Source: Lunatibacter salilacus (lineage in GTDB: Bacteria > Bacteroidota > Bacteroidia > Cytophagales > Cyclobacteriaceae). Taken from it: a stretch of DNA of 64,000 bases. A program made the translations under genes and the position numbers. Of this stretch, positions 1-64,000 are shown in pieces (the stretch's first letter is position 1; every line of letters starts with the position of its first letter). The notes below the pieces were generated by a model that made no database searches, was not told the DNA's origin, and was given only the letters and a program-made list of their open reading frames with translations. Location of the stretch: assembly GCF_009797935.1 (NCBI RefSeq), contig NZ_VOLC01000009.1:1-64000 (forward strand), written 5' to 3'.

Positions 1-133
1 TTTTCTTTGCGTCCGTGGCGTGAAACCTTTCTCGCAGCGACCGCAACGATAGCGCTACGAACGCAGCTTGAACAAGTCTAGCCAAAAAAATATTCGTGCC
101 ATTCGTGGCTATAAGGAGCTACTAAATCAACTC
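1..133. other. Left-edge non-coding stretch
   Basis: No coding sequence can be supported here. The stretch carries short phrases (tgcgtccgtggcg, gccattcgtggct) that resemble the hairpin repeat family at 48,268-48,606, so it may be the truncated end of such an element lying outside the window. Confidence 0.4.
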
Positions 134-697
134 TTATACACCCACCTCACAGCGTTCCCCGGCAAGTAACCGCTTGATCTCTTCGGGATCCCGGTTTTTC
201 TTGATTTCCTTTTGGTAGGCGGCATGTTCCATTTTGAACTTCTTTCGATAAATCGCCTCCACAAAGCGCCTTATATCAGTTTTCGTTTCCAACATCAGCG
301 GTGGCACCGTAGTCGGCCTGTCGTCATCGCCCTTGGCGACCATTGTAAAATACGACGTATTGGTATGCGTGACAGTTGCTGTCTTTACATTCTCGGAGAT
401 TACCTTGATGCCGATGATCATGGAGCTGTTTCCTACGTAGTTGACCGATCCCATCAGGGATACCAGTTCACCTACACCTACAGGCTGTAGAAAATCCACG
501 GTATCCACCGAAACGGTAACACAATAGGCACCGCTGTGTTTGCTGGCTGTGGCATAGGCTACCTTGTCCATCAGGGACAGTAAGATCCCGCCATGTATTT
601 TGCCTCCAAAATTGGCATAGGAAGGGATCATTAATTCCGTAATGGTGACCCTGGAAAAGCTGGAGGGTCTTGCTTCTAATTTTTCCATAGAATTCAA
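134..697 (-). CDS. Acyl-CoA thioesterase, hotdog fold
   Basis: A 187-residue protein of the acyl-CoA hydrolase (YciA/ACOT) hotdog family, which hydrolyses acyl-CoA to free acid and CoA in the cytoplasm. The signature is NFGGKIHGGILLSLMD at residues 29-44, where the Asn and Asp match the family's active-site pair. A beta-rich core follows (residues 50-115), then a charged helical tail (140-180) with many Lys and Glu. The length is slightly above the 130-170 usual for single-domain members. The start at 697 is an ATG; a second Met three codons in is an equally good start. The next gene (ABC exporter) lies on the same strand 57 bp upstream. The substrate cannot be told from the sequence. Confidence 0.88.
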   Translation of the reverse strand: MNSMEKLEARPSSFSRVTITELMIPSYANFGGKIHGGILLSLMDKVAYATASKHSGAYCVTVSVDTVDFLQPVGVGELVSLMGSVNYVGNSSMIIGIKVISENVKTATVTHTNTSYFTMVAKGDDDRPTTVPPLMLETKTDIRRFVEAIYRKKFKMEHAAYQKEIKKNRDPEEIKRLLAGERCEVGV

Positions 698-754
698 AGT
701 TGGGATATATTTTTGAATCTTCGATGCATTTCTTCTTTAGCTTACGAAAAATGT

Positions 755-2587
755 CTATTGGTATCCGGCAGCCTGTAGATTAAACAATTCAGCGTAAAGC
801 CGGTCATTGGCCATTAATTCTTCGTGGGTACCCGTTTCCAGTACAGTACCGTTTTTCAAGACCATAATACGGTCCGCAATCCGGACTGTACTAAACCGGT
901 GGGAAATAATCACCGCCGTCTTGCCTGCCGTCAATTGAATAAACCGGTTAAATGCTTCGGTTTCTGCCCGGGCATCCAAGGCAGAAGTAGGTTCGTCAAG
1001 GATCAACACCTTGGCATCTTTCATATAAGCCCGGGCAATGGCCACCTTTTGCCATTGCCCTCCTGACAAATCTTTACCCCTTTTAAAGCGCTTTCCCAAA
1101 GGCTGATCGTATCCCATTGGTAGGCTATCTATTACCTGATTGGCCAGACTTTTTTCCGCAGCGCCTTCGATTCGGGGCTGATTGCCAATTTCTTTGATTT
1201 CACCCATGGCGATGTTTTCCCGAAGGGTAAGTTCAAACTTCACAAAATCCTGAAAGATTACGCCAAAAAACTGTTGATAAGCCGCTTGGTCGTAGCGGTG
1301 AATTGGAACTCCGTCCAACAGAATGTAACCTTCTGTTGGGGCATAAAATTGAAGCAATAATTTGATAAGGGTGGTCTTCCCTGCTCCATTCTCACCGACA
1401 AATGCCAGTTTTTCCCCAGCTCTCAACTCAAAATTCACATGCCTGACCACCCAGCTTTCTGACTTGGGGTATTTGAACCCAACATCTACAAACTCAAATC
1501 CCTTTTTTATTTCCCTAGGTAGGGGCAGCTTTTCCGAATCGTCCACTTCACCCGGTGCCAAGTCCAGAAATTCAAAATAATCCTGTAGATACAGGGCACT
1601 TTCTGTTATTGCCGTAAACCGGATAAAGAATCCCTGCAGCTTGGAGCGCAACCGATTGAAAGAACCAGCCAAGAACGTCAAATCTCCCAAAGAAAACAGG
1701 CCGGTGACTGTGCGGAATATAATAAGCAGATAAGCTCCATAATAAGCACTGGTTCCCAAAAGGTTGAAAAAGGAACCCCAGGAGGCTCGCTGTATGGCCA
1801 GCCTTTTGCTTTGGGCAAAATACTTTTCAGATAGGTTCTGGAATCTGGTCGCCAAATAGTCGGAAAGGCCAAAAAGCTTAACCTCCTTAGCGGTCATATC
1901 ACTGGCACCGGCATACCGCAGGTAGTCCAACTCCCGCCGCTCCTGGGTCCAGCTTCGGGCCAGGGAATAGCTGGTACCGCTAAATTTTATCTCATTTATC
2001 ACAGTTGGGATGATTGAAATTACGAGTAAAATAATCAGCCATGGTTCAAATACCACCACTCCTGCCAACAGGGAGAGAATCACAATAATGTCCTCAGCTT
2101 GAGTGAGTATATTGGACATCAGGCCAATCCTACCGGTTGTTTGTTGTCTAGCACGTTCCAATTTGTCGTAGAATTCAGAATCCTCAAGCTGATCGAGATT
2201 TAGTACGGCGGTTTTTTTGATAATTTTGACAGAAGAGTTTATTGAATACTGATCCCCCAAAAGGCCGTCACTAAGACTAATACCTCTGCTCAATAGGTCT
2301 GAAAGTACAGCCAGTCCAAACTCAGCGCCCACTAGAAGCCATAACTGATCAAAGTCTTTCGTTTCGGTTGCGAGCTGCAACACTACCTCGTCGATGATCA
2401 ATTTTCCCACCCAAAGCATGAGGACTGGCAATATGGCGTTGATCAGCCGGGAGAAAATATTGACGTAAAACAGTCTGGGATTTACTTTTCGTATCTCCTG
2501 AAAGAAGGCTGGGACAAACTTCAGCGAAGCTAAACTAAGGCTGAAATTTATGGGATTCGGTTGAATGGATGGTTTTGGTCGGGGCAC
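755..2587 (-). CDS. ABC transporter, fused permease and ATPase
   Basis: A 610-residue half-transporter of the exporter type. The N-terminal half (about residues 35-320) holds hydrophobic membrane segments. The C-terminal ATPase shows Walker A GENGAGKTT near residue 400, the signature LSGGQWQKVAIARA, Walker B VLILDEPTSALD, and a switch His in VIISHRF. Such proteins work as dimers that pump lipids, peptides or drugs out of the cytoplasm, and the family alone does not fix the cargo. The loop residues DQLEDSEFYDKLERAR are typical of Bacteroidetes members annotated only as ABC transporter. No accessory membrane-fusion or outer-membrane gene is adjacent. The next gene, the thioesterase, is downstream on the same strand. 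Confidence 0.9.
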   Translation of the reverse strand: MPRPKPSIQPNPINFSLSLASLKFVPAFFQEIRKVNPRLFYVNIFSRLINAILPVLMLWVGKLIIDEVVLQLATETKDFDQLWLLVGAEFGLAVLSDLLSRGISLSDGLLGDQYSINSSVKIIKKTAVLNLDQLEDSEFYDKLERARQQTTGRIGLMSNILTQAEDIIVILSLLAGVVVFEPWLIILLVISIIPTVINEIKFSGTSYSLARSWTQERRELDYLRYAGASDMTAKEVKLFGLSDYLATRFQNLSEKYFAQSKRLAIQRASWGSFFNLLGTSAYYGAYLLIIFRTVTGLFSLGDLTFLAGSFNRLRSKLQGFFIRFTAITESALYLQDYFEFLDLAPGEVDDSEKLPLPREIKKGFEFVDVGFKYPKSESWVVRHVNFELRAGEKLAFVGENGAGKTTLIKLLLQFYAPTEGYILLDGVPIHRYDQAAYQQFFGVIFQDFVKFELTLRENIAMGEIKEIGNQPRIEGAAEKSLANQVIDSLPMGYDQPLGKRFKRGKDLSGGQWQKVAIARAYMKDAKVLILDEPTSALDARAETEAFNRFIQLTAGKTAVIISHRFSTVRIADRIMVLKNGTVLETGTHEELMANDRLYAELFNLQAAGYQ

Positions 2588-2591
2588 TTGT

Positions 2592-2800
2592 TGGTTGATT
2601 GGTCTATAGGTTGATGAGTTGATAAGTCGATAGGTTGATAAGTTGATGGAATTGTCTCTAAGTCCCGCAGTCTCTCCGTCCCTTGGTCTGTAGGTTAGTC
2701 GATAGGTCGATGGGTTTATAGGTTGATCGACGAGTCAAAGTCCCTCTGTCTCTAAGTCCCGCAGTCTCTAAGTCTCTATTTCCCTCAGTCTCATATCTTG
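2592..2800. repeat. Degenerate short tandem repeats
   Basis: Two interleaved low-complexity motifs fill this gap. One is a run of variants of gttgataggttgata (about 2592-2650 and 2690-2740). The other is ctctaagtcccgcagtctct, present as a 22-nt exact repeat at 2654-2675 and 2748-2769. No open frame of note crosses it. Such runs sit at gene ends in several Bacteroidetes genomes; no function can be assigned from the sequence. Confidence 0.6.
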
Positions 2801-2805
2801 AATGG

Positions 2806-3251
2806 TTAGGTTTTGAGGATTTTTTCCATAATTACAAAATCTACTTGTTCTTTCTGAAAGGTATCAGGTGTGCGGTTCATCCCAAATGAGGCATAGAAAT
2901 CGGCTTTTCTACTCGGGCATTGCAGGTCACACGTTTAATTTGCTTTGATTTCAAATAATCAAACACATACTGTAGCAAAGTAGTGCCGTGGCCTTTGCGC
3001 TGATAGGGGATAAGAGTGGCAAACTTTCGGAATTGGGCTTCCCGGTTTTGGATAAAAAGAGATATAACGGATACCACCACACCGTTTACTATAACCCCGA
3101 GGTGAGTGGCCTCTTCATCCCCTGAAACGCTAACAAAGGAAATCGGCTTATCCGGCCACATGACCTCTCTGCGGATTTCCAAAACCTCCTTCAGTCCAAC
3201 CTCTGTAATTACTATTGGTTTATTTTCCAAAATGCTATTATTTGAGAGCAA
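2806..3251 (-). pseudogene. GNAT N-acetyltransferase, frameshifted
   Basis: The uninterrupted frame gives 124 residues (2877-3251) with the GNAT acetyl-CoA motif (PYQRKGHGTTLL) and ends abruptly after VEKPISMPHLG. The missing end of the fold is present in another frame directly after the break: KADFYASFGMNRTP and then QVDFVIMEKILKT, stopping at 2806. Adding one T to the T4 run at 2905-2908 joins the two into a normal protein of about 148 residues. The gene is therefore either disrupted by a one-base deletion in a homopolymer or carries a sequencing error. The family acetylates small amines or protein N-termini; the substrate is unknown. Confidence 0.8.
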
Positions 3252-3386
3252 ATTTAAGTTTATTGGGTTGAAAATTTCCTAAGATCAGTAGATGAGAAAT
3301 TTGTTTCACTTTAATCTTGATGGTAAAGTAGTGATTTAGTTTGTTCGCATAATTCGTTATTCAGTAACTCAAAATAGATTTAAGCA

Positions 3387-4805
3387 ATGAAAATGACCCG
3401 ATCCTTTTATTTGACACTATTACTTTTTCTTTCTGTATGCGCACAGATTTCCGCTCAAAGTCAACCCCCAAATGTGGTGTTGGTGTATATCGATGACATG
3501 GGGTATGGAGACTTGGGAATAACCGGTGCGGTCGGGTATCAGACACCCAACATGGATCAAATGGCCCGGGAAGGCATGTTCTTCTCCCAATATTATGCTC
3601 CACAGGCCGTTTGCACTGCCTCCAGGGCAGGGGTTATGACTGGGGCTTACCCCAATAGGGTGGGGCTTTCAGGAGCTCTGAACCATACCGCCAAAATCGG
3701 TCTTCACCCGGACGAAGAAACCATTGCCGATATTTTGCATGCAAGAGGCTATGCTACTGCGGCTTATGGCAAGTGGCACTTGGGCCACTTACCGGAGTTT
3801 TTACCACGAAAGCAGGGCTTCGATGAGTTTTATGGTATTCCCTATTCCAACGACATGTGGCCCAACCATCCAACCAGCAAAAACTTCTATCCCGAGCTCC
3901 CGATGATAGAAAATGAGACAGTTGTCGAGTTAAACCCGGACCAACGCCAGTTTACCACCGTTTTCACAAAAAAAAGTTTGGATTTTATAGACAGAAACAA
4001 AGGCAATTCATTTTTCCTTTATCTCGCACATCCCATGCCTCATGTGCCCTTGTTTGTCTCTGACAAATTTGAAGGTAAATCTGAACAGGGTCTTTATGGG
4101 GATGTAATTATGGAGTTGGATTGGAGTATTGGTGAAATACGGAACAAATTGAAGGAGCTAAACCTAGAAGAAAACACATTGGTCATAGTGACATCAGACA
4201 ATGGCCCTTGGCTTAATTATGGAAATCATGCAGGCAGTACCGGCGGGCTTCGTGAAGGCAAGGGTACTTCCTTTGAAGGAGGGCAACGGGTGCCTGCGCT
4301 AATGAGTTGGAAGGGTCAGATACCGGAGGGAACAGTTTGTAATAATTTGGCCTCCTCCATTGACCTGCTCCCTACTATTGCTGCGCTAACAGGGGCCACC
4401 CCTCCCGCCAAGCAAATTGACGGAGTCGATATAAGTGCTTTGCTCCAGGGGGATTTCAGCCAGCATCCCAGGGAGTCTTTTCTGTATTATTACCGCGGAA
4501 ACAGTTTGGAAGCTGTCCGAAAGAGTAATTGGAAACTTGTCTTCCCACATCCAGGACGCACCTATGAGGGTTTTAGCCCAGGCAAGGACGGACAACCCGG
4601 AGTTGCCTATGAAAACCACTACTTTGAAGGGGGGCTTTACGATCTCCGCAGAGATCCGGGGGAGCGGTATAATATGCGTGGGTATTATCCAGAAGTGGAA
4701 GCGGAACTGCTGGAAATTGCTACCGCTGCCAGGGAAGATTTAGGAGACGATCTGACAAAAAGCCCAGGTAAAAACCGGCGTGAGCCGGGAAGGATGGCAG
4801 AATAA
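3387..4805 (+). CDS. Exported arylsulfatase (S1 family)
   Basis: A 472-residue secreted sulfatase that hydrolyses sulfate esters, here probably on a polysaccharide or its oligomers in the periplasm. A signal peptide (residues 1-23) ends at ISAQS. The calcium-binding DD pair is at residues 36-37. The formylglycine site is CTASR at 76-80, the Cys-x-Ala-x-Arg form matured by a formylglycine-generating enzyme or anaerobic maturase. K129 and H131 in YGKWHLG and the later TSDNGPW motif complete the active site. No maturase gene lies in the window. It is divergent from the acetyltransferase and faces an RraA-like gene across repeats. The sugar specificity is not readable here. Confidence 0.93.
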   Translation: MKMTRSFYLTLLLFLSVCAQISAQSQPPNVVLVYIDDMGYGDLGITGAVGYQTPNMDQMAREGMFFSQYYAPQAVCTASRAGVMTGAYPNRVGLSGALNHTAKIGLHPDEETIADILHARGYATAAYGKWHLGHLPEFLPRKQGFDEFYGIPYSNDMWPNHPTSKNFYPELPMIENETVVELNPDQRQFTTVFTKKSLDFIDRNKGNSFFLYLAHPMPHVPLFVSDKFEGKSEQGLYGDVIMELDWSIGEIRNKLKELNLEENTLVIVTSDNGPWLNYGNHAGSTGGLREGKGTSFEGGQRVPALMSWKGQIPEGTVCNNLASSIDLLPTIAALTGATPPAKQIDGVDISALLQGDFSQHPRESFLYYYRGNSLEAVRKSNWKLVFPHPGRTYEGFSPGKDGQPGVAYENHYFEGGLYDLRRDPGERYNMRGYYPEVEAELLEIATAAREDLGDDLTKSPGKNRREPGRMAE

Positions 4806-4841
4806 TATAACTGAAAGGCTCATGTTCAATACTACATTCCA

Positions 4842-5044
4842 TCGATGCCAATCCGCTAAATCAGCGTTCCATTCGCTGCAAAGTAAAATAGAACACGGAT
4901 AAAACGGATTTTTTTGTATTGAATTAAACCTCGATGCCGATAAAAATAATCCGCAGAAATCCGTCAAATCCGCGTTCCATTCGCTACAAAGTAAAATAGA
5001 ACACGGATATTGCGGATAAAACGGATTTTTTGTGTAGAATTAAA
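4842..5044. repeat. Tandem duplication of a ~100-bp non-coding unit
   Basis: Two diverged copies lie head to tail (about 4842-4927 and 4931-5044), each with a cgatgcc lead, then gcgttccattcgct, then acaaagtaaaatagaacac, then aaaacggatttttt and gaattaaa. The T-rich end follows a small inverted motif (atccg..cggat). The pair fills the gap between the convergent sulfatase and RraA-like genes and might also act as a terminator region. Confidence 0.7.
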
Positions 5045-5066
5045 TCTTTGCTGTTAACAAAAAGGA

Positions 5067-5999
5067 TTACTGGTTTGATTTTTCCAGGTATTCCTCAATT
5101 TGCTCATTGCTTACAGCTAATTGACGGGGATACGTTTTCACCCATGCACGGAATTCATTTTTTATGGTCTCATTCCATTGCCCGTGGACCTCTCCGGAGG
5201 GGTATTTGCCTTCTTGCAACAGGACCCGCTCAAACTCATCCCGCAGTCCTACGAGTTCGGAGGTGACTACCAAGTCTTCGACAAGATGGGCAGGTATAAA
5301 GGCCGTCCCGTAATCATTGGCAAAGACAATATCACCAGGAAAGACAGTAACCTCACCTATTCGAATTGGCGCATTGATCGATGTAGGTGTCATGTCTTTT
5401 ATAAAGGATGGGTCATGTCCTTTAATCCAAGCGTTGAACCCATCAGTATCCCTGAGCTCCTGCATATCCCGTATAGAGCCATAAAATACAACACCTTTTC
5501 CGGTCTTACCATAAATCGCATTTCCCAAGCTAGAACCAATTAGAGTGCCGTCCTTTACTTTTCCGTAACCGTCAGCCACATAGATATCGCCTTTAGTCAG
5601 GATGTCAATGGGCCAAATATTAATACCTCCCCGCTGAGAGCGTCCTTCTGCCTTTCCCACCGCCCTTACCAAACTATCTAAATCAGGGCGGGAGGGCATA
5701 AACTGGGCAGTTAAGGCCCTTCCTACCATGGTCCTCCCCGGTTTCAGAATTACCCAGTCTTTCTCGACTTGGTTTCTGTATCCTTTTCTGAGTAGATAGC
5801 CCCAAACTTGCTCGAGTGTCGCCGTTTCAAGACGTTCGAGCATAATGTCGGGTACCTTTGGCCTTCCGTCTTCAAAACGATCTCCTTTCCATTGGGAGGT
5901 TAAGGCGGTGATTTGTTCGGGTGTGGAACCAATTTGTTGTGCCTGCAAATGAAGGCTGAGGGGAAATAGGAAGATTAATAGTAAGATGCGAGTTTTCAT
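5067..5999 (-). CDS. Exported RraA/HMG-aldolase-like protein
   Basis: A 310-residue protein of the RraA/dimethylmenaquinone-methyltransferase-like fold, a family that includes 4-hydroxy-4-methyl-2-oxoglutarate aldolases and RNase E regulators. An N-terminal signal peptide (residues 1-20, ending LHLQAQQ) means this one is exported, which is unusual for the fold. The core shows the glycine-rich GSSLGNAIYGKTGKG region and the GSIRDMQELRD motif, where the RD pair matches the family's substrate/metal site. Its 5' end faces the regulatory gap in front of susC and it lies beside a sulfatase, so a role in sugar-acid or lyase-product breakdown is plausible but inferred. Confidence 0.82.
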   Translation of the reverse strand: MKTRILLLIFLFPLSLHLQAQQIGSTPEQITALTSQWKGDRFEDGRPKVPDIMLERLETATLEQVWGYLLRKGYRNQVEKDWVILKPGRTMVGRALTAQFMPSRPDLDSLVRAVGKAEGRSQRGGINIWPIDILTKGDIYVADGYGKVKDGTLIGSSLGNAIYGKTGKGVVFYGSIRDMQELRDTDGFNAWIKGHDPSFIKDMTPTSINAPIRIGEVTVFPGDIVFANDYGTAFIPAHLVEDLVVTSELVGLRDEFERVLLQEGKYPSGEVHGQWNETIKNEFRAWVKTYPRQLAVSNEQIEEYLEKSNQ

Positions 6000-6686
6000 A
6001 TGTTTTTCTTGGGTTTAATTAAAGTTAGTTGGGAATATAAGGAATATCCCTAAAAGGTGCAGGGCTTAATTGATTTTATAGTGAAGGAACTTTGGTATTA
6101 TTAGACATCAATTTCATGTTAATGGGATGGATAGACGAACTCAAATATTAAATTAAAAATTTAAGCTGTATAAACGGTTACTAAATAAAATTTTTCTGTA
6201 AAAAATACCAAATTCAAATTAGTAAACGGTTATTTTTCCGGCTCGAGATATTCATTTAAATTCTGTCCATTATTTCCCATAGATATTTTACAATAAAATC
6301 AATCAAATTGTTATAGGATTCCAAAAAATATGACGAATTTAATTTTTTAATTGAACATTATCCAGTAAATAAATTTGTATAATAACTTATTTATTAAAAA
6401 AAGTAATGTTAATGTAGGCTAACGACAAAGGACTTTTGGTTTCAAAGCCAAATTGTTAAAACTTCGATTAAATAAATTAACCAAAAGCCAATAATTAATA
6501 AATTTTTTTGTAAAGTTACAGTTCAAAACAAGAATTGTGTAAAAAGTCTGTTTCACAAAATGTATGTACTGCCTATGGGAAAAGATCTAAAAGAAAGGGG
6601 TTTAATTGAATCTCTTTAAAATTATCCATTCAAATCAAACCTAAACCAATCGCATTAGCGGTTGAAACAATTTATCTATCAAAAAA
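6000..6686. other. AT-rich divergent regulatory gap before susC
   Basis: This 687-bp gap between the divergent RraA-like gene and susC has no credible gene. It is strongly AT-rich, as usual upstream of SusC operons. Two things stand out: the duplicated taaacggtta motif (6171-6180 and 6223-6232) and a TAAATTTG box at 6370-6377 matching the Bacteroidetes -7 consensus. The best upstream TTG (6351-6353) is 16 bp away, slightly short, so that promoter call is weak. Confidence 0.5.
6171..6232. promoter_or_regulatory. Candidate operator pair, taaacggtta x2
   Basis: An exact 10-mer, taaacggtta, occurs at 6171-6180 and again at 6223-6232, spaced 52 bp (about five helical turns). The first is followed by ct and the second is preceded by ag, so together they suggest an extended partly palindromic site centred on CG, the shape of many LacI-family operators. 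It lies between the RraA-like gene and susC. The regulator is not in the window. Confidence 0.4.
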
Positions 6687-9600
6687 ATGAAAAATGAAAA
6701 AACACTACTAATGAATGGCCTTTTAAGAAAAGGGACCTTGTTCCTTTTACTTCAAGGGTTTTTGCTGTCGGTAACGGCCGCTAGTTTTGCCGCAATTTCC
6801 CCCGCAAACAACAGCGTTGAAGCATTTTTGGAAAATGATGCGGATATTACTATAAACGGTGTGATCATCGACGAAAACGAGATGCCGCTTCCCGGGGTTA
6901 CTATTACTGTACGGGGAACTTCAACAGGGACAGTTACAGATGTAAATGGTGCCTATTCTATAGTTGCCCCGGAAAATGGCACCTTGGTATTCTCCTTTAT
7001 CGGATTTAAGGCGCAGACGGTTGCCATAGGTAACAGATCCACCATCAACTTGACGATGGTAGAGGATATAGGTGCTTTGGATGAGTTTGTCGTAACATCT
7101 TTTGGCGTTGCCCGTGAGCAAAAATCCTTGGGTTATGCTACGACAACAATTCGCTCTGATGAGTTGATCAAAGTAGGTACGCCAAATTTGGCAACCGCTT
7201 TATATGGTAAAGCGCCGGGTGTACGTATTCAATCTGCCGCCGGTGGAGCTACCTCGGCGGTAAACATAACTGTGAGGGGAATCAACTCCATTACGGGAAG
7301 GAATCAGCCTTTAATAATCTTGGATGGTGTACCTATTCGAAATGAAGAAGTAAATAACAACGACTATTGGGGTGATCAGCGTCTGCGGGGTAACGGTCTT
7401 TTGGACATCAACCCGGAAGATATTGACAATATTTCCATCCTAAAGGGTGCGTCTGCAGCAGCATTATATGGATCAGAAGCAGTAAACGGCGTTGTGTTGA
7501 TAACTACCAAAACGGGAAGTTCAGATAAGAAGGGCTTTAGCGTAGATTTCAATGCCAACTATTCCATGGATCAAATTGCCTACCTGCCCCGCTATCAAAA
7601 TGTAAGGGGCCCTGGTGCGCCGGTACAGTCGGGACTTACTTTTGCAAGAAACGGCGTAAATGAAGACGGCTTTTTCATTTATGATGATGGATCTAGGGGT
7701 CTTCCTGCGACGAATGTCAATTTCGGAGCACCTTTCGATGGGCAGCCGGCAATGGCATGGGATGGTCAGATGAGGCCTTACGTGGCGCAAACGAACAATT
7801 ACGATGCCTTGTTTAATAGCCCCATCAATTCTCAAGTTAACGTGGCTATTGCCAATTCCACAGATTTAGCTGACTATAGGGTTTCACTTACCCGTCAGGA
7901 CAATGAAGGCCTGAGCCTCAACTCTAAAAACAGCAAAAATGTGATGAATCTAAATTCCACCTTTAGGGTTTCCAAAAAGGTACGGACAGATTTGATGATT
8001 AATTATATCAATCAAAACACCGCAAACCGACCAGTTTCGGTTGATAGGTTGATCAATAATTTTGGTGGAATGATGACCCGTTTTGACAACGGAGCCTGGT
8101 ATTTGGATAAATATAAGACAAGCAGAGGATATCGGTATGTAACAGGAAATGGTCAAAGTCTTACAATGGATGAAAACATCGTACGAAACGGCTTTATGGA
8201 CGCCATCGGTGACTATGCGTGGCGGGTAAATGAACAACGTGCCTCTGAGATTAGCAACCGAGTTATTTCCAGTTTGACAAATCATATTGAAATCACAGAT
8301 GAATTGTCATTGCGGGCAAGGGTTTCTACAGATTTTACGTATAGAAACAGTGAAACAAGTTCAACTTCAGAGCGTCCGTTGGTGTTTGGCCCTTCCGGCG
8401 GGTTTAGCATGCAAAATGAGACTTTCAACATCATGTATGGTGACTTGCTGTTGACCTACAGAAAAAGCCTTACAGAAGATATCACCTTATCTGCGATGGC
8501 CGGCTACACAGCAAACAAAGAAACATTTTCATCAATTTCCCGCGGCACGGCTGGCGGTTTAAATATTGAAAATTTATTTGATTTAGTAGCTTCAGTAAAT
8601 ATCCCAAATAATAATTCCGCTAGAAGGACTAGGGTAATTGATGCAACTTTGGGAACTATTAATTTTGACTACAAAGGAATTTGGTATGTTGAAGGCACTG
8701 TCCGAAGAGACAGAACCTCTACCATGAGCCCAAACAACAATACCTTTTACTATCCTTCGGTAAACACTAGTTTTATTCTGTCTGATGCAGTTGAATTGCC
8801 TAGATTTATCAATTTTGCAAAGCTAAGAGGTTCTTGGGGCATAGTGGGTAACTATCCCGATATCTATAGAGCAAACATAGCATACTCACAAAATACATTG
8901 GGGGAGCAGCAGCCGGGAGGATCACCTGTATTATTTACGACGATACCCGGAGGCTTTGGGAATGACGGGATTATTCCCGAGCAGAAGAATGAATATGAAT
9001 TTGGCTTGGAAAGCCGCTTTTTTAATGGCCGCTTGAATTTAGAGATTTCTTATTACAATGCTCAAATCAGGGATCAAATATTGCCTTTAACGCTTCCGTG
9101 GACAGCCGGAGCAGGATCTGTTCTAGCTAATGTAGGTACCTTACGCAACAAAGGAATAGAAATTGCGCTAAACGGGCAGGTTTTCCAAAGAAGTGGATTT
9201 TCATGGGATGCGGGAATCAATTTCGCCAGAAACAAGAACGTGGTAGAACAGTTGGCGAACAATGCCACCGAACTCCTGCGTGCGGATTACGATGGCAATG
9301 CAGCCCAGTTGCGCGCTGTTGTGGGTAGACCTATGGGTGATTTCTTTGCCCGGCCGATAGAAACAAACGCCAGCGGACAAAAAATTGTTCAGCCAAACGG
9401 GATGTACAAAATTGATCCAAATAATTGGATCTTGGCTGGCAACGCCATGCCTAAGGCCGTTGGTGGTATCTTCAACAACTTCCAATATAAGAACTTTTCT
9501 TTGGATATGATGGCGGATTTTCAGATTGGTGGCCACGTGATGCCAACTGGTGTCAATTGGATGACGAGTAGAGGATTGACAGAGGCTAGCTTACAAAACA

Positions 9601-10091
9601 TGGACGCTTCAAGAGGTGGACTTTCCTACTATCAAGATGCAGACGGTAAAGGTGTTCAAACTAGCGCAGCTCAGGGTCCTAACGGAGAGACAGTTTACCA
9701 TGACGGCATGCTGATGGATGGCGTCACCGCAGAAGGAACGCAAAATACAAACGTAATCTCCCAAGCATATTACTTCCAGCGTACCTATAACTGGGGAGGT
9801 CCTCAATACAGTCAGGCCAGGTATGAGTTGTATATCCAGGAAAACACCTACTTCAAAATGCGTGAACTTTCTTTGGCATATATGATCCCATCGTCGATTG
9901 CCCAAAAATTGGGAGCATCGTCAATACAAGTTTCTACATTCGGAAGAAACCTGTTCTTTTTCTACCGAAACATTAAGGATTTGGATCCTGAGGTGTTGAC
10001 GGGTGGATCAAGGTGGGAACAGACCTTGACCAATGCAGGAACAAACCCTGCTACCCGTTCCGTAGGTTTTATGGTCAGGGCCAGATTCTAA
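6687..10091 (+). CDS. SusC/RagA TonB-dependent outer-membrane transporter
   Basis: A 1,134-residue outer-membrane porin that takes up oligosaccharides or other large ligands using TonB energy. Order: signal peptide (about 1-36), carboxypeptidase-D-like regulatory domain (about 53-130, starting ITINGVIIDENEMPLPGVTI), TonB-box-like DEFVVTSFG, plug domain (about 145-265, with the SusC signature ILDGVPIRNE), then a long beta-barrel ending in the outer-membrane C-terminus VGFMVRARF. The susD partner starts 33 bp downstream, giving the usual two-gene unit. The length is normal for the family. No Shine-Dalgarno is present ahead of the ATG, only A-rich sequence. The ligand is unknown. Confidence 0.97.
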   Translation: MKNEKTLLMNGLLRKGTLFLLLQGFLLSVTAASFAAISPANNSVEAFLENDADITINGVIIDENEMPLPGVTITVRGTSTGTVTDVNGAYSIVAPENGTLVFSFIGFKAQTVAIGNRSTINLTMVEDIGALDEFVVTSFGVAREQKSLGYATTTIRSDELIKVGTPNLATALYGKAPGVRIQSAAGGATSAVNITVRGINSITGRNQPLIILDGVPIRNEEVNNNDYWGDQRLRGNGLLDINPEDIDNISILKGASAAALYGSEAVNGVVLITTKTGSSDKKGFSVDFNANYSMDQIAYLPRYQNVRGPGAPVQSGLTFARNGVNEDGFFIYDDGSRGLPATNVNFGAPFDGQPAMAWDGQMRPYVAQTNNYDALFNSPINSQVNVAIANSTDLADYRVSLTRQDNEGLSLNSKNSKNVMNLNSTFRVSKKVRTDLMINYINQNTANRPVSVDRLINNFGGMMTRFDNGAWYLDKYKTSRGYRYVTGNGQSLTMDENIVRNGFMDAIGDYAWRVNEQRASEISNRVISSLTNHIEITDELSLRARVSTDFTYRNSETSSTSERPLVFGPSGGFSMQNETFNIMYGDLLLTYRKSLTEDITLSAMAGYTANKETFSSISRGTAGGLNIENLFDLVASVNIPNNNSARRTRVIDATLGTINFDYKGIWYVEGTVRRDRTSTMSPNNNTFYYPSVNTSFILSDAVELPRFINFAKLRGSWGIVGNYPDIYRANIAYSQNTLGEQQPGGSPVLFTTIPGGFGNDGIIPEQKNEYEFGLESRFFNGRLNLEISYYNAQIRDQILPLTLPWTAGAGSVLANVGTLRNKGIEIALNGQVFQRSGFSWDAGINFARNKNVVEQLANNATELLRADYDGNAAQLRAVVGRPMGDFFARPIETNASGQKIVQPNGMYKIDPNNWILAGNAMPKAVGGIFNNFQYKNFSLDMMADFQIGGHVMPTGVNWMTSRGLTEASLQNMDASRGGLSYYQDADGKGVQTSAAQGPNGETVYHDGMLMDGVTAEGTQNTNVISQAYYFQRTYNWGGPQYSQARYELYIQENTYFKMRELSLAYMIPSSIAQKLGASSIQVSTFGRNLFFFYRNIKDLDPEVLTGGSRWEQTLTNAGTNPATRSVGFMVRARF

Positions 10092-10124
10092 TTGGTGAAT
10101 CTTCATTAATAAAAAAGAAAAATC

Positions 10125-11711
10125 ATGAAAATTAAACATATAATACTGGCGCTACTCCTGTCAAGTTCATTTGCAGGATGCCAACTTTCGGAATTTGAGG
10201 ATAACTACGCCGATCCCTCTAAGCTTTCGTCTTCATCAGTGGAAAGACAGTTTACAGGCTTTATGTTGGCGAATAGGGGGTATGTACTTCCCGATTATAC
10301 GAACTATTTTGTCAACCTTCGGATTACGTTGAATCGATTTAACCAGGCAACAGGTTGGATAAATGGTGAAAATCAATATGTTCCAGGTTCAGCTGCCATC
10401 AATAACCGTTGGGATAACTTCTATTCATTTCTGGCTCAATACCGGGAAATGGAAAAGATTTATGCGGGATTAAGCGCAGAAGCAAAGGTAGACAATCGGA
10501 TCTTTATGATCGCCGGCACCACCTACCTTTACGATCATACCCAGAAAATTGTGGACCTTCACGGAGATATTCCTTGGTCTAAAGCGGGTATGTTAAGCAC
10601 CAATGGGGGTGACTATACTGTATCCTACCCCGAGTATGACAACGCTGCTGATATTTATACCAAAATGTTGGATGATTTGGCTGGGTTTGCGGATGAATTG
10701 AGGACATTGGAAGTAATTCCGGGTATTCTGGCCTCATTCAGAACGCAAGATCTAGTAAATAGAGGAGATGTTGACCTTTGGTTGAAATATATCAACTCCC
10801 TTCGGATAAGGATGCTTACAAGGGTAAGTGGCGTTCCTAGTTTCTCGGCGAGAGCGAATACTGAAATCGCCGCTATCTTAGCAAACCCTTCAAATTATCC
10901 AATCGTTGCGGACAATGATGACAACATTATGATGCAGATTCACACGTTAAATACTCTCAGGGATCCTAATGGATTCCGGTCAGGACTGGAAGATTGGAAT
11001 GGAAATGTGGCTGGCAAATTTATCGTAGATCATATGCGGGATAATGATGACCCCAGGCTTACCTATCTATTCCAGCCGGGTGAAGGCCAAGAGGATGGTG
11101 CATACTTTGGATTGGACCCACTGCTAAACCCTTCTGTTCAGACTGAATTAGTAGGATCGAATACGCTTTCCATATATAACCGATCTACCCTTAGCCGTAA
11201 CCAGTATTTCCCAGGAATTCTCATGAATTCCTCCCAAGTGCATTTGATGCTTGCAGAATACTTCCTAAAGGCTGGAAATGACGGTCAGGCACAAACGCAT
11301 TATGAAACTGCCATACGGGAATCGGTAGATTACTATCTGTACTTGAGAAGTATTTCTAATGACAATACCGCACCCGCCGCAGCGGTAGTTACTACGGCTG
11401 ACGTAGATAGCTATATTGCAAAGCCTGTGGTTTCTTGGGATCAAGCTACTTCCAGTACTGAAAAACTCAGGCTGATCGCCAGAGAAAGGTGGTTGCATTT
11501 TAACGTGGTTCAGGCAAATGAAAACTGGGCGGAATTTAGACGTGTTGATGTGTTAAATCTTCCTTTCTGGGTGGACGATTCCAACCAGCAGGATGTGCCA
11601 CCAAACCGCTGGATCTATCCTGATTCGGAGCAGACCTACAATACCGAAAACTATGCGCGAGTGTTGCCTAATGACAATCTCAGAGCAAAGCTTTTCTGGG
11701 ATGTAGATTAA
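10125..11711 (+). CDS. SusD/RagB-like surface lipoprotein
   Basis: A 528-residue glycan-binding lipoprotein that caps the SusC channel on the outer face of the cell. The lipobox SSFAGC puts the lipidated Cys at residue 19. The helical TPR-like region and sequence style (TLRDPNGFRSGLEDWN, EYFLKAGN, IARERWLHFN) suit the SusD-like_2 branch, in which the partner often handles peptides or undefined glycans as well as sugars. It is translated right after susC and is followed by a strong hairpin terminator, so the unit holds only these two genes. Confidence 0.94.
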   Translation: MKIKHIILALLLSSSFAGCQLSEFEDNYADPSKLSSSSVERQFTGFMLANRGYVLPDYTNYFVNLRITLNRFNQATGWINGENQYVPGSAAINNRWDNFYSFLAQYREMEKIYAGLSAEAKVDNRIFMIAGTTYLYDHTQKIVDLHGDIPWSKAGMLSTNGGDYTVSYPEYDNAADIYTKMLDDLAGFADELRTLEVIPGILASFRTQDLVNRGDVDLWLKYINSLRIRMLTRVSGVPSFSARANTEIAAILANPSNYPIVADNDDNIMMQIHTLNTLRDPNGFRSGLEDWNGNVAGKFIVDHMRDNDDPRLTYLFQPGEGQEDGAYFGLDPLLNPSVQTELVGSNTLSIYNRSTLSRNQYFPGILMNSSQVHLMLAEYFLKAGNDGQAQTHYETAIRESVDYYLYLRSISNDNTAPAAAVVTTADVDSYIAKPVVSWDQATSSTEKLRLIARERWLHFNVVQANENWAEFRRVDVLNLPFWVDDSNQQDVPPNRWIYPDSEQTYNTENYARVLPNDNLRAKLFWDVD

Positions 11712-11737
11712 TCATCTTTTTGAAATTGAATAGAAAA

Positions 11738-11776
11738 AAGGGGGTGCTTTACTGGAAAGCACCCCCTTACTTTTTC
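11738..11776 (+). terminator. Intrinsic terminator after susCD
   Basis: A perfect 11-bp stem (gggggtgcttt at 11740-11750 against aaagcaccccc at 11756-11766) with a 5-nt loop is followed by a T-rich run. It ends the susCD transcript and, having an A-run on the other side, could also stop the convergent isomerase gene. Confidence 0.9.
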
Positions 11777-11837
11777 TTATCTCAACATCGCCATGATATT
11801 AAAGCAGAGATTATCTATCGCTTACCTAGTCTTTATC

Positions 11838-12866
11838 TTATACCAAAGCCTTCCTGCAAAATTCCAGACATTGCTGTACCTCCTTGACGGCATCCGACCC
11901 ATCGGGGATTTGATGTTCGAGTTCGATGGAGGCAGGAAACTTGTATTTTTTTTTCCGCATTAGCGTTAGCAGTTCAGGAAGCGGAGTATCACCAGAACCC
12001 CAAGGGAGGTTTCCTTTGCCATTTGCCGGGGTTTGTCTATCCTTAATGTGCATGCTTAATATCCGCTTGTTTTGCTTTTCCACCAACTCCATTATGTCTG
12101 TGTGACCTGCAGCTATATAGTGTCCGGCGTCAAAGTTGAGCGCATTTTTCGGGCTTTGTGCAAGGGCCGTGTCCCAGAAGGTGAAAGTCTGCTGTTCGTG
12201 CCCGTGATAGGCTATTGACATCCTATGTTGTTCCCCCAAGGTACCCAATCTTAAGGTGTGCGCATCATCTGCCGGATGCTCTAGGGTCACATGCGAAGCA
12301 CCCAATGCCCGTGCGGCTTTCATGCCATAGGCGATTTCAGCATCCGAGTTATTCTTACCGAAGGCACTTGGTTTGAAGGCATAAATGCTTACTCCAGCAT
12401 CTTTATACATCTTTCGCAGTTGCTCAAACTTCTTGAAGTCTACATTGGATCTCCATTCGGAAATCGTTTTGCCATAAGCTTCCGACTCTTTTTGCAACTC
12501 TTCCAATTCCTTGGTTTCGTCCGCATTCAGGGTTTCGCCCCGACGCTGCTTGCCTCCCAGTTGAAACATTCGGGAACGGTTGATGGAAGATTCCGGTAGC
12601 CCGGCAAAGGTTTCAGCGGGGCCACCCATCAACTCAATGGCACTGATGCCGGATTCAGTCACATAACCAAGAGTGGCTTCGGCACTTTGGTCCGGTAGTG
12701 AACGGAAGGAATACGTAATGCAGCCAATCTGTACCCCATTGATTTTTGAGTCTGGTTTGTTATAAGACCGTATCAGGGCTGGTGCTCCTTGCAGCCAGGT
12801 AGGTGCGAGTGCCAATCCTGCTATGCCCAAGGTAGCTTTAGATAGAAAATCTCTTCGGTTATTCAT
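11838..12866 (-). CDS. Tat-exported sugar isomerase/epimerase-like protein
   Basis: A 342-residue TIM-barrel protein of the xylose-isomerase-like (AP endonuclease 2 fold) family. The N-terminus NNRRDFLSKATLGIAGLAL is a twin-arginine signal, so the folded enzyme is exported. Typical barrel motifs are TLEHPADDAHTLR, NFDAGHYIAAGHTD and SMHIKDRQTP, with the His, Asp and Glu residues (SIELEHQ near the end) expected to bind a divalent metal. Family members interconvert sugars or inositols, often encoded near SusCD pairs. It is convergent to susD across a terminator. An insertion rich in Glu and Lys (about residues 108-140) is longer than usual. The substrate is not identifiable. Confidence 0.87.
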   Translation of the reverse strand: MNNRRDFLSKATLGIAGLALAPTWLQGAPALIRSYNKPDSKINGVQIGCITYSFRSLPDQSAEATLGYVTESGISAIELMGGPAETFAGLPESSINRSRMFQLGGKQRRGETLNADETKELEELQKESEAYGKTISEWRSNVDFKKFEQLRKMYKDAGVSIYAFKPSAFGKNNSDAEIAYGMKAARALGASHVTLEHPADDAHTLRLGTLGEQHRMSIAYHGHEQQTFTFWDTALAQSPKNALNFDAGHYIAAGHTDIMELVEKQNKRILSMHIKDRQTPANGKGNLPWGSGDTPLPELLTLMRKKKYKFPASIELEHQIPDGSDAVKEVQQCLEFCRKALV

Positions 12867-13068
12867 GTAGTATTATTTTGAGTTTAGAAAGGAAAGATAA
12901 TAAATGGATGTTAAAAATAAGAGATATTTTTAATATGTTAGAAGGTCAGAAATCTTGGAAAGTGCGCTTTACAGAAACATCCTTATAAAAATTCATTTTA
13001 GGAAATTCACTTTCTAACTCCAATTTATTAACTTCAAAATTACAATCGCAAATAAAGTGTAACATAGT

Positions 13069-13980
13069 ATGCCAGAAATTGTCATCGATGCCCGAAAAGC
13101 TTCCATCGGTCCCGGACTGATGGTCAACCGTATCTTGCCCTTTCGGATGAGGCGTATGGTGGGGCCCTTTATTTTTATGGATCATGCAGGACCGATTGGC
13201 CTGACAGCCGACAAGGGTCCGGATATGGACGTGTTGCCCCATCCACATATCGGACTGTCTACCGTCAGCTATTTGTTTAAGGGGAAAGTTACCCACCGGG
13301 ACAGTCTGGGCGTGCAACAGGTGATTGAGCCGGGGGAAGTTAACTGGATGACGGCAGGGAGAGGCATTGCCCATAGCGAACGATTTGAGGATCCCGCAAT
13401 CCTCGCAGGGGGTCAACTCGAAATGATTCAGACTTGGGTTGCCCTTCCGGAAAAAGATGAGGAAGCTGATCCTTCTTTCTTCAACTACGAAAAGGACCGC
13501 TTGCCTGTATTTGAGGAAAAGGGGGTTTGGATGCGGCAAATTGCAGGAGAGGCCTACGGACTGAAGAGCAATGTGCCGATCCATTCACCCCTGTTTTATC
13601 TGCACGTGGAGCTCCAAGCAGGCCATATTCTGGAAATCCCAAATGGATATGAAGAGCGGGGAATCTATATTGCCAAAGGTAGTTTGGAGCATAAAGGCCA
13701 TTTTTATACCACAAACCAACTTATCGTTTTTCGCAAAAACGAAGAAGCTGCAGTTATAGCCCGTGAGGCTACTACGGTTATGTTGTTGGGTGGGGAACCT
13801 GTGGGAGAACGGTTTATTTGGTGGAATTTTGTAAGCAGTAGGAAGGAGCGCATTGAGCAGGCCAAGGAAGATTGGAAGCAAGGTAGGATTGCCTTGCCGC
13901 CGGATGATCAAGAGGTATTTATTCCATTGCCGGATGAAAAGTTTAAAAGAAAAGATCCCCCTCCGGGAGCTCTATCTTAG
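13069..13980 (+). CDS. Pirin family protein
   Basis: A 303-residue bicupin. The N-terminal cupin shows GPFIFMDHAGP and HPHIGLSTVSYLF, where the paired His residues, with a following His in GKVTHRD and Glu in VIEPGEV, form the metal site of pirins. It continues with the family motif NWMTAGRGIAHSER. The C-terminal cupin (about 185-280) has lost most metal ligands, as is normal. Bacterial pirins are cytoplasmic quercetinases or regulators of central metabolism; the sequence does not say which. It stands alone, with a long AT-rich upstream gap and no operon partner. Confidence 0.93.
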   Translation: MPEIVIDARKASIGPGLMVNRILPFRMRRMVGPFIFMDHAGPIGLTADKGPDMDVLPHPHIGLSTVSYLFKGKVTHRDSLGVQQVIEPGEVNWMTAGRGIAHSERFEDPAILAGGQLEMIQTWVALPEKDEEADPSFFNYEKDRLPVFEEKGVWMRQIAGEAYGLKSNVPIHSPLFYLHVELQAGHILEIPNGYEERGIYIAKGSLEHKGHFYTTNQLIVFRKNEEAAVIAREATTVMLLGGEPVGERFIWWNFVSSRKERIEQAKEDWKQGRIALPPDDQEVFIPLPDEKFKRKDPPPGALS

Positions 13981-14181
13981 TAGGTTTTAATAATTAATTT
14001 TCACATTTCACTGAACTAACTTTAGAATCATTTTCCCCAAAAGTGTATGGTTAGGAAAAGGAATGTCGTATTTTATTTATGCTAAAAATGAAATTTCGTA
14101 TATGTAAAATTAAGAAGGAATAATTTGGCCATTTTAATAGATTCGGTTATATATATCAGGTATAAATCAACTCCTTTTTAT

Positions 14182-14352
14182 ATGCAACGTTTTTTTCTTT
14201 TGCTTGCTTTATCTCTTTGTTTATTCTCCTGCAATAAAAACTCAAACCAAGAAAACCCATTTTCTGAAAAACTCACTTTCGAATTAGATACCGTATGGGT
14301 GGATTCCGGTGATGATTTTATCTTTTTAAGGGATAATTTATTCCTATCTGAG
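14182..14352 (+). pseudogene. DUF4221-like lipoprotein, 5' fragment
   Basis: The first 55 or so codons of a lipoprotein remain: signal peptide MQRFFLLLALSLCLFSC with a lipobox, then a head (ELDTVWVDSGDDFIFL, DNLFLSEL) resembling DUF4221 lipoproteins of Cyclobacteriaceae. Homology-like sequence stops near 14,350, where the same bases become the truncated end of an opposite-strand parE. The frame then runs into unrelated residues and stops at 14,421. The ATG at 14,182 is preferred over the upstream one because it starts a clean signal peptide. The family name rests on recall of its motifs, not a search. Confidence 0.6.
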
Positions 14353-14440
14353 CTTGGTTGTAGCCAAAAGTCTCAATATCAAATTCATAGATACGGGCAA
14401 GGTCAATGTTTGCGGCATTAGACAATCTATAATCGGCCAT
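14318..14440 (-). pseudogene. ParE-type toxin, 5' fragment
   Basis: A short frame starting inside the end of the antitoxin gene (ATG at 14,440) reads MADYRLSNAANIDLARIY and then EFDIETFGYNQAQ, the classic opening of ParE/RelE-fold toxins. Real toxins run to about 95 residues. Here the homology ends after about 32 codons at the junction with the DUF4221 fragment, and the frame stops at 14,318. The toxin is therefore dead. Confidence 0.75.
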
Positions 14441-14645
14441 CCTTGCGCATCATATCTTCCATCTCTTTCATAATTTCGGGTATGTCCATTTCACTGACCC
14501 CACTTCTAAATCCGTATTCGATAGCAGCTTTGGTCGTCAGAAATTCTGCATTACGGTTCTGATCTACAAGATCGCGAATATATTCACTTTCATTAGTGAA
14601 GCCACCGTTTTTAATCTGGGATTTAATCCAATCATCTTGCGGCAA
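14427..14645 (-). CDS. ParD-type antitoxin, orphaned
   Basis: About 72 residues of a ribbon-helix-helix antitoxin: DDWIKSQIKNGGFTNESEY and IRDLVDQNR are typical of the ParD DNA-binding part, followed by an acidic C-terminal tail that would grip the toxin (MDIPEIMKEMEDMMRKDGRL). There is no ATG at the expected place; the frame must start at a TTG (14,645) or use the open in-frame lead upstream, so its N-terminus may itself be a recombination product. The 3' end overlaps the parE start by 14 bp, the normal ParDE arrangement, but that toxin is truncated. Confidence 0.7.
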   Translation of the reverse strand: MPQDDWIKSQIKNGGFTNESEYIRDLVDQNRNAEFLTTKAAIEYGFRSGVSEMDIPEIMKEMEDMMRKDGRL

Positions 14646-14854
14646 ATTCAGAATTTGAAAATTTAATTTTTCTGCAATGGTGTAGCCTTTAGCAATCGAT
14701 ATAGGTTGAACATTGATCTAGCACCTTATGTATTTGAGAAGGCAGTCGGCGTGATGATTGGATATGAATGAATCAATGAGTCCATTATTGAAATTAGAGG
14801 AAAAACTGCAGATTTTTTTTGCGGCCATTGTGCGGTCAAGTACTGCTCAAAAAA

Positions 14855-14880
14855 GAAAAAACCGCTCAAAAAGCGGCTTT
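14855..14880 (-). terminator. Terminator after tRNA-Leu
   Basis: On the minus strand a ccgct/agcgg hairpin with a ttttg loop is followed by tttttt, seven bases past the 3' end of tRNA-Leu. Confidence 0.75.
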
Positions 14881-14886
14881 AAACTG

Positions 14887-14970
14887 TACCAGGAGCGGGA
14901 ATCGAACCCGCACGGCCTTACGGCCACAAGATTTTAAGTCTTGCGTGTCTACCTATTCCACCATCCCGGC
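14887..14970 (-). tRNA. tRNA-Leu (UAA anticodon)
   Basis: The minus strand folds as a class II tRNA. The 7-bp acceptor stem is gccggga/tcctggt with G-U pairs, and the D arm contains tggtggaataggtagacac. The anticodon loop is cttaaaa with anticodon TAA. There is a variable arm of normal size (tggccgtaaggccgt) and the T loop is ttcgatt. CCA is not encoded. It is probably co-transcribed with the upstream tRNA-Gly. Confidence 0.97.
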
Positions 14971-15000
14971 ATGTGCTATCGACTAGCGATACCCACATCC

Positions 15001-15060
15001 TCTTTAGGGCTATTTGCAATAGGCCCCTAAAGAATAAAGCCCTAGAAGTAGGGCTTTATT
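15001..15060. terminator. Two hairpins between the tRNA genes
   Basis: A perfect 11-bp stem (aataaagccct at 15033-15043, agggctttatt at 15050-15060) and a second imperfect stem (tctttaggg...cccctaaaga, 15001-15033) lie between tRNA-Gly and tRNA-Leu. The T-tract is weak, so they may be processing structures rather than full terminators. Confidence 0.5.
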
Positions 15061-15062
15061 GG

Positions 15063-15135
<73 letters not shown>

Positions 15136-15164
15136 CTGTATTGACCTTATGTCAAATATGAATG

Positions 15165-15195
15165 CAAATTTACCCCCTTTTTTGTAAAAGGCAAT
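15165..15195 (-). promoter_or_regulatory. Promoter of the tRNA-Gly/tRNA-Leu unit
   Basis: On the minus strand a TAAATTTG box (15165-15172) matches the -7 consensus TAnnTTTG exactly, with ATTG (15192-15195) 19 bp upstream as the -33 element. The start of transcription would fall about 20 bp before tRNA-Gly. Confidence 0.65.
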
Positions 15196-15271
15196 ATTCC
15201 ATAACAAATATTTTAATCCGATCAGCCTGCCTTGAAGTATCACCCTGATTATAAGCAACTAACTTTCCCCG

Positions 15272-17872
15272 CTATTCCAGCGTTTTTTTGATCTCATTTA
15301 GCTTGATTAGCGCTTCCACCGGGGAGATGGTATTGATATCTATCTTTTCCAACATCTCCTGGGCCTGCTTGAACTTTGGATCCAGCTCAAAAAGACTCAA
15401 CTGATAATTATTCTTCGGGATATCCTTCATGTTATCCCGCTGCTTGTTCATGTTTTTGTCTTTTTCCAGGTGTTTCATGATATCTGCCGCACGCAGCACC
15501 ACCGGGTTCGGCATGCCGGCCATCTGGGCAACATGTATTCCAAAACTATGTTCGCTCCCCCCTTTTTCCAACTTGCGCATAAAAATCACCTTATTGCCCA
15601 TTTCCTTTACGGAGACATTGAAATTTTTGACCTTGGGGAAATCCTCAGCCAACTGGTTTAGTTCATGGTAATGCGTGGCAAAGAGCGTTTTAGCCCGGCA
15701 TTTGGGTTGGTTGTGGAGGTACTCCACGATGGACCAAGCGATTGATATACCGTCATAGGTGGAGGTACCACGCCCAATCTCGTCCATTAAGACTAAACTC
15801 CTGTCAGAGAGGTTGTTCAAAATACTGGCAGTCTCAGTCATTTCCACCATAAAGGTGGATTCCCCTTTAGAGAGATTGTCAGAAGCTCCTACCCGGGTAA
15901 ACACTTTATCGATAATTCCCAAGCGGGCATAGGAGGCAGGAACAAAACTTCCCATCTGGGCCATCAATACTATAAGTGCCGTCTGCCGCAGCAATGCGGA
16001 TTTTCCGGCCATATTGGGTCCGGTGATGATGATGATCTGCTGGGAACTGTTGTCCAAAAAGATATCGTTTGGAACATATTCCTCCCCGATGGGAAGTTGC
16101 TTTTCGATCACCGGATGTCGGCCGTCTTTGATTTCGAGGGAATCGGTATCCGCAATTTTGGGTTGGCAGTAATTATTGGTAGCGGCTACATGGGCAAAGG
16201 ACAACAGCGTATCCATTGTCCCCAAAACCCGGGCATTCTGTTGAATGCTGGTTACATAATCAGCGGCATCCTGCACCAGCAGGTTGAAGTATTTTTGCTC
16301 CAGGGCAATGAGTCGCTCCTCAGCATGGAGGATTTTTTCTTCGTAAATTTTTAGTTCTTCGGTGATGTACCGCTCGGCATTTACAAGGGTCTGTTTGCGG
16401 ATCCATTCAGTAGGAACTTTGTCTTTGTGGGTATTACTTACTTCCAAGTAGTAGCCAAAGACCTTGTTAAATGCGACTTTGAGCGAACTAATACCCGTCT
16501 TTTGCACCTCCCGGTGTTGGATTTGGAGCAGGTAATCTTTCCCGGTATTCGCAAGACCCCGATACTCATCCAAATCCGGATCAACACCATCTTTAATCAC
16601 CCCTCCCTGATGGGTCAGCATGGGTGCATCTTCCATGAGTTCCCGCTCAATTTTTTCCAACAAAAAGTCGCAGGGATTTATCTGGTCTGCAAGCTTCTTT
16701 AGAGCCGGGTTTTTTTGCCCCTTTAGCAGGGATTTGATCGGTAGCGTATATTTAAGTGCCCGACGGAGTTGGTTCATTTCCCGTGGGTTGATCCGCCCAA
16801 CCGCCACCTTGGAAATCAACCGCTCCAAATCCCCAATATGCTTCAACTGGGAAATTATTTCTTCCCGTAGCTCTGGTTCCTTATGGAAAAAACTGACAAT
16901 TTTCTGACGTTCCTCAATGGGCTCTTTTTCCTTTAATGGCAGTACCAGCCATTTTTTCATCATGCGACTACCCATAGGCGTATGGGTATGGTCCAAAATC
17001 TGAATTAAGGGAACCCCGCCTTCTTGTTGGGCATGGATAAGTTCCAGGTTGCGGATGGTGAATTTGTCAAGCCAAACGTATTTTTCCTCAGCAATCCGAG
17101 AGATAGCGGCAATATGTTTAACCTCCTTGTGCTCCGTTTCTTCCAAATAATACAGGATCGCGCCGGCAGCCACTATTCCCTGCGGAAGATTTTCAATCCC
17201 AAAGCCTTTTAGATTGGCAGTGCCAAAATGTTGAACGAGCCTTTCGTAAGCATAATCATATTGAAATACCCAATCCTCGCAGTGAAAGGTTGTGTATTCA
17301 TTTTTTAACAAGTCAGGCGCACTGGATTTATGGGATTTGGAATAGATAACTTCGGAAGGGCTAAAACTTTGCAAGAGCTTGGCCAAATAGGAGGCATCCC
17401 CCTCAGCGGCCATAAACTCCCCGGTAGACAGATCCAAAAAGGCAATACCCATCCTGTCCCCACCAAATTGGACGGAGGCCAGGTAATTATTATGCCGTTT
17501 GTCGAGCACATTGTCATTAAACGAAAGGCCCGGGGTTACCAGTTCGGTCACTCCCCGCTTGACAATGCCCTTTACTTCCTTGGGATCTTCCAGTTGGTCA
17601 CAGATGGCTACCCGGTTGCCGGCACGGATAAGTTTGGGCAGGTAGGTGTCCAGGGAATGATGTGGAAAACCGGCTAATTCAATGTGTGAAGCAGAGCCAT
17701 TAGCCCTTTTGGTCAGCACGATATCCAGAATCTTGCTGGCCCGTATGGCATCTTCGCCGAAAGTTTCATAAAAATCCCCCACCCGAAAAAGCAGCAAGGC
17801 ACCGGGGTGCTTGGCTTTGATGGCATTGTACTGCTTCATCAGGGGAGTTTCTTTGATTGCTGGTTTTGCCAT
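15272..17872 (-). CDS. mutS: DNA mismatch repair protein MutS
   Basis: About 866 residues from the start MAKPAIKETPLMKQYNAIKA, preferred over an upstream Met because MutS proteins begin just before the mismatch-binding domain. That domain shows LLFRVGDFYETFGEDA, which includes the Phe-x-Glu wedge that inserts at the mismatch. Next come the connector, core and clamp (about 130-560) and the ABC-type ATPase with Walker A GPNMAGKSALLRQ near residue 620, the STFMVEM loop, Walker B LVLMDEIGRGTSTYDG and the HYHEL switch. It starts repair of replication errors with MutL. It is divergent from the ECF sigma gene. Confidence 0.98.
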   Translation of the reverse strand: MAKPAIKETPLMKQYNAIKAKHPGALLLFRVGDFYETFGEDAIRASKILDIVLTKRANGSASHIELAGFPHHSLDTYLPKLIRAGNRVAICDQLEDPKEVKGIVKRGVTELVTPGLSFNDNVLDKRHNNYLASVQFGGDRMGIAFLDLSTGEFMAAEGDASYLAKLLQSFSPSEVIYSKSHKSSAPDLLKNEYTTFHCEDWVFQYDYAYERLVQHFGTANLKGFGIENLPQGIVAAGAILYYLEETEHKEVKHIAAISRIAEEKYVWLDKFTIRNLELIHAQQEGGVPLIQILDHTHTPMGSRMMKKWLVLPLKEKEPIEERQKIVSFFHKEPELREEIISQLKHIGDLERLISKVAVGRINPREMNQLRRALKYTLPIKSLLKGQKNPALKKLADQINPCDFLLEKIERELMEDAPMLTHQGGVIKDGVDPDLDEYRGLANTGKDYLLQIQHREVQKTGISSLKVAFNKVFGYYLEVSNTHKDKVPTEWIRKQTLVNAERYITEELKIYEEKILHAEERLIALEQKYFNLLVQDAADYVTSIQQNARVLGTMDTLLSFAHVAATNNYCQPKIADTDSLEIKDGRHPVIEKQLPIGEEYVPNDIFLDNSSQQIIIITGPNMAGKSALLRQTALIVLMAQMGSFVPASYARLGIIDKVFTRVGASDNLSKGESTFMVEMTETASILNNLSDRSLVLMDEIGRGTSTYDGISIAWSIVEYLHNQPKCRAKTLFATHYHELNQLAEDFPKVKNFNVSVKEMGNKVIFMRKLEKGGSEHSFGIHVAQMAGMPNPVVLRAADIMKHLEKDKNMNKQRDNMKDIPKNNYQLSLFELDPKFKQAQEMLEKIDINTISPVEALIKLNEIKKTLE

Positions 17873-18030
17873 TAATTCCGGTAGTTTTAACAAATAAACC
17901 CTGAATTTAGCTTTTCCCAACCGGAAACAAAAATGCAACAAAAAAATATGGGGGTTGGTAAAACTTTTTGGCAACCTTTTTCATCCTAAGAACAAAAATC
18001 ACTAGGTTCCATAAAGTAAATGGCAAACGA

Positions 18031-18639
18031 ATGAATGAACTCTCCGAAGAACAGCTGTTGATTCATCAGGCATGCTCCGGAGATTCCCGGGCGCAGGGCC
18101 GATTGGTTCAGCACTGGTACAAGCGGGTGTACAACTATTCGTTGAAATACCTGGGTGATCACGATCAGGCCATGGACGTTTCGCAGCAGACCTTTATTGC
18201 CATGTACCAAAAGCTGGGGGGGTTGCGGGATACTTCCAAATTCAAATCCTGGCTGTACACCCTGCTTGTGAATTTCTGCCGGATGCAGCAGCGGCAAAAT
18301 AGTAAGCATAGTGGAACTCAGTTAAATGGCCATGTCACAGCAAAGCAGGAAAGTGAAATAGTTTCCATCCGTAGTAGTGCCTATGATCCTGAGGAACAAG
18401 TGATACAAAATGAATTGGCGGCTGCCGTGCAGAAGGCACTTCTGCAACTATCCAGCGAGCAGCGTGAAGTGCTTATCTTAAAAGAATACGAGGGATTAAA
18501 ATTCCGTGAGATTGCCGAAGCGTTAGAAATATCGGAAAATACTGCCAAGTCTAGGCTTTATTACGCGCTTAACCACCTTCGTCAGTATATGAAAGAATCT
18601 TCCTTTTCACCGCAAAATCAAAAAAGACATGAGCTATAA
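18031..18639 (+). CDS. ECF RNA polymerase sigma factor
   Basis: A sigma-70 family protein of about 202 residues with only regions 2 and 4. Region 2 (about residues 8-80) contains YSLKYLGDHDQAMDVSQQTF and the promoter-melting segment FKSWLYTLLVNFC. Region 4 (about 125-185) has the helix-turn-helix LSSEQREVLILKEYEGLKF, REIAEALEISENTAKSRL. The start at 18,031 (MNELSEEQLL) is chosen because the 21 codons before it do not resemble the family. It heads a three-gene unit in which each gene overlaps the next by a few bases, with its anti-sigma partner second. Confidence 0.92.
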   Translation: MNELSEEQLLIHQACSGDSRAQGRLVQHWYKRVYNYSLKYLGDHDQAMDVSQQTFIAMYQKLGGLRDTSKFKSWLYTLLVNFCRMQQRQNSKHSGTQLNGHVTAKQESEIVSIRSSAYDPEEQVIQNELAAAVQKALLQLSSEQREVLILKEYEGLKFREIAEALEISENTAKSRLYYALNHLRQYMKESSFSPQNQKRHEL

Positions 18640-19471
18640 ACCTGATAAATCCACGTTAATGGACTACCTGTATGGGGAATTAAACCCTGATGAAAAGCAC
18701 CAGGTAGATGACTATCTTTCCGCCCATCCCGAGGAGAGAATTAAGTTGGAGGAGCTGGATCAAACCCGGAAGTTTCTTGGAAATCTTACTGATAAATCGG
18801 TAGAACGACAGATACTGATTTCATCCGCATCAAGGCCTATACAAGTTCAAAAACCAATGTTCTCGGGCTTTGTGAGGAATGCCGCTGCTGTGACGATATT
18901 ACTGGGATTCCTCATGCTATTGGGAAAATTTACCAATGCGAATCTTCAAATCGGAGCTTCGGGATTTGCCATCGCATTTTCTGAGAATGAAGGACCGACA
19001 CCTTCGGAAGGTCAGAGCCAAAAACTTGACCGGGAAGAAATAGTGAAATTAATTCAGACTTCACTTCACACGCAGGAGAAAGGGATTACCGAGCAACAGC
19101 AACAATGGCAGCAGGAAATGGAGGAAAAAATGGTTCCTTCCCAAGTCTTGGTTGAAAGTCGACTGATTGATCAAATCACTAAAAAATTAGAAACAAGGAT
19201 GGACACTTATTTTGCGTCCGTACAGTATGAAAACGCCAACTTGCTTGCTACGTATTGGGGAGAGGTGGCCATTGCCCAGAAGAACTATATGAATCTCCTG
19301 TTGGAAGATTATGCCAATGGCTTGCAACAGTTACGGGAAGAAGATCTCCTTTACCTGCAAGAAAGGCTAAACGGATTACAGATAAAAAACTATCAGTTGG
19401 AGCAGGAAGTAAGCGAAATTCTCGAATACCTGCTCGCTGAAATACAATTAACTATCCCCTCAAACCCATGA
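18629..19471 (+). CDS. Membrane-bound anti-sigma factor
   Basis: A 280-residue single-pass membrane protein, inferred to hold the upstream sigma factor inactive. The N-terminal 60 residues (MDYLYGELNPDEKHQVDDYL) resemble a zinc-less anti-sigma domain. One transmembrane segment follows (about 89-107, VTILLGFLMLLGKF), then a periplasmic half rich in Gln and Glu that is predicted to form coiled coils (EQQQQWQQEMEEKM and the last 60 residues). It overlaps the sigma gene by 11 bp and the next gene by 4 bp, so translation is coupled. The signal it senses is unknown. Confidence 0.75.
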   Translation: MSYKPDKSTLMDYLYGELNPDEKHQVDDYLSAHPEERIKLEELDQTRKFLGNLTDKSVERQILISSASRPIQVQKPMFSGFVRNAAAVTILLGFLMLLGKFTNANLQIGASGFAIAFSENEGPTPSEGQSQKLDREEIVKLIQTSLHTQEKGITEQQQQWQQEMEEKMVPSQVLVESRLIDQITKKLETRMDTYFASVQYENANLLATYWGEVAIAQKNYMNLLLEDYANGLQQLREEDLLYLQERLNGLQIKNYQLEQEVSEILEYLLAEIQLTIPSNP

Positions 19472-20703
19472 ACATAAAATTTATATTTCCGACCCTTTTT
19501 CTGGCCGTTACAATATGGGGGTCTTCCCTGCTTGCACAGCAAGTGGATGTGGAAAAAATGGACCGGGACCTAAAAGTAGCTGCCGCGGCATTGGGTACTT
19601 TGGTTGAGACAAAACAGGAGCTCCTACTCGCACGGAGAGAAGACCGCCAAACCGCCCAGTATCTGGAAGGATATGGGGTTATGATAACCCTACCCGCACA
19701 GCATTCCGTTACTGTATTAGCTCCCAATGTGTATCGGGGAGCCGGGACAGCCCAAATCCGCGGAGTTGAACCTTCTTCTCAAGGAAGGATTAAGGTTGGA
19801 AAAACCTTTGAACAGGGAGCTGGGGCATCCCAAATCCGGGGCTTTGAACCTTCTTCTCAGTCCGGAAGGATAAGAATTGGAAAATCCCTGACTGAAACGG
19901 CGGATGCTCCAAAGGAAATTGATAGGGACAGTCTCAGCCAAGTTCAGACTGATCAATTAAAAGAGCAGGTAACCATTTTCCTGCTGGAATATGCGGATTT
20001 GATCGGACAGCTTCAGCCCGAGGATCGGATAAAGATTGTTGAAGAACGCTCCCCCTTTGTTTCGCAGGGCAGGTTTCTGCAAAGCAGGCCATCATCCCCC
20101 ATGGTTATGCGAAAACAACGGTTTTCCGCGGAAATCAAAAAGAGCGATCTAACAGCCTTTAAGGCCGGAGATCTAAGCAGGGAGGAAGTGGTTGGAAGGA
20201 TACTATTTTCGGAATCGTTTGCAGAAGGTTTGGATCAGGATTTGGAGTTGTTGGCAAATATCTTGGACAGACTCTACCGGCCTGACCTGTCTGAAACATT
20301 TTACTATACTGGCTATGCCTATTACGATAAGATTCCCGAATTCGGGGTGATCTATCACCTCAATATGTTGACACGTACTGAAAAGAATCTGTATAATTTT
20401 ATACTTCCTTCGGATAAATCTGAGGAACTAAACGAAGAAAGTGACCCCGAAAAGCTTACCGCGCTATATCCTGATTTTTTGGAAGGAATGAAGGAACATA
20501 TTCTTACCTATGGCCGAACCGTCAAAAGCATGGACAGGAAGGAGCGACTGGTGTTTAATATACGCCTCAGTAACTGTACTGGCTGTGACGTGCCGGATTG
20601 GGTGAATGTCAGTATTGGCATGGCTGATTTATTTGATTACGATGAGGGTAAGCTATCTAAAACGGAAGCTCTTCAACGTTTCAAAGTCGGAGTTGCAAGC
20701 TAA
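19468..20703 (+). CDS. Secreted protein of the sigma operon, unknown function
   Basis: A 411-residue exported protein I do not recognise. A signal peptide ends near residue 24 (SSLLAQQ). A 26-residue unit beginning GAGTAQIRGVEPSSQ is repeated back to back (about 91-143). The C-terminal half is mixed alpha/beta, with one CTGC motif (SNCTGCDVPDW, about residues 371-381) that could bind a metal or form a disulfide. The third place in an operon with sigma and anti-sigma genes suggests it acts in the same envelope-sensing pathway, as a sensor or target; this is inference from position only. Confidence 0.6.
   Translation: MNIKFIFPTLFLAVTIWGSSLLAQQVDVEKMDRDLKVAAAALGTLVETKQELLLARREDRQTAQYLEGYGVMITLPAQHSVTVLAPNVYRGAGTAQIRGVEPSSQGRIKVGKTFEQGAGASQIRGFEPSSQSGRIRIGKSLTETADAPKEIDRDSLSQVQTDQLKEQVTIFLLEYADLIGQLQPEDRIKIVEERSPFVSQGRFLQSRPSSPMVMRKQRFSAEIKKSDLTAFKAGDLSREEVVGRILFSESFAEGLDQDLELLANILDRLYRPDLSETFYYTGYAYYDKIPEFGVIYHLNMLTRTEKNLYNFILPSDKSEELNEESDPEKLTALYPDFLEGMKEHILTYGRTVKSMDRKERLVFNIRLSNCTGCDVPDWVNVSIGMADLFDYDEGKLSKTEALQRFKVGVAS
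19738..19896 (+). repeat. In-frame tandem repeat inside the third operon gene
   Basis: Copy one (19738-19815, 78 bp) and copy two (19816-19896, 81 bp) encode GAGTAQIRGVEPSSQ-GRIKVGK and GAGASQIRGFEPSSQSGRIRIGK. The copies differ by one added codon (tcc) and scattered substitutions, so the duplication is not fresh. Confidence 0.85.
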
Positions 20704-20718
20704 AACAGCGCGTTTCGT

Positions 20719-20756
20719 AAGGTAAGGGACAATGTCGTTCCATTTTCCCTTACCTT
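20719..20756. terminator. Hairpin between the sigma operon and trmH
   Basis: An 11-bp perfect inverted repeat (aaggtaaggga at 20719-20729, tcccttacctt at 20746-20756) lies in the gap with a 16-nt loop. It lacks a long T-run, so termination is possible but not certain. Confidence 0.4.
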
Positions 20757-20780
20757 TGTGCCCTGAAACCGTGCTTACCC

Positions 20781-21320
20781 ATGAAAAAACTGACAATGGA
20801 TGAACTCAACCGCCTTTCGGTAGATGAGTTTAAATCCACCGATAAATCACCCCTGATCTTAGTTTTGGATAATGTCCGTAGCCTAAACAATGTAGGCTCT
20901 GCATTTAGAACAGGTGATGCCTTCCGCATACAAAAGATCTACCTCTGTGGCATCACCGGAACCCCACCCCATCGGGAGATCCAAAAGACAGCACTTGGGG
21001 CTACGGAGTCGGTGGATTGGGAACACGTACCAAATACTGCGGATCTTGTTAAATCATTAAAGGCAAATGGAATCAAGACAATAGCCCTGGAGCAAACTTC
21101 CAACAGCATTTCATTAAACAAGTTTCAGCCTTCACCAGAGGAAACCTATGCGCTAGTTTTTGGAAATGAGGTTTTTGGTGTGGCCGAAGAAGTTATTTCT
21201 GAGGTGGATCATATTGTTGAAATTCCGCAGTTGGGGACGAAGCATTCGTTTAATATTTCTGTATCTATTGGGATTGTTTTATGGGATTTTGGGGGGAAGA
21301 TGGATATTTTTGAAAATTGA
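20781..21320 (+). CDS. TrmH/SpoU-type RNA 2'-O-methyltransferase
   Basis: A 179-residue SPOUT methyltransferase that puts methyl groups on the ribose of tRNA or rRNA using SAM, with the active site in a trefoil knot. Motif 1 is LDNVRSLNNVGSAFRTGDAF with the catalytic Arg and Asn. Motif 2 is LVFGNEVFGV, and motif 3 is IPQLGTKHSFNISVSIGI. The length fits the minimal catalytic domain without an added RNA-binding domain. The target nucleotide cannot be read from the sequence. It is separated from the sigma operon by a hairpin. Confidence 0.93.
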   Translation: MKKLTMDELNRLSVDEFKSTDKSPLILVLDNVRSLNNVGSAFRTGDAFRIQKIYLCGITGTPPHREIQKTALGATESVDWEHVPNTADLVKSLKANGIKTIALEQTSNSISLNKFQPSPEETYALVFGNEVFGVAEEVISEVDHIVEIPQLGTKHSFNISVSIGIVLWDFGGKMDIFEN

Positions 21321-21350
21321 AATTGGTGGATATTGGATATTCATGGATAT

Positions 21351-21407
21351 TATTGAAATGAAATATGGAAGATATATGGCCTACGGTCGAAATATTTCAT
21401 TTCAATA
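21351..21407. repeat. Inverted repeat, 16-bp arms
   Basis: tattgaaatgaaatat (21351-21366) is matched by its exact complement at 21392-21407 with a 25-nt loop. It lies just after trmH and may serve as its terminator, or be a dispersed palindromic element. It marks the left edge of the rearranged region. Confidence 0.7.
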
Positions 21408-21410
21408 GGT

Positions 21411-21583
21411 TTATGTTTAAGTGACGAAACAGACTTTAAGCCCCAACGTGGGCGCAATCGGTAGCCTAAGGTGTAGCGCAGTGGAGCCCTAGGACATTAT
21501 GGATGATTCGTTCGATTGTGTTTTGGCAGCGGGGAAGGTTGGGGTGTCATTCCATTTTCGCCAAAACCCGAGTCTGTCAAGCT
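21411..21583. repeat. GC-rich element with small hairpins
   Basis: Non-coding. Phrases such as gccccaacgtgggcg and tagcctaaggtgtagcg, then gagccctagg, form short stems and look like one of the dispersed repeats of Bacteroidetes intergenic DNA. No second copy was found in this window. Confidence 0.35.
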
Positions 21584-22096
21584 TTACCTCACTTCAAAAG
21601 AAACCTTTGAATCCACCTTCACGGGAACACCGTCAATGAATCCCTCCCCTTTGATAGAGGAGCAATATGTTCCTACGGGAAGAGGGTCGTTTTCAGGATT
21701 TTCATCCCAATAATGAATCAGTGCGAGACCTTCAAACCTTGCAGGATAAGTATATGTTTGAGGCAACCCTACACAGGCTATTGGATTTCTGAGAGCCTTT
21801 TCAACCGATTCCGTCTCTCCACAGGGGTAAAGGACAATAAACTGTTCAAACTGATAAAATTAGCACCCAAGAGGCGTGGTTAAAGTGACATCCTCCCCAG
21901 AATGGTTTATAAAATTCAACGTAATTCCTATTCTTTCTCCTGCTTCAAACACACTTTTCTCACGCCCATCTCCATCGACTGCCACCAGCCTAAACTCGAG
22001 CGCATTCACTCCGGTAGGTTCTTCTTCCACACATCCAAAGCAGGTCGCAAGTAGGATAAAAATGGATGGGCTTAATGAAGTACATAATTTTTTCAT
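21584..22096 (-). pseudogene. Small lipoprotein gene, copy 1, with internal stop
   Basis: A lipoprotein of about 170 residues: signal peptide with lipobox LATCFGC (Cys 22), a middle region (FRLVAVDGDGREKSVFEAG, NHSGEDVTLTTPLGC), then QFEQFIVLYPCGETESVEKA, and an end (LIHYWDENPEN, VKVDSKVSFEVR). It is broken by an in-frame TAA at 21,860-21,862. The paralogous copy at 26,362 has TGG-ATT (Trp-Ile) at that place, so the stop is a real change relative to it. The fold resembles small beta-sandwich inhibitors, but I do not recognise the family. The two copies are about 90 percent identical over 320 bp. Confidence 0.8.
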
Positions 22097-22120
22097 AAGT
22101 AATTGGCAAAATATTTGGGC

Positions 22121-22322
22121 TTAAAATACAAGTTGATCCAGAGGTTCAAACAACATGTACCTTCGGGCATCATGGTGAAGCTCCAACCCCTTGGGTGAAA
22201 TGTGGAAATGAACTATTTTATTTACTGATTCCATAAAATAATCATCGTCAGGAAACCTTCCGGCATACGTGACTTTCCTAAAATACCATCCATTTGGTTC
22301 TAAAAATCACAATACGCTTCAT
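22121..22322 (-). pseudogene. META-type lipoprotein remnant, chimeric
   Basis: The first 13 codons (MKRIVIFRTKWMV) are identical to those of the gene at 24,740 because they lie inside the 500-bp repeat. Two codons later the frame hits a stop. A different frame then gives a C-terminal piece (RFPDDDYFMESVNKIVHFH, ISPKGLELHHD, RRYMLFEP) ending at 22,121, related to but distinct from the end of the 24,242 gene. A repeat-mediated crossover joining one gene's start to another's tail explains this. Confidence 0.7.
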
Positions 22323-22784
22323 AGATACCCTATTTAAATAAACCCCCAATTATGTAATTAGAAACTTTAACAAATTATAAGCGTCATAATACCAACTAAA
22401 TTAATACCAACCATCTAGTTATTAGAATTTTATACATCTTTTATTCATAGACGTAGTTAATTGGAAAAGTGCTACAAAAGGAAGGGAAAAAGCGGTGTTT
22501 GGAAAATTCCAAGCCATATATATCTTTTAATTGTACGTTAAATCGCTCGCCCAACCGCCCACTATATCCAGTCCCGAACCACTGCGCTACTCTGAATGTG
22601 CCACTTAAGGGGGGACTTTAAATTCCGATAATTAGAATAAACAATTTGCCGGTCGTTATTGATCGCCCTCTCCTAAAGGAGAGGGAGGGGTGAGGCAGTT
22701 ACGGAGAGGAACCGTCCTCCCGGCTGCCCCCTAAATCCCCTCCCGAACCGCTACGCTAAACGGGATGTACCACTGAAGGGGGAC
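22285..22784. repeat. 500-bp direct repeat, copy 1
   Basis: Identical by eye, base for base, to 24,703-25,202 (offset 2,418). It contains the start codon and upstream region of the META-type lipoprotein gene and most of a GC-rich REP-like element. No transposase or terminal inverted repeats are seen at its ends. Confidence 0.95.
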
Positions 22785-22920
22785 TTTAAATCCCGTTAAT
22801 CTAGATAAATTATGTTATTTGACCGAATCAAGCTCCCTCCCTTTCAGTTGAAAATCTTGTGATAGCGTAGCGGTTACAGGAGGGAAGGCTGGGGATGGGG
22901 CAATGACGGGGGTTCAAATT
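22660..22920. repeat. GC-rich REP-like element, copy 1
   Basis: Complementary blocks such as gccccctaaatcccc...gaagggggacttt and gctccctccctttcag...ggagggaaggctggggatg can pair. Within them sits a smaller motif, gaaccgctacgcta, and its complement tagcgtagcggtt. Further copies occur at 25,081-25,290 and 26,815-27,030. It is non-coding. Confidence 0.65.
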
Positions 22921-23125
22921 TGCTCACCTATCTGTTAGCAAACTATTCAGGAGAAGTAGCCAAACATCAACTGCGGCCAATTTATATCGAGTTCTGATAG
23001 CGTGTTGAATAGATTTTTCTATCACCAAAAATGCACGTAGCAAAGCGGACCTGTTGTCTCCAGTTGAATTGTGGAGGTTGCGTCTAAAAGTTCCGATGCT
23101 ATTCAAAATGAATCTAGGTTAAAAC
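22921..23125. other. Gap with no supported gene
   Basis: A 60-residue minus-strand frame (22,924-23,106) is open but has no ribosome-binding context, no recognised motif and no partner. I leave it unassigned. Confidence 0.4.
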
Positions 23126-23491
23126 CTAAACATCTAAAAAAATTAAATCCAATTCTTCAATCTTAACTAATCCTTTGTCCGCTGTCACGAGGGGAAGTTC
23201 ATGGACAATTGCTGTGGCGGCTATGATAGCATCAGGTAATTTTACAACATATTTTTTTCTAAGTAAAATCGCTTGTTCTTTCAAATCGTTGTTCCATCCC
23301 AACTCGTGGCAATCTTTGACAAGTTGCCTTAGCTTATCTTCTTCAACATTTGTAAGTCCCCCAAATCCCAACAACTCTATCTCAGTAATGAATGAAATGC
23401 CGAAGTTATATTTGAGAAAAGGTTCAATCAATTTATTGCCCTCGTGCACGTAAATTAAAATATTTGTGTCAGCAATAAAGTCAATCCTCAT
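23126..23491 (-). CDS. VapC-type PIN-domain toxin (module 1)
   Basis: A 121-residue PIN-domain ribonuclease, in this family usually a translation-blocking toxin that cuts tRNA or rRNA. The acidic metal-binding residues are in place: D8 (IADTNILIY), E37 or E39 (ITEIELLG), D87 (LPDAIIAATA) and D105 (TADKG). The protein is full length, so the module is probably functional. Its antitoxin gene overlaps the start by 11 bp, the standard order with antitoxin first. Confidence 0.92.
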   Translation of the reverse strand: MRIDFIADTNILIYVHEGNKLIEPFLKYNFGISFITEIELLGFGGLTNVEEDKLRQLVKDCHELGWNNDLKEQAILLRKKYVVKLPDAIIAATAIVHELPLVTADKGLVKIEELDLIFLDV

Positions 23492-23648
23492 TTTCCCTCA
23501 TAGTTGTCTGGTAGCTCATTCCATCAATATTTCTTTTCAGCTTACCAAAATGCTTCTTTAAATTACCCTCCTTTTTCCCGTTTTTCAGTTTTTTAGATAG
23601 GATTTCAGAGACTTCTTTGGAATTACTTTTATTGATTATAAGTGTCAT
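23481..23648 (-). CDS. Small antitoxin of PIN module 1
   Basis: A 55-residue protein (MTLIINKSNSKEVSEILSKK then a lysine-rich stretch KNGKKEGNLKKHFGKLKRN and an acidic end MRENED). It runs directly into the PIN toxin gene, overlapping it in another frame. The N-terminal beta-strand plus short helix resemble antitoxins paired with PIN toxins in Bacteroidetes. Binding of the toxin and self-repression of the operon are inferred from the arrangement. Confidence 0.75.
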   Translation of the reverse strand: MTLIINKSNSKEVSEILSKKLKNGKKEGNLKKHFGKLKRNIDGMSYQTTMRENED

Positions 23649-23743
23649 AATTTACAAATTAGGTTAACCGAGTTTACTAGGATTTTTATTTTAATAGAAA
23701 CAGACTGCGTTTTTTGACAAGTCGAAGTATAGACCACTTTCAT

Positions 23744-23896
23744 TTAATTCACGTCTCGATTTTTTTTTTGGGTGACTGTACTTTTTGAAGCGATCTCCCG
23801 AAACTTGATATAATCTAGGATGCGTTGAAGTCCCTCTAGATCAGTTTCTGACGGAACCTTGATAACAATCTCGCTATTTGTTCTTTCTATTTGCAT
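23744..23896 (-). CDS. Small antitoxin-like protein, lone and probably truncated
   Basis: A 50-residue frame: MQIERTNSEIVIKVPSETD, LEGLQRILDYIKF, REIASKSTVTQKK. The opening matches small antitoxin-type proteins of Bacteroidetes that are normally 65-70 residues long. The frame ends soon after an A10 run (T10 at 23,760-23,769 on the plus strand), where slippage could have shortened it. No toxin gene follows it; the next gene downstream is the separate PIN module. It is likely a remnant. Confidence 0.5.
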   Translation of the reverse strand: MQIERTNSEIVIKVPSETDLEGLQRILDYIKFREIASKSTVTQKKNRDVN

Positions 23897-23898
23897 AG

Positions 23899-24192
23899 TC
23901 AAATATACTCAAAAAGATACGATTGGGTTAACCTATTGCATCGAAAACCGGAAAAGACCGAGCTCGTTGGTTGGATATAGCCAAACCTTGGCGGAATGCC
24001 GTCTCGATAATCATGTTCGTCAGCCACTTTTATCTCCTCCATATCCAGTCTTGGCATTGTCTTTATGTCTGCCATCCGACCTTTGAATACATCTACAGGC
24101 AAGCTAAAGCTAACGGGAGACTCATCGGTGCTGATCTGTGCCACAGCCGAAAGACAAATAAGGCATAGGGTCAATAAAGTAAATATTTTTTT
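23899..24192 (-). pseudogene. Exported peptidase-like protein, 5' fragment
   Basis: It begins with a signal peptide (MKKIFTLLTLCLICLSAVAQ) and the propeptide-like text DIKTMPRLDMEEIKVADEHD, YRDGIPPRFGY. This resembles the start of large secreted serine or metallo-peptidases of Bacteroidetes, which are many hundreds of residues long. After RFGY (near 23,977) the sequence turns unrelated and stops. Only the first 71 codons survive. The start at 24,192 is chosen for the signal peptide. Confidence 0.6.
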
Positions 24193-24241
24193 CATAGTAT
24201 TGGAGATTAAAGTAATGCCTGAAAGCAATTTCACCGAATGC

Positions 24242-24740
24242 TTATTGTGGTTTGAATAGCATGAACATTTGTGAATCGTAGTAGAGGGCCAACCCCTTGG
24301 GAGATAGATTAAAAGAAAAAACTTTGTTCATGGATTCGATATAATATCTACCATCAAAAAGTTCATTAATCTTGGTAAGGTGATTAAATTGAGAAAATTT
24401 TTAGGAGGTTATCATTATCCAAAAAAAACTTCCCAAACGCCGTATTCGTGGAAGTTAGCCCACTTAAATCACCGTTTTCTTTAAATGTAAACAAAAAGGA
24501 GCTTTCTCCTTCAGGTTCCGCTAATTTTACCCTTTTCCGGTGTTCATCCACAAACCCGATAAGTTTCCATGTGGTGCCTATCAAGGGAAGAGACGTATAG
24601 TCAGGGTTATCAGGAATTTGGCTTAAGCGGATCTCGCCCTCCGGGAGTGCATCATCCTGACATCCCCAGAGCATTGGCAGTAGTAAAACAGTCCACATAA
24701 AAACCATCCATTTGGTTCTAAAAATCACAATACGCTTCAT
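24242..24740 (-). pseudogene. META-domain-like lipoprotein, frameshifted
   Basis: A lipoprotein of about 165 residues with lipobox MLWGC, then a META-like domain: TTWKLIGFVDEHRK, FLFTFKENGDLSGLTSTN, FGKFFLDNDNLLK. The first frame stops at 24,384, but the expected ending continues in another frame: SQFNHLTKINELFDG, RYYIESMNKVFSFN, LSPKGLALYYDSQMFMLFK, stopping at 24,242. Removing one A from the A5 run just before the break (T5 near 24,397-24,401) restores one frame. META proteins are envelope stress or motility-related lipoproteins of poorly known function. The start and promoter region lie in the 500-bp repeat. Confidence 0.78.
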
Positions 24741-25202
24741 AGATACCCTATTTAAATAAACCCCCAATTATGTAATTAGAAACTTTAACAAATTATAAGC
24801 GTCATAATACCAACTAAATTAATACCAACCATCTAGTTATTAGAATTTTATACATCTTTTATTCATAGACGTAGTTAATTGGAAAAGTGCTACAAAAGGA
24901 AGGGAAAAAGCGGTGTTTGGAAAATTCCAAGCCATATATATCTTTTAATTGTACGTTAAATCGCTCGCCCAACCGCCCACTATATCCAGTCCCGAACCAC
25001 TGCGCTACTCTGAATGTGCCACTTAAGGGGGGACTTTAAATTCCGATAATTAGAATAAACAATTTGCCGGTCGTTATTGATCGCCCTCTCCTAAAGGAGA
25101 GGGAGGGGTGAGGCAGTTACGGAGAGGAACCGTCCTCCCGGCTGCCCCCTAAATCCCCTCCCGAACCGCTACGCTAAACGGGATGTACCACTGAAGGGGG
25201 AC
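24703..25202. repeat. 500-bp direct repeat, copy 2
   Basis: Exact second copy of 22,285-22,784. Here it is joined to the longer version of the META-like lipoprotein gene, so this copy is likely the source and copy 1 the product. The right end (25,203 on) continues into a diverged form of the same GC-rich element. Confidence 0.95.
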
Positions 25203-25411
25203 GTTAGATCCTGTTTATTTAGATAAATTTTGATATTTCACGGGATCTAGCTCCCTCACTTTCAACGGAGGGCTGGGGTAGTTACGTAGCTAGAATTCTC
25301 ATATCCTGCAGTAAGAAGTGGTTACGTGAATGATAGTGGCAATTCCCCATCACGTGTTTCGGTTGCTTTGATCAGATTGATTTTGGAGATAAATCCTATT
25401 ATATTTACTTA
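25203..25411. other. Remnant of GC-rich element, no gene
   Basis: It continues the GC-rich repeat in degraded form to about 25,290 (ggagggctggggtag). No supported gene follows before the antitoxin remnant. Confidence 0.4.
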
Positions 25412-25645
25412 AAAAAAGAAACGAGCATAGCGGAATTAAAATTAAGGCTACATCAAACCATTGATTCAATTAATGATCAAGATAAACTTGAGGCCTTGTA
25501 TGCGTTATTAAAGGACACGAAATCTAAGTACTCCCCGATGGATTTAAAGGACTATATAAACTCCATTGACGAAGCCGTCCTTCAAATTAAAGCGGGGAAG
25601 TTTTCTTCAGTAGATGACTTTGAGAAAGAATCAGAGACTTGGTAA
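25412..25645 (+). pseudogene. Antitoxin remnant without start codon
   Basis: An open frame reads KETSIAELKLRLHQTIDSIN, DQDKLEALYALLK, YINSIDEAVLQIKAG, SSVDDFEKESETW and a stop at 25,643. This has the composition and ending of Bacteroidetes addiction-module antitoxins of about 75 residues, but no ATG precedes the conserved part. Four bases on, a TTG-initiated frame (QKYKRVIWLA, 25,649-25,678) looks like the first ten residues of a RelE/ParE-fold toxin before it runs into the convergent vapC. Both genes appear broken. Confidence 0.55.
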
Positions 25646-25674
25646 AATTGCAGAAATATAAAAGAGTTATTTGG

Positions 25675-26070
25675 TTAGCAACTAATTACCTGCAATCCCA
25701 GATAAGCTTCCATTGGATCGAAGTCCCTGTCGTGGTGTAATAAATGGATACGGTTTTCTACACAAAAAGTACCTATAATGACATCTATATTCTTTCTGAC
25801 AGTTATTCCCTTTTTTCTTAACGCCCTATAGTTTTCGGCGGCAATGATTGAAAGATCTTTATTGCAGAGATTAAAAAGCGGAAGTTCTTCCAAAACTTTC
25901 CTTGCTTGATGAAAATCCGAATCACTTTGAAACCCTTGCAGCACTTCCACAATAATCAGATCTCCGGTGACTATCATCTCATTGCCTAAAAGTTGATTTA
26001 GTTTTTCTGCCGGAGGACTATCCACCCCATTAAAAAAATCTATCCAGACAGATGAATCTACCAAGATCAT
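25675..26070 (-). CDS. VapC-type PIN-domain toxin (module 2)
   Basis: A 131-residue PIN ribonuclease: D5 in MILVDSSVWIDFF, E42 in IIVEVLQGF, an Asp in KNIDVIIGTFCVEN, and DRDF near the end complete the metal site. The length is normal. It is translationally coupled to its vapB (4-bp overlap). Its last codons overlap a toxin-like remnant on the other strand, showing that an older module was overwritten here. The target RNA is not known. Confidence 0.93.
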   Translation of the reverse strand: MILVDSSVWIDFFNGVDSPPAEKLNQLLGNEMIVTGDLIIVEVLQGFQSDSDFHQARKVLEELPLFNLCNKDLSIIAAENYRALRKKGITVRKNIDVIIGTFCVENRIHLLHHDRDFDPMEAYLGLQVISC

Positions 26071-26261
26071 TGGTCTAGGCGCATTTGTTCAAGATTACCC
26101 GTCCATTTTAACTTGCCCCTTAGGCTTTTAATCTTCTCTTGGTGTTTTAATGTGATGATTAATTTCAGCCCGGCTTCCACAGCGGCTTTTTTTGTTTTCA
26201 ACCCTGAAATCCTCATGGCCTCCTCAATCAATTTTTCATCAATTTCTATATTAGTTCTCAT
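26067..26261 (-). CDS. VapB-type antitoxin (module 2)
   Basis: A 64-residue antitoxin with the N-terminal ribbon-helix-helix DNA-binding motif MRTNIEIDEKLIEEAMRISG then LKTKKAAVEAGLKLII, as in the DUF2191/VapB group, and a basic C-terminal tail (GKLKWTGNLEQMR) for toxin binding. It precedes and overlaps vapC by 4 bp. Such complexes repress their own promoter. Confidence 0.93.
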   Translation of the reverse strand: MRTNIEIDEKLIEEAMRISGLKTKKAAVEAGLKLIITLKHQEKIKSLRGKLKWTGNLEQMRLDQ

Positions 26262-26361
26262 AATGTGTATCGTTTAGATAAAAGTACACATTAATCGGTT
26301 TACTGCCTCAACTTTTGGCGGAAAATAGCTATGTACAACCTGCTTTGAAATAAGAAACTCA

Positions 26362-26695
26362 TTACCTCACTTCAAAAGAAACCTTAGTATCCACTTTCAC
26401 GGGAACACCGTCAATCAATCCCTCCTCTTTGATAGAGGAGCAATACGTTCCTGCGGGAAGAGGTTCGTTTTCAGGATTTTCATCCCAATAATGAATCAGT
26501 GCCAGACCTTCAGACCTTGCAGGATAAGTATATGTTTGAGGCAACACAATAAGACAGACTATTGGATTTCTGAGAGCCTTTCCAACCGATTCCGTCTCTC
26601 CACAGGGGTAAAGCACAGTAAACTGTTCAAACTGATAAATCCAGCACCCAAGAGGCGTGGTTAAAGTGACATCCTCCCTAGAATGGTTGAACGAT
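26362..26695 (-). pseudogene. Small lipoprotein gene, copy 2, lacking its 5' part
   Basis: It matches the last two thirds of the gene at 21,584 at about 90 percent nucleotide identity, from NHSREDVTLTTPLGCWIYQF to VKVDTKVSFEVR. It keeps Trp where copy 1 has the stop. Similarity ends abruptly upstream near 26,690, and the signal peptide and first 55 or so residues are absent. A two-codon difference lies in the middle (CLIVLPQTY versus CVGLPQTY). Without a signal peptide it can hardly be a working lipoprotein. Confidence 0.75.
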
Positions 26696-26814
26696 ACAAC
26701 CTGGGGGAAAAAGTAATATTCTAGAAAAGAAGTACGCTCGTATTCTTTTCGCTTCGATTTTATAAAGTTGCGTCACAAGGTCGGTCTTCTTACCTCTCAG
26801 TGGAAGGGAGTGGG

Positions 26815-27030
26815 GCCGTTTCGAAGCGTAATCGTCTTCACGACTGCCCCCTAAATCCCCCTGAAGGGGGACTTCAAATCCCATCGACTGAGATGAATTT
26901 TCTTACTTGACGTAATCTAGCTCCCTCCCTTTCAGTTGAAAATCCTGTGATAGCGTAGCGGTTACAGGAGAGAGGGCTGGGGTGGCGCAATTACGGAGCG
27001 GGGGTTCGGCTCCGCTCACCCCTCCGAGTT
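26815..27030. repeat. GC-rich REP-like element, copy 3
   Basis: Shares gccccctaaatccccctgaa, gctccctccctttcagttga, gatagcgtagcggttacagg and gggctggggtgg with the element at 22,660-22,920. Here the small gaaccgctacgct insertion is absent from the left half, giving the simpler uninterrupted hairpin. Confidence 0.65.
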
Positions 27031-27059
27031 GTGGCGCTGATCTACTCAAACCCCATAAA

Positions 27060-27095
27060 AAAGAAAAAAGCTATGAAACAAAATCTCATAGCTTT
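27060..27095 (-). terminator. Intrinsic terminator of the tRNA-like RNA gene
   Basis: On the minus strand a perfect 10-bp stem (aaagctatga, complement at 27067-27076 and 27086-27095) with a 9-nt loop is followed by ttttttcttttt. It sits 32 bp past the end of the tRNA-like structure and points the same way. Confidence 0.85.
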
Positions 27096-27126
27096 AGTCA
27101 ATTAACAATAAACCCAAAATAACCTG

Positions 27127-27250
27127 CTGTAGGAGAAGGAGTCGAACCTCCACGGGGCAGTTAGGTAAAACACGAGCTCGATATTTACTTTGTTCTGATG
27201 TCCCCACCCCCGAGACCGGAGGGCATGTCTGCCAGTTTCATCATCCTACA
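27127..27250 (-). ncRNA. tRNA-like RNA with 55-nt variable arm and odd anticodon loop
   Basis: The 124 nt fold as a class II tRNA. The acceptor stem tgtagga/tcctaca is 7 perfect bp. Positions 8-9 are tg. The D stem atg/cat encloses aaactggcaga, with the GG pair as in tRNA-Leu. The anticodon stem is ccctc/ggggg, and the T arm is ggagg-ttcgact-ccttc. Two things are abnormal. The 7-nt anticodon loop is cggtctc, with G instead of the near-universal U at position 33 and U at 37, giving a nominal GUC. The variable region is 55 nt (class II norm 11-24) and can form gggg/cccc and gtaaa/tttac stems. CCA is not encoded. A consensus promoter and an intrinsic terminator frame it, so it is very probably expressed. 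It may be a non-decoding tRNA mimic, an atypical tRNA or a decayed tRNA. Confidence 0.75.
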
Positions 27251-27294
27251 GTATCTGATCAAACATTCAGACCATTTGTCGTTGTTTGATATGT

Positions 27295-27326
27295 CAAAGG
27301 TAATAGATGAACCTTTATGTTGCAAA
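27295..27326 (-). promoter_or_regulatory. Consensus promoter of the tRNA-like RNA
   Basis: Minus strand: TTTG (27323-27326), 20-bp spacer, TACCTTTG (27295-27302). Both boxes match the Bacteroidetes -33/-7 consensus exactly. The RNA would begin about 37 nt before the acceptor stem. Confidence 0.75.
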
Positions 27327-27414
27327 TAAAATAACAAAAATTTTAAAAAATTACATTAAATTTAATTTATCAATAGAATCGTTGATTAAATGATAATCGT
27401 AGTGTGTCTAATTA

Positions 27415-27505
27415 GAGCTGATCTCGCACTTTTCTACCAACAAAGTAGGTGATTGACAGGCATCATATAAAGTGACGTTTTCGCCATGCCTGTTTGACCA
27501 CAGTC
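27415..27505 (-). pseudogene. Possible small-lipoprotein scrap
   Basis: The minus strand reads LWSNRHGENVTLYDACQSP then TLLVEKCEISSN and a stop. The RHGENVTLYDAC part resembles NHSGEDVTLTTPLGC of the lipoproteins at 21,584 and 26,362. It has no start and is about 30 codons long. It is a decayed third member at best. Confidence 0.3.
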
Positions 27506-27598
27506 AGGCTTGACTTCCTCCGGCAGGATAGATTTCATGTTGCTCTTATTTGATGTTTTTCGAAGACTGCTTTGAGGCGTTTAAAAAAAAGCTCCATC

Positions 27599-27795
27599 GG
27601 AGCGACCGACATAGTAACCATGGGTTTCACCCCATGGATTGGGTACGGAATGAATGGTGAAAGTCCCGTAGGGACGACCGTTTTAAAGTTGGTGAATATA
27701 TCGGTCGTCCCTACGGGACTTTGGGGATCTGGGCCTCCTTCTTCCGTCGGTTGAAACCGACGGTTACTATATCGGTCGTGCCTACGGCACTGAAT
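27599..27795. repeat. REP-like palindrome cluster
   Basis: A perfect 20-bp inverted repeat (aagtcccgtagggacgaccg at 27661-27680, complement 27702-27721) lies inside a larger inverted pair. That pair is cgaccgacatagtaacc with a hairpin tail (27602-27636) against its mirror ggttactatatcggtcg preceded by ccgtcggttgaaaccgacgg (27744-27778). This nested symmetry is typical of intergenic palindromic repeats. Confidence 0.8.
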
Positions 27796-27973
27796 AAATC
27801 TGTTAAAGGTAACAGATTGTCCATTTCTAGGTCATCGAGTTCTGAATCTCTTTATTTGTAAATCCTGCGTGCAGATGTGCGTCTAAGTTCAGAGGAATCT
27901 AACCAACGTAATTGCTCCCATGAATTACTTCCCATTTCCCCAATTTGCGACAATAATAGGTTGAATAGATCCA

Positions 27974-30900
27974 CTAAATCCGCTCAAACATCAATTCAGG
28001 CAAAATAATCAGCCCCTCCCAACTTTGCTCCTCATCGGTCCAATAGACTAGATAGTTCACGGTTACGCTGGAGAGCTTATAGGGCTTCTCGACCATTTCC
28101 TCCAGTTCCCTTGCAAAGCTTTTCGAAAACTTCAGCACGGACTGTCCCCGTTCATTGAAGCATTCCCCTTCCTTCACAGTAAGCGTATCCCCACTTCGCA
28201 ACTGCATAATCCACGACTGCCTTCGCAAAAAGTAACCCAACCAAACATCTTTAAAAGTAAGTTGCCTCGCCAAAAGCTGGGGAGGAAAGGTAAACTTATT
28301 GTTATGCTGGTAAACCAAATTTTTGACCGAGAACCCGACCAAAAACTGACCGTTCAGATGAATGCTTAAATTTTGCTTGGCTCGGGTCATGGCCACATAG
28401 AGCATGCGGCGGAATTCAGGTGTTAAGTTCGGGGTCCTTTCCAGGATAATAAAGACATTATCGAACTCTTTGCCTTTGGCCTTATGGATAGTAGAAACAA
28501 ACACCGTCTCGGCCCTTTGCGGGAAAAAGTCCTCCAACTTTGACTCCCGGATAAAAGTATCCAAATCAGACCGATACCGGGTCTTGGGGTAGATCTGCTC
28601 AAAATCCGCAATCAGTTGCCGACAAATCTCCAACTTCGTGCTTCGCTCAAAATGTATTCCTAGCCGGTCCTTCGCTTGCTTCCAATTCTCCGCCGGAATG
28701 GTAAACACATCTTCAGGCAAATTCAATTGCCCCAAAAAGTACCGAACCTCATACAAATTAAATAAGCTAAACCCATCATTGGACTGTATCAGCTTGGCTG
28801 GTAACCCCCCTTTGATCAAAAGCCCAGCAATCTGCATTGCCTCTTCGTTGGTGCGGGTAAGTACGGCCACTGTACCGCTAAGACTACTACTTAACACATC
28901 CTCGACCACGGGGGAAATCAACGATTGCTCCATATAGGTAGTGATGGACAGCTTTCCGTTTGCCCGCTCCTTGGCTAGGATGGGTGCGGATTTAAGGCGG
29001 TTTGGTAGGGTGGACACCCACTGATTGGTAAAAGCCACCAAATTGGATCTACTCCGGTAGTTTTCCACCAGTTCATATTTGACAGCTTTTTGCTTGGTGA
29101 TAAATTGCTCCAAAAAAGCAGCACTGGAACCCCGAAACTCAAAAATATTCTGGTCGTCGTCACCCACGGCGATGACCCTTATTTCTTCGTTCTGCCCCAT
29201 CATCGCTTCTATCAGCGCAAATTCCTCCGCATTCATGTCTTGGGCCTCGTCAATTACCAAGACGGTGCGGGTTACTTCCCGGACTTCCACTTCCCCCACT
29301 TTGATTTTTTCGGTAGCCTGCCGCACGATATCCGTAGATCCTTCAAGATTTCCCACCCTACCCAGAATATCAAAGCAGTAGGAATGGAAGGTTTTGATAT
29401 CCACCCAAAGTGCTACATTGCCAATCAGGTCGATTAACCGCTTCTTGAATTCCGTCGCTGCCGCCCTGGAAAAGGTCAACATCAACAACTGCTCATGTTT
29501 TACATCTTCCATTAGCAAAAGGGAAGCAAGTTTGTGCACAAGTACCCGTGTTTTGCCACTGCCCGGTCCCGCAGCAACTACAATATGTTGAGCTTTGTTG
29601 TCTTTGATGATGGCTAGCTGCGCCGGCGATAGTTCCCCAAAAAGCTGCTTGAATTTTTTTGGCGTGATGTTTTGCCTGATTTCCTTCTGTCGGCTTGCAT
29701 TGAAATACTTTCGGAGAAAAGAGGGATAATTTAACTGGAAATAATCATCCACAAACTCTAAAGCTCCCTGATAATCCTGGATCATCCGCTTGGCATATTC
29801 CCCAACTATATGAATCTGCTGCACTTTGTTTTCGTAAAACTCACGGAGTTTCTCATAGTCCTCCGCTTTATACCGCCGCTTGTTGTCGGTTTCCAGCCGT
29901 TCGATCGTCAACCGGTTATAGACCACCAAAAATCCGCCCTCAATCTTTATGGCTTCGATTTTGGAAAGATAATACAAGGTGTCTTCAATATCAGCGATGC
30001 TGATATCCAAAATAAACAGAGCGGAATGGGTCTGATAAGCGTCTTTCAGTTCGTGAACGGAGAATTCTACTAATACCTCGCTTTTGGCTTCATTTTCTCC
30101 CTGTTGCCTGCTTTTTTGGTAAAGGTGCTCAATGATAAATTTGGACAGCACGTGCCGCTTTTCGAGTTTTTCTTTGAGCTGCTCCTTATCCACAGTCAAT
30201 TTGATCTTGAGGTGGTTTTTGGAAAGTCGGCTTGGTTGGCTTTTTGCCCAGTGTTTGATACTCCAATAGTTGATCAGCGTTTTGACCAATTGGGTAGATA
30301 CCTCCTCTCCTAATGAGAGGGCCGCATCTTCATTAAGTGCTTTGAGCGAGTAGACTTTCGGTTCTTCTTGGATTTGTGTGAGGAGGAATTTTTCCAGCTT
30401 ACTGTAAAGCTCAACCAAAGCCACAGACCGGTTGGCTGTTTCGCCCTGCTTGATAAATGCGGTAAGGTCTTTGGCATCGGCCAGGATATCCTCCTCACGC
30501 AGGAGATTGATGATATTGATCACTTCCTCTCTGACAATCCCCAAATGGTCTGAGATATAATCCACCCGTGATTCTGCCGCTTCATCACTCGCTGCCTTTT
30601 TACTTTTACTTGAAAAGAGTTTCTTAATAATCCGAGTTCCCGCTACCTTCTGTTTATCATCAAACCGTGGGGAAGTTTGGATTTTATCAATGGCCTCTTG
30701 TGCGTTTTTTGATAGGATGCTGTTGGCAAAAATCCGGGGCATGTTTTGGCCTCTTTTGAGGTAGCCGGCATCTTCCAAGGCAGCGATAGCTGTTGTCACA
30801 CGGGTTTCTATATCTACAATGCTGTCATCCCACCCCGCCTTCCGGGCAATTTCCAGAGCCGAATTGGAGGCGGTACTGCGAAAATGCGTTACCTCCTTGA

Positions 30901-32776
30901 TGGCCTTCCATACCTGCTGAATCTCTTTGATGCTCAGTTTGGTCTGGTTTAGCATGATAAAATGCTTACTCAGATCTTCCTCATCAAAAAGCACATAGCA
31001 GGACGCTTCGATGGCCTCATCCCTTCCCGCACGCCCAGCCTCCTGCACATAGTTTTCCAGGGAATCTGATATTTCATAGTGCACGACAAGGCCAACATCC
31101 TTTTTGTCCACTCCCATTCCAAAAGCGGAGGTGGCCACCATAATGGGAATTACTCCCGAGATAAAGGCATTTTGATTTTCAGCCTTTTCCTTCTTATCCA
31201 TTTTGCCGTGATACGGCAATGCCTGAAAACCGTCCGTATTCAAGCGCTGGGAAAGTTCGTAGGCTTTTCTGGTTCGGGAGACATATACAATAGTAGGGCA
31301 GGCTTTTGAGGAGATCAAATCCCGTAATGCCGCATATTTATCCTCCTCTTCCCGGCGTTCAAAAACTTTATAATTAAGATTGGTACGGGAGACGCCAGAA
31401 CGGAATATGCTGAAACGTATACCCAACTTTTCCTTGAAATAGTGTTGAATATCCTCGATTACCTTTTGCTTTGCCGTTGCCGTAAAACAGGAAACAGGGA
31501 TACCCTCACTCAATTGCTTTTTCTCCTGCAGCTCTTTTATGAAATCTCCTATATACAGGTAGTCGACCCGAAAGTCCTGACCCCATGAAGAAAAGCAATG
31601 GGCCTCATCGATAACGAATCGGCTGATCTTGCGGCCAAGAAATAGCCGTTCTATACTTTTGGATCGTAGGGATTCCGGGGAAATATAGAGCAAGGCCGCA
31701 GAGCCGTCTTCCACCCGCTCAAAGGATTTAGCCCGATCGATGGGATCAAGGAGTCCATTAATGGTGACGGCCGACGTAATTCCACTGGCCTCCAGGTTAT
31801 CCACTTGGTCTTTCATCAGGGATTGTAATGGAGAAATGACTACCGTCAATCCACGCTCACTTTCCCCGCTCATCAGGGCGGGCACCTGAAAGGTAATGGA
31901 CTTCCCTCCCCCGGTGGGGAATACCGCTAATACGGACTTTTGCATCACCGCAGCTTGTACCGCTGACTCCTGCAAGGGTTCATCTCCGAATTTCCGAAAG
32001 GCGTCAAAGCCAAAGAATTTTTTTAATCCCAGTTGAATATCAAGTGCCTTATCACAATAGGAACATCCGGTAAGACAAGGCCTATTTCGCAACAAGGAAA
32101 TTACACGGTCTACCTCCGGAAAAGTCCTCAGTACCCAAGGTGGAGTCACCGAACGGACATCCCCTCCCTGTATTAGCGCTAGGCAATAGGCCATTTCCCG
32201 GGGGCTTTCTTTGATAAGTTTGGTTAGGGGAGCTGAAGCGCAGATTTCATTTTTGAAAAGCTCGTAAATAAGTTCTTCCGCTGAATTACCGGTATGGGAA
32301 TACCCCATGTACGAAAAGAAACCTTTAAACTCTGCTTGATTTTTCAGCAGCAGGTAATAAATTTGCTTTACCCTGTCGGACATATGCTGAAAAGCCGTGC
32401 ATTCATCTTGAAAAAGATCTTTTGCTTTCTGGGCATCATTTAAAGGATTATTGACACTGTCCGTCAAGAGTTTATCGTCCTTAAGCAGGGCATGGTATGG
32501 GCGATTGGGAAAAAGGAGGGGTGAAAGGTATAAGGTATCTATTACTTTAAACCGCTCCAGACCACCCGCTTGGGCAAACGTTGATTTAAGATAAAGAAGG
32601 TCGTGATGAATAATATTGTGTCCGCAGAGAAAACGTCTTTTGCCTATAAATGAAATCAATCCGGCCGGATTATTGGCATGAAAAGTACTGCCGTCTTCCG
32701 CCACCGCACCGATATCCAGCACTCTTTTTTGCTGGGGATTGACTTCTGTATCTAAACAAATATATGGGTTCACCAA
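27974..32776 (-). CDS. Exonuclease-RecQ-UvrD fusion DNA helicase
   Basis: A 1,600-residue three-part DNA repair enzyme. Residues 1-130 form a DEDD-type 3'-5' exonuclease domain (LDTE at 8-11, HNIIHHD ending at D59). A Cys cluster follows (CLTGCSYC, 234-241). A RecQ-type superfamily 2 helicase spans about 265-600, with Walker A TGGGKS at 288-293, DEAH at 390-393 and QEAGRAGRD near 578-586. A middle region (620-1040) has winged-helix-like segments. The C-terminus is a UvrD/Rep-type superfamily 1 helicase, with AGPGSGKT at 1069-1076, DEAQD at 1176-1180 and YVAMTRAKQNL near the end. Both motors look intact. It probably unwinds branched or recombining DNA. It stands alone, divergent from mnmH. Confidence 0.9.
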   Translation of the reverse strand: MVNPYICLDTEVNPQQKRVLDIGAVAEDGSTFHANNPAGLISFIGKRRFLCGHNIIHHDLLYLKSTFAQAGGLERFKVIDTLYLSPLLFPNRPYHALLKDDKLLTDSVNNPLNDAQKAKDLFQDECTAFQHMSDRVKQIYYLLLKNQAEFKGFFSYMGYSHTGNSAEELIYELFKNEICASAPLTKLIKESPREMAYCLALIQGGDVRSVTPPWVLRTFPEVDRVISLLRNRPCLTGCSYCDKALDIQLGLKKFFGFDAFRKFGDEPLQESAVQAAVMQKSVLAVFPTGGGKSITFQVPALMSGESERGLTVVISPLQSLMKDQVDNLEASGITSAVTINGLLDPIDRAKSFERVEDGSAALLYISPESLRSKSIERLFLGRKISRFVIDEAHCFSSWGQDFRVDYLYIGDFIKELQEKKQLSEGIPVSCFTATAKQKVIEDIQHYFKEKLGIRFSIFRSGVSRTNLNYKVFERREEEDKYAALRDLISSKACPTIVYVSRTRKAYELSQRLNTDGFQALPYHGKMDKKEKAENQNAFISGVIPIMVATSAFGMGVDKKDVGLVVHYEISDSLENYVQEAGRAGRDEAIEASCYVLFDEEDLSKHFIMLNQTKLSIKEIQQVWKAIKEVTHFRSTASNSALEIARKAGWDDSIVDIETRVTTAIAALEDAGYLKRGQNMPRIFANSILSKNAQEAIDKIQTSPRFDDKQKVAGTRIIKKLFSSKSKKAASDEAAESRVDYISDHLGIVREEVINIINLLREEDILADAKDLTAFIKQGETANRSVALVELYSKLEKFLLTQIQEEPKVYSLKALNEDAALSLGEEVSTQLVKTLINYWSIKHWAKSQPSRLSKNHLKIKLTVDKEQLKEKLEKRHVLSKFIIEHLYQKSRQQGENEAKSEVLVEFSVHELKDAYQTHSALFILDISIADIEDTLYYLSKIEAIKIEGGFLVVYNRLTIERLETDNKRRYKAEDYEKLREFYENKVQQIHIVGEYAKRMIQDYQGALEFVDDYFQLNYPSFLRKYFNASRQKEIRQNITPKKFKQLFGELSPAQLAIIKDNKAQHIVVAAGPGSGKTRVLVHKLASLLLMEDVKHEQLLMLTFSRAAATEFKKRLIDLIGNVALWVDIKTFHSYCFDILGRVGNLEGSTDIVRQATEKIKVGEVEVREVTRTVLVIDEAQDMNAEEFALIEAMMGQNEEIRVIAVGDDDQNIFEFRGSSAAFLEQFITKQKAVKYELVENYRSRSNLVAFTNQWVSTLPNRLKSAPILAKERANGKLSITTYMEQSLISPVVEDVLSSSLSGTVAVLTRTNEEAMQIAGLLIKGGLPAKLIQSNDGFSLFNLYEVRYFLGQLNLPEDVFTIPAENWKQAKDRLGIHFERSTKLEICRQLIADFEQIYPKTRYRSDLDTFIRESKLEDFFPQRAETVFVSTIHKAKGKEFDNVFIILERTPNLTPEFRRMLYVAMTRAKQNLSIHLNGQFLVGFSVKNLVYQHNNKFTFPPQLLARQLTFKDVWLGYFLRRQSWIMQLRSGDTLTVKEGECFNERGQSVLKFSKSFARELEEMVEKPYKLSSVTVNYLVYWTDEEQSWEGLIILPELMFERI

Positions 32777-32993
32777 AGACCGTTAGTTGACTGAGGAAAA
32801 GCGTAGTTAAATTCTTTTGACCAAATTACAGAAAGTATGAGGCTTTCCTACCTCCTATGAATCTTTTTTTGCCTTTCGTTGTCAAACGAAGGCCTTTCAT
32901 TTTCCTGAAAGGATAAAGTTAATTCGGAGTTTTGGATTAAATGCGCTGGTGTCAGAACTTTCGCCTTTTTTCCGTTATCTTTAGGGTCCCTTT

Positions 32994-34022
32994 ATGGATG
33001 TAGCAACAATAGAAGATTTCCTGGCATTACGAACATCCTTCCCTGTTTTGGATACCCGATCTCCTGGAGAATTTGACTCCGGACATATGGCTAATGTCAT
33101 TAATTTGCCACTTTTTGACAATGAGGAACGTGCAAGGGTAGGAACGGCCTACAAACAGCAAAGCAAGCAAGAAGCCATCAAATTGGGCCTGGAAATAGTG
33201 GGTCCAAAAATGGTCGGTTTTATTGAAACAGCGGAAAAACTTGACTCCAAGCATCTTCTTATCCACTGCTGGAGAGGGGGTATGCGGTCAAAAAGTGTCG
33301 CTTGGCTAATGGAAACATATGGGTTCCAGGTGACTACACTTGCCGGAGGATATAAGGCCTATCGGAAGGCAGTATTGGATTACTTCAATCAGCCCTTGCG
33401 GCTTCAGGTATTGACTGGTGCCACGGGATCCCGGAAGACGGCTGTTCTACATGCGCTTAGGGAGATGGGTGAGCAAGTCATTGATCTGGAGGGACTGGCC
33501 AATCACAACGGATCCAGTTTTGGCAACCAACTCAGCACCGGACAACCTACAACGGAACAGTTTCAAAATGACCTATTTGAAAGCTTCCGAATATTAGATC
33601 CTGCGGAACGGATATGGATAGAAGATGAATCCTTTACAATAGGAAAAGTAAAACTGATCGAACAGCTCTACTGGCAAAAGCAACAATCACCCCATATCTT
33701 AATTCATTTGCCCATGGAGGCAAGGGTTAAAGCTTTGGTGGAAGACTATGGGAAAATTCCTCCCGAAAAATTGATTATAGCCACCAATCAGATCGCAGAA
33801 AGACTAGGTAGGAGTAAGGCCGTTGAGGCCACTGAATTTATTCAAGAAGGAAATCTACCTGATGCCGTTTATATCATCTTGGAATATTATGATAAAGCGT
33901 ACACGAAAGGAATCCGGAAAAAATCACCCATGATCCAACATGAGGTTGCTTTTGATACATCAGACCCCTATGAAATGGCAAACCAGCTCCTTCAAATCGT
34001 CAATCCCGCAAATAAAATATAA
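32994..34022 (+). CDS. mnmH: tRNA 2-selenouridine synthase
   Basis: A 342-residue enzyme (also SelU/YbbB) that swaps sulfur for selenium in 2-thiouridine at the wobble position of tRNA-Lys, -Glu and -Gln, through a geranylated intermediate. The N-terminal rhodanese domain carries the active Cys92 in [16 protein letters not shown]. The C-terminal P-loop domain starts [12 protein letters not shown] (141-152). It is followed after one base by selD, which supplies selenophosphate, so the two form a selenium-modification operon. Confidence 0.96.
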
Positions 34023-34023
34023 T

Positions 34024-35058
34024 ATGGAACCTATCAAACTTACCCAATACAGTCACGGCGCAGGTTGTGGATGCAAAATCAGCCCTGCCGTTCTATCCGA
34101 AATTTTAAGCTTTGGAAGTGAAGGAGGAAAGCATTTCCCATCGCTGCTAGTAGGCAATGAGGAAAGCGATGATGCAGCGGTTGTGGATCTGGACGGTATA
34201 ACGGGAATAGTTAGTACGACGGATTTTTTTATGCCCATAGTAGATGATCCCTATGACTTTGGAGCGATTGCAGCTACCAATGCGTTAAGTGATATCTATG
34301 CGATGGGCGCCACGCCCATCATGGCCATTGCCATACTGGGATGGCCCATAGCGAAGCTTTCCCCCGAAGTGGCGGGAAGGGTTTTGGAAGGTGGGAGGTC
34401 TGTTTGCCATCGGGCCGGGATTCCCTTAGCCGGAGGACACAGTATAGATGCTCCAGAACCGATTTTTGGGTTGGCAGTAACGGGTAAAATACCTATCACT
34501 CAAATCAAACGGAACAATCAAGCTCAAATCGGAGATCTGCTTTATTTGACCAAACCACTGGGAATAGGTATGGTAACCACAGCTCAAAAAAAGGGATTGG
34601 CCAAAGAGGAAGATCTCAATCTTGCCAAGTCAACCATGCTCAAACTAAATGAAATCGGAGCTGTTGCTTCCAATTGGAAGGAAGTACATGCCATGACGGA
34701 TGTTACTGGATTTGGACTGGGTGGCCACTTAACTGAAGTTTGCCGGGGTAGTGGGTTGTCTGCTAGAGTTCATCTTGCGGCGGTCCCCACCTTTGATTTT
34801 GTTAAAGATTATATCGAACTGGGTTGTATCCCCGGTGGAACGCTCAGAAATTGGGATAGCTATGGTCATGGAATAAAACTCAGTTCAGAAACCGATAAAT
34901 ATATTTTGGCAGATCCGCAGACAAGTGGGGGATTGCTGATGACCGTAGATCCGAAGGCGGCGGGAGAATTTGAAAAGAAAATGAGCGATCAAGGTTATTT
35001 GATACAATCCTTTGGAGAAATTACTTCTCAGGGAGAATATCTTATCGAGGTACATTGA
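34024..35058 (+). CDS. selD: Selenide, water dikinase (selenophosphate synthase)
   Basis: About 344 residues from ATG 34,024, one base after mnmH; longer upstream starts lie inside mnmH and lack family sequence. It makes selenophosphate from selenide and ATP. The N-terminal loop HGAGCGCKI has Cys15 and Lys18 at the positions of the essential Cys and Lys, so this is the Cys rather than selenocysteine form. The PurM-like ATP-binding parts follow ([35 protein letters not shown]). No selA or selB is seen in the window, so its visible customer is MnmH. Confidence 0.96.
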
Positions 35059-35113
35059 TTGTGCACGCATAAAGCTAGAGCCAAGTCAACCGTGAGTTGC
35101 TAAAATGTTTCCC

Positions 35114-35166
35114 GCAGATTGCGCAGATATACGCAGAATATTTCAGCGCAAATCTGCGCAATCTGC
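35114..35166. repeat. Inverted repeat after selD, 15-bp arms
   Basis: gcagattgcgcagat (35114-35128) has its exact complement at 35152-35166. It lies between the convergent selD and DUF885 genes and could act as a bidirectional terminator. The gcagatt/gcgcagat wording is similar in style to the element at 4842-5044. Confidence 0.7.
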
Positions 35167-35208
35167 ATGGAAAAAAACGTGATGATATTCTTGACACTAG
35201 GGCCATTT

Positions 35209-36996
35209 CTATTCACTCAACTGAAGCTTTTCCAAAAACTTCCACTGCGTGGTATATGCTTTATCAAGGTTTTCATCCAAGAAAATCAAGCGGATAATCT
35301 CCACCGGAATAGAGTTGTTTTTCAGGATAGTATCGTGAAATTCTTTTTCTGAAAACCCGGGTTTCTCGGCCAATTCCTGCTTTAACGCATAAAACTGCAA
35401 TCCCCCAATCATATAAGCGATCTGATAAAGCGGACCATAGCGGCCTTCAAAAGAGCGGCGTACCTCGGCCTCCGCATTAGCCCGCTCATGTCCGACACGA
35501 TCTACCAGAAAGTCGATGCATTCCTGCGGAGTCATCTTTTCCAAATGATAATTCAGACTAAAAATTATCCGTGCGCAACGGTGCATGCGCCAAAACAACA
35601 TCCCGATCTTATCTTCCGGGGATAGTGGAAATTCTTTGTCCCACAGATTCATCTCCCAATAAAGCGCCCAGCCTTCAATCCAAAAAGGGGTAGAGAATGC
35701 TCTCCGGTAGGGTTTGTGCCGTTGGGTCATAAATCCTTGCAGATGGTGCCCGGGAATAAGCTCGTGCTGCACAGTTGCCCGGGAAAAGTGGGGATTGTTG
35801 CCACGCATGCTCATCATCTTTTCTGGATGCGTCATGGTGGAGGTAGGGTAAGATATCTGAATTAATTCACCTCCCAGAAAAAACGGATTTACCCGTTGGG
35901 CCTCGGCAGACATCATACGCATACGCCAAGTTTCCTTGGCAAGCGGAGGGACCGTTACCAAATCCCGTTCTTCTACAAAGGCTATTGCCTCCTCTGCCAG
36001 AAAGTGGATATCTTCAGGCCATTGTCCCGGCGGTACATAGGTGTTTTTGACATGTTCCAAAGCTTCCCTCCACCGGTTGCCATAGCCAAGTGCTTCCGAT
36101 GCAAGCAGCATCTCCCGGTCACACCAGGCAAACTGCCTTTCCGCTTCTGCAATTAACTCCTCGGGGCTGTAAGGAATTAGTTCATATTCCAGTTCTTTGA
36201 TAAGGTCAGCTCTTCCAATCGGTTTACCTATGATCCCACTTCCGTCGTCCTTGACCAAGGTATTGGTATAATGATCTTTGAGTCCTGCTGCGTAACTTTC
36301 CAATTCGCCAACCAGAAAATCCACCGGCTTTCTCATCCACCAGGTAAAATCCGGATCATAGTCGAAGTAAAAATCAGAGGACTCTTTTACCGCTTCGAGG
36401 TGTGACACTATGATTTCGCTTGCTTGTTCGGCCCACTGCCAACTGTTAAAGGTTGGCGTGTTTTTTAAGTTGGCGGTTTTGGCTTGTATCTGTTCGGCGA
36501 TCTGATGGAAACTGCTGGCGAACTTAGGCGCATCCGGTTGTAGGCCTAATCGTCTGTCCTGATAGAATTTTTCCAAAGGACCCAACTCATCGGCTACAAA
36601 AGCAAGGGATTGAAACATTTCATAACTCACAGCCATGAAATGTTTATCCTTTTCAATTTTATTCTTTAAAAGAATGAAATCAATTTGTCCATCCTTTCCC
36701 AAGGAACCAAAATCCATATTGGACAACTGATTCAGCCAGTCTTGACGGAATGCATCCATACGTTCATAGTACTCCTTGGTTTCCCTTACGTTGTATTTAC
36801 GGTTTAGCGCATTCAGGTCAGCGTTGTAGGTTTCAATCAGTTCATATAGGGATTCTTGGGCCAAGGTTTTCACCGAAAAGCAAAGATTAAAAGAAATGAT
36901 GGCGAACGTCCCTAAAAACAGTTTGGTGCTAAAAGATTTTATATGTCGGTTCTTTTTTTCACAGATCAAGCTTAATTCTTTGGCAGGATGTTCCAT
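35209..36996 (-). CDS. DUF885 family exported peptidase-like protein
   Basis: A 595-residue, mostly helical protein of the DUF885 family, related to zinc carboxypeptidases. An N-terminal signal segment (about residues 25-47, ending VKTLAQ) exports it. The probable metal site is HELIPGHHLQG near residue 410, in which a His-Glu-x-x-Pro-Gly-His pattern replaces the HEXXH of thermolysin-type enzymes. SFEGRYGPLYQIAYMIG near the end is also typical of the family. The substrate is unproven. It is divergent from an S9 peptidase gene, suggesting shared control of peptide uptake and breakdown. Confidence 0.85.
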   Translation of the reverse strand: MEHPAKELSLICEKKNRHIKSFSTKLFLGTFAIISFNLCFSVKTLAQESLYELIETYNADLNALNRKYNVRETKEYYERMDAFRQDWLNQLSNMDFGSLGKDGQIDFILLKNKIEKDKHFMAVSYEMFQSLAFVADELGPLEKFYQDRRLGLQPDAPKFASSFHQIAEQIQAKTANLKNTPTFNSWQWAEQASEIIVSHLEAVKESSDFYFDYDPDFTWWMRKPVDFLVGELESYAAGLKDHYTNTLVKDDGSGIIGKPIGRADLIKELEYELIPYSPEELIAEAERQFAWCDREMLLASEALGYGNRWREALEHVKNTYVPPGQWPEDIHFLAEEAIAFVEERDLVTVPPLAKETWRMRMMSAEAQRVNPFFLGGELIQISYPTSTMTHPEKMMSMRGNNPHFSRATVQHELIPGHHLQGFMTQRHKPYRRAFSTPFWIEGWALYWEMNLWDKEFPLSPEDKIGMLFWRMHRCARIIFSLNYHLEKMTPQECIDFLVDRVGHERANAEAEVRRSFEGRYGPLYQIAYMIGGLQFYALKQELAEKPGFSEKEFHDTILKNNSIPVEIIRLIFLDENLDKAYTTQWKFLEKLQLSE

Positions 36997-37119
36997 TATA
37001 TTGATTTAAAGTTGCATATTCAGCAGTTAATATGATAAAATAAATCCAAAAATTCAGCTGTGGTATCGAAAACCTTTTTCTGTCCCACCTTTTATTTCAG
37101 AAGCATCCTACACATTCCC

Positions 37120-39378
37120 ATGAAACTACATTGCAAAATTTACCTGAGCATTATCCTAATATCGATGCTCGTAAATCCTGTTTGTTCACAAGGGCTACTA
37201 GCCGATTACAAGCGGGCGGATTCGCTGAAAGCTGCATGGAAAGATAAGGTATACCAATCCCCCTCACAGATCAAATGGCAGGAAGCAAATGTTTTTACCT
37301 ATGCCTTCAGAGATGAACAGGGAATTCACTATTTAAAAGTGGATCCGGAAACCACTAATAAGTCACCACTTCTTGACCAAGTTAAATTGGCCAAAGCCAT
37401 TTCAGAAGAGTTGAAAGAGGATGTTTCCCCAACCGAGCTTCAGCTATCGCAAATTGAAATAAAGGATGGCCTGATTAGCTTTACCTATAAGGGAGAAAAA
37501 TGGGAATGGGAGGAAGACTCCGAAAAGCTTAAGAAAAAGGAAAACCAGGACAACGGTTCATCTCGCTATTGGGGTACCCGGGATAGCGAATTAGAGGGGC
37601 CGCCTGTGCAGTCTCCGGACAAGAAAAAAGAAGCTTTTATTCGGGATTATAATGTATTTGTCAAGGACTTGGCAACTGGCAAATGGGAACAGCTCACAAA
37701 GGATGGGAATTTGGGTGAATATTATACGACAAATCTTAAATGGGCACCGGATGGGGAAAAATTGGCGGTGTTTATGATGCGGCCTGCCGCAGTCCGAAAA
37801 TTAACCCTAATTGCCTCCTCCCCGGAAGATCAGTTGCAGCCAAAGGTCATGGAACGGGATTACGTAAAGCCAGGCGATGCCTTACCCATCCGGCAACCGG
37901 TGATTATTGACCTAGAAAGCAAAAAATCTTGGAAGGCAGACCTGAATTTGATGCCTGACCAATTTTCATTGAATCGGTTAAATTGGTCAAAAAATAGCCA
38001 ATCCATCACTTGGGAGTATAACCAACGGAGTCATCAGCGGTATACAGTATTTGAAATGGAAGCATCCACAGGCAAGGTGCGTGAGGTAATAGATGAACGA
38101 AGCAATACTTTTATCGATTACAGCGGGAAATATTACCGCAAAGATTTGGAAGACAAAAATCAAATAATATGGTCCTCCGAACGGGATGGTTGGAGACACC
38201 TTTACCTCATTGATGCCAGTACTGGCAAGGTTGTCCGCCAACTGACACAAGGAGAATGGGTGGTTCGGCAGGTTCTTCAGGTAGATGAGGAAGCAGGAGT
38301 TATTTATTTTACTGGGAGTGGGAAAAACGCCAAGGAAGACCCCTATCACCTCCACCTGTTCCGGGTGGGATTGGATGGCGAGGGATTTGCACAGCTTACC
38401 AAGGAGAACGCCAATCATGACATTACCCTTTCCAAGGATGGGGCCTATTTTATCGATCATTTTTCCCGACAAGACCAATCCCCAACGACCCTACTGAAAA
38501 GCGGAAAGGACGGAAGTGTCATTATGGAATTGGAAAAGGCATCCATAGATCGCCTGTTATCGGCAGGCTGGAAAGCACCGCAAATTTTTACAGCGAAGGG
38601 CCGGAATGGAAATACGGATATTTGGGGACTTATCATTACCCCGACCAACTTTGACCCAAAGAAAAAATATCCGGTCATCGAATACATTTACGCCGGCCCG
38701 CACTCTTCCTTTGTCCCCAAATCCTTTTCCCCCAACTACAACAGCTTGAACGAATTGGCGGAACTCGGTTTTGTTGTGGTGCAAATGGACGGTATGGGCA
38801 CCTCCAACCGCTCCAAGGCTTTTCACGATATGGCTTGGAAAAATATCGGAGACGCTGGCTTTCCAGACCGTATAGCATGGATGAAGGCAGCAGCCAAAGC
38901 GAATCCATACATGGATCTGGACCGGGTAGGCATATTTGGTACCTCTGCCGGAGGCCAAAGTGCCACAGGCGCATTGCTTTTCCATCCGGAGTTTTACAAG
39001 GTAGCCGTTTCATCCTGCGGGTGTCACGACAACCGGATGGACAAAATCTGGTGGAATGAGCAATGGATGGGTTTTCCGTCAGGAGATCACTACGAAAAAA
39101 GCTCCAACGTAGTCCATGCGGGTAATCTAACCGGTGACTTGCTGCTGATGGTCGGCGAAGTGGATGACAATGTGGATCCGTCCTCCACCTACCAATTGGT
39201 TGACCAATTAATCAAGCATGAGAAAGTGTTTGAGTTTTTGATGGTGCCGGGCATGGGTCACAGTTCAGGCGGAACCTATGGCGAACGCAAACGAAGGGAC
39301 TTTTTTGTCAAGCACCTGCTTGGTGTTGAGCCCCCGGATTGGAATAAGGGGGCTTGTGTTGCTTGTGAAGTGGATTGA
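37120..39378 (+). CDS. Exported S9 family prolyl peptidase (DPP IV-like)
   Basis: About 752 residues. The start at 37,120 (MKLHCKIYLSIILISML) is chosen because it opens a signal peptide. The N-terminal part (about 150-480) is a DPP-IV-type beta-propeller. The C-terminal alpha/beta-hydrolase has the nucleophile Ser near residue 609 in GTSAGGQS, the acid in EVDDNVDP near 683, and the His in GMGHSSGG. Such enzymes cut dipeptides after proline or alanine, or act as oligopeptidases, in the periplasm. It is divergent from the DUF885 gene. Confidence 0.93.
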   Translation: MKLHCKIYLSIILISMLVNPVCSQGLLADYKRADSLKAAWKDKVYQSPSQIKWQEANVFTYAFRDEQGIHYLKVDPETTNKSPLLDQVKLAKAISEELKEDVSPTELQLSQIEIKDGLISFTYKGEKWEWEEDSEKLKKKENQDNGSSRYWGTRDSELEGPPVQSPDKKKEAFIRDYNVFVKDLATGKWEQLTKDGNLGEYYTTNLKWAPDGEKLAVFMMRPAAVRKLTLIASSPEDQLQPKVMERDYVKPGDALPIRQPVIIDLESKKSWKADLNLMPDQFSLNRLNWSKNSQSITWEYNQRSHQRYTVFEMEASTGKVREVIDERSNTFIDYSGKYYRKDLEDKNQIIWSSERDGWRHLYLIDASTGKVVRQLTQGEWVVRQVLQVDEEAGVIYFTGSGKNAKEDPYHLHLFRVGLDGEGFAQLTKENANHDITLSKDGAYFIDHFSRQDQSPTTLLKSGKDGSVIMELEKASIDRLLSAGWKAPQIFTAKGRNGNTDIWGLIITPTNFDPKKKYPVIEYIYAGPHSSFVPKSFSPNYNSLNELAELGFVVVQMDGMGTSNRSKAFHDMAWKNIGDAGFPDRIAWMKAAAKANPYMDLDRVGIFGTSAGGQSATGALLFHPEFYKVAVSSCGCHDNRMDKIWWNEQWMGFPSGDHYEKSSNVVHAGNLTGDLLLMVGEVDDNVDPSSTYQLVDQLIKHEKVFEFLMVPGMGHSSGGTYGERKRRDFFVKHLLGVEPPDWNKGACVACEVD

Positions 39379-39474
39379 GAATCGTAGATTTACAACATAC
39401 AGATGAACTGATTTTGCTGTTTTATGAGCGACGAAGTCATTATAATCTAAAATTAAAATCTTTGTATCTTTAAT

Positions 39475-40626
39475 TTGATGGGTAAATCTCTAGAAAATAC
39501 CGATGCCGATTTTAACCAGATTTTTCTTCTAATCAAGGAGGCAAAAAATCGTGTCTATGCCAAAGCCAATAAAGAATTGGTGTTACTTTATTTTAATGTA
39601 GGAAAGGTAGTTTCAGAGAAAGTTAACACAGGTAATTGGGGAGATAAGACGGTACAGGAATTAGCTGACTTTATCGCTTCAAAGCAGCCTGAACTGACAG
39701 GTTTTAACCGAAGGGGATTGTATAGAATGAAGCAATTTTATGAGACCTATTCAGATCCCGTAATTGTGTCATCAGTGATGACACAATTACAGATAGTTGA
39801 AAACAGAATAAATTCAGTATCGCAGACCGAGAGCAAAAAAGTAAATAAATTTAAAAAAGTGTCAACAGCGTTGACACAAATACAACACACAGATAATCAG
39901 GTACTTGAATTTTTGTCAACAGTGTTGACAAAAATTCAATGGTCTTCACATTTACATATTCTGAATAAAACCAAAACGACAGAAGAAAAAACATTCTATA
40001 TATTTTTGGCAATTAGTCAAAGGCTTACCGTACGAGAACTTGAACGTCAGTTAAACACATCAACATTTGAACGAACCTTACTTTCAGACAAAATTGTGTC
40101 TTCGGTTTCGACAAAATTACCCCAAAACATTTTTAGAGATCCCTACATCTTTGAGTTTCTCACCTTACCTGACGGACATTCAGAAAAAGATTTTGAAAAA
40201 GCAATTACACTAAACCTTCAGAAATTTATTTTGGAGGTGGGTAAAGGGTTTACCTATATGGGACATCAATATCGTTTGCAGGTTGGAAATCGGGATTATT
40301 ATACCGACTTATTGTTTTACCATAGAGATTTACAATGCCTTGTTTTGTTTGAATTGAAAATTCAAGAATTTGAACCAGAGTTTTTAGGAAAGCTGAACTT
40401 TTATCTGGAAGCATTGGATAGAGATGTGAAGCGTCCAAACGAAAATGCAAGTATCGGAATATTGCTCTGTAAAGGAAAGGACACAGAGGTAGTAGAATAT
40501 GCATTAGCAAGAAATACAAGTCCAGCTATAATTGCAGAATACCAAACAAAACTGATTGACAAAAAATTACTGGTAGAAAAACTTCACCAGTTAGCTGAAT
40601 TATTAAACAAAGAAATTGAGCGATAA
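39475..40626 (+). CDS. DUF1016 (YhcG-type) PD-(D/E)XK nuclease
   Basis: A 383-residue protein with an N-terminal DUF1016 domain (about 5-100, GKVVSEKVNTGNWGDKTVQEL) and a C-terminal PD-(D/E)XK nuclease domain (about 240-360; YYTDLLFYHRDLQC, VLFELKIQEFEP supplies the acidic and Lys residues). Relatives occur in DNA metabolism and near restriction or mobile elements; the role is uncertain. Odd feature: between the domains (about 95-165) a VSSVMTQL-like segment recurs as VSTALTQI and STVLTKI, and each copy is encoded by a DNA palindrome, which lengthens the protein by some 45-50 residues relative to what I expect. Base composition is lower in G+C than neighbours, which fits lateral transfer. Confidence 0.85.
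   Translation: MMGKSLENTDADFNQIFLLIKEAKNRVYAKANKELVLLYFNVGKVVSEKVNTGNWGDKTVQELADFIASKQPELTGFNRRGLYRMKQFYETYSDPVIVSSVMTQLQIVENRINSVSQTESKKVNKFKKVSTALTQIQHTDNQVLEFLSTVLTKIQWSSHLHILNKTKTTEEKTFYIFLAISQRLTVRELERQLNTSTFERTLLSDKIVSSVSTKLPQNIFRDPYIFEFLTLPDGHSEKDFEKAITLNLQKFILEVGKGFTYMGHQYRLQVGNRDYYTDLLFYHRDLQCLVLFELKIQEFEPEFLGKLNFYLEALDRDVKRPNENASIGILLCKGKDTEVVEYALARNTSPAIIAEYQTKLIDKKLLVEKLHQLAELLNKEIER
39760..39939. repeat. Three palindromes inside the DUF1016 gene
   Basis: 39760-39790: arms of 15 bp around one central G, perfect (gtaattgtgtcatca and its complement). 39859-39877: 8-bp arms gtgtcaac/gttgacac with centre agc. 39905-39939: arms of 17 bp around one central G, perfect (ttgaatttttgtcaaca). 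A weaker fourth (aattgtgtc...gacaaaatt, 40092-40118) has one mismatch per arm. All share a core gtcaWca/tgWtgac. Confidence 0.93.
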
Positions 40627-40679
40627 ACCTCATTAAACTTACCATTAAAATCTAAAACAAGACCCAAAACACCTCTAAA

Positions 40680-42722
40680 ATGAAAATACGCCTACTCTTA
40701 ACCTTGCTTTTAATTGGATCCTTTTTAGCAAACACTGTCGCCCAGAAAGCCTGGCTGGAGATACGTACCGTCGAGGATATGGTGGAAAATTATCCTGAAA
40801 CCATCAAGACCATGTTTGAGCAGTTTGATCTGGATTATCCGGGGTTGGAAAAGGTAAAGGAAGCCCATCAGAACGGAGATTTAAGTACCGCATCAAAAGA
40901 ATTGCTGGCTTACTATAAAAACGGTAATCAAGTGCCCGAATTAAGAAGGGAGCAACCTGCCATATCAAACAGAAGCGTAGCTAGTGCGGATACGATTCTA
41001 GCTAACGTCTATGAAATCCAAAACGTGCGGGGACAGGTTCCAGTTTTGCCGGATGGCCATAGAGACTGGTACTATAAAGGCCCCAATAATGACCGGGAAT
41101 GGGCCTGGCTTTCCAACCGTCATTCGCAGGTAGGAACACTGCTAAACGTTTATCTCGAAACCGGAAATCCCAAATATGCCCAATATATTGATGAATTGCT
41201 CAGGGACTTTATTATTAAAAGTATGCCTTACCCCGCTGTTAAGGGTAGTGAATCCATTTGGAGGGGGTTGGAAGTAGCTGCAAGGACGAAGGTGTGGTCC
41301 CGGGTATTTTATGGGTTGATTAACAGTAACTATTTGACCCCGGCAGCCCGGTTATTGATGTTGAGTAGTTTGGCTGATCATGCGCACTATAACCGGAATT
41401 TCCATGGAGGTAATAATTGGTTGACTATGGAGATATCCGCCCTTGCAACGGTGGCGGCGAATTTCCCGGAGTACAAACAATCGGACGCATGGCTTGATTA
41501 TTCGGTCGGAGCGATGGTTGAGAGTATGAAAGACCAGGTCTATCCGGACGGGATTCAGACAGAGCTCACGTCTCACTACCACAATGTATCACTGGCTAAT
41601 TTTGAACTCTTCAAAAATATTTGTGACCGGGCGGGAAAGGACCTACCCGATTTTTTCACCCAAACGATTGAGGATATGTACCGCTATATTGCCCATGCCG
41701 TGCGGCCGGATGGCTTTAGAATCCTGAATAATGACGGTGATCGGGGTAGTGACCGTGACCTTATTCTAAAGGGAGCGGAAATCTATAACCGACCCGATTG
41801 GGAATATATAGCCACCAACGGGGCTTCCGGTACCAAACCTGAGGATGGGCCTTCCTACTTTATGCCATGGGCAGGGCAGATGATTTCCAGAAGTGGATTT
41901 GATGCCCAGGCACACTGGTCCTTTTTTGACATTGGCCCTTGGGGTAGTGGACATCAGCACAATGATAAACTGCATCTTTCCATTTCCGCTTTTGAAAGGG
42001 ATTTCTTGGTGGATGCGGGAAGGTTTGCCTACACGGGCGAAGTGGCCGAAAAATTCAGACCCTACGCTAAGGGTAGTCAGGGGCATAACCTGATTATGAT
42101 CGATGGAAAAGGTCAGGACGATGGCCCAACCCATGCACAAGAGCCGGTGGATGATAAGCACTTTCTAGTTACCTCTGAATATGACTACGCATCCGACCGA
42201 TTTGATTCATTTAAAGGATTGGAGGGAAATGCGTCTCATTTGAGGTCACTAATGTATGTGCGGGGAGAATTTTGGGTGGTTGTGGATAAAGTTATCACAG
42301 ACAGGCCAAGAACCATCGAGGCACTTTGGCACTGGCACCCGGATAATGAGGTAGTTAAAGAAGGACAAATTGTAAAGACAATGAACACTGCCGGAAATTT
42401 GGCAATCTTACCAATAGGGTCAACTGCCTTTGACATTCAATTCGTCAAAGGCCAGGAAAGTCCTGAGATTCAAGGCTGGTATAGTCCGGAGTACAATGTT
42501 TTTGGGTCAAATGTGGCCAGCATTTACCGCGCCGAGATTGAGGGAACGGCAACGATTGCGTGGTTAATCCTACCTGCTTCCCATGAAATTCCAAACGCAA
42601 CTACGGAAATTTTAGCTGAAAATGAGGAAGGGGTAACAATTTCGGTTGTGATGAATGGGGAAAAATGGATCTTGGAAATTCCTTTTTTGAATAGCTCGGA
42701 AGTAAAGGTAAAAATGGAGTAG
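40680..42722 (+). CDS. Heparinase II/III-like polysaccharide lyase
   Basis: A 680-residue exported lyase that cleaves uronate-containing polysaccharides by beta-elimination. A signal peptide (1-21) ends at NTVAQ. The helical toroid domain (about 25-370) carries NFHGGNNWLTMEIS and TELTSHYHNVSLANFE, with Asn, Tyr and His residues at the active site. The C-terminal beta-sheet domain starts with SGHQHNDKLHLSI and DFLVDAGRF, the hallmark of the heparinase II/III C-terminal family. The likely substrate is heparan- or alginate-like but not determined. It stands alone rather than in a SusCD locus. Confidence 0.92.
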   Translation: MKIRLLLTLLLIGSFLANTVAQKAWLEIRTVEDMVENYPETIKTMFEQFDLDYPGLEKVKEAHQNGDLSTASKELLAYYKNGNQVPELRREQPAISNRSVASADTILANVYEIQNVRGQVPVLPDGHRDWYYKGPNNDREWAWLSNRHSQVGTLLNVYLETGNPKYAQYIDELLRDFIIKSMPYPAVKGSESIWRGLEVAARTKVWSRVFYGLINSNYLTPAARLLMLSSLADHAHYNRNFHGGNNWLTMEISALATVAANFPEYKQSDAWLDYSVGAMVESMKDQVYPDGIQTELTSHYHNVSLANFELFKNICDRAGKDLPDFFTQTIEDMYRYIAHAVRPDGFRILNNDGDRGSDRDLILKGAEIYNRPDWEYIATNGASGTKPEDGPSYFMPWAGQMISRSGFDAQAHWSFFDIGPWGSGHQHNDKLHLSISAFERDFLVDAGRFAYTGEVAEKFRPYAKGSQGHNLIMIDGKGQDDGPTHAQEPVDDKHFLVTSEYDYASDRFDSFKGLEGNASHLRSLMYVRGEFWVVVDKVITDRPRTIEALWHWHPDNEVVKEGQIVKTMNTAGNLAILPIGSTAFDIQFVKGQESPEIQGWYSPEYNVFGSNVASIYRAEIEGTATIAWLILPASHEIPNATTEILAENEEGVTISVVMNGEKWILEIPFLNSSEVKVKME

Positions 42723-42887
42723 TAAAAGATATATATTACAGCATAGAAATTTCTCAGATAAGTAGTTTAGGTTAATATTTGTCATTTTTCCCATGTGCTG
42801 GATGTAGAGCGACAAACAGCTCTAAAAACTGCGAACCGTCCTGTATTTGTACATGATATATTGAGATTTACTTGCTGATAATCAGGC

Positions 42888-42917
42888 TTTGAATGGTTAA
42901 TTTTCTTATTATTTTTA
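42888..42917 (+). promoter_or_regulatory. Probable promoter of the outer-membrane barrel gene
   Basis: TTTG (42888-42891), 18-bp spacer, TATTTTTA (42910-42917), one base off the TAnnTTTG consensus. It sits 23 bp before the ATG at 42,940. Confidence 0.45.
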
Positions 42918-42939
42918 CACCTCACAAAAACCTTTTGCC

Positions 42940-43551
42940 ATGACAAAAAAACTAATTATTCTCCTAGTTGGCGTTTTTGCATTTGCCAACATGTTATTTG
43001 CCCAAGAAGAGGGTATGTTTAGGGTCGGAATGGACCTGGGCTATACGGTACCGGGGTCCGGTGGGGGTGGTCTTCTATTCTATCTAGAACCGAAGTACAA
43101 TATTGAGGATAATCTAAATATTGGTTTAAGATTGGGTACAGCTGCCATGGTCCGTGATTTGGAGTATTACAATTTAACAGATGAAATCACTGGAAAGGTT
43201 TCGGCCAACGCATCCGTTGCTTTTACTGCCGATTATTATTTCAACACACCCGGAAACAACTTCGCTCCGTTTTTAGGTGGAGGATTAGGTTATATGAGTT
43301 TTGCGTCCTTGGCGTGGGAGTCGGATTTTGAAGATGAAGACTTTGTGGGGGCGTTCGATGCTAGAAATGCATTGGCCCCTTTTCTTCGGGCGGGCTTTGA
43401 AAGTGGCAAATTTCGCCTTTCTTTGGATTATTATATTGTGCCGACCTCTAAAATTGTTAATTCCCAAGGTGCCGTCATAGGTGAATCAGGCAACAGCTAT
43501 TTGGGTATAGCTGTTGGGTTTTACGTAGGTGGAGGAAAATGGCGTAATTGA
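42940..43551 (+). CDS. Outer-membrane beta-barrel protein
   Basis: A 203-residue small porin-like protein. A signal peptide (1-21) ends at NMLFAQ. The rest alternates hydrophobic and polar residues with glycine-rich turns (VPGSGGGGLLFYLEPKYN, FLGGGLGYMSFAS) and ends in GIAVGFYVGGGKWRN, consistent with an eight-stranded barrel of the OmpW/OprF-like kind. Its function is unknown; relatives serve as structural proteins or small-molecule channels. It is a single gene with its own probable promoter. Confidence 0.8.
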   Translation: MTKKLIILLVGVFAFANMLFAQEEGMFRVGMDLGYTVPGSGGGGLLFYLEPKYNIEDNLNIGLRLGTAAMVRDLEYYNLTDEITGKVSANASVAFTADYYFNTPGNNFAPFLGGGLGYMSFASLAWESDFEDEDFVGAFDARNALAPFLRAGFESGKFRLSLDYYIVPTSKIVNSQGAVIGESGNSYLGIAVGFYVGGGKWRN

Positions 43552-43750
43552 GAGAGATTCCTTGTTTGCCGAATGTTGATAAGAAGGTTGCTCCATTCAA
43601 GTTGCAACCTACTTCCTTTACGTTGCTGGGGACACCCTCCACTTTTTATAGACCAATCCGCTTCAGTCACAATTTTTGAAATTTGAAGAAATATCCTTCA
43701 ATAAAAGATGCTATCTTCGCAGCATTTTAAATTAAGAATTCTCCTTTACA

Positions 43751-44635
43751 ATGACTTATTATAATCCCAAGGATTGGCTTTTAGGAATATTCCGACTACC
43801 GAAAGCTGACACATTTCGCAAATTAATTCCGACACTTTTGGTGATGTGCGTCTATTCCGGTGGAGTGGTGTATCTGGAAACAGAGTACTTAAAGCTATCC
43901 AAAAACAGCAATGCCAGCAATATAACGGTCATGCATACTTTGTTGGGTTTTGCCATTTCCATGTTGCTGGTGTTCCGGACCAATACTGCCTATGACCGCT
44001 GGTGGGAAGGAAGAAAACTATGGGGAGGCCTCGTCAACGTAAGCCGGAATCTTGCCATAAAAATATCGGTATTTCTTCCGGACGAAGATAAAGGGTCCCG
44101 AACTTTCTTTAGACAAGCAATTCCATTATATGCTTTTTCCCTCCAAAAACACCTCCAAAAAGAAAGCACCAAACTTCAGTTGGATGAGCATCCACACCCA
44201 GAATTACCTGTATTGGAGGGTCACCACCATGTTCCGATGAAGATTACCGAAAGTTTGATTTTTAAGATAAATCACCTTTATCTGAATAAGACAATATCCG
44301 GAGACCAACTTATCGTCCTTAAAGACGAAATGAATTCCTTTGCGGATATTTGTGGTGGATGTGAACGGATAAAGAACACGCCTATTCCTTTCAGCTACAG
44401 CTCTTTTATAAAAAAGTTTATATTTTTGTATGTAATAACCCTGCCTTTTGGTTTTGCATTTTCTCTGGGGTATATCACGATACCAGTAACCACTTTTATT
44501 TTTTATGTAATGGCAAGTTTGGAGCTTATAGCAGAAGAGATTGAAGATCCTTTTGGGCACGATGCGAACGACCTACCAATGCAAAAGATAGCCGAAAATA
44601 TCCAGCGAAATGTCCAGGATATATTAAAAGCCTAG
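43751..44635 (+). CDS. Bestrophin-family anion channel
   Basis: A 294-residue inner-membrane protein of the bestrophin (UPF0187) family, which forms pentameric ion channels. Hydrophobic segments lie at about 25-45, 58-80, 215-235 and 240-260. The family signatures are LVFRTNTAYDRWWEGRKLWG, the PFSYSSFIKKFIFLYVITLP segment, and EDPFGHDANDLPM near the end. The family is known for chloride or cation flow across the membrane; the ion here is not determined. Confidence 0.93.
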   Translation: MTYYNPKDWLLGIFRLPKADTFRKLIPTLLVMCVYSGGVVYLETEYLKLSKNSNASNITVMHTLLGFAISMLLVFRTNTAYDRWWEGRKLWGGLVNVSRNLAIKISVFLPDEDKGSRTFFRQAIPLYAFSLQKHLQKESTKLQLDEHPHPELPVLEGHHHVPMKITESLIFKINHLYLNKTISGDQLIVLKDEMNSFADICGGCERIKNTPIPFSYSSFIKKFIFLYVITLPFGFAFSLGYITIPVTTFIFYVMASLELIAEEIEDPFGHDANDLPMQKIAENIQRNVQDILKA

Positions 44636-44709
44636 AGACTGCGGCTTTCGATTTCTTCAATGGACATTTGTCCAGTACTTAAAATTCTATAGAAATCTAA
44701 CAATACCCT

Positions 44710-45930
44710 TTATTGAGACTTTCCCCTAGCCAAAATCGGCAGGATACTTTCCACCTTCTCGTTTCGAATTCCATACATAAAATCATAGAGGTTTACGACA
44801 GGATCACAATGCGGTACAATTACCTCCAACTTATCCCCCACGCGGTAGGTTTTATTGGCATTTTCAAAGCTAATGGTCCCGTACTCATCCGAACCGGCAT
44901 TGTACAAAAAATCGGGTTCGCCGACTACCCATCCGGTGGGCTTATTTAATGTAAAGGATTTAGCTCCCGAGTCCGTAACCAGCCGATTGGGGTAATTTGC
45001 ATTGATGATGGTAGTTAACACGGTCAACGATGCCTCAAAATCGTCGAACCGATCCTCATTTTTTGCTCCTCCGATTTCCAGGTATTGACAGTCCATAAAG
45101 ACATAACTACCCACCTGACCATCCGTAAATCCCGGGATTTCGTGCATCATGTCATAGGTGCCTGTTCCACCCCCACTGAAAATCTCCAGATTTAATCCGG
45201 AGCTTTTTATCAGTTCGTAGCTCTCGACGACGGGTTCAAACGTTTTAAAGGCCCTCGTTTTCCTTGCTTTGAAACCTTTGACATGCTGCACTCCGCCGTC
45301 ATAGGCCAAAATTCCCCTAAAACGAAGATTGGGAAGCTTATCTACGAGCTGTGCTAATGCAAGGGCAGGCTCACCTGCGGGAACACCCGAACGCTTGATC
45401 ACATCTATATCCACCACCACATCGGCAATGATACCGGCGGCTTTGGCCGCATCCTGTAGGTCTTGGGCATTTTGTGGGTTGTCCACTGCCTGTATAAAGC
45501 CGGGATATTTTTTCCTTATCTCCATGGCTTTGATGATCTTGGGTTTGGTCACGTTTACCCCCGTCATAAGCACGTTGGAAATGCCGTTCTCCAACATAAC
45601 CTCCGATTCGGAAAGTTTGGCCGCACATACCCCCACCGCTCCTGCATCAATCTGCATCTTCGCGATCGCTGGACATTTATGGGTCTTCACATGGGGTCGC
45701 ACCCCCACTCTTGTGCCAGCCAAGGGAGCGGAAACCGCTTTTAAATTAAATTCCAGCTTGTCCAAATCCAACAACAAAGCCGGACTATCCAAATCCCATT
45801 TTGATTTGCCAATTTCGGCTGACAGCGCATCGGGAAGTTGGGAAGCATGAAGCTTGGGAGACCAGAGCATGGCCGCACCGGCGACAGCAGAAGTTTGTAG
45901 AAATTTGCGGCGGTTGAATGTAGATGACAT
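44710..45930 (-). CDS. Tat-exported D-threonine aldolase-like PLP enzyme
   Basis: A 406-residue protein with a twin-arginine signal (NRRKFLQTSAVAGAAML) and the alanine-racemase-like TIM barrel of D-threonine aldolase and D-serine dehydratase. The cofactor Lys is in RPHVKTHKCPAIAKMQ and barrel motifs include DIDVIKRSGVPAG and FSGGGTGTYD. The C-terminal metal site is VIVPHCDPVVNLYDF with His, Cys or Asp ligands. The family splits D-3-hydroxy amino acids; the substrate here is inferred only. Export by Tat makes a periplasmic scavenging role likely. Confidence 0.85.
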   Translation of the reverse strand: MSSTFNRRKFLQTSAVAGAAMLWSPKLHASQLPDALSAEIGKSKWDLDSPALLLDLDKLEFNLKAVSAPLAGTRVGVRPHVKTHKCPAIAKMQIDAGAVGVCAAKLSESEVMLENGISNVLMTGVNVTKPKIIKAMEIRKKYPGFIQAVDNPQNAQDLQDAAKAAGIIADVVVDIDVIKRSGVPAGEPALALAQLVDKLPNLRFRGILAYDGGVQHVKGFKARKTRAFKTFEPVVESYELIKSSGLNLEIFSGGGTGTYDMMHEIPGFTDGQVGSYVFMDCQYLEIGGAKNEDRFDDFEASLTVLTTIINANYPNRLVTDSGAKSFTLNKPTGWVVGEPDFLYNAGSDEYGTISFENANKTYRVGDKLEVIVPHCDPVVNLYDFMYGIRNEKVESILPILARGKSQ

Positions 45931-46043
45931 CGGGGAGGAGTTAAGTGGTTGTTATCGATTCTAAATTTAAAAAAATAATCCAAAGAATCACTCAACTATA
46001 GCCAATTGGCGGTTTAATTTCCATAAAAGAATGGCCTAAATAA

Positions 46044-47234
46044 CTATTTTTTCAACTGACATAGAAACAGCCGATACACCTCACCTACTTTTGTCCCGAT
46101 CAAAAACTTTTCTCCACCGTCCTGCAAGCGGTATTTTTGTTTTAAATCCTCAGCCGATAAGGCATAATTACGGGTAAGTACATTGACTTTTCCATCAGGG
46201 ATTAGTTTCTTCAATTCTTTTTTTGGCTGCAATACTTCCTGTTCTATTTCAAATACCCGCGCGGGAATGCCCGATTGCACTTCCTTTGCCGTATATAGAT
46301 GGCTGTTGGGATGAAGCTTAGTTAGGGAAAAGCGTTTTGCAAATGCCTTGAATGCACCAGCCTTTAGGATAGCAGCATAGGGTTCGATTAATATAGCACC
46401 TAGTTCTCCTGAATCACTGGAAGCCATGGCTTCTTCTTCGTATGTAAAACTAAAGTTGGAATCCCCACTGGGATGGAGGTTCACACAGTGTATCTGGGGA
46501 CAGGAACTTTTTCCTTTTTCCTTCCAAGAAAGAAGCACTTCCTTCACCTCATTCTTAACAGAAACCACCCATACTTGCTGAATATATGGCAATTCCATCA
46601 ATGCCTGTTTGATATCCAACATGGGAGAGGCTTTGACGAGGATTTCGGAAGCTTTGGAAGTTATCAAGTTCCAAGTGCCAATAATGTCCGGTTCGCAATC
46701 GGATAGCTTATAGAGTTTTTGATTGTGGTTTCCTCTTCTGGCTGGGTCAACATAAATCAAATCGACAGGCTTTGAAACCTGCTGAAGATATTCAATGGAA
46801 TCACCCACATGTATCTGAAACCTGCCGGGTGCTAGGAGATTAAAATTATAACCTGTGATGGCAGCTAATTCGGGGTTCCGTTCGCAATAGATGGCTGTCT
46901 GGAATTTTTCTGAGAAAAAAAAACTGTCTATGCCCGCACCCCCAGTCAGATCGATCATTTTCTCACCGCCCACGAGTCCTGCTTTAAATTTCGCTGTTTC
47001 TTCTGATGAACTTTGCTCAAGAGAAATGCCGGACGGAAAGATGACTTTCCGGTGGGAAACCCACGTGGGCAGTTTTTTTTGAATCTTTTGACGTGCTTGG
47101 ATTTGTTGGATTGCTGCCTTTATGTCAAAATTCGTTTTTCCCTGATGGGTTAAAAGCAATTGTGCAGGATCTCCATTCAGGTGATCCTGCACAAATTGAA
47201 ATAATTCTTCCGTATAGATTTCAGACAAATTCAA
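46044..47234 (-). CDS. SAM-dependent methyltransferase, THUMP-like
   Basis: A 396-residue protein with a helical N-terminus, a Rossmann methyltransferase core (DLTGGAGIDSFFFSEKF as the SAM loop near residues 95-111, VDLIYVDPARRG as the motif IV-like site) and a C-terminal THUMP-like domain (FEIEQEVLQPKKELKKL). It probably modifies an RNA or a protein, with the target unknown. It is one base downstream of asd on the same strand, so the two are co-transcribed. Confidence 0.85.
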   Translation of the reverse strand: MNLSEIYTEELFQFVQDHLNGDPAQLLLTHQGKTNFDIKAAIQQIQARQKIQKKLPTWVSHRKVIFPSGISLEQSSSEETAKFKAGLVGGEKMIDLTGGAGIDSFFFSEKFQTAIYCERNPELAAITGYNFNLLAPGRFQIHVGDSIEYLQQVSKPVDLIYVDPARRGNHNQKLYKLSDCEPDIIGTWNLITSKASEILVKASPMLDIKQALMELPYIQQVWVVSVKNEVKEVLLSWKEKGKSSCPQIHCVNLHPSGDSNFSFTYEEEAMASSDSGELGAILIEPYAAILKAGAFKAFAKRFSLTKLHPNSHLYTAKEVQSGIPARVFEIEQEVLQPKKELKKLIPDGKVNVLTRNYALSAEDLKQKYRLQDGGEKFLIGTKVGEVYRLFLCQLKK

Positions 47235-47235
47235 C

Positions 47236-48225
47236 TTAGACCAAGCTATGTTCCATCAAATAGGAGGCAATCTGCACGGCGTTGGTAGCTGCTCCTTTTC
47301 GCAGGTTATCGGCAACGACCCACATGTTAAGGGTGTTCGGCTGGCTTTCGTCTCTTCTTAGACGTCCCACAAATACCTCGTCTTTTTTATGCGCGTTCAT
47401 AGGCATGGGGTAAAGGTTCTTGGATGGATCATCCTGAACGATAACTCCCGGAGTTTTTGAAAGCAATTCACGGACTTCAGTAAGGTCAAAATCCTTTTTG
47501 AACTCAACATTAATTGACTCTGAATGCCCTCCCATAACGGGAATTCGTACAGTGGTCGCAGTTACCTCTATAGACTGATCTTCAAAAATCTTCTTCGTTT
47601 CGTTGATCATTTTCATTTCTTCCTTGGTGTATCCGTTGTCCTGGAATACATCAATATGCGGCAATACATTCAAATCGATTTTATACGGATAGACCATCTC
47701 TGCCTTTTCTCCGGCACGTTCCGCCATCATTTGGTCTACGGCTGCCTTGCCTGTGCCGGTAACAGACTGGTAGGTGGAAACTACGATACGCTTGATGCCA
47801 TATTTTTCCCTCAAGGGAGCTAATGCGAGCACCATCTGTATGGTAGAGCAGTTTGGATTTGCGATGATTCGGTCATCGATGCGTAGCGATTTGCCGTTGA
47901 TTTCCGGCACGACCAACTTTTTGGAAGGATCCATTCTCCAGGCGGAGGAATTGTCAATCACAATTGTCCCTACCTCCGCAAACTTCGGAGCCCACTCCAA
48001 TGAGGTTCCCCCTCCGGCAGAAAAGATGGCAATGTCCGGTTTTTCCGCTACTGCCTGACTTAATCCAATGACCGTAAATTCCTTACCTTTATAGGTGATT
48101 TTCTTTCCTGCGGACCGCTCACTGGCGACCAGTAGCAATTCGCTAAATGGGAAATTGTGCTCTTCCAGCACTTCTAGGATTTCTGAGCCCACCAATCCAG
48201 TGGCTCCGACTACGGCTAGTTTCAT
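47236..48225 (-). CDS. asd: Aspartate-semialdehyde dehydrogenase
   Basis: A 329-residue NADPH-dependent enzyme making aspartate semialdehyde for lysine, threonine, methionine and cell-wall diaminopimelate. The NADP loop is GATGLVG at 7-13. The catalytic Cys126 is in NPNCSTIQMV, and the active His is in GGHSESINVEF. The length is that of the standard bacterial form. It heads a two-gene unit with the methyltransferase, and its upstream gap is full of hairpin repeats. Confidence 0.97.
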   Translation of the reverse strand: MKLAVVGATGLVGSEILEVLEEHNFPFSELLLVASERSAGKKITYKGKEFTVIGLSQAVAEKPDIAIFSAGGGTSLEWAPKFAEVGTIVIDNSSAWRMDPSKKLVVPEINGKSLRIDDRIIANPNCSTIQMVLALAPLREKYGIKRIVVSTYQSVTGTGKAAVDQMMAERAGEKAEMVYPYKIDLNVLPHIDVFQDNGYTKEEMKMINETKKIFEDQSIEVTATTVRIPVMGGHSESINVEFKKDFDLTEVRELLSKTPGVIVQDDPSKNLYPMPMNAHKKDEVFVGRLRRDESQPNTLNMWVVADNLRKGAATNAVQIASYLMEHSLV

Positions 48226-48267
48226 GTGTTTATATTTTTATAATTGTTTATGTTAATTTTTTGAAAA

Positions 48268-48606
48268 GAACCACAGAGGACACGGAGGTAACACAGAGAA
48301 TTATTTAAAAACACTTTGTGCGCTTTGTGCCTACTTTGCGTCCTTCGTGGTCATTTCTTAAAGGGAACCACAGAGGACACGAAGGTAACACGAAGGACAC
48401 TGAGAATTTTCTGAAAAACTCTGTGCTCTTGTGTCCTTAGTGGTCTATAATTCATGCATTTCACTTAAATTAACCTCTAGATAATGTTTCCCCCAAAGTC
48501 AATTTTCGAATAGAACCACATAGAACTGGGAGGTAACGCAGAGGACACGGAGATTTTTTTAAAAAACTCTGTGCTCTTTGTGCCTTCTTTGAGTCCTTTG
48601 TGGTCT
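48268..48606. repeat. Three ~85-bp hairpin repeats
   Basis: Copies at 48,268-48,351, 48,364-48,445 and 48,512-48,606 each read aaccacagaggacac on the left and a partial complement (gtgtccttagtggt or similar) on the right, with ctctgtgctctttgtg in the middle. Each can fold into a long imperfect hairpin. They occupy most of the 433-bp divergent gap between asd and the lamin-tail protein gene. No coding potential is seen. Confidence 0.8.
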
Positions 48607-48658
48607 CTTTTTTTTACCAAGTATGGTTTTTACTTATATTTATTCTTAAATTAACCTC

Positions 48659-51600
48659 ATGAAAGCCTTGTTTTTTGTATGGGGTTTTTTTGCTTTTTCC
48701 ATACTAGGTTTTAAACTTTTGCCTAAAACCGAAACGTTGGCGCTTCAGGATTTTGAAAGCAATTTTGTAATAACGGATTATCCTGAAGAATTTTTACCCG
48801 GTTGGTCAGCCAACGAAGTACGCTCAGGTACATCGCGGGTTTTCCGTGCCCAGGGAAAAGGCATTAACGCCTCCACCGCCTTGGGAGTTCAGACCATAGG
48901 CAGTTTCGATGCGCAAATTTATATAAAAACATCCACTATTGGACTGAAAAGCAATAGAATTTCCTTTTGGGCCAGAACAGAACGTAACGGAAGCGGCAAT
49001 AGGCCTGTGAACCTTGCCTATTCCTTTAGTTTTCCTCCCCAGCAAAATTCGTCGGAGAAATTCCCCATTGGTGACTCGGCTAGTTTTCCAAACGCGGATA
49101 CCGAATACCGGGAATTTGAATTATTTATTCCTGAGGGTTTTATGGAGCAGGAAGGTATTATTATCCATTTAGAAGTGAATTATGGGGAAGGGGGCGGCAG
49201 TGCGGCGAGGTTTTATATGGATGACTGGGTTTTTCATGGAGCGGAAGATGCAGATGATGTCGACATACCCGAAACTTCACCTGAGGAAGAATTGCCATTG
49301 GCAATCACGGGTATTCAGCAGGTAGATGAATATTCCTTAGAAGTAATCTTCAACCAGCCCATTCAAGAACCGACAGGAGGATTAATACTTTCCAATGGTT
49401 ATGGAGCTCCGACATCTGTCCAATTGTCGGAAGAAAGACTATCCCTATCTTTTGAAGATTATCTCTATTCCAATACATATCAGCTGGAGTTGGAACGGGT
49501 ACAGGTAGCCAATAAAGAGTTAACATTGGAGAATGCAGCTTACTCATTTGAAATCAATTTTCCCACTCCGGTTGGGGCGGTTATCATCAATGAGTTTATG
49601 GCAGATCCAAATCCCAAGTCTCTGAGCCCTCCCCAATCAGCTTTGCCAACAGCTGCAAATGATGAATATATAGAATTATATAACCGGATGGACAAGCCCA
49701 TTCGTGTAAAGGATTTCACATATAATGGAGGGATAATAGAAGACGCCGTTATTCCACCAACCTCCCTCTTGCTGCTAGCGGCGGCTTCGAAGAAGGAAAC
49801 CTTTAGCAGTTTTGGAACAGCCGCTTCAGTAGCTCCATTCCGTGCCCTACCCAATTCCTCGGGGGAGATAATTCTTGCGGATCCTTTTGGAAATGTAATA
49901 GATAGTCTCAGTTATGATACCTCTTGGTATCAGCATGCCCAGAAATCACAAGGCGGTTGGTCTCTGGAACGAATCAATCCCCAGCAATCCTGTAGTGATT
50001 CCTTCAACTGGAAGGCTAGCGAATCGGCTACGGGTGGAACCCCAGGCAGCCAAAACTCACTATATTCCTTGGAACCTGACGATCGTCCTTTTGACATTAT
50101 CCGTCTCATTCCAATTAGCGACAACAAGCTGGAAATTTCCTTTTCCAAATTGCTTCCTGAAACAGTATTGATTCTTGATGATATGACAATTGACGGTCAC
50201 GTCACCCACATTGATTCTGCTTCCCAAAATACAATTTGGCTAAACCTGGCAAATCAACTTATATCCGGAAAGAGACATGTTTTAAGTTTGGGAAGTTTCA
50301 CAGACTGCTATGGCCAAAATCCGAAATCAAGTGAGTATATCTTCGTTTACGACACGGATCCGCCTAAGCTACTACATGTGGGTGGACTTGCGCCCAATGA
50401 AGTTCGGCTATATTATGACGAAGCCTTGAGGCCAAATTCCGTGGACAAATCTTCCTCTTTTGAAATTGAGTCCTTTCAGGGAGAAATTACCCAGGTAATC
50501 CAATCTAGTGAATATCAATTAACGTTGATTCTGAACCGACCTTTACAGCTTGATAGTTCCTATGTATTGATAGTTGAAGGAGTTGCGGATACCTTTGGAA
50601 ATGTGCAGCCAAGGACTGTTTTTCCTTTTTATTGGGAAGACGGGTTGGACTCGGTTTATTTTGCCTCCCCGACCTCCCTGTTTGTCAAGTTTGATCAGCC
50701 GGTTAACGCTGACAGTGCCCGTCTTAGGCGCAATTATTTCCTTAACCGGAACCTCGGAACTCCAAACGTGGTACTTCCCGAACCCGACGATCCCACCACC
50801 TTTCAATTGTTTTATGAGCAACAATTTCCTACAAATCTACCAATAGAGGTGCAAGTGACAGGTATGGTTTCCGAGGAGGGGAAATATCTAAGTACGCATA
50901 AAAGATCCTTTACTTGGGATACAAGGGCTATTGCGATCAGTGAAATTCAGGTGTTGGATAGTACTTCCCTGAGGCTGATTTTTAATAAAGGATTGGATGA
51001 AAAATGGGTTAATATCCCTCAAAATTTCTTGGTGAACCAAGGAGTTGGAGTTCCGGATCGGATCTATCAACCAACCTCAAATATTCTTGAGTTATTCTTT
51101 AAAGATAGCTGGAAGCAACAAACTTCCTATCAAGTTAGCATAAAGGAACTCCGGGATTTATTTGGCCAAGCCATGACCCGAACCCTGAACGGAAGTTTTT
51201 TCTATGATACTACCCAGCCTATTCTCGATTCACTATTCTTGCTATCCCCTTATGAACTAGTGCTTCAGTCAAACAAACCGATTGCAGTCCCGGATTCAAT
51301 CCGGATAAACGGTCAATGGATGACCAATGTGGTACTCAAGGGGGATGATCAATTATTATTAACATCATCACTCCCTTGGAATGCAGGCTGGTTAGAAATT
51401 CTGATTCCAACGTTGGAAGATATATCAGGGAATATAGCCAAGGATTTGACGCTAAATTGGGACCACGGAAATGTTAGAATTTCATTTATTAAAATCATCC
51501 ACGAATCCAGTTTGGTGATAGGTTTTACAGATTATTTAGATCCGGTGACAAGTATCTTTGGAGATAGATACCAGATAAATAATAAATCGGCAAAGGAAGT

Positions 51601-53953
51601 TGAGTTACTGTCAAGCGGCTACGAAGTTCAACTCCAATTAGACCACCTATTAGTCGAGGGAGATTCACTTAGCTTAGAGGTAAGCGAGGTCCAGACTTTA
51701 TCTGAAAAAGCGGGTCAAAACCTAGTCTACCACACCGTTTATTCCGACTATATCTCCGATATTTGGGTGGAACAAGCCCAATTGATCAGAATAATCCAAG
51801 AGGTCCCCTTGTCGGAACAGAATCCTTTTTTCGGGGAGTTTGAATGGGTTGACGAAACGTTTGAAACAGAGGTATTGGTCAATCCCAGCCAACGAAACCA
51901 ATTTCAGTTAGTCCTTGACAGGGAACTCCCAAATGACCGAAACCTACAGCTTCGCATTCCGCCACGAATGGGCCGAAATGGAGCTTGGTTACCGGGAAGC
52001 CTTCGAACGCTCCGTTGGGACAATACGCCGCCAAAACTACAGTCAGTGGAGGCTTTGAGCGCAAATGAATTTGTCTTGCAATTTGATGAGATGCTAGATC
52101 CGGTATTGGCAGTAGTTCCAGGCTTTTATCAGATAAGCGGTCAATCTCCCTCTGAGGTTGTATTTGGGGAGGAAAAACATCTCGTAGTGCTGGTTTTTGA
52201 TGAAGCTTTTTCTGAGGTGGATTCCCTTACCCTTGTGATTGAGCAGATAGAGGATTTAAACCGGAATTCCGTTAATGAGATTCGGTATAAGTTTGAATTT
52301 TCACCCCCGCAGGCTCCATCGTTTCGGCAACTGATAATCAACGAAATAATGCCTGCCCCGAGGGCAGGCGGACTCTTACCAAATGCCGAATATGTGGAAT
52401 TGTATAATGCTTCCGATTATGAAATTCAACTAAGTGGACTGCGGTTTGGCAATTCCAGAACGTACACCACACTTGCAAGATCAACTCTGGCTCCAGGAGA
52501 ATTTATCATTCTTTGTCCTCAAAATCAAATAGCCGAATTCTCGAAATATGGCCGTGTAATTGGTTTGTCCCAGTGGCCTACTATGCTTAATGCCGGGGAT
52601 GAAATGTGGTTGGCAGATCCAAAGGGAAACTTGATAGACCGTGTGAAATATGATAACGGAACCTTTGGTAGTAGCAGTATCGCTCAGGGAGGGTTTAGCC
52701 TGGAAATAGTGAATCCCTTCTACCCCTGCGAGACTCCAGCGAATATCCGTCCCTCCCTAGCATCAGAACGGGGCACTCCCGGCCGGATAAATTCTGTATT
52801 TGATGGTACTCCCGACCGTATAGCTCCCCGATTACTAAAGGCCGAAGTATATGATTCCACCGAATTGTATATGACCTTTTCTAAACCAGTCACACCCCAA
52901 AATCTCCAATCCATTTTCCAAATAAATCCCCAACTGGAAGTGTCCGGCGTAAGGCTCGATGAGGAAAACCCCTATCGTATTTCACTCCAGTTCTCCGAAG
53001 AATTCGAATCTAATCAGGCGTATACTGTCACGGTATCAAACTGGAGGGATTGTTCGGGAAATTCGCTCGATCTGGCAGCTAATTTCTACACGTTCAAAAT
53101 TCCGGGGGTGGCGAAATCGGGAGACGTGGCACTAAACGAGATTTTGTTTAATCCAAAAACCGGAGCGCCGAAATTTGTGGAAATTTATAACTCCTCGAAT
53201 CAATATATCAACATGAAAAACTGGAAGCTGGCCAATATTGCCAATGGAGAAATTGCCAACAGAAGGGTTATCAGCTCCCAGGATTTAATTCTTGATCCAT
53301 TTAGTTTTCAAGTACTGACAACTGATGCGACAATTTTAGCGAGCCATTTTCCGAAAGGCAAAGCGGAAACCTTTTACCAGTTACCTTTACCCAGTTACCC
53401 TATCAGTAGCGGATCGGTAGTTTTATTAAATCCAGAAGAAGATCTTATCGAACAGTTTGACTACCACGAGCGGTTTCATCATTCGTTTTTACGGGAGTTT
53501 CGGGGAGTTTCCTTGGAGCGGTATGCACTGGATGCGCCCGCTAATGACCCCAAAAATTGGCACTCCGCCGCGGCTACTGAAGGCTATGCCACGCCGGGCT
53601 ATAGAAATTCGCAGGTTTATGATCCGGGTAACCTGGAAAAGGGCATTCATATCTCCCCTCAGGTTTTTATCCCAGATGCAGTCGGCGAAAAACCCTTTAC
53701 CACTATTTCCTATACCTTGGATCAACCCGGCTTTCTGGCAACCCTTCGCATCTTCAGCCCCAATGGGTTGTTGATTCAGGAGCTTTGCCAAAATGAAGTT
53801 TGGGGACAAGAGGGCTTCTATACCTGGGATGGAACTGACCAAAAGGGAAGGCGGGTAGGTGCCGGCTATTATATTGTTTGGGTGGAGATGTTTCACCCGG
53901 ACGGACGGGTGGAGCAAATTAAAAAAACCGTTGTCGTCGGGACTAAATTTTAA
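48659..53953 (+). CDS. Giant surface protein with three lamin-tail domains
   Basis: A 1,764-residue exported protein. A signal segment (1-19) is followed by a jelly-roll-like region (about 30-200) and many repeated Ig-like (SbsA/Big-type) modules. Three lamin-tail domains occur at about 303-410 (VIINEFMADPNPK), 1224-1330 (LIINEIMPAPRAG) and 1490-1590 (VALNEILFNPKTG). The C-terminus is a FlgD-like Ig domain (about 1680-1760; GFYTWDGTDQKGRRVGAGYY). Such proteins are found on Bacteroidetes surfaces and may bind or hold cell-wall or matrix components; the exact function is unknown. The hairpin repeats upstream are separate. Confidence 0.85.
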   Translation: MKALFFVWGFFAFSILGFKLLPKTETLALQDFESNFVITDYPEEFLPGWSANEVRSGTSRVFRAQGKGINASTALGVQTIGSFDAQIYIKTSTIGLKSNRISFWARTERNGSGNRPVNLAYSFSFPPQQNSSEKFPIGDSASFPNADTEYREFELFIPEGFMEQEGIIIHLEVNYGEGGGSAARFYMDDWVFHGAEDADDVDIPETSPEEELPLAITGIQQVDEYSLEVIFNQPIQEPTGGLILSNGYGAPTSVQLSEERLSLSFEDYLYSNTYQLELERVQVANKELTLENAAYSFEINFPTPVGAVIINEFMADPNPKSLSPPQSALPTAANDEYIELYNRMDKPIRVKDFTYNGGIIEDAVIPPTSLLLLAAASKKETFSSFGTAASVAPFRALPNSSGEIILADPFGNVIDSLSYDTSWYQHAQKSQGGWSLERINPQQSCSDSFNWKASESATGGTPGSQNSLYSLEPDDRPFDIIRLIPISDNKLEISFSKLLPETVLILDDMTIDGHVTHIDSASQNTIWLNLANQLISGKRHVLSLGSFTDCYGQNPKSSEYIFVYDTDPPKLLHVGGLAPNEVRLYYDEALRPNSVDKSSSFEIESFQGEITQVIQSSEYQLTLILNRPLQLDSSYVLIVEGVADTFGNVQPRTVFPFYWEDGLDSVYFASPTSLFVKFDQPVNADSARLRRNYFLNRNLGTPNVVLPEPDDPTTFQLFYEQQFPTNLPIEVQVTGMVSEEGKYLSTHKRSFTWDTRAIAISEIQVLDSTSLRLIFNKGLDEKWVNIPQNFLVNQGVGVPDRIYQPTSNILELFFKDSWKQQTSYQVSIKELRDLFGQAMTRTLNGSFFYDTTQPILDSLFLLSPYELVLQSNKPIAVPDSIRINGQWMTNVVLKGDDQLLLTSSLPWNAGWLEILIPTLEDISGNIAKDLTLNWDHGNVRISFIKIIHESSLVIGFTDYLDPVTSIFGDRYQINNKSAKEVELLSSGYEVQLQLDHLLVEGDSLSLEVSEVQTLSEKAGQNLVYHTVYSDYISDIWVEQAQLIRIIQEVPLSEQNPFFGEFEWVDETFETEVLVNPSQRNQFQLVLDRELPNDRNLQLRIPPRMGRNGAWLPGSLRTLRWDNTPPKLQSVEALSANEFVLQFDEMLDPVLAVVPGFYQISGQSPSEVVFGEEKHLVVLVFDEAFSEVDSLTLVIEQIEDLNRNSVNEIRYKFEFSPPQAPSFRQLIINEIMPAPRAGGLLPNAEYVELYNASDYEIQLSGLRFGNSRTYTTLARSTLAPGEFIILCPQNQIAEFSKYGRVIGLSQWPTMLNAGDEMWLADPKGNLIDRVKYDNGTFGSSSIAQGGFSLEIVNPFYPCETPANIRPSLASERGTPGRINSVFDGTPDRIAPRLLKAEVYDSTELYMTFSKPVTPQNLQSIFQINPQLEVSGVRLDEENPYRISLQFSEEFESNQAYTVTVSNWRDCSGNSLDLAANFYTFKIPGVAKSGDVALNEILFNPKTGAPKFVEIYNSSNQYINMKNWKLANIANGEIANRRVISSQDLILDPFSFQVLTTDATILASHFPKGKAETFYQLPLPSYPISSGSVVLLNPEEDLIEQFDYHERFHHSFLREFRGVSLERYALDAPANDPKNWHSAAATEGYATPGYRNSQVYDPGNLEKGIHISPQVFIPDAVGEKPFTTISYTLDQPGFLATLRIFSPNGLLIQELCQNEVWGQEGFYTWDGTDQKGRRVGAGYYIVWVEMFHPDGRVEQIKKTVVVGTKF

Positions 53954-54017
53954 CAGTGGAGCCTAATCTTTCCTATTTTTTTGTACTTTCGGCATGATAT
54001 CCGGCAATCAACCCACT

Positions 54018-55007
54018 ATGAACCTACATAGGCTATTTCTACTTCCTTTTTTATGCGTCACCTTATTGGTGGTATCCTGTGGTACGGACAAAGAGGCTAA
54101 ACCTGAGCATATTCTTCGTTTTGGGCATCTGGCAAACCGACAGCATGGGTGGCACAAGGCAGCGGAGAAGTTTGCTGAAGAGGTGGAGGCCCGCTCCAAC
54201 GGGCGAATCGAAGTCAAGGTATATCCGAATGAGCAGTTGGGCAAGGAAATGGATGTGCTTACCGGTATTTTGGTAGGAAGTGCCGATATCATGATCACCG
54301 GGGAATCCCTTCAGAGTTGGAGCCTTCCAAATGCCATTCTTTGTGCTACGCCTTTTGCCATCCGTGACTCAGATCACCTCAAAAAGGTGGCTGGCGGTCC
54401 ATTGGGAAAGGAAATCGAACAACATATTCTGGAAATTTCCGGGTTTCGTCCCATAGCTTGGTTTGAGCGGGGTGCCAGAAATTTGACTGCAAACCGCGCC
54501 ATTACCCATCCCAGTGAGTTGAACGGAATGATTCTTCGGGTTCCGTCTGTGTCATTATATGTGCAGACTTGGAGTGCTCTCGGAGCCAAGCCAACACCGA
54601 TGGCCTTCTCCGAAGTCTTTACCGCTTTGCAACAATCCACCATTCATGGCCAGGAAAATCCCTTTGCTCTTATCAAAGACGGCGGACTATATGAAGTTCA
54701 AAAGTACTGTATGCTTACGGAGCATGTAAAAAGCTGGGCCTATGTGGTGATGAGTAACAAAAAGTATGAACGGCTTCCACCGGACTTACAAAAAGTTATC
54801 GATGAATCTGCCCAGATTATGCACGAATACGAGCATGAACTGTTTTTGGAGCAAGAGGAAGCCGACTATCAGTTTTTGGTGGACAGGGGAATGGAATTTA
54901 TTGAGGTGGATAAAGAGGCTTTTCGAACCGAAGCCACGAGAGCGGTGATGGAAGCTTTTTCAGAAGAACAAATTGATCTTTTACAACGAATTCAAGCCGT
55001 AAAATGA
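54018..55007 (+). CDS. dctP: TRAP transporter solute-binding lipoprotein
   Basis: About 329 residues from ATG 54,018, selected because it leads into the lipoprotein signal LLVVSC. It is the periplasmic binding protein of a tripartite transporter, with IRFGHLANRQHGWHKAAEKF-like DctP motifs (actual start LRFGHLANRQ), GRIEVKVYPNEQLG, and the conserved carboxylate-binding Arg in WFERGARNLTANR. Such proteins bind C4-dicarboxylates, uronates or sialic acid; uronates would suit this window, but that is inference. The lipid anchor is typical of Bacteroidetes. It overlaps dctQ by 4 bp. Confidence 0.94.
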   Translation: MNLHRLFLLPFLCVTLLVVSCGTDKEAKPEHILRFGHLANRQHGWHKAAEKFAEEVEARSNGRIEVKVYPNEQLGKEMDVLTGILVGSADIMITGESLQSWSLPNAILCATPFAIRDSDHLKKVAGGPLGKEIEQHILEISGFRPIAWFERGARNLTANRAITHPSELNGMILRVPSVSLYVQTWSALGAKPTPMAFSEVFTALQQSTIHGQENPFALIKDGGLYEVQKYCMLTEHVKSWAYVVMSNKKYERLPPDLQKVIDESAQIMHEYEHELFLEQEEADYQFLVDRGMEFIEVDKEAFRTEATRAVMEAFSEEQIDLLQRIQAVK

Positions 55008-55471
55008 TTAGAAACCATTTTCCATATTTAGACAAGGTGCTTTCCTTTTTAGTAGTAAGTAGTTTTATCCTGATGATAGCCGTCGTGGTCTTGCAAATCT
55101 TAGCCAGATATGCGTTACCATGGTCTCCCAACTGGACGGAAGAGATGGCCAGGTTTTGTTTTATTTATATGGTCAGTCTCGGGGCGGGGCTTGCCGTTCA
55201 AGATAGAGGGTATGTCAGCGTAAATACACTGCTGGACAAATTAAGTCCTCCTGCCAGAAAAAGACTTGAAATCATCATTTTGATATTTGTCATTATCCTT
55301 ATGCTGACCATGTTCGTAGTCAGCATCCCGCTTGCTCAGATCGTAAGTTTACAAATATCACCCGCCATGCAACTCAACATGTCAATTATGTATGTTTCCA
55401 TGTCCTGTATGGGATTATTTGTCAGTATTTACAGTATCCTTCAACTTCTCGAACGTATAAAAACCGCCTAG
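55004..55471 (+). CDS. dctQ: TRAP transporter small permease
   Basis: A 155-residue inner-membrane protein with four predicted transmembrane segments, containing SPNWTEEMARFCFIYMVSLG, the family signature. It partners the large permease to form the sodium-coupled channel. The start overlaps the dctP end and the stop abuts dctM, so the three genes are one operon. Confidence 0.94.
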   Translation: MIRNHFPYLDKVLSFLVVSSFILMIAVVVLQILARYALPWSPNWTEEMARFCFIYMVSLGAGLAVQDRGYVSVNTLLDKLSPPARKRLEIIILIFVIILMLTMFVVSIPLAQIVSLQISPAMQLNMSIMYVSMSCMGLFVSIYSILQLLERIKTA

Positions 55472-56746
55472 ATGACTGCAGTACTTTTTATTGTTTTCCT
55501 TATTTTGTTGATTTTAGGATTTCCTATAGCCTTTTCCCTGGGTATTTCGGCCTTTATATACATTCTGTTTAGTGATTTGCCCTTGATGGTGATTCCACAG
55601 AAAATGTATGCGGGGATTGATGTTTTTGTATTGCTTTCCATTCCTGGATTTATCCTTGCAGGGAACCTGATGAATGCCAGCGGTATCACCAACCGGATCA
55701 TTAAATTCTGCAATGCCTTGCTGGGCCATATACGTGGAGGTTTGGGACTGGCAAATGTTGGTGCATCTTTATTGTTTGGGGGAATATCCGGGACCGCTAT
55801 AGCAGATACCGCAAGCATAGGGTCTGTGATGATTCCCGCAATGAAAAAGGAAGGTTATGACACAGCATTTTCGTGCGCAGTTACTGCATCTTCTTCCACC
55901 ATTGGACCAATCATTCCTCCCAGCCTTCCCATGATCATCGCTGCGACTTTGACAGGGTTATCAGTGGGAAAACTTTTTATCGCAGGTATTGTGCCTGGAG
56001 TATTGTTGGGTGTAGGTTTTATGCTGGTCACGTATATAATATCTGTGAAGAGGCAATATCCCAAAAGTACACGAGCGTCACTTAGCCAAATCGCAAAAAG
56101 TTTTTTTCAGGCCTTTTGGGCGATCATGATGACACTGCTCATATTATTTGGGATCATCGGGGGAGTTTTCACACCAACAGAGGCATCGATAGTGGCGGTC
56201 GTTTATGCCATGGGTATTGGCCTATGGGTGTATAAAGAGCTTTCATTCAAAGCCATTCCTGCTATCATTTTAAATTCTGCCAAAACAACCGCCTCGCTGA
56301 TGGTATTGGTGGGTTTTGCCAATCTTTTTGCCTGGATTATGACTGTTGAGGAACTTCCTCAACTGATTGCTGACAGCCTATTAAATTTGACAGAAAATAA
56401 AATTCTGATACTCCTGATGATCAACCTCCTGTTGCTTTTTGTGGGGGCATTTATGGAGACAATTGCAGCTTTGTTAATTTTGTTTCCGGTACTCCTGGGT
56501 GTAGCTGTGCATGTGGGGGTGGATCCTGTTCAATTTGCAATAATCATGGTATTTAATTTGGTTATAGGACTGACCACACCGCCGGTAGGCGTTTGTTTAT
56601 TTGTAGCATCCAGTATTGGAAATATTTCCTTGGAAAAAATCGCAAGGGCTGGACTTCCTTTTCTGTTGGTAAGCCTATTCATTTTGATGTTGGTAACCTT
56701 TGTCCCTGAAGTTTCACTCTGGTTACCCAGTCTTTTTTATGATTGA
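55472..56746 (+). CDS. dctM: TRAP transporter large permease
   Basis: A 424-residue protein with about a dozen transmembrane segments that carries the substrate through the membrane driven by a sodium gradient. Signatures are GGISGTAIADTASIGSVMIP, KEGYDTAFSCAVTASSSTIG, IIPPSLPMIIAA and, near the end, GLTTPPVGVCLFVASSI. It is the last gene of the dctPQM operon. Confidence 0.96.
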   Translation: MTAVLFIVFLILLILGFPIAFSLGISAFIYILFSDLPLMVIPQKMYAGIDVFVLLSIPGFILAGNLMNASGITNRIIKFCNALLGHIRGGLGLANVGASLLFGGISGTAIADTASIGSVMIPAMKKEGYDTAFSCAVTASSSTIGPIIPPSLPMIIAATLTGLSVGKLFIAGIVPGVLLGVGFMLVTYIISVKRQYPKSTRASLSQIAKSFFQAFWAIMMTLLILFGIIGGVFTPTEASIVAVVYAMGIGLWVYKELSFKAIPAIILNSAKTTASLMVLVGFANLFAWIMTVEELPQLIADSLLNLTENKILILLMINLLLLFVGAFMETIAALLILFPVLLGVAVHVGVDPVQFAIIMVFNLVIGLTTPPVGVCLFVASSIGNISLEKIARAGLPFLLVSLFILMLVTFVPEVSLWLPSLFYD

Positions 56747-56891
56747 CCTGATGGCAATCTACCTTTCGCAAAGACAGACTGGAATTAATCCAATATTTAA
56801 TATGTCGATTTGTCTTTAATGAATCCATATATATGACGTATTGTCCTGGTGGTTAATTGTTTAGGTAGTGTTTTTCTCAATTGGCATATCA

Positions 56892-56922
56892 TTTGAATTT
56901 AGTGTCTTTGACAATATGTTTA
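56892..56922 (+). promoter_or_regulatory. Probable promoter of the small heat-shock gene
   Basis: TTTG (56892-56895), 19-bp spacer, TATGTTTA (56915-56922), one base off the -7 consensus. The ATG is 21 bp downstream, so the leader is very short. Confidence 0.5.
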
Positions 56923-56943
56923 ACCTTAAAACTCTTTGTAGCC

Positions 56944-57399
56944 ATGACACTCTTAAAAGTAGAAAACAACGACAAAAAAAAGCAGATTCCCACCTTTAAT
57001 ACCTGGTTTGACCAGTTATTTGACTTTCCGTCAACCATAGACAGGACAGCAGGATTTGGAAATATGAAAAGTACGTTGCCTGCCGTAAATATCAAAGAAG
57101 ATGAGAAGTCCTTCCAACTGCAAGTAGCTGCACCCGGTTTTTCAAAAGAGGATTTCAAAATCAGTTATGATCACGAACAGCTGACAATCTCCTCTGAACG
57201 CAAGGAAGAGCATGTTCAGGAGGAAAAGGTAACCCGAAGGGAATTTAGCTACCAGTCATTCAGAAGGTCTTTTTACCTTCCTGAGGACATGATAAAGGTA
57301 GAGGATATCTCCGCGGAGTATAAAGATGGTATCCTGAATGTTGTTCTTCCGAAAAAAGAACAAGAAAACAAGCAGGCAAAGCAAATTGAAATCAAGTAA
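56944..57399 (+). CDS. Small heat-shock protein (Hsp20/alpha-crystallin)
   Basis: About 151 residues from ATG 56,944; an earlier in-frame start would lie on top of the probable promoter. The alpha-crystallin domain (about 40-135) starts with LPAVNIKEDEKSFQLQVAAP and shows the GFSKEDFKISYDHEQLTI and EYKDGILNVVLPKK motifs, with the final A-x-x-x-n-G-x-L-type end. It holds unfolding proteins in the cytoplasm during heat or stress. It is a single gene, ended by a strong hairpin. Confidence 0.95.
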   Translation: MTLLKVENNDKKKQIPTFNTWFDQLFDFPSTIDRTAGFGNMKSTLPAVNIKEDEKSFQLQVAAPGFSKEDFKISYDHEQLTISSERKEEHVQEEKVTRREFSYQSFRRSFYLPEDMIKVEDISAEYKDGILNVVLPKKEQENKQAKQIEIK

Positions 57400-57424
57400 G
57401 TTATAAATAACATTAAGTAGTATT

Positions 57425-57457
57425 AAAAAAAGGGGATACGGAGTTATCCCCTTTTTT
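57425..57457 (+). terminator. Terminator after the small heat-shock gene
   Basis: ggggata (57432-57438) pairs with tatcccc (57445-57451), extended by the flanking A and T runs, with loop cggagt and tttttt after it. Confidence 0.9.
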
Positions 57458-57593
57458 GATTTTTACGTTTAAATATCATCGCAGGCAGGACATCAAAAAA
57501 TTTAACTAGGAAATTGTCACACAATTTTATTAAATTATAGCCTTCTATTAATTTTCCAGCTAGTTTGGATTTAACCTTTGGTGGACAACTTCA

Positions 57594-59192
57594 TTGCTTA
57601 TGAGATCCCAAGCGAATACCCTTCCTTTTTTAATAAAGCTTACTGATGCATTATTTACCAAAATCACCGCCTATTTCACGGTGGGGATGTTTTTAATAGC
57701 ATCCTGCCAGTCGGCTGATTCCTACGAAAAAGTGGAACGGTGGGATATCTTCGAACTTGAATTAAGGGGTCCTGTGGCTGGTAATCCCTATATGGAGGTT
57801 GAACTACATGCTGTTTTTGAGGGGGAGAATGGAAATACAATTCAGGTTCCAGGCTTTTATGATGGAGAAGGAATATTTCGGGTAAGATTTTCACCGGCAG
57901 AGGAGGGAGTATGGTCTTACATTACAGTTAGTAATTCTGCAAATCTTGCCGGAAAAACGGGCAAAATTTCCTGCATTGCACCTTCCGGTGAAAATCATGG
58001 TCCGTTAAAAATAATAAACACTTATTATTTGCAGTATGCAGACAGTAGTCCTTATTATGGTATCGGCACTACAGCCTATCAGTGGACAAGTGTAAAGCAA
58101 AGTATTCAGGAAAAAACGCTGGAAACCTTGCGTGATTCTCCATTTAACAAAATCCGGATGTGTATTTTTCCCAAGGATTATGTCTACGGAAATAAAACCG
58201 AACCTTGGGCATATCCTTTTGCAAGGGATAGTGTCACCAATGATTTTACCAAACCAAATGTTGCATTTTTCCAAAATTTTGATAAACGTGTCAAGCAGTT
58301 GATGGATATGGGCATTCAGGCCGATGTCATCCTATTCCATCCTTATGATCGGTGGGGCTATGCAGAAATGGGTGCAGAGATGAACGAAAAATACGTCCGG
58401 TATGTCATGGCCCGGCTTTCAGCTTACCGGAACGTGTGGTGGTCCTTGGCCAATGAATGGGATGTACCGTCCATTAAGGAGTCAATTGATTGGAAAGGAA
58501 TAGGGACATTACTTCAGCAGGAAGATCCCCATCAGCGGTTTAGGGGTATTCACAATTGGTACAGTTCCGAAGACCATTTTTATGACCATACGGAATCTTG
58601 GATCACACACGTTAGCACCCAAACCTATGAATTTTACAATGCAGAGCGGTGGAGGGAAATGTACCAAAAGCCCCTTCTTTTTGATGAAATGAGGTATGAG
58701 GGGGATGTTGAAAGCGGTTGGGGTAATCTAACGGGAGAAGAAATGTCCGCATATTTCTGGATGGCAGGTTTGAGTGGGGGGTATCCCACCCATGGAGACA
58801 CCTTCAAGAACGATTCAGATGATGAAACCGAAGTGCGTTGGTGGGCTAAAGGAGGGACGCTTATGGGAGAGAGTCCGGATCGGATTGCTTTTTTCAAAAG
58901 CATCATGGAAGAGCTGCCAATACGTGAAATGGAACCTAAGCTTATCCCCGGAGAAAATCCAAAAGAACTGATGAAAAACCAATACCTTTTATCCAATCCG
59001 GGAGAGATCTACCTAATATTTGCACCAGAGGCTGATCAGGAAATTGTTATGGACCTTCCGGGTGACGGGACGTACAATCTTCAAGTTTTGGATACTTGGG
59101 GTATGGAAATTAAAGAAGAGAAACCCATCAATGCAGGGGAATTTAGATTTATAACCAGCGATCCATATACGGCACTAAAATTTGTCCGTTAG
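57594..59192 (+). CDS. DUF5060/DUF4038-type glycoside hydrolase, lipoprotein
   Basis: A 532-residue enzyme-like protein. The first ATG (57,594) or the one two codons on leads to a signal with lipobox LIASC near residue 39. A DUF5060 beta-sandwich (about 45-135; VERWDIFELELRGPV) precedes a TIM-barrel related to apiosidase-like DUF4038/DUF5605 enzymes (about 145-430). The barrel has RNVWWSLANEWDVPS, where Glu is the likely acid/base, and KPLLFDEMRYEGD, a likely second catalytic Glu or Asp. A small C-terminal beta domain follows. The sugar substrate is unknown. Its A/T-framed terminator is shared with convergent gltD. Confidence 0.85.
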   Translation: MLMRSQANTLPFLIKLTDALFTKITAYFTVGMFLIASCQSADSYEKVERWDIFELELRGPVAGNPYMEVELHAVFEGENGNTIQVPGFYDGEGIFRVRFSPAEEGVWSYITVSNSANLAGKTGKISCIAPSGENHGPLKIINTYYLQYADSSPYYGIGTTAYQWTSVKQSIQEKTLETLRDSPFNKIRMCIFPKDYVYGNKTEPWAYPFARDSVTNDFTKPNVAFFQNFDKRVKQLMDMGIQADVILFHPYDRWGYAEMGAEMNEKYVRYVMARLSAYRNVWWSLANEWDVPSIKESIDWKGIGTLLQQEDPHQRFRGIHNWYSSEDHFYDHTESWITHVSTQTYEFYNAERWREMYQKPLLFDEMRYEGDVESGWGNLTGEEMSAYFWMAGLSGGYPTHGDTFKNDSDDETEVRWWAKGGTLMGESPDRIAFFKSIMEELPIREMEPKLIPGENPKELMKNQYLLSNPGEIYLIFAPEADQEIVMDLPGDGTYNLQVLDTWGMEIKEEKPINAGEFRFITSDPYTALKFVR

Positions 59193-59197
59193 GCAAT

Positions 59198-59230
59198 AAA
59201 AAAGGCTGTCAAATTCGACAGCCTTTTTTA
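59198..59230. terminator. Bidirectional terminator between the DUF5060 gene and gltD
   Basis: ggctgtc (59204-59210) and gacagcc (59217-59223) with A-run before and T-run after give a stem usable from either side, in the 58-bp gap between convergent genes. Confidence 0.88.
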
Positions 59231-59250
59231 TTTTTTGTTTTCTATTAAAA

Positions 59251-60729
59251 TTAAGGTGAAACACCCGCTTCAGTTTCATATGAATAGAAGGACTGATCCT
59301 TCCGAGGGAGGGTGGAAATTCCATTATTTAGGTATTTATCCACTTCTACGGCACATTCTCTACCCTCAGAGATTGCCCATACAACCAGGGACTGACCGCG
59401 CCTCATATCGCCCGCAAGGAAAATTTCCGGAACGCTGCTCTTGTAATCCTTAGATTTGGGCAGACCATTTTCCATCATTTCAACTTCAAATGCCTCGAGG
59501 AGTGCATTCTGTGGACCTAAATACCCGATAGCCAAAAAGGCTAAATCGCAGGGAAGAACTTTTTCACTGCCTTCGATCTCAAAAAACTGCATCCTGCCAT
59601 TTTCCTCTTTCCATTCGATCTCTACGATCTTAAGACCTGTTACCTGGCCGGCCTCATTTTGGGTGAATTCCTTGGTAAGTACAGACCACAAACGGTCAGC
59701 CCCTTCCTCGTGGGAACTCGACGTTCTCAGCGTCATTGGCCACTCTGGCCATGGATTTAAAGTGGGTCTTCGCTGAGGGGGCTTGGGTAGCAATTCCAAT
59801 TGGGTAATGGAGGCTGCACCGTGCCTATTCGAGGTGCCGATACAGTCACTGCCTGTATCACCACCACCTATGACGAGTACATGTTTCCCGTTTGCATTAA
59901 TTGGGTTTTCCGAGATTTCCCCAGAAATAACCTGATTTTGCTTTCCAAGAAAATCCATCGCAAAATAGACCCCTTTTGCCTCCCTTCCAGGGATTTTCAA
60001 ATCGCGCGGATGTTGGGCGCCTGTGGAGATAACAACTGCGTCAAAATTTTCAAGGATTTCATCAGCTTGAATGCCGACACCTACTTCAGTATCCGTCTTC
60101 AGGATGACACCCTCTTCCACCATGATGTTCACCCGTCGGTCTATAACCCACTTTTCCAATTTGAAATCCGGTATGCCATATCGGAGTAGTCCACCAACTT
60201 CCTTGTCTTTTTCAAAAAGCGTCACCTCATGACCTGCTTGATTAAGCTGATCTGCCGCCGCCAATCCCGCGGGTCCGGAACCGATGACTGCTACTTTTTT
60301 GCCTGTTCTATCTTCTGGAATATGTGGCTTGGCTAGATCCAATTCGTAAGCCTTTTCAGCAATACTTTTTTCGATCAACTCTATCGCTACCGGATCTTTA
60401 TTGATTCCCAAGACACAACTTGCCTCACAGGGAGCAGGACAAATCCTTCCGGTAAACTCCGGGAAATTGTTTGTGCCCCGCAAAATCTGGAATGCAAGTT
60501 CCCAATCTTTGTGGTATACGGCGTCGTTGAAATCTGGTATGACATTCCCTAAAGGACAGCCATTATGACAAAATGGAATCCCACAATCCATACACCTGGC
60601 AGCCTGATGGTTCAATACTTTTGGATCCAGGGGTTGATATATCTCCTTAAAATCGTTAATACGATCTTCCGGATTTCTGGATTGGGGTAGTTCCCTATTA
60701 TATTTTAAGAAGCCTTCTTTATCCGCCAT
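59251..60729 (-). CDS. gltD: Glutamate synthase small subunit
   Basis: A 492-residue flavoprotein that passes electrons from NADPH to the large subunit. The N-terminal cysteines C46, C49, C54 and C58 (CMDCGIPFCHNGC), then C97, C101 and C105 (ICPAPCEASC), bind two 4Fe-4S clusters. The FAD loop is VIGSGPAGLAAAD from about residue 148 and the NADP loop is VLVIGGGDTGSDC. It follows gltB after one base, so the pair is one operon for ammonia assimilation. Confidence 0.97.
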   Translation of the reverse strand: MADKEGFLKYNRELPQSRNPEDRINDFKEIYQPLDPKVLNHQAARCMDCGIPFCHNGCPLGNVIPDFNDAVYHKDWELAFQILRGTNNFPEFTGRICPAPCEASCVLGINKDPVAIELIEKSIAEKAYELDLAKPHIPEDRTGKKVAVIGSGPAGLAAADQLNQAGHEVTLFEKDKEVGGLLRYGIPDFKLEKWVIDRRVNIMVEEGVILKTDTEVGVGIQADEILENFDAVVISTGAQHPRDLKIPGREAKGVYFAMDFLGKQNQVISGEISENPINANGKHVLVIGGGDTGSDCIGTSNRHGAASITQLELLPKPPQRRPTLNPWPEWPMTLRTSSSHEEGADRLWSVLTKEFTQNEAGQVTGLKIVEIEWKEENGRMQFFEIEGSEKVLPCDLAFLAIGYLGPQNALLEAFEVEMMENGLPKSKDYKSSVPEIFLAGDMRRGQSLVVWAISEGRECAVEVDKYLNNGISTLPRKDQSFYSYETEAGVSP

Positions 60730-60730
60730 C

Positions 60731-63700
60731 TTACACTAATGTTTTTGTATTTTCCAATGCTCTTTTTCTTAAAACCTCCTTATAGTCCCTAGGAATGACC
60801 TTTATAAACCTTTCTTTGGCTTCGTCCCAATTTTCCAACATCTTTTCCGCAACATTGCTGGAGGTGTTGGATAAATGGTCCTTTAGGGATTTTTTTATCG
60901 AGGCAAAATCGTCTTCATTCAATGGGTCAATATCCACCATTTCCTGATTGACGTTTTCTAGGTTATCTTGATATATATAGGCTAAACCTCCGCTCATTCC
61001 TGCCGCAAAGTTTCTGCCTATTTCACCTAGGATAACGACCATACCTCCGGTCATATACTCGCAACCATGATCACCGATTCCTTCTACTACGGCATTCACA
61101 CCTGAGTTACGGACACAAAATCGTTCTCCTGCTTTTCCTTTGATAAAGGCACATCCGGATGTAGCTCCATAAAAGGCCACATTGCCGATAATGATGTTTT
61201 CCTCTGCTTTGAAACTGGAGTTTCGGCTGGGGTAAATAATTAATTTACCTCCGGATAGTCCTTTTCCGAAGTAGTCGTTTGCTTCTCCTTCCAATTCAAA
61301 CGAAATGCCTTTGGCAAGAAAGCCGCCAAATGTCTGACCTGCGGAACCGGAGAATTTGTATTGTATTGTATTCTCGGGTAAGCCTACACTTCCAAATATT
61401 TTGGACACCTCATTGGAAAGCATAGCACCTACGGTACGGTCTACGTTTTTGATCTCAAATTTACCAGTTACCGGATTTGCCTGCTCCAAAGCCGGCATGG
61501 CCTCTTTAATGAGCTTTCTATCCAGAACCCGTTTCAATTTGAAATCCTGATCGATTTGTTTGTAGATGCCAACATGGTCTGGAACTTCTACTTTATGGAA
61601 GATTGGACTAAGGTCTAATTTATCCCATTTCCAATGGTTCAGGTATCCGGTCGCTTTTAGGACATCGCTTTGGCCGACCATTTCATCCACGGTACGGAAG
61701 CCAAGTGAAGCCATGATTTCGCGTAGATCTTCTGCTAAAAAGCGGAAGAAATTGACCACGTGCTCCGGCTTGCCTGTAAATAATTTCCTAAGTTCAGGAT
61801 TCTGTGTTGCCACACCGACAGGACATGTATTTAAGTGGCACTTACGCATCATGATACATCCTTCCACAACCAGTGCTCCAGTAGAAATACCCCACTCCTC
61901 GGCCCCCAATAAGGTGGCAATGGCTAGGTCCCTACCAGTTCGCAGTTGGCCGTCGGTCTGTAGAGTTACCCGGCTACGTAGGTTGTTTTTAACCAAGGTC
62001 TGATGGGCCTCGGAAAGTCCAAGTTCCCAAGGCAATCCTGCATGGCGGATAGAACTCAAAGGAGAAGCACCGGTACCTCCATCTGCTCCTGAGATCAGAA
62101 TAACGTCCGATTGTGCTTTGGCTACTCCCGCCGCAACCGTTCCGACTCCGGCTTGGGAAACCAACTTAACGTTGATTCTCGCCTTACGGTTGGCGTTTTT
62201 CAGGTCATAAATCAGCTGAGCCAAGTCTTCAATGGAGTAAATATCGTGGTGTGGTGGAGGGGAAATCAACCCTACACCCGGTGTAGAGTGCCGAACTCTG
62301 CCTATCCAATCGTCAACTTTGTGACCTGGAAGCTGACCGCCTTCGCCAGGTTTTGCACCTTGGGCCATTTTGATTTGGAGTTCTTCCGCATTAGTCAAGT
62401 AGTTGCTGGTGACGCCGAATCGGCCTGACGCTACCTGCTTGATTGCCGATCTTTCCCAATCACCATTTTCCTTTCTTTCGAAACGGACTTCATCCTCCCC
62501 ACCTTCCCCGCTGTTGCTTTTGGCACCGATGCGGTTCATGGCAATAGCCAAGGTAGAATGGGCCTCATGGGATATAGATCCAAAGGACATGGCACCTGTG
62601 GCAAAGCGCTTCATAATCTTTTCAGACGGTTCTACCTCATCCAAAGGAATAGAAATTCTCTTTTTGAATTCAAACAACCCCCTTAGTGTGAGGGCATCTT
62701 TGGTTTGATCGTTGATTTTTTCGGCAAACTTTTTATAAAGCCGAAAATCATTGTTCTGGGTAGACTTCTGAAGCAAATGAATCGTTTCTGGATTGAAGAG
62801 GTGTTTTTCTCCCCTTCTTTTCCACTGATAGACTCCTCCCGCCTCTAGAATGGGGCTTTCAGTATGGTACGCTGCATGATGTCTCAGCAATACCTCTTCG
62901 GCCAATTCGTCAAAGGATATTCCGCTAATCCTGCTGATCGTACCTTTGAAGCATCTTTGGATTACCTCTGGGCCCAAGCCAACTGCCTCAAAAATTTGCG
63001 CACCTTGGTAAGACTGTAGCGTACTAATTCCCATTTTTGAAAGTACTTTGAGCAATCCTTTACCAATCGCCGCCTTGTAATTTTCAAACAGTTTCTTTTG
63101 GGGGATAGCTGCAGTCAGCATCTCTTCCTCGTTGAGATGGAGAAGTGTTTCAAGGGCTAAGTAAGGGTTGATAGCACTTGCACCGTATCCAATTACCGTT
63201 GCAAAATGATGTGTCTCCCGAATATCTCCTGCTTCGACGACAATACCCGCCCTGGTCCTGATTTTTTGATTAACTAAATGGTGGTGTACGGCTCCGACTG
63301 CAAGCAGAGAAGGTATGGGAGCTGTGCCCTCATGACTGTCTCTGTCGGAAATAATCAGAATATTTTTTCCTTGACCGATGGCTTCCTCGGCCTCCTGACA
63401 GATTTTATCGAGTGCTTCCAACATTCTGCCTGGCTGATGGTCTGCAATAAAATGCGCTTGGAGTGTATGGGAATGATATCCTTTGGATTCTAAATGTCTT
63501 AGTTTCTCAAGGTCTTCATTTAGAAGTACCGGCTGGGAAATATGTATCTGTTTGGTGTGTTTCGGACTTTCTTCCAGGATATTGTGGCTTTCCCCAATCC
63601 TAGTAAACAGAGACATCACCAACCTTTCCCTTATTGGGTCGATAGGGGGATTGGAAACTTGCGCAAATAGCTGCTTGAAGTAGTTGGAGATATGTTGACT

Positions 63701-64000
63701 TTGTTTTGACAAAACGGCCAAAGGTGTATCTGCACCCATCGATCCTATTGGTTCGTAGCCGGTGTCCCCCATCGGTGCAAGGATTACCTTTAAATCCTCT
63801 TGGGTATAACCAAAGACGGTTTGTCGTTTTTTGATCTCCGCTACCGTATAGGGGAAAGAGAGTGATTTTGGTGCTGGGATCAGTCTGAGCTTAAGACGTT
63901 GTTTTCTAATCCAACCTTCGTAAGGCTTATTGTCACATACTTCCCGCTTCACTTCCTCATCGAAGGACACCTCTCCCTTGTCCAAGTCGGCCAATATCAT
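60731..64000 (-). CDS. gltB: Glutamate synthase large subunit, 5' end outside window
   Basis: The last 1,089 residues of the roughly 1,500-residue large subunit, which makes two glutamates from glutamine and 2-oxoglutarate. Present are the central domain, the FMN-binding barrel ([40 protein letters not shown]), the 3Fe-4S motif [15 protein letters not shown], and the C-terminal glycine-rich beta-helix ([35 protein letters not shown]). The N-terminal glutamine amidotransferase domain lies past the right edge. The Met at the edge is internal. Confidence 0.95.
   Translation of the reverse strand: [1089 protein letters not shown]

Follow-up and report, generated by a model that had tools for sequence, protein, structure and literature searches.

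This locus raises the question of what an RNA with the body of a tRNA, an unusual anticodon loop and transcription signals of its own might be for. In the window (the whole 64,000-nucleotide stretch of Lunatibacter salilacus DNA that was analysed), the original prediction had described a minus-strand cloverleaf with a perfect 7-bp acceptor stem, a tRNA-Leu-like D arm, a standard T arm, a 55-nt variable region and an anticodon loop with G33, U37 and the nominal anticodon GTC; bracketed by a promoter and by a terminator formed of a hairpin and T-run. All of these parts are present in the window sequence (Table 1). Neither ARAGORN nor Rfam 15 makes a call at the RNA, and Rfam at loose thresholds returned chance matches only. 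Beside the terminator lies a G+C-rich inverted-repeat element (about 26910–27035) that recurs downstream of copy L002 of the RNA in the same genome. Elsewhere in the window are genes for a tRNA 2-selenouridine synthase, MnmH (32994–34022, plus strand; NCBIfam 351.7 bits), and for a 1600-amino-acid protein with RecQ-like and UvrD/PcrA-like helicase regions in a single chain (27974–32776, minus strand).

Table 1. Features of the tRNA-like RNA locus, in window positions.
Feature	Position	Strand	Support
tRNA-like RNA gene, positions 1–73 (124 nt; T1 = 27250, G73 = 27127) plus encoded C74 (27126)	27126..27250	-	R1 130.6 bits; family covariation
Acceptor stem, 5' strand TGTAGGA; U1 pairs with A72 (GatCAB-type determinant), G2 with C71	27244..27250	-	U1-A72 277/280, G2-C71 280/280
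Acceptor stem, 3' strand TCCTACA	27128..27134	-	Double compensatory changes in 5/7 acceptor pairs
Discriminator G73 and encoded C74	27126..27127	-	G73 and C74 in 279/279 units
D arm ATG-AAACTGGCAGA-CAT, tRNA-Leu-like, with C20 and without U20a	27225..27241	-	D arm of own tRNA-Leu(GAG) is TGGTGAAACTGGTAGACAC
Anticodon arm CCCTC-CGGTCTC-GGGGG (loop 27218-27212); Asp-type G34, U35, C36 and C38, with U37	27207..27223	-	Own tRNA-Asp loop CTGTCAC
Variable region, 55 nt: GGGG/CCCC base stem, CAG/CTG stem, internal loop AACAAA/CTAA, apical hairpin (27188-27165)	27152..27206	-	Stems covary, 47 sequences
T arm GGAGG-TTCGACT-CCTTC	27135..27151	-	Double changes in 4/5 pairs
Bacteroidota-type promoter TTTG-N20-TACCTTTG	27295..27326	-	Upstream enrichment across family
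Intrinsic terminator, 10-bp hairpin and T-run	27060..27095	-	Kept in own-genome copies L002-L004

The L. salilacus genome carries five copies of the RNA, that in the window included, and they form part of a large, previously unrecorded family. A covariance model (R1) recovered exactly five members there at 112–131 bits, with ordinary tRNA-Leu below 54 bits, and related copies in this genome were also found by BLAST. BLAST matches were obtained in 90 of 117 relatives; a motif scan of GTDB species genomes gave at least 117 stretches, the titles among the matches listed being all Bacteroidota; and the same scan of IMG/VR gave 55 contigs, 54 of them scoring at least 74.7 bits with R1. Across 396 genomes of the phylum, true members scored at least 80 bits, ordinary tRNA-Leu no more than about 63, and two intermediate scores were resolved as a 75-nt form (genome G082) and a full member (G205). 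The family set comprised 280 distinct sequences (units), 273 of them with a parsed anticodon loop; units also occur in tandem arrays of up to six (L042). Literature searches, which covered open-licence PMC papers, turned up no description of this RNA.

Relatives in which the stems are kept by paired changes, as the original prediction had anticipated, were abundant and covariation was strong. Pair counts in 47 diverse sequences showed 97.3% of cells to be paired, compared with 52–62% when slid; of the 28 pairs, 17 showed double changes, which occurred in 141 cells where shuffles gave 38, and none of 500 shuffles reached the observed value. It is this covariation that is decisive for a real RNA structure and not folding energy, which is unremarkable for the single window sequence (z = -0.59). 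The promoter motif TAnnTTTG was present within 150 nt upstream of 144 of 192 non-tandem cellular units (75%) by comparison with 8.3% of control windows. The idea of a mobile element was dropped, as the flanks are housekeeping loci that are conserved within the family.

The variable arm is built on a base stem that covaries, with a further stem and a conserved internal loop (RANAAA/CUAA). To these is added a simple hairpin or, in 38 of 41 phage and 60 of 239 cellular units, another conserved module containing GGGUUGACCAC. Dimerisation of the whole family via palindromic apical loops was considered and rejected; palindromes of at least 6 nt were found in 28 of 87 non-redundant apical regions where 41.9 were expected. 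Apical palindromes hold only in Cyclobacteriaceae and in the phage forms (at least 10 nt in 70%, versus 1.9% of shuffles). In the phage units (L195–L249) the slot after GACCAC is self-complementary over 8–12 nt and varies in sequence (GCCGGCCGGC, TCCTGCAGGA, GCTAGCTAGC, ACTGTGCACAGT and others); the keeping of this segment suggests a kissing dimer in these forms.

Several related RNAs differ in architecture. The 75-nt member in G082 (L306 3340–3414, minus strand) has lost the variable arm and is called tRNA-Asp(ATC) by ARAGORN; it has no AsnC neighbour, its genome has AsnA, and it is perhaps a decaying or repurposed copy. Short RNAs in Cyclobacteriaceae combine the family acceptor (TGTA...), T arm and 3' trailer with unrelated middles of 66–94 nt (L005 1446, L045 4863, L046 5878, L058 5015, L070 4959, L071 4902, L073 4885 and L075 4486), at least that in L045 having its own promoter.

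As in elongator tRNAs, the cloverleaf of the family has a 7-bp acceptor stem, 5-bp anticodon and T stems, a TTCRANY T loop and a D-loop GG. Its 3' end, G73 followed by an encoded C74 in every unit scored, has the format of the ordinary tRNAs of the L. salilacus genome, 34/34 of which, among those parsed, encode C74, mostly without CCA. The Rfam tRNA model and ARAGORN make no call on members apart from the 75-nt form; and neither Rfam nor ARAGORN finds a tmRNA at the units, the tmRNA on contig L233 being a separate gene. The anticodon loop has the consensus C/U32-N33-G34-U35-C36-Y37-C38 with U35, C36, Y37 and C38 all at 273/273, a conservation that was partly forced by the first motif search, although members found by BLAST and by the model agree with it. 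G34 is present in 249/273 units (91%), the others including some with C34 or A34. At L302 and L306 the anticodon stem has a changed sequence that still pairs, under an unchanged loop. Elongator tRNAs have U33 and a purine at 37; in the family the former is found in 229/273 units and the latter in none of 273. G33, pointed out in the window RNA by the original prediction, is indeed there but is uncommon among the family members (30/273).

Comparison with known tRNA types places the family outside each of them. It shares with class II tRNA-Leu the D arm and a long variable arm but has G73 and not A73, U1-A72, an Asp-type loop and a variable region of 35–120 nt, and with R1 tRNA-Leu scores 43–63 bits against 80–132 for members. 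Allo-tRNA, selC* tRNA and tRNA-Sec are natural tRNAs that also have unusual long variable arms (PMC7609411), but these have lengthened acceptor and anticodon stems whereas the stems of the family are of 7 and 5 bp. The anticodon is NUC in all parsed units, not the GUU of tRNA-Asn; and by comparison with tRNA-Asp the family lacks G1-C72 and, in all units but L306, the short variable loop.

The loop itself is that of tRNA-Asp changed at positions 37 and 33, both of them important for decoding. Only one tRNA-Asp gene was detected in the L. salilacus genome, and position 37 is the sole difference between its loop and the family loop, CTGTCTC. The expectation that normal decoding is unlikely fits the pyrimidine found at 37 in all parsed units, a position 33 at which U is not required, and the presence of C34 and A34 members, which would misread if they decoded. 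An unusual yet decoding tRNA-Asp isoacceptor, to which the GUC anticodon, G73 and C38 would be suited and which would agree with the frequent placement of phage copies in tRNA arrays, is on these grounds extremely improbable: members with C34 would decode Glu codons, the L. salilacus genome and some phages also encode a normal tRNA-Asp, and U1-A72 as well as the associations with GatB, AsnB and AsnC described below would be left unexplained.

Strong determinants of aspartylation are G73, G34, U35, C36 and C38, while U1-A72 confers amidation of Asp-tRNA(Asn) and is opposed by G1-C72 and U20a (PMC9976931). The family combines the two sets. U1-A72 and G2-C71 are found in 277 and 280 of the 280 units respectively; G1-C72 and U20a are absent, with the D loop reading GGCAG (C20, A20a) in nearly all units; and among the tRNAs of the L. 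salilacus genome U1-A72 is found only in tRNA-Asn and tRNA-Gln. Judged by sequence, the RNA is a chimera in which the body resembles tRNA-Leu, the acceptor end resembles tRNA-Asn and the anticodon loop is of tRNA-Asp type. In an ordinary tRNA, carrying the aspartylation and amidation sets together would be intolerable, since asparagine would then enter at Asp codons. Together with the genomic associations below, these determinants make it very probable that the RNA serves as a dedicated non-decoding carrier for tRNA-dependent asparagine synthesis. Some points count against this: the family lacks both the short variable loop of tRNA-Asp and the G1-C72 pair that is usual in bacterial tRNA-Asp and is called crucial there (PMC9976931); the long arm might hinder AspRS; and 9% of units are without G34.

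In 99 genomes of the class, 38 with and 61 without the RNA, the GatB_N domain (PF02934) was detected in 38/38 of the former and 3/61 of the latter (38/0/3/58; Fisher 3e-24, overstated by kinship), and all 12 genomes of the class without the RNA in the first such test also lacked GatB. The converse was observed for AsnB orthologous to a 554-amino-acid Flavobacteriia-type query, which was present in 0/38 genomes with the RNA and 53/61 without it (Fisher 7e-20, again overstated by kinship). As these genomes are not phylogenetically independent, the p-values overstate the association and its weight is carried by within-family contrasts, such as family f23 with seven genomes having both RNA and GatB and three having neither; GatB was also present in 3/3 genomes with the RNA in f67. 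Exceptions were G031, with RNA, GatB and AsnB, and G133, G161 and G229, which are without RNA, GatB, AsnA and AsnB. Other AsnB-like paralogues, most of them above the TIGR01536 cut-off, are kept in genomes with the RNA, and AsnA, though rare, is present in four of these, so another asparagine route may exist in such genomes.

GlnRS was found in 14 of 20 genomes with the RNA that were tested, and an AsnRS-like PF00152 match in those of the 14 covered, the AsnRS assignment being a reading of the third PF00152 synthetase in a genome; with both synthetases present, GatCAB is unneeded for Gln- or Asn-tRNA in these strains. The L. salilacus genome has no GlnRS and its GatCAB is therefore needed for glutamine also. 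Absence of GlnRS likewise explains GatB in G157, one of the three GatB-positive genomes without the RNA. The other two, G267 and G313 (family f26), have GlnRS and a divergent GatB and are without the RNA or an AsnB orthologue; these may use another RNA or a non-discriminating AspRS. No extra AspRS or AsnRS paralogue was detected, with three PF00152 matches in genomes with and without the RNA alike (G099 has a fourth).

The AspRS enzymes that were compared have K, L or F, and not H, at the position of His31, a histidine characteristic of non-discriminating AspRS. These residues are consistent with a discriminating enzyme that needs the tRNA-like RNA as an amidatable substrate. They also bear on the possibility that the RNA is a regulator or scaffold, i.e. 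an uncharged or Asp/Asn-charged sensor, or a scaffold for an AspRS-GatCAB transamidosome acting on ordinary tRNA-Asn. Such a role would make sense of the large conserved variable arm with its separate GGGUUGACCAC module and of the palindromic loops in phage and Cyclobacteriaceae members, and the tRNA-Asn of the L. salilacus genome is likewise U1-A72; however, a sensor needs neither the full determinants of acceptor end and anticodon loop nor a tRNA-type 3' end, and the compared AspRS enzymes lack the His presumed to mark non-discrimination. We regard this role as improbable.

Genera of Bacteroidetes that have AsnRS, GlnRS and GatCAB but no asparagine synthetase were noted previously, and synthesis on tRNA-Asn was suggested (PMC4206432); the tRNA-like RNA is a better candidate substrate for these bacteria than tRNA-Asn.

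Of 164 eligible cellular loci, 79 have an AsnC-type gene divergent from, and upstream of, the first unit, mostly with a gap of 122–245 nt. This linkage extends over Cytophagales, Chitinophaga, Saprospiraceae, a Flavobacteriales MAG and family f67, which belongs to another class. The proteins have AsnC as their best NCBIfam match (155–175 bits versus 55–59 for Lrp), below the AsnC equivalog cut-off of 227. The window locus is among the cellular loci that lack this neighbour, most of which are additional copies at other sites. The asnC and asnA genes of E. coli K-12 are similarly divergent with a gap of 151 nt, and asnA is activated by AsnC except in the presence of asparagine (PMC4482635, PMC8707732); given this shared arrangement, the RNA occupies the position of asnA. 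None of 16 loci checked in Bacteroidota had AsnC beside AsnA or AsnB. The RNA gene seems to occupy the place that an asparagine-making enzyme has in other bacteria. The original prediction had weighed a regulatory RNA, a mimic of tRNA and an aberrant tRNA; the homologues that it called for exist and a non-decoding nature fits, but the Asp/Asn chimera and the links to GatCAB, AsnB and AsnC point to a metabolic carrier and away from a mimic or regulator. A further alternative is that the RNA is charged and amidated and passes its asparagine to a non-ribosomal acceptor in cell wall, lipid or peptide synthesis, a kind of role for which dedicated non-proteinogenic tRNAs are known (PMC9976931). All of the identity evidence would fit equally; the mutual exclusion with AsnB and the linkage to AsnC, however, indicate asparagine supply, and phage copies would be hard to explain, so that we give this only a small chance.

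In many phage-derived contigs from IMG/VR (presumed phage), the RNA lies inside tRNA arrays of up to about 25 tRNAs, sometimes with tmRNA; in others it is present without any other tRNA. No shared partner gene was found next to the RNA among the phage-contig neighbours compared, and one phage-type unit queried against INPHARED phages and PLSDB plasmids gave no match. Some jumbo-phage members have an extra D-arm hairpin before GGCAGAC (L210 4948, L216 2554, L233 7144, L249 8550 and others). The tRNA array of L205 encodes further tRNA-like RNAs, all on the minus strand (7684–7830, 6144–6262, 6479–6616, 5131–5276, 7948–8052 and 8138–8251); in these and in array RNAs of L207, L241, L242 and L210, a hypervariable middle of 50–100 nt replaces the anticodon arm between constant acceptor, D and T arms of tRNA-Leu type (A73). 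On L233, a GOLLD RNA (RF02032, 271.5 bits; 7432–7854, minus strand) immediately precedes a tRNA-Leu and the tRNA-like RNA, and the contig also carries tmRNA.

The window has a gene for a VapC toxin-like PIN protein (25675–26070) and a second PIN-domain ORF (23126–23491), both on the minus strand and about 1–4 kb from the RNA. With the phage copies, these neighbours would be in keeping with a decoy or guard RNA directed against anticodon nucleases or other tRNA-targeting defences. Other copies are away from toxins, and neighbourhoods of housekeeping type, the stable linkage to AsnC and the co-occurrence with GatB leave such a function very remote.

For the favoured asparagine carrier, the following sequence of events is proposed. 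The RNA would be transcribed from its own promoter, as the upstream enrichment supports, and mature like a tRNA with CCA added to an end that encodes C74. AspRS would charge it with aspartate via G34, U35, C36 and C38 together with G73, and GatCAB would amidate this to asparagine, with U1-A72 present and G1-C72 and U20a absent. The pyrimidine at 37 and an unconstrained position 33 would bar the charged RNA from Asp codons and so avoid insertion of asparagine for aspartate. In a putative last step the asparagine would be released or handed on, feeding AsnRS; transcription would respond to asparagine through the linked AsnC-type regulator, and a phage copy might, more speculatively, raise asparagine supply during infection. 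We consider it somewhat more probable than its negation that the full version applies, in which a non-decoding tRNA acts as a metabolic cofactor on which asparagine is made and then released free, an AsnC-regulated RNA gene replaces asparagine synthetase across several orders of Bacteroidota, and phages carry an auxiliary metabolic RNA.

Neither asparagine synthesis on tRNA nor the existence of non-proteinogenic tRNAs is new, yet as far as the open-licence PMC papers searched go a separate non-decoding RNA for asparagine synthesis is apparently undescribed. The established route on tRNA-Asn, with AspRS and GatCAB in Deinococcus, Thermus and Bdellovibrio, similarly has a U1-A72 RNA, charging with aspartate and amidation by GatCAB (both steps proposed here) and is similarly tied to absent asparagine synthetases (PMC4206432). 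It differs in using a decoding tRNA-Asn and a non-discriminating AspRS, whereas the present RNA is separate, has an Asp-type loop and is seemingly unable to decode. The peptidoglycan tRNA-Gly of Staphylococcus aureus is also a tRNA dedicated outside translation (PMC9976931), but for another amino acid and purpose and with another structure; it escapes EF-Tu, in contrast to the altered anticodon loop here.

If the proposal is correct, this would be a tRNA that has been withdrawn from decoding and is kept only for making an amino acid. It would allow asparagine synthesis on RNA without a promiscuous AspRS and without mistranslation of aspartate as asparagine, and would explain why GatCAB is retained in Bacteroidota that already have GlnRS and AsnRS. 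A widespread RNA family that Rfam lacks would be added to those known; predictions of asparagine auxotrophy would be corrected; and phages, it is suggested, would be carrying an RNA for amino acid supply.
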